A DNA stretch of 34,144 nt from Pseudomonadota bacterium (GTDB lineage Bacteria; Pseudomonadota; Gammaproteobacteria; Steroidobacterales; Steroidobacteraceae). Location of the stretch: contig JABBNZ010000020.1 in NCBI GenBank assembly GCA_019352035.1, forward strand, positions 15,690 to 49,833. Reading direction: 5' to 3'. Positions 1 to 34,144 of the stretch are shown here, piece after piece (position 1 is the first letter of the stretch; the number at the start of each line of letters is the position of its first letter). The notes under the pieces were generated by a model that saw only the letters and a list, made by a program, of their open reading frames with translations, was not told where the DNA came from and ran no database searches. The position numbers were made by a program, and so were the translations under genes.

Positions 1-1686
1 GTCGAGCGGATCACGGCCGGCCGCATGCGCCAGCTCGTCGATGAAGGACTCGAAGGCGAATGCGAGCGCGTTGCCGCCGGGATTGCGCAGCGGCCCGGTC
101 GGTACGCGCAGCTCGATGAGCGACTGCGCGTACTGCAGATGCGGGACGAAGCCGGCGGGGAAGTGGCTGCGGGGCAGATCGGCCGATGAGGCGACCTTTC
201 GACCCTGGCCGAAGGTCACGAAATGGTCGCGGAACGCGCCGAGCCGGCCATCAGGTGTGAGCCCGGCCCGGAAGTAATGGAAGCCTGCGGGCCGATACGC
301 ATCGTGCTGGATGTCCTGGCGGCGGTTCCAGAGGAGCTTCACGGGGCGGCCGGCGCGCTTGGAGATCATCGCGGCCTCCACCATGTAGTCGTTCGACAGC
401 CGCCGCCCGAATCCGCCGCCCACCCGTGTCATGTGCACGGCCACCCTGCTCTCCTCGACACCGAGGGCAGCCGCGACGAGCCTGCGGCCCGGCTCAGGAT
501 TCTGCGTCGGAGCCCAGATCTCGACGCTGCCGTCGCGCTTGCAGTGCGCAGTGCAGTTCTGCGGCTCGAGATCCACGTGCGCCAGGAAGGGATAAGCGTA
601 CGCGGCCTCCACCACCTTGTGCGCTTGAGCAAGAGCCTTGTCGACTTCACCGTCGCTGCGCACGATCGACTGCGGCCGCTCTCGTGAGAGCACGGCCGCC
701 TGGCGCTCGAACTGCGCCGTGCTCTGGCCGGCGTTGGAATCCCGATCCCAGACGACCCGCAGCGCATCGAGCGCCTTCTGAGTCTGCCACCAGCTGTCGG
801 CGACGATGGCCACGCCATCGACGAGTCCCATTCTGAAGACGGCGTCCGGGTCGGACTCCCTCAGGAGGAAGACCTCGCGCACGCCCGGCATCGCCCTCAC
901 CGCGGCGATGTTGGCGCTCACCACCCGGCTGCCGAACACCGGCCCCTTCTGGTAGGCGGCATAGCCCATCCCGGGCACCACGGTATCGATGCCGAAGAGC
1001 GGCTGTCCCGCGAGCACCCGCGCGCTGTCCACGCCGCCCGTGAAATGGCCGATGATCCGGTAATCCTTCGGGTCCTTCAGCGTGAGCGACTGCAGATCCG
1101 GCGCCGGCAGCGCCGCGGCTTTGGCCGCGAGAGCCCCGTAACCCAGCGTCCGGCCGCTCGGCCGATGCCGCACGGCTCCCTGGCTTGCATCGCATTCGGT
1201 CACCGGCACTTTCCAGGTCCGCGCCGCTGCGAGCAAGAGCATTTGCCGGCCTGCAGCGCCGACGCGCCGCATCGGCTCCCAGTTGAGCGGCGTCGCCATG
1301 CTGCCGCCCGCGAACTGCTCGCCGTAGATCGGATTCAGCATCGCCTGCTCGGCGCGGACCTGCGACCAGTCGGCGTCGAGCTCCTCGGCGACCAGCATGG
1401 GCAGCATCGTCTTGCTCCCCTGCCCGATCTCGGGGTTCTTGGCGACTATCGTGACGATCCCGTCCGGCGCGATGCTGACGAACGGATTGAGCTCCGCGCC
1501 GGCGGCAGGCCCCGCTGCGGCGGACTCACTCGCCTCGGCGCTGCGCAGGTGCAGCGTGAGCAGCAGGCCGCCGCCCGCCGCGAGGCCCGCCGTCAGGAAG
1601 GCTCGCCTGGAGAGGCCGGTCGGGGCGCCGCGATGGCCTTCCGGGCGAGCCCCGGCAGCGGTATCGAAAGCATTCTCGCCCGCCAT
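1..1686 (-). CDS. Molybdopterin-binding large subunit of an isoquinoline 1-oxidoreductase-like hydroxylase (partial, C-terminus off window)
   Basis: Seen: an open frame from an ATG at 1686 to the left edge, 562 codons with no stop. The N-terminus carries a twin-arginine segment (SRRAFLTAGL, about residues 26-35) before a hydrophobic stretch, so Tat export is likely. Family motifs are KNPEIGQGSKTMLP (from residue 83), a region with DWSQVRAEQA, and GGGFGRR (about 423-429) followed by DYMVEAAMIS. These are typical of the xanthine dehydrogenase/IorB family that binds molybdopterin cytosine dinucleotide and hydroxylates N-heterocycles or aldehydes. Relatives have about 730-750 residues, so roughly a quarter is missing. 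The ATG follows the stop of the 2Fe-2S subunit by one base (TGAGATG), so the two are translationally coupled. The substrate cannot be read from the sequence; aldehyde or N-heteroaromatic oxidation are both possible. Confidence 0.93.
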   Translation of the reverse strand, partial: MAGENAFDTAAGARPEGHRGAPTGLSRRAFLTAGLAAGGGLLLTLHLRSAEASESAAAGPAAGAELNPFVSIAPDGIVTIVAKNPEIGQGSKTMLPMLVAEELDADWSQVRAEQAMLNPIYGEQFAGGSMATPLNWEPMRRVGAAGRQMLLLAAARTWKVPVTECDASQGAVRHRPSGRTLGYGALAAKAAALPAPDLQSLTLKDPKDYRIIGHFTGGVDSARVLAGQPLFGIDTVVPGMGYAAYQKGPVFGSRVVSANIAAVRAMPGVREVFLLRESDPDAVFRMGLVDGVAIVADSWWQTQKALDALRVVWDRDSNAGQSTAQFERQAAVLSRERPQSIVRSDGEVDKALAQAHKVVEAAYAYPFLAHVDLEPQNCTAHCKRDGSVEIWAPTQNPEPGRRLVAAALGVEESRVAVHMTRVGGGFGRRLSNDYMVEAAMISKRAGRPVKLLWNRRQDIQHDAYRPAGFHYFRAGLTPDGRLGAFRDHFVTFGQGRKVASSADLPRSHFPAGFVPHLQYAQSLIELRVPTGPLRNPGGNALAFAFESFIDELAHAAGRDPLD

Positions 1687-1687
1687 C

Positions 1688-2167
1688 TCACACCTCCCGG
1701 GTGTCGTCGGTCGGCAGGCCCGCCGCCTGTTTGATGGCGGCGCGGATCCGGGTGTAGGTCGCACAGCGGCAGAGATTGCCGCTCATGGCGGCGTCGATGT
1801 CCTGGTCGGTGGGCCGCGGATTCTTGCCGAGGAGCGCGGTCGCCGTCATCACCTGGCCGGACTGGCAGTAGCCGCACTGCATCACATCCAGCGCCAGCCA
1901 CGCCGCCCTCACTCGCTTGCCGACCTCGGTGTTCCCGATTCCTTCGATGGTCACTACCGAGGCAGTGCCCACCTGGGACACCGGCAGGACGCACGAGCGG
2001 GTCGGCACTCCGTTCAGGTGGACTGTGCAGGCCCCGCAGAAGGACATGCCGCAGCCGAATTTCGTGCCTTTGAGGTCGAGCTCATCGCGCAGGACCCACA
2101 GGAGCGGAGTATCCGCTGGCGATTGGACCTCGCGCGCTCTGCCGTTCACCGTGATCGTCAACGCCAT
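1688..2167 (-). CDS. (2Fe-2S)-binding small subunit of a molybdenum hydroxylase (IorA/CoxS-like)
   Basis: This 159-residue protein has two cysteine clusters. The N-terminal plant-type ferredoxin cluster reads [18 protein letters not shown] with a fourth Cys at TRSC. The C-terminal cluster reads [10 protein letters not shown] and [11 protein letters not shown]. This is the standard arrangement of the small subunit that passes electrons from the molybdenum site in two-subunit aldehyde or isoquinoline oxidoreductases. Length matches the family (150-165). The next gene, one base downstream, encodes the matching large subunit, and no separate FAD subunit is visible, which fits the IorAB type that uses an external acceptor such as a cytochrome. 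The small subunit has no signal of its own and probably travels with the Tat-exported large subunit; that is inference. Confidence 0.95.
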
Positions 2168-2260
2168 GTTCCGGTTCCCTCTTGGGCGGCAATCAGTGGA
2201 AGGAGATTTTACGCCTGCAGCGGGGCTGCGCGAGATCCCGGTTCGAGCCCCGGTCCGGGC

Positions 2261-3037
2261 TCAGCTCGGCAGCCCCCGGCAGCGGATATAGAGGTGCAGG
2301 TACTTGCGGCGCACGTAGTTCGACTCCACCAGCGCGAACACGAGTCCACGCCAGCCGTCGAGAAAGCCGAGCCTGAGCACGTAGCCTCGGAAGAATCGCC
2401 ACTGGGGGTTGAGGAGCACCTTGCCGATGCCGCAGCGCTTGCCGCCCGCGTAAAGCGCCTGCCCCATCAATTCCGCGTAGCGTTGCATCCGGTGGTGGTG
2501 ATCCGACAGGCTGCGGTAGGAATAATGCTCGAGGTGGCCCTTGAGCTTGCCCACCCGCCCGGAGACCTGCGTGTTCTCGTGGATCTCCCGTCCCACCCAG
2601 CCGCCGCGGCGGCGGTCGAACAGGCGCACCAGCCGGTCCGGGTAGGCATTGCCGTGACGGAGGAACTTGCCGAAATAGTCGGTGATGCGCGGCACCGACC
2701 AGCCCGCATGATCGCCGAAGCCGCGCCCGCGCCAGATCTCGATCTCCGCCCGCAGCGCATCGCTCACCCGCTCATCGGCGTCCAGGCAGAGCACCCAGTC
2801 ATGGCTCGCGGCATCCACGGCGAACTGCTTCTGCGAGCGATACCCGGGCCAGTCCCGCTCGATGACCCGCGCGCCGAGGGCCGACGCCCGCTCGCGGGTA
2901 TCGTCTGTGGAGTGCGAGTCGACGACGATCACTTCGTCGCAGAAGCCCGCCGAGCGCACACAGGCCTCGATCCGGTCGGCCTCGTTGTGCGTGATGATGC
3001 AGGCCGACAGGCCGGTTCGGGGGGCCACGCCGAGCAC
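2261..3037 (-). CDS. Glycosyltransferase family 2 (WaaE/KdtX-like LPS core glycosyltransferase)
   Basis: The protein has the GT2 fold start LSACIITHNEADRIEACVRSA, then DEVIVVDSHSTDDT, and the metal-binding LCLDADERVS. Further motifs are GWVGREIHENTQ and HHHRMQRYAELM, as in the WaaE/KdtX group that adds a glucose-type residue to the lipopolysaccharide inner core at the cytoplasmic face of the inner membrane. The length (about 255-258) fits. Start choice is open. The GTG at 3037 follows GGAGG with almost no spacing. A GTG three codons in (3028) lies about 10 bases after the same GGAGG and is the better-spaced start. The gene sits upstream of the molybdenum hydroxylase pair with 93 bases between and no obvious functional link to it. 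Confidence 0.88.
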   Translation of the reverse strand: MLGVAPRTGLSACIITHNEADRIEACVRSAGFCDEVIVVDSHSTDDTRERASALGARVIERDWPGYRSQKQFAVDAASHDWVLCLDADERVSDALRAEIEIWRGRGFGDHAGWSVPRITDYFGKFLRHGNAYPDRLVRLFDRRRGGWVGREIHENTQVSGRVGKLKGHLEHYSYRSLSDHHHRMQRYAELMGQALYAGGKRCGIGKVLLNPQWRFFRGYVLRLGFLDGWRGLVFALVESNYVRRKYLHLYIRCRGLPS

Positions 3038-3230
3038 GCCTCCGTCTCACGGGCAGGATCGCCCGCAAGCACAGTGTATCGTCCAAAGCGGGCTTTGAGG
3101 CGCTCGCAGCGGCCAGCCCGGAGCTTCAGCCCCGCGCGGCGCGGCGCCTGAGCCGATAGCGCATCCCTGCGCCCCGGGTTCCGGCTCGGAGGGAGGGGGG
3201 AGCCGAAACCCGGGGTGCGCCCTCGACCCG
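3038..3230. other. Intergenic stretch between the GT2 gene and the TonB receptor stop
   Basis: No ORF with coding character is visible in these 193 bases. The half nearest the TonB receptor gene holds the strong hairpin listed separately. The remainder is the likely 5' region of the GT2 gene; I could not pick a convincing promoter in it. Confidence 0.5.
3169..3220 (-). terminator. Strong hairpin downstream of the TonB receptor gene
   Basis: The arm at 3169-3186 (GCGCCCCGGGTTCCGGCT) pairs with 3201-3220 (reverse complement GCGCACCCCGGGTTTCGGCT). This gives a stem of about 17 pairs with one mismatch and a small bulge, and a purine-rich loop. It begins 11 bases after the receptor's TGA, the expected place for a transcription end or an mRNA-stabilising structure. 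No T-run follows on the minus strand, so it is not a textbook Rho-independent terminator. Confidence 0.55.
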
Positions 3231-6200
3231 TCAGTCGATGTTCGCCTTGACGCCCACGTAGTACGTCCTGCCCATCACATCGTAGGTCGCCGCATCGGTC
3301 AGCAGCGGCGCCCCAGCGACGCGCGGCGGCTGCTTGTTGAAGAGGTTGGTGAGACCTCCCGTGAGCTCGATCTTCGAAGTCACGTGGTAATTGACGTCCA
3401 GGTCGAAGTAGTTATAGGCCGCAATGCCCGGATCGCCGCTGCCCGGCCCGTCCATCATGTCCGCCATGGCCGAGATGTACCGCCAGTGCAGCGACGCCCC
3501 GACCGGGCCCACGGTGTAGCCGAACATGGTGTTCGCCTTCCATCGCGGGTGCGAGAGATCCGACACGCTCGTGCCGTCCGCCTGCATGGCCGTCTGCGTA
3601 TCACCGATCGAGCCCGCGTAGTTGAGGTTCGCCACGCCGGGCACGCCCGAGATCGTCAGCTTGTCGAGGTAGGAGACGTACGTCTGCAGCATGACGCGTC
3701 CAGCGGCGCGCGACAGGCCGAGGTCGTGCAGCGCGAAGCCCCAGTGCCCCTCGACGTCCACACCCTCGGTGAGGTACGAGCCGATGTTCAGCGAGAACTC
3801 CCGCGCCAGCACTATCGCACCCGATGCCGGATCCCGCGTGAGTTGCTGGCAGTAGAAGTTGCTCTCCGAGTAGCTCGGATTGCTGCCATTGACGTTGAAG
3901 CAGTTCTGGACGATCGAGTTCAGCGTCGCGCCGGCGATCGCGCCGTTGATCAGGATGTGGTAGTAGTCGATCGAGGCGCCCATGTCGCGGGCCATTCCAT
4001 GGAAGCGCGGCGTCAGCACGAATCCGAACGAGTACGTGTTCGCGACCTCGGGCTTCAGACTCTGGTTGCCTTGATAGATGCCGTTCGCCGACTGCACTCC
4101 GTAACTGAACGTCGGCGAGCCCGCGGCGGGCGACTGCGCCGCACACAGCGCCGTCACCTGCGCCGCGTTCGGACCGGTCCGGTAGCTGCTGTTGTAGTTG
4201 CAGGGATCCACGCTCAGCGAATCCTGCGCCTGGACGGTGGGGTTGTAGAGATCCTGCAGGCTCGGAGCGCGGATCGCGCGCTCGAAGCCGCCGCGGAACA
4301 TCACGGCGTCCGTCACCTGCCAGCGCAGGTCGGCTTTCCAGGTATTGGCGCCCCCGAACAGGTCGTACTGCGAATGACGACCGCCCACATCCACGGACAG
4401 GTCCTTGGCGAAGGGCTTGTTCCTGATGAGCGGTGCGCGCAGCTCGACGTACACTTCGCGGACATTCTGCGTGCCGCCCGCCGAGCTGATCAGGTCGTAG
4501 GACGGGGAGATGATGTTCGCCGGGAAGGTCGAGGGCATCACGTTGAACGCCGGGTTCAGGCCCGGATCGGCGTTGTAGGTGAAGCTGTCGCCGCGATAGT
4601 CGGCGCCCAGGGCGAACTTGAGGTGACCCTCAGGCAGCCTCCAGAGGTTGCCGGTGAGGTCGGCCTCGAGGTACTTCTGGGTGATCAGGTTGTCGTTCTT
4701 GGCCGTGGAGCTCGCGTACTGGAGGCAGCCCTTGCTCATCGGCGTCGCGCCGAGCGGATTCCAGGCGTAACCCTGGCAGGTGCTGCCGTCCGACCCGACG
4801 TAGTTCGCCGTGCCGTACATCATGTTCTCGATGGCCGGCAGATTGACGTTGTTGGCCTGCTCGTTCTGCATATACGACTGACCATAGGACCCGAACACGT
4901 TCCAGAAGAGGGACGTGTCGCCGATGCCGCCCTTCAACCCGGTGGTGAACTGGTAGTCGTTGTACAGGAAGCTCTCGACGCGCGGCCCGAGGGCGGTCAG
5001 CCAGTCCTCCATGTTGATCGTGTGAGCGGAGCCGACGCCCGGCCCGACGGGCACCCCGGCGGCGGTGAGGACTGAGGACAGGGCACTGTTACCGTAGACG
5101 AACGGATTGTTCGTCGGGATGTTGATGAACTTCCCAGGTCCGACGTAGGCAGCCGCATTCACGTCCTGTGACGTCGAGTGCATGAAGTTGATCTGTCCGT
5201 ACGCCTGGACGTTGTCGTTGACGTTGTACGTGGCGCGTGCGAACAGGTTGTAGCGCTGCAGCGGCGTCTGGACGAAGAAATAGGGCCCGAGGTAGGACTT
5301 GATCGTGGAGCAGTCGGGCGTGATCCCGAGACCCGGCACCCTGCCTACCGGGCCGCGGTAGTTCTGCACGCAGCTGCCCGGATCCCCGGTCGTGAACAGG
5401 CTGCCGTCGCTGTTGATGCCGATATAGCCCGGGTAACTGCCGTTGCTGGCGCCCAGGACGGGGCTCGTGCCCGGATACCCGGCGAGAACCGCGTTGACCG
5501 CGGCGACCGGGATCGTGCCGCCGATCTCCCCCGCCTTGAAGATGCCTTCCGGCCCGCGCGCCACGCCGCGGTTGAAGATCGTCGGGTTCGAAAAGAACGA
5601 GCTGTCGGCTCCGGTGATCGCGCCGCGCTCGTTGTATTCGAGGTCAACGACGGCATTGCCGCGATGGTGGTCGAAATTGCCGCCCATCAGCACGCTGACG
5701 CTGTTCTCTGGCCCGTAGCCGCTGGTCGTTCCGCCGTGCTGGTAAGAGAGCTGGATGCCCTCAAAATGTTGGCGCAGGCGGAAGTTGACGACGCCGGCCA
5801 TGGCGTCCGAGCCGTACACGGCCGAGGCGCCGCCCGTGATCACATCCACGCTCTCGATCAGCGCCATGGGAATCACGTTGAGGTCGACCGCCCCGTTGGG
5901 GTTGGTCGGCACCAGGCGCCGCCCATCGAGCAGCACCAGGGTGCGCTCGGGACCGAGGCCGCGCAGGTCCGTGTAGGACTGGCCGCCCTGGAAGCCGGTC
6001 GCGCCCTGCACGTCACCGACCTCGCTCTGGCCCTGCGCGGCGGCGAACTGCGGCATCTGGCCGAGCGCCGAGTCCAGGGACACCTGACCGGCGGAGGCGA
6101 TCTGCGCCGCGCCCACCGAGACCAGGGGACTGGCGGAGGTATAGCTGCGGCTCGCGATACGGCTGCCGGTGACCACGACTTCCGTCAGCTGCGGTGAGGG

Positions 6201-6692
6201 CGCGGTCGGGGCAGCGGCCTGGGGGGCAGGAGGATCGGCCGACGGATCGGCGGCCGCCGGCGGATCCGCGGCTGCCGGAGGATCGGCCTCGGCGACCTGC
6301 AGGGTCGATTGGGCGGCCGTCGTGCCGGCGGTGTTCGCCTGCCCGCGGCGGCGGATCATCAACGCGCCGGAGGGCGAGCGCTGCACCACGAGCCTCGTGC
6401 CCGCGAGCAGGCGGCTCAGTGCGTCATCCGCGGTGAAGTCCCCCACGAGCGAGGTCGTACCAGTGCCGGCAACGACCGCCTCGGTGAAAATCACGTCCTG
6501 GCCACAGACCTGCGCGTACGTCCGCAGCGCCTGCGAGAGCGGCTCCGGAGTGATGTCGAAATGGAACAGCCGCCCGTGCGCCGAGGCGGCCGGTGCGCCA
6601 AGGGCGCCCGCCGTGGAGGCGAGGATTGCGGCAATGGTGACGGATACTCTCGAAGCGCCGCGGTGCGTGCGGCGCCTGCTGGAAACGGACAT
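3231..6692 (-). CDS. TonB-dependent outer-membrane receptor with N-terminal STN signalling domain (FecA-type transducer)
   Basis: Numbering here is from the ATG at 6698 (1155 residues). Residues 1-42 form a signal peptide. About 43-117 is the STN (secretin/TonB N-terminal) domain (FHFDITPEPLSQALRTYAQ through LIRRRG-like end), which in FecA-type receptors contacts the anti-sigma factor in the periplasm. A Pro/Ala/Asp linker with repeated DPPAA units (about 139-165) precedes the TonB box LTEVVVTGSR (171-180). The plug contains LRGLGPERTLVLLDGRR and GGASAVYGSDAMAGVVNF. The rest is the beta-barrel. The GAGAGGGGG ribosome site abuts the first ATG but lies 6 bases before the second ATG (6692), which I chose. 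The sigma and FecR genes are immediately upstream. The ligand is unknown. The C-terminus (...YYVGVKANID) lacks the usual terminal aromatic residue. Confidence 0.93.
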   Translation of the reverse strand: MSVSSRRRTHRGASRVSVTIAAILASTAGALGAPAASAHGRLFHFDITPEPLSQALRTYAQVCGQDVIFTEAVVAGTGTTSLVGDFTADDALSRLLAGTRLVVQRSPSGALMIRRRGQANTAGTTAAQSTLQVAEADPPAAADPPAAADPSADPPAPQAAAPTAPSPQLTEVVVTGSRIASRSYTSASPLVSVGAAQIASAGQVSLDSALGQMPQFAAAQGQSEVGDVQGATGFQGGQSYTDLRGLGPERTLVLLDGRRLVPTNPNGAVDLNVIPMALIESVDVITGGASAVYGSDAMAGVVNFRLRQHFEGIQLSYQHGGTTSGYGPENSVSVLMGGNFDHHRGNAVVDLEYNERGAITGADSSFFSNPTIFNRGVARGPEGIFKAGEIGGTIPVAAVNAVLAGYPGTSPVLGASNGSYPGYIGINSDGSLFTTGDPGSCVQNYRGPVGRVPGLGITPDCSTIKSYLGPYFFVQTPLQRYNLFARATYNVNDNVQAYGQINFMHSTSQDVNAAAYVGPGKFINIPTNNPFVYGNSALSSVLTAAGVPVGPGVGSAHTINMEDWLTALGPRVESFLYNDYQFTTGLKGGIGDTSLFWNVFGSYGQSYMQNEQANNVNLPAIENMMYGTANYVGSDGSTCQGYAWNPLGATPMSKGCLQYASSTAKNDNLITQKYLEADLTGNLWRLPEGHLKFALGADYRGDSFTYNADPGLNPAFNVMPSTFPANIISPSYDLISSAGGTQNVREVYVELRAPLIRNKPFAKDLSVDVGGRHSQYDLFGGANTWKADLRWQVTDAVMFRGGFERAIRAPSLQDLYNPTVQAQDSLSVDPCNYNSSYRTGPNAAQVTALCAAQSPAAGSPTFSYGVQSANGIYQGNQSLKPEVANTYSFGFVLTPRFHGMARDMGASIDYYHILINGAIAGATLNSIVQNCFNVNGSNPSYSESNFYCQQLTRDPASGAIVLAREFSLNIGSYLTEGVDVEGHWGFALHDLGLSRAAGRVMLQTYVSYLDKLTISGVPGVANLNYAGSIGDTQTAMQADGTSVSDLSHPRWKANTMFGYTVGPVGASLHWRYISAMADMMDGPGSGDPGIAAYNYFDLDVNYHVTSKIELTGGLTNLFNKQPPRVAGAPLLTDAATYDVMGRTYYVGVKANID

Positions 6693-6724
6693 TCTCATCC
6701 CCCTCTCGAGCCAAGCTCATAGAT

Positions 6725-6741
6725 CCCCGTTATGTACGGGG
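6725..6741 (-). promoter_or_regulatory. Short GC hairpin in the leader of the TonB receptor gene
   Basis: A perfect 6-bp inverted repeat CCCCGT-N5-ACGGGG lies about 27-43 bases upstream of the receptor start, between FecR and the receptor. It could be a leader structure or part of a regulator site. Nothing else supports a function. Confidence 0.3.
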
Positions 6742-6819
6742 CATTCAGGGTAAGAGACGCCGCCCGGCGCGAAATCCTCCTCCTTTTGCAGAAAAGCAAC
6801 GCCGAGACTGAACTGCCCG

Positions 6820-7929
6820 TCAGGAACCGGGGTTCGGGGCGCCTGCGACCGGCCGTCGGTAGGTCAGAACGACACCCCCGTCCGGACGCTCATGCGCCTG
6901 TACGGGCAGGTAGGCGGCGATCGTGCTGATGAACCCGTCGACGTCACCCTGGTGGAAAACGCCGCTGATGCGCAGATTTCCGGCGCGACCATCGCCGATG
7001 ACCATGGTCCGCGGCCCGTATTGATTCATTCGCCGCACGACGCCAGCGAGCCGCTCGTTGTCGAAGACGATCTCGCCTCTCTCCCAGGCCGTCACCCGCT
7101 CGAGGTCGACGTGGCTGATTTCCGGCGCCGCCCTCGGGCCCATGACGAGCTGCTCCCCGGGATCCAGATAGATGCGGTCCATGGCATCGCCGGCGCTGCT
7201 CAGGGCTCGCGATTGCGCGCCGGCCAGCGTTGCGGACCCCGGACCGGCGCGTGCGGCGTCAGGCACCCATGCCAGCGTCGGCGCATTCTGTGGCAGCACC
7301 ACCACATGCCCCTTCAGCAAGGTGACGAAGAGCTTCGGTCCGAGCAGATCCACGTCGAAAGCCGTTCCGGTCGCGACGACCTTGTGACCATCCGCGGTCA
7401 CGGAAAAGGGCCGCGCGATATCGTGCGCGACGTCGAATCGCGCCTGCCCCCGGACCAGCGTCAATGCGCGGGCATCGGCGGTATAGCGCACGGTCACCTC
7501 ACTGCGCGAATCGAGCGTGATCTGCGAGCCGTCGGGCAGCGTGATGATCCGCCGCTCGCCGAATCCCGTCCGAAATACATCCGGCCGGTTGTGCTGCCAG
7601 AAAAGGAACGCCCCCGCCGCAAGCACACAAGCCGCGGCGGCCGCGAGCATCGCCGGCCGTCGCAACCGTTTTGGCCAGACGAGATTGCCGCGCATGACAT
7701 CGTGCGCATGGACCAGCGACGCGCGCCGCAACCGGATCACACCGGGCGCCGTCGCGTGCTGGCCGAGCACTTCCCACGGTCCCTGCACACAGCGCCACGC
7801 CTCGCGGTTGCGCGGATCCTGCGCGAGCCAGGAAGAGAATTCTCCGGCGTGCAGGTCGGCGGACTCCGCGAGACGGGCGCGCCAGGCGGCGGCCTGCTCC
7901 AGACGCGCCGGATCGATCTTGTGCATCAT
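6820..7929 (-). CDS. FecR-family anti-sigma/sigma regulator
   Basis: This 369-residue inner-membrane protein has an N-terminal cytoplasmic DUF4880-type region (ARLEQAAAWRARLAES...FSSWLAQDPRNREAW) that binds the sigma factor. One membrane segment follows (AAAAACVLAAGAFLFW, about residue 92-110), then the periplasmic FecR domain (RTGFGERRIITLPDGSQITLDSRSEV...VRGQARFDVAHD...VVATGTAFDV). A C-terminal STN-contact region ends near residue 369. The best start is the ATG at 7929, whose ATGA overlaps the sigma stop by 4 bases, giving tight coupling. A GTG at 7941 and an ATG at 7926 are alternatives. By analogy with FecR, it relays ligand occupancy of the adjacent TonB receptor to the ECF sigma factor. 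Confidence 0.92.
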   Translation of the reverse strand: MMHKIDPARLEQAAAWRARLAESADLHAGEFSSWLAQDPRNREAWRCVQGPWEVLGQHATAPGVIRLRRASLVHAHDVMRGNLVWPKRLRRPAMLAAAAACVLAAGAFLFWQHNRPDVFRTGFGERRIITLPDGSQITLDSRSEVTVRYTADARALTLVRGQARFDVAHDIARPFSVTADGHKVVATGTAFDVDLLGPKLFVTLLKGHVVVLPQNAPTLAWVPDAARAGPGSATLAGAQSRALSSAGDAMDRIYLDPGEQLVMGPRAAPEISHVDLERVTAWERGEIVFDNERLAGVVRRMNQYGPRTMVIGDGRAGNLRISGVFHQGDVDGFISTIAAYLPVQAHERPDGGVVLTYRRPVAGAPNPGS

Positions 7930-8468
7930 GACCGGCCGCACCTGCGGGCGAGATGCAGCACCGCGCGCATGACATGCTTCTCGACGGTGCTCTGCGCTAT
8001 CCCGTAGAGGGCTGCGATGTCCTTCTGCTTCATGTGCTCCAGGCGAAAGAGGACGAAGACGTTGCGGGTCAACTCGTTGAGCTCCCCGAGCGCCTGCAGC
8101 ACCTGCGCAAGGGAAGTCTCCCCATCGAGCACGCGCTCCGGGGAGCGCTCATCGACGAGCCGGTCGTCGAGCTCGCCTTGCGCGTCCTCCTCCACCGCCG
8201 CGCGCGAGACGGTCGGGTGGCGCACCGCGTGCCGTCTCGAGTCCTTGAGAAGATTCGCGGCGACCTTGAAGACATAACTCTCCGGATGCTCGATCACCTC
8301 GTACTCGGAAGCGCGGATCACGCGCAGCAGCGCATCCTGCACGAGATCCTCCGCCTGGGAGCGATCCTTGATCCGGCGCTGAAAATAACTGAGAAGCGGC
8401 GCGGAGTAGCGCGCTGCCAGATCTTCCCCGCCGGGCGACGCGGCGACTTTGTCGGTGAGTGGGCTCAT
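7926..8468 (-). CDS. ECF RNA polymerase sigma factor (FecI-like)
   Basis: This 180-residue protein has the two sigma domains. Region 2 is YFQRRIKDRSQAEDLVQDALLRVIRA through ESYVFKVAANLLKDSRR. Region 4 is LNELTRNVFVLFRLEHMKQKDIAALYGIAQSTVEKHVMRAVLHL, a helix-turn-helix that reads the -35 element. Length and layout match FecI-type extracytoplasmic-function sigma factors. It overlaps the FecR-like gene by 4 bases and stands two genes upstream of the TonB receptor, the usual order of cell-surface signalling units. The probable target is the promoter of this receptor gene. The ribosome site before the ATG at 8468 is weak, which suits low-level expression of a regulator. Confidence 0.93.
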   Translation of the reverse strand: MSPLTDKVAASPGGEDLAARYSAPLLSYFQRRIKDRSQAEDLVQDALLRVIRASEYEVIEHPESYVFKVAANLLKDSRRHAVRHPTVSRAAVEEDAQGELDDRLVDERSPERVLDGETSLAQVLQALGELNELTRNVFVLFRLEHMKQKDIAALYGIAQSTVEKHVMRAVLHLARRCGRS

Positions 8469-8587
8469 GCGGAGCGGGTCCGGGGCTCTCTGATAACCCT
8501 ACCACGGGCGGCGCGCGAAATCGAACGCCGCACGTCCGATTCGGTCACATCGCCGGCCGGGTGGAGGATTTCGCGGCGAGCGGCGTC

Positions 8588-10225
8588 TTATTCTCTAATG
8601 CGCCCCAGCTCCTCGATCAGCACGCGCATGTTCTCCGAGTAGTCCACCGGCGCGACGAGGAGCTGCATGCCCCCGGCGGCGAAAGCGGCCTCGAGCGCCG
8701 GCGCGAGGCCCTCGGCGCGGGTGATGCGTGTTCCCTGCATCCCGTAGGCCCCGGCCAACGCGACGAAGTCCGGATTGCCGAAATTCATGCCGAAATCCGG
8801 GAATCCGTCGACGGCCTGCTTCCAGCGGATCATGCCGTAGGCGTTGTCCTCCAGGATGAGGACGACGAGATCGAGCCGCAGGCGCACGGCCGTCTCGAGC
8901 TCCTGGGAGCTCATCATGAAGCCGCCGTCGCCGCACACGGCGAGCACCCGCCGGCCCGGATGCAGCATCGATGCCATCATGGCCGAAGGCAGTCCCGCGC
9001 CCATCGTGGCGAGCGCATTGTCGAGCAGCAGCGTGTTGGCGACACGCGTGCGGTAGTTGCGGGCGAACCAGATCTTGTACATGCCGTTGTCGAGGCAGAC
9101 GACGCCGTCCTCCGGCATGACCTGGCGCACGTCGCGCACGATGCGCTGCGGTGTCAGGGGAAAGCGGCTCTCGCCCGCCCGCTCGGCGATGTGCGCCAGA
9201 ATGCCCTCGCGCAGCGGCAGCAGCGCCCCGGCGTTGGGCAGCTGTCCTTCGAGGCGGTCGGCGAGGAGCACGAGGCTCGGGCCGATGTCGCCGATCAGCT
9301 CCGCGTGCGGAAAATACACCTCCTCCACGTTGGCCGGCAGGTATCCCACGTGCAGCACCGTCGGCCCCCCGGGCCCCATGAGGAAAGGCGGCTTCTCGAC
9401 CGTGTCGTGGCCGATGGAGATGATGAGGTCGGCGCGATCGATCGCCTGATGGATGTAGTCGCGCTCTGACAGCGCCGCGGTGCCCATATAGAGCCCGGAG
9501 CCGCCCGCCACCGAGCCCTTGCCCATCTGGGTGTTGAAAAACGGGATCTGCACGCGCCGGACGAAGTCCGACAGCGCATCCGCGAGGCGCGGACGGCTCG
9601 CCGCCGCACCCAGCATCACCAGCGGGCGGCGGGCGGCCCGGATGAGCTGTGCCGCCCGATCGAGCGCCGCCGGATGAGCGACCGGCAGCGCGATCGGATG
9701 CGGCGGCACGAGCGCTACCTCGGGCGCCTGCTCCGCAGCCACGTCTTCCGGCAGCTCGAGATGTACGGGACCGGGGCGCTCCTGCCTCGCGATGCGGAAC
9801 GCTTCGCGCACCGTCGATGGGATGGTCGCCGTGCCGATGATCCGGTGCGCCATCTTCGTGAGCGGCGTCATCGTCGAGACGATGTCGACGATCTGAAATC
9901 GCGCCTGCTTGCGGCTCAAAACTCCCTTCTGACCCGTGATCATGACCATCGGCATGGCGCCGAGCTGGGCATACGCGGCGCCGGTCGTCAGGTTCAGGGC
10001 TCCCGGACCCAGGGTCGAGAGGCATACGCCCGCCTCGCCCGTGAGCCGTCCGTGGGTGGCCGCCATGAATGCCGCGGCCTGCTCGTGGCGGGTCAACACC
10101 AACTCGATCTTCGAGCGGCGCAGCGCCTCGACGACATCGAGGTTCTCCTCTCCCGGCACTCCGAAGATCCGCTCGACACCCTCGTTCTCGAGAGCCGCCA
10201 CCAGGAGCTGCGCGCCATTCCTCAT
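8588..10225 (-). CDS. Acetolactate synthase large-subunit-like TPP enzyme
   Basis: This 545-residue protein has the three-domain layout of thiamine-diphosphate enzymes. The Pyr domain carries the catalytic Glu in LTRHEQAAAFMA (E48) and STLGPGALNLTTGAAYA. The central domain follows (AQLIRAARRPLVMLGAAASRPRL). The PP domain has the TPP motif CGDGGFMMSSQELETAVRLR...DNAYGMI. It most resembles acetolactate synthase large subunits (pyruvate condensation to acetolactate). No small regulatory subunit gene is beside it, so it may act as a catabolic or specialised decarboxylase/ligase. The start is the ATG at 10225 with GAGG about 10 bases upstream. An in-frame TTG at 10252 would overlap the preceding gene and is less likely. 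It follows the metallo-hydrolase by 16 bases, so the pair is probably co-transcribed. Confidence 0.88.
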   Translation of the reverse strand: MRNGAQLLVAALENEGVERIFGVPGEENLDVVEALRRSKIELVLTRHEQAAAFMAATHGRLTGEAGVCLSTLGPGALNLTTGAAYAQLGAMPMVMITGQKGVLSRKQARFQIVDIVSTMTPLTKMAHRIIGTATIPSTVREAFRIARQERPGPVHLELPEDVAAEQAPEVALVPPHPIALPVAHPAALDRAAQLIRAARRPLVMLGAAASRPRLADALSDFVRRVQIPFFNTQMGKGSVAGGSGLYMGTAALSERDYIHQAIDRADLIISIGHDTVEKPPFLMGPGGPTVLHVGYLPANVEEVYFPHAELIGDIGPSLVLLADRLEGQLPNAGALLPLREGILAHIAERAGESRFPLTPQRIVRDVRQVMPEDGVVCLDNGMYKIWFARNYRTRVANTLLLDNALATMGAGLPSAMMASMLHPGRRVLAVCGDGGFMMSSQELETAVRLRLDLVVLILEDNAYGMIRWKQAVDGFPDFGMNFGNPDFVALAGAYGMQGTRITRAEGLAPALEAAFAAGGMQLLVAPVDYSENMRVLIEELGRIRE

Positions 10226-10241
10226 CAAACTGATACCTCGG

Positions 10242-10892
10242 CTATCTTGCAAACAGGCGGTCGGCTACGTAGGGGTTGCCGCGGCGCTCCGCGCCGAACG
10301 TGGACATCGGGCCATGACCGGGCACGAACCGCACGTCATCCCCGAGCGGAAACAGCCGCTCGCGAATCGATCGGATCAAGGCGTCATGGTTGCCGCGGGG
10401 GAAGTCCGTGCGACCGATGGAACCCGCGAAGATCACATCGCCGACCCACGCGCAGCGCTCCCCCTGATGAAAGAACACCACGTGCCCGGGCGTGTGTCCG
10501 GGGCAATGGAGCACCTCCAGGGTCTGCCCGCCCACGGTGACCCGGTCGCCCTGCTCGAGCCACCGGTCGGGCTCGAAGGATTGCGCCGGCGGAAAGCCGA
10601 ACTGCGCCGCGGCCTGCGGCAGGGCCTCGATCCAGAACCGGTCTTCGCGCTGCGGACCCTCGATCGGGAGCGAGCGCTCGCGCGCGAGATTCGCGGTGGC
10701 CGCGCAGTGATCGAGATGCCCGTGCGTGAGGAGGATCTTCTCCAGTGTCAGGCCGCGCTGATCCGCCTCCCCCAGGATGCGATCGAGATCGCCCCCCGGG
10801 TCCACCACCGCGCCCCGCCGGCTGTCCTCGTCCCAGATGAGGGAGCAATTCTGCTGGAAGGCAGTGACGGGAATGATGAGCGCGCGCATCAT
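10242..10892 (-). CDS. MBL-fold metallo-hydrolase (YcbL/glyoxalase II-like)
   Basis: This 216-residue protein has the metallo-beta-lactamase fold motifs THGHLDH (residues 56-62), HCPGHTPGH, a metal-bridging Asp in VGDVIFAGSIGRTDFP, and a final metal His in VPGHGPMSTFG. The short length and GSIGRTDFP segment fit the YcbL-type (type II glyoxalase II-like) group, which hydrolyses thioesters such as S-lactoylglutathione in the cytoplasm. It precedes the acetolactate-synthase-like gene by 16 bases on the same strand. The physiological substrate is not evident. Two consecutive ATGs (10892, 10889) are possible starts. Confidence 0.9.
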   Translation of the reverse strand: MMRALIIPVTAFQQNCSLIWDEDSRRGAVVDPGGDLDRILGEADQRGLTLEKILLTHGHLDHCAATANLARERSLPIEGPQREDRFWIEALPQAAAQFGFPPAQSFEPDRWLEQGDRVTVGGQTLEVLHCPGHTPGHVVFFHQGERCAWVGDVIFAGSIGRTDFPRGNHDALIRSIRERLFPLGDDVRFVPGHGPMSTFGAERRGNPYVADRLFAR

Positions 10893-11039
10893 CCCGGCAC
10901 GATTGCGCGGCAGCAGGGAACATCGGGCGGGCGGACGGTGGCGGATCGCGCTCTCGGCATGCGCCTATCCTAGCGCACCGCAAGCAGCGGATCTCGGGAA
11001 TACCGCCGCGACGAGCCCCGCGTCAGGTGACGATCAGCC

Positions 11040-11492
11040 TCATCTCCGATCGGAATCCGCCTCCGAGTCGCGGCTCCCCGCCCGCGCGCCGCCCATGTCG
11101 TCCTCGACATCGAGATAGGCCCGCGTGACCGGCCGCAGATCGCTCAGCGCATCCCGGCCACCCGAACGCTCGACGTCGTCGCGCAACGAGTTATAGCTGC
11201 GCGAGAGATCGTGGAACGACGCCCTGACATCGCGGGTGTCACTGCCCCGCTCCTCGACCGTGCGGCGGAACTCGTGCGCCCGATCGGCGAAGTCCCGCGC
11301 ATCCCGGATGTAGCCCGTCGACTCATCATAGCCGCGCGGCGCATTTCGCGCTTCCTGCGCAAACACCTGCGCTTTTCGATCCAACCTGGCGGCGGAGTGG
11401 TCCAGGCCGCCGTGAGGTGTCGTCGCGCACCCTGCCAGCGCCGCCGCCATGAGCAAGGCCGTCAGATAGCCAGCCATTCGCGCACTCATCAT
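11040..11492 (-). CDS. Small outer-membrane-type lipoprotein of unknown function
   Basis: This 150-residue protein has a lipoprotein signal peptide with lipobox LAGC (lipidated Cys22), then a charged, helix-rich mature part (HSAARLDRKAQVFAQEARNAP...YIRDARDFADRAHEFRRTVEERG...SFHDLSRSYNSLRDDVERSGG) with heptad-like spacing suggesting coiled coil. A GAGGAG ribosome site 6 bases before the ATG at 11492 fixes the start. I do not recognise a named family. It is separated from its neighbours by about 75-150 bases and may be a single-gene unit. Confidence 0.82.
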   Translation of the reverse strand: MMSARMAGYLTALLMAAALAGCATTPHGGLDHSAARLDRKAQVFAQEARNAPRGYDESTGYIRDARDFADRAHEFRRTVEERGSDTRDVRASFHDLSRSYNSLRDDVERSGGRDALSDLRPVTRAYLDVEDDMGGARAGSRDSEADSDRR

Positions 11493-11567
11493 AAGCGTCT
11501 CCTCGGCCCTGCGGCCCGCAAGCGTACCCGTCTAGGTTAACGCCCCGCCGCGCCGGCGGGTTCCCGG

Positions 11568-13946
11568 TCAGTGCGCTCCGGCCGGCTTGGGCGCAGCCGA
11601 GGCTTGCTCGGTGATCGGCAGCTCGATATAACTGCCGCGCAGCAGGTCCAGCCTGACGGGCACGCGGCCCGCGCTGATCCACTCATCGCTCACCGCTTCT
11701 CCCGATCCGTAGTTGATCTCCCGGTTCGGGCGCTTGCTGACTCTCAACACCATCACCAGCCGGGCGCCCGACTGGACGCGCACCGCGGTCAGTCGCCTGC
11801 CGGTGAACGTCAGCGACTGCACCCGGCCGGGCGCGAGCAGCTCCCGGCGGGCCGGATCGCGCAGATAGCTGGCGCGGAATTCCTCGGCCGGCGCGAACAG
11901 GTGCAGGTAGCTGCCTGCGGGCAGCAGCTCATAGAGCGCAACCGTGACATCGAGGTCCCGCTTGTTGGTCCACACGAGGAGTCTGCCGCTGAATTGTCCG
12001 GCGATCTCGAGGCCGCCGGGCAACGGGCCGCTCACGAAGGCGACACCGTCCTTCACCGGCACATTGGCGCTCACCAGGCTGCGTGCGGCGGGCCCGCCGC
12101 CATCGTGACGGCGGGCGAGATCGACCGTGAGACGAATGGGTGCGCGGCTCGCCGGCTCCCGCGGCGTCAGGACCCCCGAGCCATCGTGCGGGTCCGCGGC
12201 GAGGTAGAGGCGCACCCGATCCCGGGCGAGGTGATCCAGCGCATCCACATGCCGCCATGCATTGGCGCCCATGACTTCGAAGTTGACCCGGTTGGCGAGG
12301 AGCGCCGGCTTCGGATCGTTGAGGAAGAGATATGCGAACCACTGCAGCTCGAGCGTGCGCAGGCCGATGAGCGCGGCCGGATCGGTGCGAAGCCCGCGCA
12401 CCACCTCCTGCGCGTTGCCCTGGCGCATCTCGGCGCGGTCGTACGGCCCCGCGAGCAGGGTTTGATCGGCGTGCGGGTCGTGCTCGTAATGCTGGAGGAA
12501 GTAGAAGAGCGTCCCCGCCTCCCCTGGAGTGTAGTACCCGGTCATCGAGAGCACGGGGATGTCCAGATGAGCGAACTGCGCCGGCGCAGGCGTCAGGCGC
12601 CGCCAGTACCAGTCGTAGGCCGGATGCTGCAGCCACTGGCGGAAGATCCAGCTCGGACGGCCGGCGATGGAGGGCAGATCGCGAAAGGGCTTGCCGCTCG
12701 CATACCACTTCGCATTGAGGGCATCACACCAGGCACGCGTGCCCGGTGCCGGGCCGGCCGCGGCGCCAGGGGCTATCGGCGGCGGGGCGGCCGGGGCGAG
12801 GGCCGCTGCGGCGCCGGCCGGCGCGCCGGCGGCGGCGCTCTGGTTTCGCTCGGTCTCGATGCGCTGCAACCAACAATAGGCGCGGTTCAGGCCGATGCCG
12901 CCGTCCATCGGGAAGTTGATCCCGGGGGCGATGGCATCGGAAGTGGCGATCGCCTTCAGCTCCGGCGGCAGGTGCTTCGCCGCCGCCCAGGCGACGAAGC
13001 CGCCGTAGCCGTCGCCGTACATCCCCACCTGCGCATCGCTCCAGGGTTGCTTGGCGATCCAGCCGATCACCGCGCGCGCGCGCTGACCCTCGTCCTCGAA
13101 CGGAATCACCTCCCACGCGCGCCGGCCGATGCGCACCGTGGGGGTGAAGGCCACCACGCTGGCGAACCCATAGGCCGCCGCCTGGATCGCCTCGTCGTAG
13201 CCGCCCGGCGCGATGCGGTACTGGAGCAGGGTCGTCAGCAGGCCGCTCGAGCTGCGCGGACGGACGAGAAGCGCGGCCACCGAGCTGCCGCCCGGGGTGC
13301 GGATGTGGACATCGTCGCTGATCACGTAGCGCCGGTCATCATCGAGCGACACGAGCCCGGGCACGATGGCCCCGAAGCTGCGGTAGGCATCGAACGCGAC
13401 ATACTGGCGGATGAGCGCGACCGCCTCGCTCTGACTGATGCGCGTACGGCCCCGCAGGCGGTCGAAGCTCGCCTGCAGCGCATTGGCGTAAGCCGAGGGC
13501 GGCGCCTCGAGCCAGGACTCCAGGTGGTAGGCGTCGAGGTTGTCGAAGACCGGAATGGTCTCCCAGAAGGCGAGGTCGAACGCCTGCGCGAAAGGCAGCC
13601 GGTACTGCGCCTGCAGGGACTTCGCGTGAGCGAAGAGATCGTAGACCAACGCCGGCTGGGCGCGAGGGCGGCGCTCCGTGCCGCCGCGCAGGCGCCGCAG
13701 CTCGAGTTGCGCCGAGAAGGCGGCCCGGTAGCTGCCGGCCACCAGCTGCAGGGCCGAGAGGTTGGCGAGGTACGGCTCGCGATCGTCGTTGCGGTAGACG
13801 GGGACGATGCGCGAGGCCAGGTCGCGCATGACCGCCGGCGTCGCCGGCTCGTAGACCGACGCGGGCGCTTGGAACTCCAGACTCTGCGCCGTCGCGAGCC
13901 GCGGCAGCAGCAGAGCCGAGAGAAGGATGCCGAGCACTCTGCGCAT
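11568..13946 (-). CDS. Secreted CocE/NonD (peptidase S15-like) protein with a substituted catalytic triad
   Basis: This 792-residue protein starts with a signal peptide (MRRVLGILLSALLLPRLATAQ). A roughly 200-residue N-terminal region is followed by an alpha/beta-hydrolase domain (VISDDVHIRTPGGSSVAALLVRP on) and a C-terminal PepX_C-type jelly-roll (about 530-792). Normal relatives carry Ser in a GxSYxG elbow, Asp after GYY and His in GPxxH. Here these read GDGYGG (Gly313), GYYTPG (Thr473) and GPYDR (Arg504). The Ser-to-Gly and His-to-Arg differences each need a single base. Length and frame are intact, with no stop or shift, so it looks like a maintained pseudoenzyme rather than a dead gene. 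An Ala/Pro-rich insertion lies near residue 375-410. The ATG at 13946 is 11 bases after the GH15 stop; it is the last gene of the glucan operon. An in-frame extension further upstream only shadows the GH15 gene. Confidence 0.85.
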   Translation of the reverse strand: MRRVLGILLSALLLPRLATAQSLEFQAPASVYEPATPAVMRDLASRIVPVYRNDDREPYLANLSALQLVAGSYRAAFSAQLELRRLRGGTERRPRAQPALVYDLFAHAKSLQAQYRLPFAQAFDLAFWETIPVFDNLDAYHLESWLEAPPSAYANALQASFDRLRGRTRISQSEAVALIRQYVAFDAYRSFGAIVPGLVSLDDDRRYVISDDVHIRTPGGSSVAALLVRPRSSSGLLTTLLQYRIAPGGYDEAIQAAAYGFASVVAFTPTVRIGRRAWEVIPFEDEGQRARAVIGWIAKQPWSDAQVGMYGDGYGGFVAWAAAKHLPPELKAIATSDAIAPGINFPMDGGIGLNRAYCWLQRIETERNQSAAAGAPAGAAAALAPAAPPPIAPGAAAGPAPGTRAWCDALNAKWYASGKPFRDLPSIAGRPSWIFRQWLQHPAYDWYWRRLTPAPAQFAHLDIPVLSMTGYYTPGEAGTLFYFLQHYEHDPHADQTLLAGPYDRAEMRQGNAQEVVRGLRTDPAALIGLRTLELQWFAYLFLNDPKPALLANRVNFEVMGANAWRHVDALDHLARDRVRLYLAADPHDGSGVLTPREPASRAPIRLTVDLARRHDGGGPAARSLVSANVPVKDGVAFVSGPLPGGLEIAGQFSGRLLVWTNKRDLDVTVALYELLPAGSYLHLFAPAEEFRASYLRDPARRELLAPGRVQSLTFTGRRLTAVRVQSGARLVMVLRVSKRPNREINYGSGEAVSDEWISAGRVPVRLDLLRGSYIELPITEQASAAPKPAGAH

Positions 13947-13957
13947 GCGGCGTGCCC

Positions 13958-15328
13958 CTACGAGGCCGGACGCGGGCGTGAGCCCGAGCCGTCCGGCGGC
14001 GACATCGCGGCGCGCCGCGCCGCCGCGCAGGAAATGAAGGCCGCATAACTCCAGGCGAGCTGCTTGGCCGAGGTCTGCTCGCCGTGGCGCTGATCGAACT
14101 GCTCTGACATGTCGCCGCTTTCGGGGGTGAAGGCGCGGACCGTCTCGAGGTACCGCTCTGCCCGTGCGAGCAGCGCATCTCGCGCCCCGCCCCTGGCGGC
14201 GCGAAAGCAGAGCTCGGCGGCCGCCAGGGTCGAGAAGTAGTAAGCGCCGCCGGAATAGTAACGGTCGCCGCGATAGCGCCCAAGCGCCGGGCCGCGTGCC
14301 GCCGGCCGGCCGTGATTGATCGGATAATCGCGCTCGAACGCCGCATCGAGCGCCCCGAGCGTGGCCAGGATCCGCGGATCGCTCACCGAATGGGCGGCGG
14401 CGCCGTCGTCGCAGGCCTGCAGCACCGCGAGCACCACCGCGATGTCGAGCTCCTTCGCCGAGGGCTCGCCCGAGTCGAGCACCCGTGAGCGGTAGTAGCC
14501 CTTCTCGGGCAGCCAGTAGCCGTCCAGGGTATCGCGTATCGCCCGGCTCGCCGCGCGGCAATCGCGCGCTTGCGCCCGCTCCGAGCGCGCCTCGAGCCAG
14601 CCGCCTCCCTCCTCGAGCGCCTGGGCGCACACGCGCAGCGTGAAGTAATGCAAGCCCCGCTCCTCCTCCCAGATGTCGTAGCAGGACTCCCGACCATGAG
14701 CATGCGTGAAGCGCAGATCCTCACGGACCAACCCTTCGCATGTCGCCTGCAGCCCCGCATCGAGCACGGCGCCGCGCATCCAGCGCAGCACCGTCAGCGC
14801 GCGCAACGCCGGCCCGTCGTGCTGCGGCCGTGCCCAGTTGGAAATATCGAGGGTGCCGTCGGCATTGACACGGGTCTCGGCGGCGATGGCATCACCGTGC
14901 ACGCGCTCGAGCTCGGCGTCCGGCCGCAGGTACTGCGCGAAATCGGCCGCGACCCTCGGGCGCCACTGCCCCGAGGCGGCCGCGAGCTCCCGGCCATCGA
15001 GCCGCGAGAGCGCGGCGCTGAAGCGCACGAATTCGCCGAAGAGCCGCGGCGCCTCGGGAGCCGCGCCAGCGGCGTGAAGCAGCCGCAGCGCCTCGATCAC
15101 GATGGCCGAGTCGCGGTACCAGTGAAAGAAATAATCCGGGTCCGGATCGTAGGAGGCCGGAACCGGTGAAGCGACCACCGCGCCCGGCACCGCGCGGATG
15201 ACCTGATCGAAGCCCGGACGGCTCTTGACGAGGCCTACCGGCGAGATGCTGCGCAACATCTGCCGCGCGGCGTGAGCGTACTGCCGATCGATCCAGCTGC
15301 CGAGCGTTTCCACGGGTGTCATGCTCAT
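13958..15328 (-). CDS. Glycoside hydrolase family 15 (glucoamylase-like) enzyme
   Basis: This 456-residue protein forms an (alpha/alpha)6-barrel type enzyme. GH15 motifs are DPDYFFHWYRDSAIV (about 62-76), DIWEEERGLHYFT with the general-acid Glu, and SGDMSEQFDQRHGEQTSAKQLAWSYA with the general-base Glu in SEQFD. So both catalytic acids are present. The family removes terminal glucose from alpha-linked glucans, although some members act on trehalose or dextran. No signal peptide is visible, so it should be cytoplasmic. Its ATG overlaps the stop of the GH144 gene by 4 bases (ATGA), showing coupled translation. Pairing an alpha-type GH15 with beta-acting GH144 and GH3 enzymes is unusual. Confidence 0.9.
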   Translation of the reverse strand: MSMTPVETLGSWIDRQYAHAARQMLRSISPVGLVKSRPGFDQVIRAVPGAVVASPVPASYDPDPDYFFHWYRDSAIVIEALRLLHAAGAAPEAPRLFGEFVRFSAALSRLDGRELAAASGQWRPRVAADFAQYLRPDAELERVHGDAIAAETRVNADGTLDISNWARPQHDGPALRALTVLRWMRGAVLDAGLQATCEGLVREDLRFTHAHGRESCYDIWEEERGLHYFTLRVCAQALEEGGGWLEARSERAQARDCRAASRAIRDTLDGYWLPEKGYYRSRVLDSGEPSAKELDIAVVLAVLQACDDGAAAHSVSDPRILATLGALDAAFERDYPINHGRPAARGPALGRYRGDRYYSGGAYYFSTLAAAELCFRAARGGARDALLARAERYLETVRAFTPESGDMSEQFDQRHGEQTSAKQLAWSYAAFISCAAARRAAMSPPDGSGSRPRPAS

Positions 15329-16611
15329 GCCGGCAGGTGCGGGCTCGAGAAGCCGAGCCGGCGCAGTCCCGTGCGCACCTCCGGCGCGCTCATGAAGAGC
15401 TTCCAGAGGAGCCCGGTGCGGAAGTTCTCGATCATCACGATGATCGGGCCCTGATCGATCGCCAGATGTGACTCGGCGTACCAGTCGCGCTGCGGACAGA
15501 AGGCATCGACGAATCCGTGGTGCCGCCAGATCCTCTCGCCGAACGTGTCGAGGAAGTGCCGCAGCGCGTTCATCGCCTCCGCGGGCGCGTATGGAAAGCT
15601 CGCGAGGGCCGCGGTGGGTGCGATGGTGCCATTGTCGTGCTCCGGCGAATGGACGGCGTATCCATCGGGGTCATCGCTCGCCGTCAGTCCCCAACAGTAC
15701 TCGCCATATGCACGATGCCGGTGGGGATTGGAGACGCAGTGCGCGTAGTTGATCCGCACGTGCCGAAGATTCTGCTCCCAGTAGCTCGCATAGCGGTCCG
15801 CGAGGGCGCGCGGATCGAGGCCGCAGAAGGAATAATGCGCGAAGAAGAGCGGCCCTCCGGCCGCCGGTCCGAGCGGCAGCTCGATGCCGCCCCAGCTCCT
15901 GCCGTTGAGAAAATCGCGTCCGGTGGCGAAGCCCCGGTGATAGACGTGCGGGTCGATGGGATAGCGCGGTGAGCCGGCGGCGAGCACGTAGGTGATCAGG
16001 CATTCGTTCCAGCCGCGGATCTCGTGCTCGAGCGCCCAGCCGTTGTTGGGACTCCAGTGCCAGTAGAGAACGCCGCGCGCGCCGCGCGCGTACCAGTCCC
16101 ACTCCACCTCCTCCCAGAGCCAGGTCATCGCGTGCCGCAGTCGCGCTTCCGCGGGCGTATCGCGGTCGAAATACTGACGCGCCGTGAGGAGCCCCATGCA
16201 GAGGAATGACGTCTCGACGAGATCGCCGCCATCGTCCTTGCGCGAGAACGGGATCGTCGCGCCCGTGCGGCCGTCCAGGAAGTGCGGCAGCGCACCGTGA
16301 TAACAGGCGGCGCGGCCGAGCAGATCCACCATGGCGCCGAGCCGCTCGAGCGCCTGCGCGCGCGTGATCCAGCCGCGCTGCGCCGCGACCACGAGCGCCA
16401 TGAGCGCGAACCCTGAGCCGCCGGTCGCGACGAGATCACCGCTCTGCCCTTTGCCGGCGGGTCGCCGGTCGGGCGTGAGACCGCTCACCGGGTGCGCCGC
16501 CTCCCAGAAGAACCGGAACGTCTGCCGCTGCACGCGCTCGAGCAGCTCCTCATCGCCCAGAGTGGCGAGCTGCGCGGCGCTCAATTCCTCGAAGGGGGCG
16601 GTATGGGACAC
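15325..16611 (-). CDS. GH144 (glycoamylase-domain) endo-beta-1,2-glucanase-like enzyme
   Basis: The protein matches the glycoamylase family (PF10091, GH144). Motifs include RQTFRFFWEAAHPVSGL, SRKDDGGDLVETSFLCMGL, GWNECLITYVLAAGSPRYPI, GGPLFFAHYSFCGLDPRALAD, WGLTASDDPDGY, DNGTIAPTAALASFPYAPAE, LAIDQGPIIVMIENFRTGLLWK. The founding GH144 enzyme is an endo-beta-1,2-glucanase. Its acidic residues spaced 4 and 3 apart have candidates here in D129, D133 and E136 (numbered from 16620), with E206 in GWNE. No signal peptide is seen. A TTG at 16620 overlaps the ABC stop, but AGGAG touches it directly. The GTG at 16611, 9 bases after AGGAG, is the better start (428 residues). It is the second gene of the operon. 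Substrate assignment rests on family knowledge only. Confidence 0.88.
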   Translation of the reverse strand: MSHTAPFEELSAAQLATLGDEELLERVQRQTFRFFWEAAHPVSGLTPDRRPAGKGQSGDLVATGGSGFALMALVVAAQRGWITRAQALERLGAMVDLLGRAACYHGALPHFLDGRTGATIPFSRKDDGGDLVETSFLCMGLLTARQYFDRDTPAEARLRHAMTWLWEEVEWDWYARGARGVLYWHWSPNNGWALEHEIRGWNECLITYVLAAGSPRYPIDPHVYHRGFATGRDFLNGRSWGGIELPLGPAAGGPLFFAHYSFCGLDPRALADRYASYWEQNLRHVRINYAHCVSNPHRHRAYGEYCWGLTASDDPDGYAVHSPEHDNGTIAPTAALASFPYAPAEAMNALRHFLDTFGERIWRHHGFVDAFCPQRDWYAESHLAIDQGPIIVMIENFRTGLLWKLFMSAPEVRTGLRRLGFSSPHLPA

Positions 16612-16616
16612 GGAAT

Positions 16617-18434
16617 TCAACTCCTGCCGTCACGGACTTGGGAAGCCTGGCCGCGCGCAACCGGCGGATCGGTCAGGCGCTGCGCGGGACACTTGACCAG
16701 ATGGACCACGCGGGCGAAGAGCGGGTCGCGCGATTGCGCGCCACCGATGTGGATGACGCCGGTGCGCGCGAGCTCGTGACCGAACACGTCGATGACCCGC
16801 TCGAGGGTGTCCCCGTCGAGCGATCCGAACACACCGTCGATGAGGAGCCACGCCGGCGCCTGCAGCAGCACCCGCGCGAAGGCGAGCGCGAGCTGCTCGT
16901 CCTCGCTCAGCTCCCGGTCCCAGCGGCGCGAGATCTCGAGGAGCGGCACCAGCCGCTCGAGCCCGAGCCGGCGCAGCGCGTGCGCGCAGGTGTCCGCATC
17001 GAAGCCCTCGTGCTTCAAGGGATACGCCAGCACTTCGCGCAGCGACCCCTGCGGCAGATAGGGCGTGCCGCGCGGGAAGTAGAGGATCTGCTCTCCGGCC
17101 GGCATCACCACCCGCCCGGTCCCGAGCGGCCAGAGGCCCGCCAAGGCGCGGAACAACAGGGTCTTGTTGGTTCCAGGCTCGCCCACGATGAGCAGCCGCT
17201 CGCCGGTGCGCACTTCCACGGTCTGCTCCCGCATCATGTCCCGGCCGGCGGGGGACGCGATCTCCAGGCTCTCGATGACGATGCGGCCGGCGATGCCCTC
17301 CACGTAGGCGATGTGGCTCTCGACCTCGTGCTTGACGTCGGTGGTCACGACGGCGCGCCGGAAGTTGGCCACCCTGAGGAGCGTCGCCCGCCAGTCCGCG
17401 ATCTGGCTGAAGTTGTCGACGAACCAGCGGAGCGAGGACTGCGCCTGGGTGAAGGCGGCCGCGGCCATCATCATGCCGCCGAAGGTGAGCCTGCCGTCGA
17501 AGTAAAGCGGCGCCGCGACCAGGATCGGCGCGACGATCATCACCCAGCCGAAGCCGGCCGTGATCCAGGTGAGATTGGTGAGTCCGGTGACGAGCCGCCA
17601 GGTGGCCTGCAGCACCGCCCCGAGGCTCGTCTCGAGCCGCCGCCGCTCCCCCTCCTCCCCCGCGGCGAGAGTGATGCCGTCCAGATGCTCGTTCACCCGC
17701 ACCAGCGCGAAGCGCAGGTCCGCCTCGCGCGCATAACGCTCGGCATTGCGACCGATGAGGCTCCCCCCCACCCAGTAGGAGAGGAGCGAGCCGATTCCCG
17801 CGTACAGAATCGCGGCCCAGACCATGTATCCGGGAACCGGGACCTCGTGCCCGGCGATCGTGATCATGAAGCCCCGCGACAGCACCCAGAGGACCCCGAT
17901 GAAGGTGACGAGCAGCACCGTGGCCTGCATCAGCTCCGTGCCGAGGGCCGCCGAGAGCTCGCACAGATGGCGCGCATCCTCGTGCATGCGCTGGTCGGGG
18001 TTGACGCCCATGGGCCCCGCATTGGCGAGCCAGAAGGCGCGCCGCGGGCTCATCCAGTCGCGGATGAGATCGCCCACCAGGCCCTCGCGCAGCTTCACCT
18101 TCAACGCCTCCACCAGCCAGCGCTGCGCCACGTTGAGGACGAGGAGGCAGCCCGCGATGATGAAGAACATCCCGAGCTCGAAGACGAAGTCCCGAAAATC
18201 GCGCCGCGTCAGCGCATCGTAGAAGGGCTGGTTCCAGCGGTTGAGCCACACCTGTCCGTAGGCGGTGGCGACGATCACGGCGAAGGCCGCCACGGTGAGC
18301 GCGATGAGCGACTTGCCGACGGGAGAGGCCAGCAGCGCCCGCGCCATCATGACGAGCTGCAGCACCAAGCCCGAATGGGCAACCTCCGTCTCGGGCGGAT
18401 GGCTGTCGCTGCTGTGGTCTTCCGCGTCTATCAT
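16617..18434 (-). CDS. SbmA/YddA-type ABC transporter with fused, degenerate ATPase domain
   Basis: This 605-residue fusion has an SbmA/BacA-like membrane domain (about 20-370; WLNRWNQPFYDALTRRDFRDFV, NPDQRMHEDARHL, FGGMMMAAAAFTQAQSSLRWFVDNF) followed by an ABC ATPase domain. The ATPase motifs deviate from consensus. Walker A is GEPGTNKT, with Asn for the third Gly. The signature is LSEDEQ, with Asp512 for Gly. Walker B ends LLIDG, with Gly534 for the catalytic Glu. The H-loop reads VIHIGGAQ, with Gly565 for His. Strong ATPase activity is therefore unlikely. The second ATG (18434) has AGG four bases upstream; an ATG at 18446 is possible. It leads the operon, its stop overlapping the GH144 start region, and would bring substrate to the cytoplasmic glycosidases. 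Direction of transport is inferred. Confidence 0.88.
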   Translation of the reverse strand: MIDAEDHSSDSHPPETEVAHSGLVLQLVMMARALLASPVGKSLIALTVAAFAVIVATAYGQVWLNRWNQPFYDALTRRDFRDFVFELGMFFIIAGCLLVLNVAQRWLVEALKVKLREGLVGDLIRDWMSPRRAFWLANAGPMGVNPDQRMHEDARHLCELSAALGTELMQATVLLVTFIGVLWVLSRGFMITIAGHEVPVPGYMVWAAILYAGIGSLLSYWVGGSLIGRNAERYAREADLRFALVRVNEHLDGITLAAGEEGERRRLETSLGAVLQATWRLVTGLTNLTWITAGFGWVMIVAPILVAAPLYFDGRLTFGGMMMAAAAFTQAQSSLRWFVDNFSQIADWRATLLRVANFRRAVVTTDVKHEVESHIAYVEGIAGRIVIESLEIASPAGRDMMREQTVEVRTGERLLIVGEPGTNKTLLFRALAGLWPLGTGRVVMPAGEQILYFPRGTPYLPQGSLREVLAYPLKHEGFDADTCAHALRRLGLERLVPLLEISRRWDRELSEDEQLALAFARVLLQAPAWLLIDGVFGSLDGDTLERVIDVFGHELARTGVIHIGGAQSRDPLFARVVHLVKCPAQRLTDPPVARGQASQVRDGRS

Positions 18435-18488
18435 TCTACCTGTCATCGTAACGGATCGGCCGTCGCCGCCCGCAAGCCGGAATACCTC
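18435..18488. promoter_or_regulatory. Divergent start region between the ABC/GH144/GH15 operon and the GH3 gene
   Basis: Only 54 bases separate the chosen start codons of the two opposing units. Two complete promoters would hardly fit, so at least one probably lies inside the neighbouring coding region, or the units share control. I see no clear operator palindrome. Confidence 0.35.
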
Positions 18489-20660
18489 ATGGGGACACTG
18501 AAAACGCAAGACGCAGGGCGCATCGACACGCTCATCGGCCGGATGACCCTCACCGAGAAGCTCGGTCAGCTCACCATGATGTCCGCCAGCCACACCGTGA
18601 CCGGGCCGGTGATCACCGGGCATTCCGTGAGCGACATCCGCTCCGGCAGGATCGGCAATCTCCTCAATCTTATCGGGGCCGCCGCCGCACGAGAAATGCA
18701 GCGCGTCGCGGTCGAGGAATCGAGGCTGGGCATCCCCCTGCTCATCGGCCTCGATGTCATCCACGGTCATCGCACGCTCTTCCCCCCGCCGCTGGCGGAA
18801 GCCGCGCTGTTCGATGCTCAGGCCTGGGCCCTGACGGCCCGGGAAGCGGCCCGGGAAGCGGCCGCCGATGGCATCACCATGACCTTCGCGCCCATGCTCG
18901 ATGTCTCGCGGGACCCGCGCTGGGGTCGGACTGTCGAGGGCCCGGGCGAGTCCGCATGGGTCGGGGCTCGGCTCGCGCAGGCCAAGGTGCGCGGCTTCCA
19001 GGGCGCCGATCTCGCGGCTCGCGACTCGATCGCCGCCGTGGCCAAGCACTTCTGCGGCTATGGCGCGGTGACCGCGGGCCGGGAGTATGCCTCCGTGGAT
19101 GTGTCCGACCGGGCCCTGCTCGAGGTTCACCTGCCGCCCTTCGCGGCTGCCGTGGACGCGGGTGTGGCCGCGGTGATGCCGGCCTTCACCGATCTCGCCG
19201 GCATTCCCATGACCGCCCACTCTGGAATGCTGCGCGGGCGTCTTCGCCGGCAGCTCGGCTTCGAGGGCGTCGTGGTGAGCGACTACAACGCCGTCGCGGA
19301 GCTCATCCAACACGGCGTGGCCGCCGACCTCATCGAAGCGGCGGCCCTGGCTCTGGAGGCAGGCGTCGACATCGACATGGTCTCCGGGGCCTATCTCGAG
19401 GGACTGCCGGCGGCGCTCGAGCGCGGACTCGTCGGCCTGGCGCAGATCGATGAATCCGTGCGCAGGGTGCTCACCCTCAAGGCCCGCCTCGGGCTCTTCG
19501 AGGATCCTTATGGCCGGGGCGCCGCCGCGGAGAGCGCCGCCGTCGTGGCGGAGCGGCGCCGGCTGGCTCGGGACATCGCCGCGCGCTCGATCGTGCTGCT
19601 GACCAACGGCAGCGGTGCGCTGCCGCTCCCGGCCGGCATCGGCCGCCTCGCGCTCCTCGGCCCCTTGGCCGATGCGCCCGCCGAGATGCGCGGTCCCTGG
19701 TGGTCAGCGGCGGATCCCGATGCGCAAGTCAGCGTGCTCGCCGGCATTCGCGCGGCGCTGCCGCAGGCGCAGATCCGCCATGCGAGCGGCTGCGGCATCG
19801 CCGATCCCGACGACAGCGGGATCGCGGGGGCTCTGCAGCTCTGTGACGGGACCGAAGCCGTGGTGCTTTGCCTGGGCGAGGCGGCCACCATGAGCGGCGA
19901 GGCGGCATCGCGCGCCCATCCGGGACTTCCCGGCCGGCAGCAGGAGCTGGCCGAGGCGGTCCTGCGGCGCGCCGGCGCCCGCGCCATCCCCGTCATCGCC
20001 GTTCTCTTCAGCGGCCGGCCGCTCATCGTCCCCTGGCTCGCGGAGCGGGCGAGCGCGCTGCTTGCGGCCTGGTTTCCGGGGTGTGAGGCCGGGCATGCAG
20101 TTGCGGATGTCCTGACGGGCCGCACCTCCCCGAGCGGCCGTACGCCGATCACCTGGCCGCGCGCCGTGGGCCAGATTCCGCTTTTCTTCGGCCAGCGCAG
20201 CGGCGGCCGGCCCGCCGATCTGGCCGGGCCTTTCGCGAGCAGGTACATCGACGAGTCCACCGGGCCGCTCTTCCCGTTCGGACATGGGCTGACCTACGGA
20301 CGCTTCACCCTGAGCCATCCGCGCGTGACCCCGCAGTCGGCCCGGGCATCGGACACGGTGGAGGTCCGGGTGGATGTCGAGAACCACGGCCCCCGCAGAG
20401 CGCAAGAGACAGTGTTCCTCTTCACGCGGCGCATGAAGTCGCGCGTCGCGCCGCCGACGCTCGAGCTGCACGGCGTGGGCAAGATCGCCCTGGATGCGGG
20501 CGCGAGCGGCACACTGACTCTGCCGCTCGCCCTGGAGGAGCTGCGCGCCCCCGGCCTCGATCTCGAGCCGGCGCTCGAGCCGGGAGCCATCGAGATCCTG
20601 GTCGGACCGAGCGCGGATCGCGCATCGCTCCTCACCTGCCGGCTGGAACTGGTGGACTAA
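18489..20660 (+). CDS. Glycoside hydrolase family 3 beta-glucosidase
   Basis: The gene encodes 723 residues from the ATG at 18489. Motifs are LTEKLGQLTM, GIPLLIGLDVIHGHRTLFPPP, FAPMLDVSRDPRWGRTVEGPGE, VAKHFCGYG, and VVVSDYNAV with the nucleophile Asp265. The second domain has PWWSAADPD and a candidate acid/base Glu in MSGEAASRAH. A C-terminal FnIII-like domain (VEVRVDVENHGPRRAQETV on) completes the usual three-domain layout. No signal peptide is present, so the enzyme is cytoplasmic, unlike many periplasmic GH3 beta-glucosidases. It is divergent from the GH144 operon, which suggests it cleaves the oligosaccharides that enzyme makes (beta-1,2-gluco-oligosaccharides if GH144 acts as its family does). 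The open frame reaches far upstream, but that part only mirrors the ABC gene. Confidence 0.92.
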   Translation: MGTLKTQDAGRIDTLIGRMTLTEKLGQLTMMSASHTVTGPVITGHSVSDIRSGRIGNLLNLIGAAAAREMQRVAVEESRLGIPLLIGLDVIHGHRTLFPPPLAEAALFDAQAWALTAREAAREAAADGITMTFAPMLDVSRDPRWGRTVEGPGESAWVGARLAQAKVRGFQGADLAARDSIAAVAKHFCGYGAVTAGREYASVDVSDRALLEVHLPPFAAAVDAGVAAVMPAFTDLAGIPMTAHSGMLRGRLRRQLGFEGVVVSDYNAVAELIQHGVAADLIEAAALALEAGVDIDMVSGAYLEGLPAALERGLVGLAQIDESVRRVLTLKARLGLFEDPYGRGAAAESAAVVAERRRLARDIAARSIVLLTNGSGALPLPAGIGRLALLGPLADAPAEMRGPWWSAADPDAQVSVLAGIRAALPQAQIRHASGCGIADPDDSGIAGALQLCDGTEAVVLCLGEAATMSGEAASRAHPGLPGRQQELAEAVLRRAGARAIPVIAVLFSGRPLIVPWLAERASALLAAWFPGCEAGHAVADVLTGRTSPSGRTPITWPRAVGQIPLFFGQRSGGRPADLAGPFASRYIDESTGPLFPFGHGLTYGRFTLSHPRVTPQSARASDTVEVRVDVENHGPRRAQETVFLFTRRMKSRVAPPTLELHGVGKIALDAGASGTLTLPLALEELRAPGLDLEPALEPGAIEILVGPSADRASLLTCRLELVD

Positions 20661-20661
20661 A

Positions 20662-20682
20662 GCCGCGCTCGAGCGGCGCGGC
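20662..20682. terminator. Hairpin between convergent GH3 and GT9 genes
   Basis: GCCGCGC at 20662-20668 pairs with GCGCGGC at 20676-20682 around a TCGAGCG loop. It lies in the 28-base gap between two converging stop codons, the place for a shared terminator. The T content after it is low in both directions. Confidence 0.5.
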
Positions 20683-20688
20683 GTTGCT

Positions 20689-21771
20689 TCAGCCCTGACG
20701 AGCGAGCAGTTGTGCGACCTGCGCGGCGACCCGCTCCGGAGCACTGTCGCTCGCCGTCATCGCGCAGCTCACTCCACGGCGCGGCGCGTAGAGCCGAGGC
20801 TCGGTCACCTTGAAGAGCCCCACGGTGGTGGCATCGGTGGCGGCACTGAGATGCATGAGGCCCGAGTCGGCGCAGACGAAGCAGTCGGCCGCTTCCGCCA
20901 CCGCCGCGACCTGGCGCACCCGGCGTGAGTAGTACGCAGGCAACTCCGGCAGCGCCGCCATGCCGTTGGGGGGGCGGATCTCGATGACCTGGACGCCCGG
21001 CATCCGCGTTTGGAGCCCGGCGATCATGCGGCGCCACCACTCGACACTGAAGCGCTTCGCGCCCGTGGCATGCGCCGCCACCGCGACCACGGGTCCCTGG
21101 CGTGCACCGAGCACGCGCTCGATCTCCTCTCTGCCGGCGAGACGCTCGGCCTCGGTCAGGCGGATGCTGAGCTTGGGATTTTCCGCGCGCGCGGCATTCT
21201 CATCGAGCCCGAGCAGGCCGCGGCGCAGCAGATACACGGGATAATCGCCCATGTGCACCGGCGCGCCCTGGAAGGGAACGCTGACATCGATCCCCTCGGT
21301 TTTGTGACCGCTCGCGAAGCCGAGCTTCAGCCGCGCCGGCAGGTGCCGCGTCAGGAAGCGGGAGGTCCACGACCTCGGGCAAGGATCGATCAGGACGTCG
21401 TAGCGCTGCCGCCGCACGCCCAGAAGCGTGAGCAGATGCCGGACGGGGTGGCGAACACCGCGAAACGGCAGCTGGTGCACGCGCCGGACCGAGGGAAACT
21501 CTCGGAATACCTCGTGTGCGGCCGGACACGCCGTCAGGATCTCGACCTGGGCAGCAGGCATCGCCGCCTCGATCTCCTCGAGGAGCGGCGTCATCAGCAG
21601 AGTGTTGCCCAGACGCGTGTTCGGGCGGCAGATGAGAACGGTCGCGCTCGCGCTTCGCGACTCCGCCGAGCCCGCGGCGCTTGTCGTGTTCGCACCCGCG
21701 CCGGCGGATCTCACCGAGCTTCCCGGAGCACTCGCATTGGCGGCGGCGGATCTCAGTGTCTGCGGCGGCAT
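20689..21771 (-). CDS. Glycosyltransferase family 9 (heptosyltransferase-like)
   Basis: This protein is 360 residues from the ATG at 21771. After a low-complexity Ala/Ser-rich N-terminus of about 42 residues the GT9 domain begins with TVLICRPNTRLGNTLLMTPLLEEI. The second Rossmann half has VAVAAHATGAKRFSVEWWRRMI (about 230-250) and FVCADSGLMHLSAATDATTVGLF (about 298-320), the conserved sugar-nucleotide region of WaaC/WaaF/RfaQ-type enzymes. These add heptose to the lipopolysaccharide inner core on the cytoplasmic side of the inner membrane. The N-terminal extension is odd and no ribosome site precedes the ATG, so the true start could lie inside. It is divergent from the antiporter gene. Confidence 0.85.
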   Translation of the reverse strand: MPPQTLRSAAANASAPGSSVRSAGAGANTTSAAGSAESRSASATVLICRPNTRLGNTLLMTPLLEEIEAAMPAAQVEILTACPAAHEVFREFPSVRRVHQLPFRGVRHPVRHLLTLLGVRRQRYDVLIDPCPRSWTSRFLTRHLPARLKLGFASGHKTEGIDVSVPFQGAPVHMGDYPVYLLRRGLLGLDENAARAENPKLSIRLTEAERLAGREEIERVLGARQGPVVAVAAHATGAKRFSVEWWRRMIAGLQTRMPGVQVIEIRPPNGMAALPELPAYYSRRVRQVAAVAEAADCFVCADSGLMHLSAATDATTVGLFKVTEPRLYAPRRGVSCAMTASDSAPERVAAQVAQLLARQG

Positions 21772-21838
21772 GGCCGAATTATGGCATGGCCGGTACCCCG
21801 GATGGCCCGCTAGACTCCGATACCGAGAAGTTACCAGG
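21772..21838. promoter_or_regulatory. Divergent promoter region of the GT9 and antiporter genes
   Basis: These 67 bases separate two divergent start codons. A TAGACT at 21811-21816 could serve as a -10 element for the antiporter, but no convincing -35 partner is visible. Confidence 0.3.
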
Positions 21839-24043
21839 GTGACGGACTTGCATCCTTCGGACCTCAACGCGTCGGCCGCCATCTTCCTGTCGCAGATCGT
21901 GGTGCTCCTCGTCGCGGGGCGCCTGCTGGGGGAGCTCCTCTCCCGCTGGGGCCAGCCGCCGGTCATGGGGCAGCTCCTCGCCGGCATCGTGCTCGGACCC
22001 TCGGTCCTCGGGCAGATCGCTCCCGCGGCCGAGCTCGCCCTCTTTCCGCCCTCGCCGCAGCAGCAGGCCATGCTCACGGCGGTGGGGCAGCTCGGGGTGC
22101 TCCTGCTGCTGCTGCTCACCGGCATGGAGACGGACCTCGCGGTCATGCGTCACTCCGGCCGCGCCGCCCTCAGCGTATCGCTGACCGGCATCGCCCTGCC
22201 CTTCCTCTGCGGCTGGCTGGCGATCGAGCTGCTGCCCGCACCGATGCTGCACAAGCCGCAAGAGCGGCTCCTGCTCGGGCTCTTCATCGGCACGGCGCTC
22301 GCGATCTCCTCGGTCAAGATCGTGGCCGTCGTCGTACGCGATCTCGGGTTCATCCGGCGCACGGTCGGACAGGTCATCCTGGCCGCAGCCATCATGGACG
22401 ACGCCATCGGGTGGATACTGGTGTCGGTCATCCTGGGGGTGGCCCAACACGGCAGCATCAACGTCGGCGTTTTCGCGCGCACCGTATTCGGTACCCTCGC
22501 GTTTCTCGGGTTCAGCATCACAGTGGGCCGGCGTCTCGTCTTTCACGCCATCCGCTGGACCAACGATCACTTCGTGAGCGAGCTGCCGGTGATCACCGTC
22601 ATCCTGGTCATCACGGGGGTGATGGCGCTCGCCACGGAGGCGATCGGAGTGCAAACGGTACTGGGAGCCTTCGTGGCCGGCATTCTGATCGGCGAGTCGC
22701 CCATCCTGACACGGCACATCGATGAGCAGCTGCGAGGTCTCATCGTGGCGCTTTTCATGCCGGTATTCTTCGGGCTCGCCGGGCTCGCCACCAATGTCGC
22801 ATCCCTGACGCAGCCCAACATGCTGTTGCTGACGGCAGGCCTCATCGTCGTGGCCAGCGTCGGCAAGTTCTCCGGGGCGACCCTGGGGGGCCGGCTGGCA
22901 GGGCTCACCGGCGCGGAGTCCCTTGCTGTGGGGTGCGGCATGAACGCCCGAGGCTCGACCGAGGTGATCATCGCCTCGATCGGGCTCTCGATGGGCCTCA
23001 TCGACCAGACCTTCTTCACCGCCATCGTGGTCATGGCGCTGGTCACGACGCTGGCCATGCCGCCGATGCTGCGCTGGGCGCTGAAGCGGCTGCCCATGCG
23101 CCCCGAGGAGGCCGCGCGTCTCGAGCGCGAGGCCCTGGATTCGCGCGGCTTCCTCTCCGGAGTCGAGCGGCTGCTGCTCGCGGCCGACTCGAGCCCGAGC
23201 GGCCAACTCGCCTCGCGCCTCGCGGGGCTCATCGCCGGCCTGCGCCGCATCCCCGCCACCGCCCTGCATTTCGGACGTGCAGCCGCCACGAGCGCCGCGC
23301 CGGACCATACGACCGCCGTGATCCGCGAGGCGGCCGAATCGGGCGGCGCGGAGCACGGCAGCGCGGAGCCGCTCGACCTGACACTGCGCGTCCAGGAGCC
23401 GCAGCCCGGCAGCGAGGCGATCCGCTCCGAGGACCGCAAAGGGTATGGCCTGCTCCTCATCGGGCGGGAGGCCGCATCCCACGGCCCCGGGCTCTACCGC
23501 GAGATCGCGCAGAGCGCCGCCGGATTCTCCGGACCCTTCGCGGTGGTGCTCGCCCGCGGCAAGCACCGCTCCGGAAGGCTACGGGCACCGCTCAACATAC
23601 TGGTGCCGGTTTCCGGCACGCGCGTCTCGCGCCGAGGGGCGGAGCTCGCGGTGGCGCTGGCACAGGCCTCGCGCGGCTCCGTGACGGCGCTGCACATCGC
23701 GGGCCGCACCTCCGTGCGCGCGCCGCTACACAAGCGCCTCGGCGCGCTCTTCGGCCGCCAGGAAGAGGCCGAAGAGGAGCCCGCCAACAGCCCCATCACG
23801 GACGAAATCGTGCAACTCGCACGCGCCTACTCCGTCAACGTGCGATCCACCGTGCGCAGTCACCGCGAAGCGGATATGGCGATCCTGCGCGAGATCGGCG
23901 CCGGCCGTCACGACATGCTGGTCATGGGAGTCAGCCCGCGGCCGGGCGACCCGCTCAATTTCGGCGATGTCGCCTCGGTGCTGCTCGAGCGCGCGGAGTG
24001 CTCGCTCGTGTTTCTGGTCACCGAGCCTGCCAGCGGGAAGTGA
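21839..24043 (+). CDS. CPA2-family cation:proton antiporter with C-terminal universal-stress-like region
   Basis: This protein has 734 residues. The first about 430 form the Na+/H+ exchanger domain with 11-13 membrane segments. It has the CPA2 motifs GQPPVMGQLLAGIVLGPSVLG, ILAAAIMDDAIGWILV with the paired Asp of the ion site, GVQTVLGAFVAGILIGE, and GMNARGSTEVIIASIGLSMGL. The C-terminal half is soluble. From about residue 590 it looks like a universal-stress-protein fold (LNILVPVSGTRVSRRGAELAVALAQ...ALHIAG, then GAGRHDMLVMGVSPRPGDPLNFGDVASVLLERAECSLVFL). This part could gate transport in response to nucleotides. A GTG at 21839 is the start I prefer; a TTG at 21848 is possible. The next structure downstream is the first att repeat, only 14 bases past the stop. 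Confidence 0.88.
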   Translation: MTDLHPSDLNASAAIFLSQIVVLLVAGRLLGELLSRWGQPPVMGQLLAGIVLGPSVLGQIAPAAELALFPPSPQQQAMLTAVGQLGVLLLLLLTGMETDLAVMRHSGRAALSVSLTGIALPFLCGWLAIELLPAPMLHKPQERLLLGLFIGTALAISSVKIVAVVVRDLGFIRRTVGQVILAAAIMDDAIGWILVSVILGVAQHGSINVGVFARTVFGTLAFLGFSITVGRRLVFHAIRWTNDHFVSELPVITVILVITGVMALATEAIGVQTVLGAFVAGILIGESPILTRHIDEQLRGLIVALFMPVFFGLAGLATNVASLTQPNMLLLTAGLIVVASVGKFSGATLGGRLAGLTGAESLAVGCGMNARGSTEVIIASIGLSMGLIDQTFFTAIVVMALVTTLAMPPMLRWALKRLPMRPEEAARLEREALDSRGFLSGVERLLLAADSSPSGQLASRLAGLIAGLRRIPATALHFGRAAATSAAPDHTTAVIREAAESGGAEHGSAEPLDLTLRVQEPQPGSEAIRSEDRKGYGLLLIGREAASHGPGLYREIAQSAAGFSGPFAVVLARGKHRSGRLRAPLNILVPVSGTRVSRRGAELAVALAQASRGSVTALHIAGRTSVRAPLHKRLGALFGRQEEAEEEPANSPITDEIVQLARAYSVNVRSTVRSHREADMAILREIGAGRHDMLVMGVSPRPGDPLNFGDVASVLLERAECSLVFLVTEPASGK

Positions 24044-24057
24044 ATCCGCTTGCTGCC

Positions 24058-24096
24058 TTCACACGGCAGGGGCCACTGGTTCGATCGCGGTACCGC
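24058..24096 (+). repeat. att-like core copy 1: 3' half of a degenerate tRNA-Val(CAC)
   Basis: This is the first of three identical 39-bp copies, running from TTCACACGGCAGG to CGGTACCGC. With CTGCC at 24053-24057 it folds as an anticodon arm: stem CTGCC/GGCAG and loop TTCACAC (anticodon CAC). It continues as a T-arm-like ACTGG-TTCGATC-GCGGT, acceptor strand ACCGCGC, then A-CCA (24099-24102). The T-stem has a G-G mismatch at the normally invariant 53-61 pair, and no D-arm or 5' acceptor strand lies upstream. It is therefore a 3' remnant, not a working tRNA. Repeats that begin at a tRNA anticodon loop are typical crossover sites for tyrosine integrases. Confidence 0.75.
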
Positions 24097-24132
24097 GCAC
24101 CAGAATCAAGAACTTACGAAACAAATGCCCTT

Positions 24133-24151
24133 CCGTACGGAAACTGTACGG
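24133..24151. repeat. Palindrome CCGTAC-N7-GTACGG at the left end of cassette 1
   Basis: These are perfect 6-bp arms with spacer GGAAACT, followed by AAAA. The same arms and spacing occur at 26472-26490, 38 bases after att core copy 2 (here 36). In related islands this position is just upstream of the integrase gene, so it may be an old integrase or excisionase binding site; that is inference. Confidence 0.55.
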
Positions 24152-24241
24152 AAAACCTTCGCCGCGGTGGCACCCTCCCGCTCTCGCGCTCTGATCATGA
24201 GCCGACGTCTGGATCGACACTGAAGGCGTCTTCGACGCGCC

Positions 24242-24270
24242 CGCAGGTTCAAATCGTGTCACCCAGACGA
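24242..24270 (+). repeat. Possible tRNA-Pro 3'-end remnant
   Basis: The 29 bases starting CGCAGGTTCAAATC and ending CACCCAGACGA differ at about three positions from the 3' end of proteobacterial tRNA-Pro as I recall it (CGCAGGTTCAAATC...CACCCCGACCA). No anticodon arm precedes it. It could be a decayed attachment site of another element. Comparison is from memory, so this is tentative. Confidence 0.35.
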
Positions 24271-24307
24271 CAGCCGCGCAGTCAAGGCGGTCTGTATCTG
24301 CATAGGC

Positions 24308-24811
24308 TTACGCGTCGTCATCCGGTTTTGCATTTCCGGCGCGAGCTCTGGTCGCGCTTTTTCCTTTTGCGGGTGCGCGCATCGGCGGCAACTCGGTCGG
24401 TTCCAGCACAAAGCGGCGCATCCGGCTCGCCACTTCCGGCGGAATCAACGTGGGACGGCCGCTGGTTGCCGTGATAAAAACAAGCACCTGTCGCACCTGC
24501 ATGCGCACCTCGCCGTGGAACGAGGCCTCGATGCGAACTTCGCACGAGGTGCGCCCGACCTTCGCGGTCCACAGCTTGAAGGTCAGCCGGTCGCCATATT
24601 TCGTGGGTCGCGGAAAATCGACGGTGAAGTGCACCGACGGAGTCAGTAACTGCTTGTGATGAAACAGGCCGGGCGCGCTCGCCTCGAGTCCGTCCTCGAA
24701 CCAGTCCTCGACAAAGTCGCTGATCATCTCGAAGTAGCGCGGATAGAACACCCATCCGGCCGCATCACAGTGACCGAATCGTACCAGGACCTCGCGTTGA
24801 AATGCCGCCAT
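24308..24811 (-). CDS. Acyl-CoA thioesterase, 4-hydroxybenzoyl-CoA thioesterase-like hotdog fold
   Basis: This 167-residue protein begins MAAFQREVLVRFGHCDAAGWVFYPRYFEM. The Asp in GHCDAAG corresponds to the catalytic acid of the 4HBT/FcbC group, and FYPRYFEM is the following helix. TVDFPRPTKYGDRLTFKL, VGRTSCEVRIEASF and VRQVLVFI are the remaining hotdog strands. The last about 30 residues are a Lys/Arg/Ala tail. An AGAGG ribosome site 7 bases before the ATG at 24811 decides this start; an open frame continuing further upstream overlaps the Fic gene end and is not needed. It releases CoA from an aromatic or short acyl-CoA. As cargo next to a Fic gene in an att-flanked cassette it is unexpected. 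Confidence 0.85.
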   Translation of the reverse strand: MAAFQREVLVRFGHCDAAGWVFYPRYFEMISDFVEDWFEDGLEASAPGLFHHKQLLTPSVHFTVDFPRPTKYGDRLTFKLWTAKVGRTSCEVRIEASFHGEVRMQVRQVLVFITATSGRPTLIPPEVASRMRRFVLEPTELPPMRAPAKGKSATRARAGNAKPDDDA

Positions 24812-24887
24812 TGAGAAGCCTCTGCTTATTCGGAAGCCGCGTCCACGAGAGACACTGCCCAGGCTGGCACGACGGTCCGGACGCGAA

Positions 24888-26117
24888 TCATTTTCTACGG
24901 GTAGCTCCAGCACCATAGTTATGGAGCGTTGACACATCCTCCAATACCGCATCAATTCCAGTATGTAAGATATTCATAACTTGATGGGCTTGAAAAGCCC
25001 GGTGGCGCCGCTTCGCTCCTTGTGCTCGGAGTATGTCCATCTTTACCAGCACAGCAACGGCGGCATTGGCAGCGGGGAACGAAACATTCAGCCGTTTAAC
25101 CAGTGCATTGACCGTAACAACAGGCTGACCGAGCAGGAGTTCGGCAAGGCGCCATACTGCAGCGTCCTTGCGGATACGGCGTGCCTTGAGGCGTTCGTGC
25201 CACTGGTCAGCGATAATTCCCAGCTCGCGCAAGAGATGCACGGTGTGGCGACACGAGGCTATCGTGCATTCGAGAAACAACTGGAACCAGTCAGACCAGC
25301 GCAATTTCATCTGCACAGCGAGTAGAGCGTCGTAGTATTCCCGCTGACGGAGCTTGAGGAAGGTTGCCAGGTGGATTGGGGGGTCCCCGTCTGCGAGGAA
25401 CATGAGAGGAAGTAGGATCCGCCCCACACGCCCGTTGCCATCGACGAACGGGTGGATGGCTTCAAAATGAGCATGAACGATCGGAGCGCGGGTCAGCACA
25501 CCGAGGCGGAGATGGCTCTCAGGATCAGGCTCATTGCGGATGAGTCGATCCAGTCCGGCCATCAGTCGTGGTACTTCCGCGGGCGGCGGCGGGATGAAGC
25601 GGGCATACTCCATCTTCAGTCCGCCGATGAAGTTCAGGACCTCGCGAAGTTTCCCAGGGACCGCGCGCGATTCTCCGGTCATGAGCTCCCTATGCAGCGA
25701 ACGGATAAGACGGGTGTTCAGCGCGTCGATTCCCTTTGTCCTTACCTCGGAGACGCCCCGCATATACGCATGGACATAGTTCAGCGTCAGGTCGGCATCC
25801 GCATCCACTACCGCGTCGGGTGTTCCGGCCTCTATTTCGTGCAACAGTAGCTCGTCGAACTGGGTATGGGTCCCTTCGATCTGGCTGCTATCCACGGCCT
25901 CGCGCCGGTTGAGCATATGGATGAGCAAATCCGCGTAATGCGGGGCACCGGCGATAGCATCGGCAAGCACCTGCATTTCACGGTGCGCCAGCGGCAAGAG
26001 AGGTGAATCAATAGGAAAGAATGCCAGGTCGGGCGGCACCACGGCATAGCATCCGGAGTGCCCCGGAACAGGTACTGCCGTAGCTCTAAGCGACGGGTGC
26101 AGATCAGACTTCTTCAC
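24888..26117 (-). CDS. Fic-domain protein (AMP-transferase type) with N-terminal inhibitory motif and C-terminal winged helix
   Basis: This protein has 409 residues. A Fic_N region carries the inhibitory motif SSQIEG (77-82, pattern S/T-x3-E-G), followed by the Fic catalytic loop HPFVDGNGRVGR (222-233) with His, Phe, Asn and both Arg intact. The C-terminus has a winged helix-turn-helix (VVTVNALVKRLNVSFPAANAAVAVLVKMDIL, about 330-362). Family knowledge: such class II Fic enzymes transfer AMP from ATP to a protein hydroxyl, restrained by the inhibitory Glu. The helix-turn-helix suggests DNA binding, possibly at its own promoter (see the palindrome at 26151-26171). The GTG start at 26117 lacks a good ribosome site. 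Local GC falls upstream of it, a sign of transfer. Confidence 0.9.
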   Translation of the reverse strand: MKKSDLHPSLRATAVPVPGHSGCYAVVPPDLAFFPIDSPLLPLAHREMQVLADAIAGAPHYADLLIHMLNRREAVDSSQIEGTHTQFDELLLHEIEAGTPDAVVDADADLTLNYVHAYMRGVSEVRTKGIDALNTRLIRSLHRELMTGESRAVPGKLREVLNFIGGLKMEYARFIPPPPAEVPRLMAGLDRLIRNEPDPESHLRLGVLTRAPIVHAHFEAIHPFVDGNGRVGRILLPLMFLADGDPPIHLATFLKLRQREYYDALLAVQMKLRWSDWFQLFLECTIASCRHTVHLLRELGIIADQWHERLKARRIRKDAAVWRLAELLLGQPVVTVNALVKRLNVSFPAANAAVAVLVKMDILRAQGAKRRHRAFQAHQVMNILHTGIDAVLEDVSTLHNYGAGATRRK

Positions 26118-26150
26118 CTGGAGAAGACTTTAATAACGATCCCATTGTTT

Positions 26151-26171
26151 AAGGATACTAGATCTATCCTT
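26151..26171. promoter_or_regulatory. Operator-like palindrome upstream of the Fic gene
   Basis: AAGGATA at 26151-26157 and TATCCTT at 26165-26171 form a perfect 7-bp inverted repeat around CTAGATC, 34 bases upstream of the Fic start in AT-rich DNA that would hold its promoter. The spacing suits a dimeric winged-helix regulator, possibly the Fic protein itself. Confidence 0.45.
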
Positions 26172-26269
26172 TAATTATCTAGGTGGCCATTCAAGGCTTA
26201 AAGCCCCCCTCGATTATTCCCCTCCCCCAAGGGAGTCCGCCGCCACCGCCGGGTTCTTACGGCAGCTGG

Positions 26270-26433
26270 GACAATTCTGGGACACTTCGAAAATGACATT
26301 GCGTGATATCAAATGACATCACGTGATACCAACCCCCTGTTGCAAAAGCGGTTTGGGCCCGCATATCCTTGATCCGTAAGACCCTGCCCCCCGTTTCACA
26401 CGGCAGGGGCCACTGGTTCGATCGCGGTACCGC
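26270..26433 (+). repeat. Right-end composite repeat of cassette 1 including att core copy 2
   Basis: About 164 bp that closely matches 28143-28308. It contains GGGACA twice with 11-bp spacing (26270, 26281). TGACATTGCGTGATA and TGACATCACGTGATA follow with 20-bp spacing (26296-26310, 26316-26330). A fully shared block GCATATCCTTGATCCGTAAG lies at 26361-26380, then CCCCCG and the 39-bp att core (26395-26433). The core continues to ACCGCCC-A-CCA at 26429-26439. The short iterated repeats look like integrase arm sites. Confidence 0.75.
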
Positions 26434-26471
26434 CCACCAGAAATCAAGAACCTAGCGAACTAGGCGCGGCG

Positions 26472-26490
26472 CCGTACGTAAACGGTACGG
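26472..26490. repeat. Palindrome CCGTAC-N7-GTACGG at the left end of cassette 2
   Basis: These are perfect 6-bp arms around GTAAACG, followed by TAAAA. The context after the core (ACCAGAAATCAAGAAC...) also resembles the left end of cassette 1 (ACCAGAATCAAGAAC...), so both left ends descend from one ancestor. Confidence 0.55.
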
Positions 26491-26635
26491 TAAAAAATAC
26501 GGCGGAATGCCGAAGCTGCGTTTATGCGAACGATCACCGGCGGCGGCATATCCACATTGTCCGGCCCCGCCTCGCAGGCTCAGCTTTCTTCGCTGCTCCC
26601 CTGCGACCTTGGGTTATGCCGCGAGCTGCGAAATC

Positions 26636-27835
26636 TCAGAGCAACTGGCTCAGAAAGGTACGTGCGGGGACAACCACCGGATCAGTCCTCGTGAAGCAGT
26701 CCACAGCCGCAAATGGCCTGTTCAGTACGACCTGAAAAGCGTGGCTAGCCTCTGTCTGGGTCTGAAAGTATCGGAGCGAATCAGAGAGCTTGTCATCGCC
26801 GTTCTTGACCTCAACCAGGAACCACGGCTTGCGATCCCGCACGACTAGGAAATCTACCTCTCGCTTCAGCTTGTCACGCAGATAGCGAAGCTCGAAATTC
26901 CCGAGCCCCAAGTCGGTCCACCCCTCGACGGCTTTTAGCAAATGGCACGCAATAAAGGTTTCCGCGCGCGCTCCGGCATCATCAATACCCGACCAGTCAC
27001 GCAGATACCACTTCGGCTCCTTACGGAGCGACTTGGCCACGTTTTTGAACCAAGGCCGCACCAAGAACCCGTAGTGAAGCCGGACGAGCAAATCGATCCA
27101 TCTTCTAACCGTATCGACAGCAGTGCCGATCTCGCGACTCAGGTTCGAATAGATCAACTGTTGAGCAGACTGCTCCGTGAGAATCAGCGACAAGGTTTCC
27201 ATCGCAGCCAGGTCCTGCAGTCTCGAAACCTCGCGCGAATCCTGTTTGGTCAGCTGATCCTGGCGTAGAGTCCTCCAACGGCGCGTGAACCTCTGATCGC
27301 GCTTGAGGAATGGTTCCGGGAATCCCCCGTGCTCGATGAGCGCCTCCCAATCTGCGTCAGAGATCGGCTTAGGCGATTGCACGACAGACTCGGGTACCGC
27401 TTGCCGCGCGCACTCCCCAGCGCTCCATGGGTGCATGCGGAACAGGAAGTACCGGCCCATCAGGCTGTCGCTACCACGACGCGTGATGTCCAATCGTGAG
27501 CTTCCGGTGACGATGATCCGCGCGCGATCCGCGTGGATATCGAAAAATCCTTTGAGAAAATTCTTCCATTTTCTGTCCTTGTGAAGCTCATCGAAGACCA
27601 CCACCGGTAGCCGCTCCCGCAGTTCCGCGAGTCCGATGTGTCGCGCTACGGCTTCGGGTCCACGGAGGATGATTCGGCGGTCGTCGACGCTATCCCAGTT
27701 CAGATAAGCGGTACTCAGACCGCGGCAAGTGGTCGTCTTACCTACTTGGCGCGGGCCGCTCACGAAAGCCATCTGGCGATGCTGCGCCAGATGACCCTCG
27801 AGGATGTGATCGTACAGCCTGGGTCGAGGTGCCAT
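26636..27835 (-). CDS. AAA-family ATPase with C-terminal DUF4143
   Basis: This protein is 399 residues from the ATG at 27835. The AAA_14-type domain has Walker A VSGPRQVGKTT (25-35), Walker B VVVFDELHKD (78-87) and sensor-like RIIVTGSSRLD. A winged-helix-like middle part follows (LSREIGTAVDTVRRWIDLLVRLHYGFLVRPW). The C-terminal DUF4143 has a PD-(D/E)xK-like core, EVDFLVVRDRKPWFLVEVKNGDD. Such proteins are common accessory genes in mobile DNA. Their role is not established, and defence or stress functions are only suggested by context. An open frame to 27874 exists, but the ATG at 27835 begins where family similarity begins (RPRLYDHIL). It follows AGGG at short spacing. Confidence 0.88.
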   Translation of the reverse strand: MAPRPRLYDHILEGHLAQHRQMAFVSGPRQVGKTTTCRGLSTAYLNWDSVDDRRIILRGPEAVARHIGLAELRERLPVVVFDELHKDRKWKNFLKGFFDIHADRARIIVTGSSRLDITRRGSDSLMGRYFLFRMHPWSAGECARQAVPESVVQSPKPISDADWEALIEHGGFPEPFLKRDQRFTRRWRTLRQDQLTKQDSREVSRLQDLAAMETLSLILTEQSAQQLIYSNLSREIGTAVDTVRRWIDLLVRLHYGFLVRPWFKNVAKSLRKEPKWYLRDWSGIDDAGARAETFIACHLLKAVEGWTDLGLGNFELRYLRDKLKREVDFLVVRDRKPWFLVEVKNGDDKLSDSLRYFQTQTEASHAFQVVLNRPFAAVDCFTRTDPVVVPARTFLSQLL

Positions 27836-27842
27836 GGACCCT

Positions 27843-27893
27843 TTTACGGTATATCGTAAATTGGTACGGACCATTTTATGATATATACGAAAA
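27843..27893. promoter_or_regulatory. Two palindromes in the promoter region of the DUF4143 ATPase gene
   Basis: TTTACG-GTATAT-CGTAAA (27843-27860) is a perfect inverted repeat 8 bases upstream of the ATG. A related imperfect copy, TTTATG-ATATATA-CGAAAA, lies at 27875-27893. The AT-rich DNA contrasts with its surroundings and likely holds the promoter. The pair of sites suggests repression by an unlinked or self-encoded regulator. Confidence 0.45.
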
Positions 27894-28142
27894 CAGTCCA
27901 GTCCATTCTGGGCCCCCCGCTATCATCGGCATTTCGGCGATTGGGACTGGCGAACATTGTACGGCCGCGGAAACTATGCGGACTTCGATCTTCTACAAGC
28001 CGGAAAATAAGGCGATCTGAATCGTTCATCCACACAGTAACGATATCCGCATAGGCGTCGATTCCGGCCAGCGAGCCTTTCCACGATTGGTTACCCCGAT
28101 CGATGGGGATCTCTGCGTGGCCATGACAGATCCGCCGCGATT
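27894..28142. other. Non-coding or decayed stretch in cassette 2
   Basis: A minus-strand open frame of 131 codons (27844-28239) covers this stretch. Its product (with GNQSWKGSLAGIDAYADIV and DSDRLIFRLVEDRS) matches no family I recognise, and the frame runs through the repeats at both ends. I do not call a gene; a worn-down coding remnant is possible. Confidence 0.35.
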
Positions 28143-28308
28143 GGGACACTTCTGGGACAGCTGCGGAGTGACATTGCGTGATATCAAATGACATCAAGTG
28201 ATAACTAGTCTCTGTTGCAAATGGGGATTGAGCTCGCATATCCTTGATCCGTAAGCTCCTACCCCCCGTTTCACACGGCAGGGGCCACTGGTTCGATCGC
28301 GGTACCGC
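28143..28308 (+). repeat. Right-end composite repeat of cassette 2 including att core copy 3
   Basis: About 166 bp parallel to 26270-26433. GGGACA lies at 28143 and 28154, TGACATTGCGTGATA at 28169-28183, its partner TGACATCAAGTGATA at 28189-28203, GCATATCCTTGATCCGTAAG at 28236-28255, and the att core at 28270-28308. After the core the sequence differs from copies 1 and 2 (CAGTCTCC instead of CCACCAGAA), so this junction opens onto a different element or the chromosome. A direct repeat GTATGGCAG (28338, 28350) sits where the other copies have their palindromes. Confidence 0.75.
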
Positions 28309-28620
28309 CAGTCTCCTTACCAGCCGGGTCTAGCTCCGTATGGCAGGCGGTATGGCAGATGGTCGGAGATTCGGTCCTAGATCGCGACGCACGCCCATAG
28401 CCTCACCGAGCAATTGCCAACGCTTCGGTTCCGAAGCGAAGAGGTGCGAACACCGATGCTGTCGAGCGCCATCGCCCGGTGAGGAGGCCACGGGGCTCGG
28501 CTGTCGCCGGCTCAGGCCCGACGTTCCGGGTCGAGGGCACCCGCAGGGGGGGCCTACCAACCCGCCCCCGATGCAGGTCCTCATAGTCGCGGCGCCCCGC
28601 ACTTCCCGCGCAGCTCACCA
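28309..28620. other. Gap right of att copy 3, no gene seen
   Basis: The open frames here look like high-GC shadows without family features. The stretch contains the GTATGGCAG direct repeat just after the att core and a perfect 8-bp hairpin at 28421-28438. Confidence 0.4.
28421..28438. repeat. Perfect 8-bp inverted repeat CGCTTCGG-TT-CCGAAGCG
   Basis: This 18-bp palindrome stands in a gene-free stretch right of att copy 3. No T-run follows it. It could be an operator, a transposon-end remnant or a REP-like hairpin. Confidence 0.4.
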
Positions 28621-28920
28621 TCACGGCTGGACCACCGCGATGTCGAACGGACGTGCGCCCACGGAGAACGGACTCCCGGCCTGATCAGTGAGCTGACCGG
28701 TCGTGGCGTTGACGCTGGCGACTCCAACGGTCAGATTCCTGGCATTCCAAATGATTGCCGTCGACCCTGTACTGTTGAAGACAACGTAATTCCACCCATC
28801 CACGCCGTACGACTCACCGGTCAACAGAGTGAGCGCCCCGGTAGTGGAATCTATGCTGAACGTCAGAAGAGGACTTCCGTTGCCGCCATCACTCGAGAGA
28901 ATGGAGCCATGGAAACCAAG
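28621..28920 (-). pseudogene. C-terminal fragment of a lactonase-type beta-propeller protein
   Basis: Reading the minus strand from just after a stop at 28921-28923 gives about 99 codons. They contain blade-type repeats LLTFSIDSTTGALTLLTG and VASVNATTGQLTDQAGSPF and end VGARPFDIAVVQP. These are hallmarks of the last blades of 7-bladed YVTN/lactonase-like propellers, which usually have 350 or more residues. The in-frame TTG at 28824 gives only 67 residues. The 5' part is absent, and upstream DNA belongs to other, plus-strand material, so this is a truncated remnant joined at about 28921. Confidence 0.65.
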
Positions 28921-28961
28921 TCAAAGAGAGATTCACCCGAGGACCGGCGCTGGGGAACGCG

Positions 28962-29390
28962 ATGCAGTTCGCCGAAGGGTTGATATTCTGGAATTCGGGA
29001 TTGCCTTTTGATCCGGTCGCGTTTGCGCCCGGGAATTCGTTCAACGGCCAGACCAGCGCCGCCCCCAATGCGTCCTTCGATGGGTCCCTCGACCGGGCTT
29101 ATTTCATCACCACGGACCAGGGGCCGGGCAGCAGCACCGCGACCGGGTTCCTTGTCGGCGTGGCAAAGGGTCTCACCGCCGGTAGGACGGAGTATCAGTC
29201 AGCATTCAACCAGCTATGTGCCGCCGAGCAGCAGCTGCAGCGAGCCCGTCTTGCGCGGCAAGACACCCTCTGTCGCGAATCGATGCCGGAGGCGCAGCGC
29301 CACTGGCTTGAGGCGAATCGATCGCCACTCGCACGGCACTGGAACCTGCTTACCGGCCTCACAGCCGATCAGCTCTGGTATGTCCGCTAA
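28962..29390 (+). CDS. Hypothetical protein, possible upstream partner of the DUF6036-like fragment
   Basis: This open frame of 142 codons from an ATG at 28962 continues upstream without a clear start, so the N-terminus may be missing. The first part (LDRAYFITTDQGPGSSTATG) is unlike the second half, which is helical and charged (EYQSAFNQLCAAEQQLQRARLAR...MPEAQRHWLEANRSPLARHWNLL, ending LTADQLWYVR). I do not recognise it. Its stop overlaps the start of the next, broken gene by 11 bases, the arrangement of a two-gene cassette such as a toxin-antitoxin or nucleotidyltransferase pair. It may be a fusion made by recombination. Confidence 0.45.
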   Translation: MQFAEGLIFWNSGLPFDPVAFAPGNSFNGQTSAAPNASFDGSLDRAYFITTDQGPGSSTATGFLVGVAKGLTAGRTEYQSAFNQLCAAEQQLQRARLARQDTLCRESMPEAQRHWLEANRSPLARHWNLLTGLTADQLWYVR

Positions 29391-29541
29391 AGACAGCCCG
29401 GCCTCTGGACCGCCGGAGCCATGGCGTTCCTTCCTGAGAGAGCTGGACGAGCTTCTGAAAGGCCCACTCGAGCTCCGTTGCCGGGGCGGTTTCGTGATTA
29501 CCCAACAGTATGGGATCGGCCGGGACGCATCGTCGATCTGA
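29380..29541 (+). pseudogene. N-terminal fragment of a DUF6036-type nucleotidyltransferase-like protein
   Basis: The 53 residues contain PPEPWRSFLRELDELL and PLELRCRGGFVITQQYGI, which resemble the start of DUF6036 proteins (PWRSFL..LD..L..PVELHC.GGFV...YGLPR). The frame stops at 29541 just where the family's GD-like catalytic segment should begin. A +1 frame continues with VDLTYDRAC before it too stops. The family normally runs beyond 150 residues, so this is a truncated gene. The SDR gene starts 41 bases later, probably marking the right limit of the scrambled island. Confidence 0.5.
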
Positions 29542-29582
29542 CCTACGACCGGGCATGTTGATTGCTGGGAAGCGCCACTCGC

Positions 29583-30368
29583 ATGAATCGTGTCGCCGAC
29601 AAGGTAGCGATTGTCACCGGGGCATCCGTCGGCCTCGGCGCGGCATCCGTCCGGATGCTCGCGAGCGAAGGCGCAGCGGTCGTTCTCGCCGACATCAAGG
29701 ATAAGGAGGGGCAGGAGCTTGAGCGAGCGATACAGCTCGCCGGCGCCAAGGCCCTCTACGTGCACCACGACGTCGCGAGCGAAGAGAGCTGGAAGGCGCT
29801 CATTGAGCGCACGGTGGCACAGTTCGGGCAGATCGATGTGCTCGTGAACAATGCGGGTGTGGCCGCCAGTGCAGCGCCGGAAGAGCAGACCTTGGAGCAG
29901 TGGCGCTGGCTGATGAGCATCAACCTGGACGGCGTATTCCTGGGGACGAAACACGCGATCCTCGCAATGAAGGCGCATCCGCCGAGCGGTGGCGGGTCCA
30001 TCATCAATCTCTCTTCGATCGAGGGATTGGTCGGCGATCCACAACTGGGAGCATATAACGCCTCCAAGGGCGGGGTCCGGCTCTACACGAAGTCTGTAGC
30101 GCTCTACTGCGCCAAGGCGGGACTCGACATACGGGTCAACTCGATTCATCCGGGATACATCTGGACCCCTATGGTCAAGAACTATCTGCGCTCGCGCGAC
30201 GGCCAAGACATGGCCGCCAAGCGCGCTGAAGTAGCGGCCATGCATCCGGTCGGCCGCATCGGAGATCCCGACGATATTGCTTTCGGCGTCCTGTACCTGG
30301 CTTCCAGCGAATCGAAGTTCGTCACTGGCGCAGAACTCGTCATCGACGGCGGTTACACGGCGCAATAG
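29583..30368 (+). CDS. Short-chain dehydrogenase/reductase (SDR), glucose/cyclopentanol dehydrogenase-like
   Basis: This protein is 261 residues from the ATG at 29583. The NAD(P)-binding motif is TGASVGLG (12-19), with LADIK at the end of the second strand (Asp suggests NAD preference), NNAG (89-92), catalytic Ser144/145 in NLSSIEG, and Tyr158 and Lys162 in YNASK. HPGYIWTPM and the C-terminal TGAELVIDGGYTAQ are classical-SDR features. It oxidises or reduces a secondary alcohol/ketone; the substrate is not readable from the sequence. A TTG at 29562 is an alternative start. No neighbouring gene gives a pathway. Confidence 0.92.
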   Translation: MNRVADKVAIVTGASVGLGAASVRMLASEGAAVVLADIKDKEGQELERAIQLAGAKALYVHHDVASEESWKALIERTVAQFGQIDVLVNNAGVAASAAPEEQTLEQWRWLMSINLDGVFLGTKHAILAMKAHPPSGGGSIINLSSIEGLVGDPQLGAYNASKGGVRLYTKSVALYCAKAGLDIRVNSIHPGYIWTPMVKNYLRSRDGQDMAAKRAEVAAMHPVGRIGDPDDIAFGVLYLASSESKFVTGAELVIDGGYTAQ

Positions 30369-30665
30369 CCACACCACCGCCCGGGCGCGCGGCTCCGCGG
30401 TCGATGCGGCGACCACAGAAGCGATCAGCACTGTAAGCGTCCTACCGTCCACAGGCTGGCGGCATAGCGGATCCCCCATTTGCGGGGCGCCGCTTGGCCG
30501 CCCGGCGGGCTTCGGCCTATGATCGCGGAACGATGCCTCGAGCTGAACTTCCGAGCCCGAGCATTGAGCGAAGGGACGGAGAGTCTCGAGAGCGGAATGC
30601 CGCAGAGCCGGCCGCTCCGCGCGAGCGCGATTTGACCCAAGAAATTGCCGACCTGGACACCCCGC
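30369..30665. other. Gap between SDR and AI-2E transporter genes
   Basis: Nothing firm is visible. A 50-codon plus-strand frame from an ATG at 30533 (MPRAELPSPSIERRDGESRE...) runs to 30685 and overlaps the next start. It is Arg/Glu/Pro-rich and could be a short leader gene, but there is no support beyond the open frame. Confidence 0.35.
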
Positions 30666-31712
30666 ATGGTCTCCCCTCAGCTTAGGCAGCGAGCGGCTTT
30701 CCTGGCCCTGGTGGGCGCAACCACCGCCGGCATCGTGGGTTGCGCATTGCTCGCGGCACCCTTCCTGGCCCCGCTGGTGGGGGCGGCCACGTTGGCGATT
30801 CTGTTCGTACCGCTGCACGAGGCCCTCGAGAAACGACTCAAGCGTCGCAACTTGGCAGCGGCTACGTCGGTCCTCGTCGTGGCCGCGCTGGTCCTGGTTC
30901 CAATGGCGTTCGTCATCAAGAGAATCGTCGACCAGGTTGCCTCGGGCGCTCTGTATTTCCAGCATCAGGTAGACACCGGCGCGTTCCAGAGCTTCCTCGA
31001 CCGCAATCCGCGGATTGCGCCGATCGGCACTTGGATCGAGCAGCACGTCGAGCTGCGCTCCATCTCTGCGGCCGTGGCTGCCGAGCTGAGCCATGCCGCA
31101 GCGTCGTTCTTGCGTGGATCGGTGGCGCAGCTGCTCGGCGGCTTACTGACTTTCTATCTTCTCTTCTTCTTCCTGCGTGACCGGCGATCCATCGTGCAAT
31201 GGGTCGAGCATGCGCTGCCGCTGAGCGCCGACGACACGATGCGCCTCCTCAATCGGATCACCGACACGGTTCGGGCGACGGTCTGGGGCACGGCAGCAGT
31301 ATCGGCGGTCCAGGGAGCACTGGGCGGCCTGATGTTTTGGATCCTCGGATTACCCGCTCCGGTAGTCTGGGGGTTCATCATGGGTGTCTTGTCTCTCGTG
31401 CCGGTGCTCGGCGCCTTCATCGTGTGGATACCCGCCGTGGTGTTCCTCGCGCTGCAAGGCCATTGGAGCAAGGTCATCGTCCTGACGATATGGGGCGCGG
31501 TAGTTGTCGGCGGGATCGACAATCTCCTGCGGCCGATCTGGGTCGGTAGCAGGCTGAAACTGCACACTCTGGCCGCTTTCATCTCGATGCTGGGCGGCAT
31601 TTTGCTGCTCGGCGCATCCGGATTCGTGCTCGGCCCGGTCATTGTGACGCTGACCCTGGGACTGCTGGATGTCTGGCGCACTCGACGGACCGCCGAAGGC
31701 CAGTCCCGCTGA
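30666..31712 (+). CDS. AI-2E family (PerM/TqsA-like) membrane transporter
   Basis: This protein is 348 residues from the ATG at 30666 with about eight membrane segments. Two lie at the start (FLALVGATTAGIVGCALLAAPFLAPLVGAATLAILFVPLHEAL). A central amphipathic, soluble part follows (KRIVDQVASGALYFQHQVD...RNPRIAPIGTWIEQ), then LLGGLLTFYLLFFFLRD. The family's C-terminal signature region is VQGALGGLMFWILGLPAPVVWGFIMGVLSLVPVLGAFIVWIPA and IDNLLRPIWVG. Members were named after AI-2 exporter TqsA, but many have unrelated or unknown cargo. An in-frame TTG at 30645 is an alternative start. It appears to be a single gene. Confidence 0.88.
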   Translation: MVSPQLRQRAAFLALVGATTAGIVGCALLAAPFLAPLVGAATLAILFVPLHEALEKRLKRRNLAAATSVLVVAALVLVPMAFVIKRIVDQVASGALYFQHQVDTGAFQSFLDRNPRIAPIGTWIEQHVELRSISAAVAAELSHAAASFLRGSVAQLLGGLLTFYLLFFFLRDRRSIVQWVEHALPLSADDTMRLLNRITDTVRATVWGTAAVSAVQGALGGLMFWILGLPAPVVWGFIMGVLSLVPVLGAFIVWIPAVVFLALQGHWSKVIVLTIWGAVVVGGIDNLLRPIWVGSRLKLHTLAAFISMLGGILLLGASGFVLGPVIVTLTLGLLDVWRTRRTAEGQSR

Positions 31713-32011
31713 GCTCGCGCACGAACGGCATCGGCTTTGCGTGCGCCAGCTTCAATGCACGCCGCAGCGACACTGCGTCGCATCCATTGCGCCAACGCAC
31801 TCCGCGCAGCTCAGGAGTTCCGGGATAACTGCGGAGGTCAGGGCTCGGTTGGTCGCCGGCCCGCGCGCGATCCGGGCCCTTGCAAAGCATGCGAATAACT
31901 CCTTATTGAGCAAAGCGCCAGAACGGCCTCACGCTTGGAGTGCGCGGCAAGGGTTTACGAGCGAGGCAATGGGTCGGGCACCACCACCCGCCCATATCGC
32001 GAGAACAGATC
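31713..32011. other. Gap between AI-2E and cytochrome b561 genes
   Basis: About 300 bases with only shadow open frames and no hairpin or operator that I could identify. It likely contains the promoter of the cytochrome gene. Confidence 0.35.
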
Positions 32012-32593
32012 ATGAACGTCATCGAGACCAGACTAGCACGAGCCTCCACGATCCTCACGGAGCCCACGGCCCGATATGACAAGGTCAGCATTCTGCTGCA
32101 CTGGTTGACGGCCGCGCTCATCATCCTGCTCTGGATCATCGCGCAGGTGATCGACGATTTCGGGCGTGGTACACCGCGCATGATGGTGAGATCGGTTCAC
32201 ATTGCGCTCGGCGTGTCGCTCGCGGTTGTGATCGCGGCCCGTCTTGGCTGGCGCCTGAGTCCGAGCAGGCGCGCCCCGCTTGCGGTGGCGGGCATGCTCG
32301 GCGTTGCCGCGCGGATCGTACACTACGGCCTGTACGCGCTTGTGATCGGAACGATATTGCTCGGACTCACGAACGTCTGGGCACGAGGAGATACGATTTT
32401 CGGACTATTCACAGTTCCGAAGCTCGCGCCGGGCAATCCAGGGCTGAAGGAGACAGTCGAGGAGCTGCACGAATGGTTCGGGAATGCGGTTCTGATCGTC
32501 GCCGCCCTGCACGCCTCGGCGGCGCTCTTCCATCGCCTCATCCTCAGAGACGACGTACTGCGCCGGATGCTGCCGGAGCGGGTGCGCAGATAG
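32012..32593 (+). CDS. Cytochrome b561 family protein
   Basis: This 193-residue inner-membrane protein has four membrane helices. Candidate haem-ligand His residues sit at H30 (LLHWLTA), H63 (RSVHIALG), H104 (RIVHYGLYAL), H153 (ELHEWFG) and H167 (ALHASA). The pattern fits bacterial b561 proteins of the CybB type, which pass electrons between ubiquinone and a partner such as superoxide or a periplasmic protein. The ATG at 32012 follows GAGAA at good spacing; an open frame to 31940 is not needed. No partner gene is nearby. Confidence 0.9.
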   Translation: MNVIETRLARASTILTEPTARYDKVSILLHWLTAALIILLWIIAQVIDDFGRGTPRMMVRSVHIALGVSLAVVIAARLGWRLSPSRRAPLAVAGMLGVAARIVHYGLYALVIGTILLGLTNVWARGDTIFGLFTVPKLAPGNPGLKETVEELHEWFGNAVLIVAALHASAALFHRLILRDDVLRRMLPERVRR

Positions 32594-32806
32594 AGCCGAG
32601 GGGCGAAACGGGACGGTCGGTTTATCGCGACATGCCCCTCGTCGTACCATCAGCTCAGCTAGATTTTTGTCTCCGTCGGCTGCCAACTTTGCGGCGGGAG
32701 ACCCTCGATTCGGATCGCCGGGCTATTCGACGCAGGATCCCAACGGCTACGCCGCCGGTAGATCACCCACGCTTCGATGGAAATACCGCAACGGCCGCAG
32801 CGCCGG
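32594..32806. other. Gap between converging cytochrome b561 and HAD genes
   Basis: 213 bases between two converging genes. No gene or clear terminator hairpin was recognised. Confidence 0.35.
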
Positions 32807-33460
32807 CTACGGTTGCCAGTCGAGAAGATCCGCGATCCGCTCCACGGTCACGTCCGCGGCTGGATAGGCCGCGATCTCCCTGGCGTCATGAGCATAATGA
32901 CCCTGCCGCGGAAAGACGGTAGTCAACGAGCCGCCCCACGCCGCCTTCATCGCCGTGAGGATGCGCAGCTTGTCATCCACCATCACGTAACGCGATGCAG
33001 GGAAGCGGCGCACCACGGAATCGAGCATCCGCTCCTTGTGCAGATAGATGAGCACCCGCCCTTCCACCGCATCCCAAAGACCGGAGCGGCGTACCTTGCG
33101 CGGCTGAAAGACCACGTCCCCGTCCGACAGGATGGCGGTCGGGCCGAAGCGGCGGCAGTGCTCGAGCACCTCCAGCGCCCCAGGATAGAGACGGCTCGCG
33201 AACGGATAGTCCACCAGGAAGGAGGACATGAGCAGCAGTTGCGGCTCATCGAGGTTCTCCAGGCGATAGCGCTGCAGCGCGCCGAGATAGTCGGCATAGC
33301 CAAGCTCGGCGCGCAGTGCCTCGAAGATCGTCCAGTAACGGTCGCGCTGTGCGCGGCCGAACTCTCGCTCCAGATGGATGCTCAGGTCCTCCAGTACCGC
33401 ATCGTTGTCGAGCAGCGTGTTGTCGACATCGAACAGGAACGCGACCGGCGCCGGCGTCAT
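32807..33460 (-). CDS. HAD-superfamily hydrolase
   Basis: This 217-residue protein has the HAD motifs: motif I FDVDNTLLDND (nucleophile Asp11 and Asp13), motif II with Ser in AILSDGD, a motif III Lys in LHKERML, and motif IV YVMVDDKLRIL. A helical cap lies between motifs I and II. This fits a small cytoplasmic phosphatase acting on a phosphorylated metabolite; I cannot name the substrate. Its ATG overlaps the stop of the upstream Gly/Trp/Tyr-rich gene by 4 bases (ATGA), so the two are translated together although their products share no obvious theme. Confidence 0.88.
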   Translation of the reverse strand: MTPAPVAFLFDVDNTLLDNDAVLEDLSIHLEREFGRAQRDRYWTIFEALRAELGYADYLGALQRYRLENLDEPQLLLMSSFLVDYPFASRLYPGALEVLEHCRRFGPTAILSDGDVVFQPRKVRRSGLWDAVEGRVLIYLHKERMLDSVVRRFPASRYVMVDDKLRILTAMKAAWGGSLTTVFPRQGHYAHDAREIAAYPAADVTVERIADLLDWQP

Positions 33461-34143
33461 TGCACGCTATAGCCGCGTGCCTCGAGACACGCGGTCACGG
33501 CGCGCTTGTAGTTCGAGGGTGTTGCCGTCGAGGCATGGGTTTCATTGGCCGGGTTGATGGGATCGAAGCCTGTCTGACCCACCGCCCATTCGTGGCACTG
33601 ATATCGGTCGTTCTCCGTCTGCTGCTTGCTCTGCCCGTTCTTCGGGTAGACATACAGGCTCATCGCGCCCTTGCTGCCGCCGCTCTCCGATTGCGCGGGC
33701 GGCGGCGGTGCGGCCCCTTCGGCCGTCCCGCCAGTAAGGGGGGGCGGGTCGGTCACCACATATTGACCATAATTAGGGCTCCACACGTAGTACACGCCCT
33801 GCCAGTAATAGTACGGGACGCCGCCCCACCAATAGGTGGCGTAGCCGGCCGGCAGGCCCGTCATGAACCACGGGAAGTCCCAGTCGAGATATACGTGTGG
33901 CCAAAAGCGGCCGTCCCAATCGCCGCCGCCCCAGTAGTGCGGCTCCCACCGAGGTCCCCAGGGGCGCACCCAGTAGCTGCGCCCGCGCCCGTCGTCCCAA
34001 TTGGGGTGCATGCCGATCCAATGCGGTACGGCGTAGCGCGGATGGCCCCAGAAATGGCCCTCACCGCCACGGTCGCCGGAGCGCCCCCAATCGCGGTGGT
34101 CGCCCCCGTCATGCCCCCAGTCGCGATGGTCGCCCCCGCCACG
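33457..34143 (-). CDS. Gly/His/Trp/Tyr-rich exported-type protein, DUF6515-like (partial, N-terminus off window)
   Basis: The frame is open to the right edge, so the N-terminus and any signal peptide are missing. The visible part starts with repeated GGDHRDWG units, then an aromatic region (HPNWDDGRGRSYWVRPWGPRWEPHYWGG, then TYWWGGVPYYYWQGVYYVW). A Pro/Ala/Ser linker follows, and then a compact C-terminal domain with YVYPKNGQSKQQTENDRYQCHEWAVGQTGFDP and a terminal CLEARGYSVQ. The last domain resembles envelope proteins of the glycine-zipper/DUF6515 group, with two Cys that may form a disulfide. It probably resides in the periplasm or on the surface. It overlaps the HAD gene by 4 bases. Confidence 0.75.
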   Translation of the reverse strand, partial: RGGGDHRDWGHDGGDHRDWGRSGDRGGEGHFWGHPRYAVPHWIGMHPNWDDGRGRSYWVRPWGPRWEPHYWGGGDWDGRFWPHVYLDWDFPWFMTGLPAGYATYWWGGVPYYYWQGVYYVWSPNYGQYVVTDPPPLTGGTAEGAAPPPPAQSESGGSKGAMSLYVYPKNGQSKQQTENDRYQCHEWAVGQTGFDPINPANETHASTATPSNYKRAVTACLEARGYSVQ

Positions 34144-34144
34144 C
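34075..34144 (-). repeat. Short tandem repeat in the DUF6515-like gene
   Basis: Two roughly 30-bp units encode GGDHRDWGH and GGDHRDWGR at the right edge of the window, with another partial unit likely beyond it. Such repeats can change copy number between strains. Confidence 0.5.

Follow-up and report, generated by a model that had tools for sequence, protein, structure and literature searches.

Two tandem integrase-less islands bounded by tRNA-Val-derived cores in a bacterium of the Steroidobacteraceae

The soil bacterium studied here, a member of the Steroidobacteraceae, carries two tiny adjacent DNA islands (units 1 and 2) in the 34,144-nucleotide stretch of DNA that was analysed (the window). 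They are probably (at a rough probability of 0.7) islands resembling cis-mobilisable elements (CIMEs), derived from phage-type integrative elements and accreted in tandem. They represent a compact new example of a kind of genomic island that is already known. The positions of their features are listed in Table 1.

The original prediction was of two units separated by three identical direct copies of a 39-bp core. This is borne out: the exact 39-mer occurs at 24058, 26395 and 28270, three times within 6.4 kb, and the core spacings give unit lengths of 2337 and 1875 bp. Beyond the core, copies 1 and 2 match out to 48 bp (98%), and copy 3 diverges. The core corresponds to the half of tRNA-Val(CAC) that runs 3′ from the anticodon loop. 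The proposed link to a tRNA gene thus stands for the cores, which are att-like and tRNA-derived, but not for the array: in this genome no tRNA gene adjoins it, and a search across the whole window found none. The sequence following core 3 is 79% identical over 110 bp to that following a core on G000:C163, in the same genome. The left end of a further element therefore follows core 3, and at least three units make up the array. It extends further than was originally stated.

Four relatives (G040, G024, G039 and G055) lack the whole insertion at the same locus, where a Na/H exchanger-Usp gene is followed directly by a HAD hydrolase gene. They align to the window up to about position 24030 and again from about 32801–32820, and their exchangers are 83–87% identical to that of the window. 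Six further relatives (55–62% identical) have other neighbours at the locus, so that the insertion is absent in 4 of the 10 relatives examined, the only four that share the same neighbour gene. At its right-hand boundary, near 32806, the 8.76-kb insertion is not marked by a core.

Table 1. Positions of the cores, unit ends, genes and insertion in the window
Feature	Positions	Strand	Remarks
Core 1	24058..24096	+	3′ half of tRNA-Val(CAC), starting at anticodon loop
Core 2	26395..26433	+	
Core 3	28270..28308	+	
Unit 1 left end	24097..24160	+	TACGG pair at 24136 and 24147
Unit 1 thioesterase (4HBT) gene	24308..24955	-	Pfam PF13279, E 7.9e-12; start codon uncertain
Unit 1 Fic-domain protein (SoFic-like)	24888..26117	-	Pfam PF02661, E 1.9e-16; PADLOC SoFic, E 4.3e-76
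Unit 1 R end	26267..26394	+	GGGACA at 26268 and 26279; TGACAT at 26294 and 26314; CGCATATC block adjoins core
Unit 2 left end	26434..26500	+	TACGT/TACGG pair at 26475 and 26486
Unit 2 AAA_14/DUF4143 ATPase	26636..27874	-	Pfam PF13635, E 5e-24, and PF13173, E 5.7e-21; PADLOC PDC-S01, E 3.5e-48
Unit 2 R end	28142..28269	+	GGGACA at 28143 and 28154; TGACAT at 28169 and 28189
Left end of third element	28309..28420	+	TATGGCAG pair at 28339 and 28351
Whole insertion versus four relatives	24044..32806 (right edge ~32806)	.	Absent at same locus in G040, G024, G039 and G055

The two units are alike at both ends, as had been noted. Over 60 bp, their left ends share 75% identity. The motif CCGTAC-N7-GTACGG described there is present in both units, and is read here as a direct TACGG/TACGT pair with a spacing of 11 bp. 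At the right (R) ends, 26267–26434 and 28142–28309 are 87% identical over 168 bp with the core included, and identity is 84% for the 128 bp that precede the core; the difference between the two R ends is thus 13–18%, varying with the stretch compared and with the counting of gaps. Both R ends contain the expected GGGACA and TGACAT pairs, spaced 11 and 20 bp apart respectively. With a TACGG pair at the left and a GGGACA pair at the right, the units of the window look hybrid.

The cargo of the two units is unrelated, as predicted, with 4HBT and Fic genes in unit 1 and an AAA_14/DUF4143 gene in unit 2. By sequence, the SoFic-like protein and the DUF4143 ATPase resemble defence genes. The DNA of unit 1 that contains the Fic gene (24880–26182) is 85–86% identical in G046 and G044; relatives of the gene on plasmids are distant, the best being 41% identical. 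The units had also been described as integrase-less. In agreement with this, no PF00589 domain was present among the matches listed for this contig, and a profile of 32 integrases from related genomes gave no match anywhere in the window. Transfer genes were absent from the Pfam-tested ORFs of the two units, a set that includes only part of the small ORFs. Recombinase clusters elsewhere in the same genome look unrelated.

A search of related genomes for the right end, which had been proposed as a check, detected R ends in 13 of 217 Steroidobacteraceae genomes, belonging to 3 of 25 genera. Within the genus of the window, 14 of 15 units have a complete and alignable R end, conserved over about 165 bp counting the core, although their inner sequence differs; right ends of the same kind bound other cargo in other species. 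Toxin-antitoxin-like genes occur in small units of relatives. Fourteen chosen genomes were scanned for the exact GGGACA arm-pair pattern; 13 of them contained it, with 17 matches in total, and the reversed pattern was absent. Twelve of these matches are at R ends adjoining a core, two at R-like ends without a core and two directly before integrase genes; the remaining one is cut by a contig end. Among R-bearing genomes of the window's genus, the exact pair was confined to R or R-like ends. Identity between genomes was 69–91% for R ends and 74–83% for the backbone. As these values are about equal, they carry no separate signal of transfer, and the comparison was dropped as a demonstration of lateral spread.

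If one unit had been duplicated in tandem and ordinary recombination had then replaced the cargo, this would account for the likeness of both ends in the two units, and also for two changes that are common to all three cores of the window and absent from the other cores listed. However, the R ends show the differences given above, in contrast to the 100% identity of the cores, and such right ends delimit different cargo in other species. We regard duplication as very improbable.

G079, from a related genus, contains a full element that combines this right end with an integrase. This complete element of about 3.4 kb consists of tRNA-Val, an integrase gene, an R end and a second core. The gene encodes a phage-type tyrosine integrase, and a GGGACA pair identical to that of the R ends lies before it. 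In G014, which belongs to the genus of the window, an R unit contains only broken pieces of an integrase of the G079 type, 65–80% identical to it. Apart from this fragment, matches to the G079 integrase in the R-bearing genomes of the genus (at E 1e-20) were at most 44% identical, and no intact close homologue was found there. Many of the relatives' assemblies are split into hundreds of contigs, and an integrase may therefore sit in a gap. At 12 of 17 loci of relatives of the G079 integrase, the 200 bp preceding the matched region contained a 6-mer pair 10–12 bp apart, compared with 33 of 176 control windows. In G134, from another genus, the contig with the R end carries two integrase genes to the left of its first core, and their products are 27–28% identical to the G079 integrase. 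Relatives of the G079 integrase are also present in 799 phage records, the best among the matches listed being 46% identical (Burkholderia phage Paku). Two pattern scans of viral contigs gave no match. Among 28 integrase loci (L060–L087; L118–L137 lay outside the scan) there was no exact core start and no CCGCCCACCA; the bare 8-mer CGCATATC in five loci and the bare T-loop 10-mer in two were taken as chance.

The integron-type integrase group was rejected as a source of integrase acting in trans, as its members turned out to be integron integrases; TIGR02249 scored above cut-off in all five tested of its eight genes. That the array itself belongs to an integron or another known cassette platform is scarcely credible. 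The units are small, with one or two genes each, relatives carry toxin-antitoxin-like genes, and eight related genomes have integron integrase genes; but against this stands the boundary, the 3′ half of a tRNA flanked by repeat pairs, and the complete element of G079, which carries a phage-type integrase beside its left end, already disfavours such a platform.

Presence and absence of small integrase-less units, anticipated by the original prediction, was observed beside tRNA-Val in related genomes. G034 has no units at this site and G046 has two, the flank being the same (93.6% identity over 5.7 kb). The two units of G046 have no R ends, so this zero-versus-two case concerns sister units and not R units. 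The Fic segments of G046 and G044 are 98.5% identical over 1711 bp, as against 75.2% over 3963 bp for the backbone. In G044 no core follows the segment, and its left edge lies inside units in both genomes; the transfer was therefore not that of one core-to-core unit. G009 has an extra stretch of about 1.7 kb without a second core.

Two further explanations form opposite poles on the question of movement without an own integrase. At one, independent elements inserted successively at tRNA-Val and decayed to ends plus cargo, with no movement after integrase loss. This fits the 33 intact tRNA-Val(CAC) loci examined, of which three have an integrase gene downstream and one a fragment. It also fits the several left-end types with different repeat pairs that, judged by eye, follow the same tRNA, and the repeated occurrence, in G079 and G008, of DUF2442 genes or pieces behind left ends of this sort. 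The likeness of the window units at both ends despite unrelated cargo, and the alignability of R ends in 14 of 15 units, argue against it, and we hold it to be a real possibility at somewhat less than even odds. At the other pole, as originally proposed, the units remain able to excise and insert, with an integrase of the G079 kind on passing prophages or islands acting in trans. Conservation of the R ends despite differing insides, the variation of the sister units and the integrase relatives in phages are in its favour. Against it stand the hybrid left ends and the integrase wreckage in one unit, which points to decay in place. The claim of movement by an integrase encoded elsewhere is also left unsupported by the R-bearing genomes of the genus, with their distant integrase homologues and with GGGACA pairs at R and R-like ends only. 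Continued movement of this kind appears rather unlikely.

In the preferred reading, that of CIME-like islands, the units would have arisen through loss of the integrase gene with retention of the ends. The integrase would recognise the GGGACA pairs as arm sites, and crossover would occur in the anticodon-loop part of the core. New elements inserting into a resident core would produce tandem accretion, and the cargo (Fic, DUF4143 ATPase and others) would be retained as useful, probably in defence. Some units may have moved without their own integrase, by means of one from an incoming relative; this is the least certain step. As no matching integrase was found in this genome, the units are probably sedentary now, and those of the window may be stranded.

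Several known systems are comparable. CIMEs of streptococci keep attL and attR, have lost integration genes and accrete in tandem at one site (PMC5704250). Similarly, the window units are flanked by attL/attR-type sites (identical cores and conserved ends) and contain no integration genes by the tyrosine-integrase searches described above (PF00589 matches listed and the 32-integrase profile). In contrast to CIMEs, the units are only 1.9–2.3 kb long, and as their probable parent type we have a small element that encodes a phage-type integrase and may be an ICE, an IME or a phage satellite. Mobilisation in cis after accretion with a functional element belongs to the CIME concept and is hypothetical for the window units. 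The ssrA-specific islands of Dehalococcoides lie in tandem behind one RNA gene with its 3′ repeat between them, and 15 that have no integration module were suggested to be possibly cis-mobilisable (PMC3146451). Those islands have serine recombinases and reductive dehalogenase cargo, in place of the tyrosine-integrase ends, tRNA-Val core and defence-like cargo seen here. Additive flexible islands (fGI-2) at tRNA-Lys in Methylophilaceae are variable (330 bp to 42 kb), and in front of them lie repeats of the final 20 nt of the tRNA gene (PMC10872708); the available text gives neither end structure nor parent integrase, whereas for the islands described here the right end could be defined and a parent element identified. 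Tycheposons, located at a tRNA gene, encode a XerD-type recombinase of their own (PMC10872708); no tyrosine recombinase was found in the window units. CALIN arrays are integrase-less integron cassettes that depend on a helper (PMC11389934); they have attC sites and an integron integrase, in contrast to the tRNA-derived cores described here. Judging by titles and abstract openings, no openly accessible paper on this array was found.

Ends, an integrase-bearing parent, a broken integrase copy, and empty and filled sites can be compared within one bacterial family. With this material side by side, the question of whether integrase-less islands are fossils or hitch-hikers becomes directly testable. 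The R end also provides a specific search handle for defence-like cargo. It is a long shot that tRNA-Val(CAC) in Steroidobacteraceae hosts a cassette system of one- or two-gene defence units, in which the R end of about 165 bp and the core are the sole mobile part and integrases of temperate phages move the units in trans. If this were so, phages would spread anti-phage genes between species, in units without an integrase of their own.

The three cores are identical and correspond to the 3′ half of tRNA-Val(CAC), starting at the anticodon loop of the intact gene that ARAGORN identifies in relatives. No tRNA gene was found within the window, and the tRNA 5′ half is absent before the first core. 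The two units between the cores carry unrelated cargo and have similar ends. Both right ends (R ends; about 128 bp, or about 165 bp with the core) contain GGGACA twice at 11-bp spacing, TGACAT twice at 20-bp spacing and, preceding the core, a CGCATATC block; a TCAAGAAC stretch and a TACGG-type pair with 11-bp spacing are common to the two left ends. The left end that follows the third core, with a TATGGCAG pair, resembles one that lies behind a core on contig C163 of this genome, and thus marks the start of a third unit. Integrases were looked for in the window (genome listed as 95.05% complete, 2.61% contamination), both among the PF00589 matches listed, with the lowest scores left out, and with a 32-integrase profile, and none was found. 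In structure the units correspond to cis-mobilisable elements: the ends are retained, the integrase is gone and units have accreted in tandem.

Features of the array and its surroundings (window positions)
Feature	Position	Content or match
Core 1 (39 bp)	24058 (start)	identical to cores 2 and 3
Unit 1 cargo		4HBT thioesterase; Fic (PADLOC SoFic, E 4.3e-76)
Core 2 (39 bp)	26395 (start)	identical to cores 1 and 3
Unit 2 cargo		AAA_14/DUF4143 ATPase (PADLOC PDC-S01, E 3.5e-48)
Core 3 (39 bp)	28270 (start)	identical to cores 1 and 2
Transporter	30645-31709	AI-2E family
HAD hydrolase gene	near 32806 (start)	

For an empty site, the DNA downstream was inspected in ten relatives with a longer match to the exchanger gene. 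In four (G040, G024, G039 and G055; 83-87% identical) the HAD hydrolase gene comes straight after the exchanger gene, and the DNA from 24044 to about 32806 is therefore extra in the window relative to these genomes; the neighbours differ in the remaining six (55-62% identical). No core was found at the right edge of the extra DNA. The AI-2E transporter lies within it; none of the other 57 genomes of the genus gave a match to it at E 1e-60.

A complete R-ended element was found in G079, a genome of another genus of the family. It spans about 3.4 kb, from tRNA-Val(CAC) through a left end with TTTGGGACAGTTCTGGGACAGT, an integrase gene (336 aa; PF00589, E 1.4e-29), a DUF2442 gene and an R end to a second core. 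A unit behind tRNA-Val in G014 contains three pieces of a G079-type integrase gene, 65-80% identical and one of them inverted; this fragment excepted, integrase matches in R-bearing genus genomes (E 1e-20) reached at most 44% identity. On R-end loci the 32-integrase profile matched solely in G079, G014 (the fragment) and G134, whose R-bearing contig has two integrase genes left of the first core, just 27-28% identical to that of G079. The relatives are assemblies of varying completeness and contigs break at repeats, so missing integrases may sit in gaps. DUF2442 genes or pieces recur in R-ended units (fetched loci L115, 5561-6007; L112, 4559-5206; L045, 6377-6646).

The repeat pairs may be arm-type sites, because 12 of 17 loci of G079-integrase relatives have a pair of 6-mers spaced by 10-12 bp within the 200 bp preceding the matched region, compared with 33 of 176 control windows (17 of 20 loci had enough sequence; some script-picked pairs differ from the choice by eye). 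Many of these loci stand behind other tRNA genes. Among 14 chosen genomes the exact GGGACA-pair pattern had 17 matches, spread over 13 of them, and its reverse had none. Twelve were R ends adjoining a core, two were R-like ends without one (G012:C208, G134:C208), one lay at a contig end (G007:C148) and two lay ahead of integrase genes (G079, G208).

A 261-bp query of R end, core and left end matched 40 of 58 genus genomes, many solely through the tRNA core. The R end alone was found in 13 of 217 family genomes and 3 of 25 genera (with scoring limited to three candidates per genome; in G012 only 41 bp match). Among 84,980 collected genomes the R-end pattern occurs in four stretches on three contigs. 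Fourteen of 15 aligned R ends of the genus are alike across about 165 bp, core included; in the fifteenth (G007:C82) likeness is confined to the vicinity of the core, and in all 15 it fades inside the unit. An R end with core also occurs on a contig titled Deltaproteobacteria (L090, VBLP01000647.1), possibly mis-binned.

Several comparisons bear on movement. In G034 tRNA-Val directly abuts a flank from which, in G046, it is separated by two units and a decayed third core; the flanks are alike from the core onward (80-90% in short blocks, 93.6% over 5.7 kb farther out). G046's two units contain neither R end nor integrase. A gene which we take, from its sequence, to encode glutamyl-tRNA synthetase lies within about 110 bp of tRNA-Val in G011 and G048, and about 1.7 kb away in G009, where the extra DNA contains no second core. 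G046 and G044 share a Fic-bearing stretch of 1711 bp at 98.5% identity, compared with 75.2% for the DNA upstream of the tRNA. The left edges of the stretch lie inside units in both genomes; its right edge in G046 is 8 bp ahead of a core, and no core follows it in G044. The window Fic gene is 85-86% identical to both copies, and a 195-bp piece of the window DUF4143 gene (84% identical) lies 0.4 kb behind tRNA-Val in G027. R-end identity gave no added sign of lateral spread.

Among the fetched loci with an intact tRNA-Val(CAC) gene, 3 of 33 have an integrase gene (G079, G021, G045) and one a fragment (G014); none was found downstream at the other 29 within the up to 8 kb searched (250 to 8000 bp available). 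At 10 of the 26 loci offering 2.5 kb or more, a pair of 6-mers spaced by 10-12 bp is present in the first 15-135 bp behind the tRNA, compared with 46 of 468 control windows. Genes adjoining such cores in relatives include ones predicted to encode toxins (HigB, Gp49-type, PIN and PemK), a HATPase and a further Fic protein. At about 1130-1600 of locus L029, and likewise in L198, a TACGG-type left end stands behind a tRNA-Gly-like gene (by eye); a tRNA-Val core lies about 300 bp farther on and has a left end of this type as well.

Other recombinases were also seen. Tyrosine recombinase genes, mostly in runs of three, are clustered on two further contigs of the window genome, C2 (L076, 8404-19809; at least ten PF00589 matches in about 11 kb, among the matches listed) and C1 (L077); we take these clusters to resemble RIT elements. 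In each of eight related genomes a single integron integrase gene lies close to the end of a contig (L068-L075), and TIGR02249 fits all five tested; these are possibly chromosomal integrons whose arrays broke the assembly.

Cis-mobilisable elements with kept ends, lost integrase and tandem accretion are reviewed in PMC5704250, such a reading is considered for Dehalococcoides islands (PMC3146451), and additive islands behind tRNA-Lys repeats are described (PMC10872708). To this picture the present analysis adds units of small size with a defined right end, an integrase-bearing putative parent, a remnant of its integrase, and window units whose ends are mixed.
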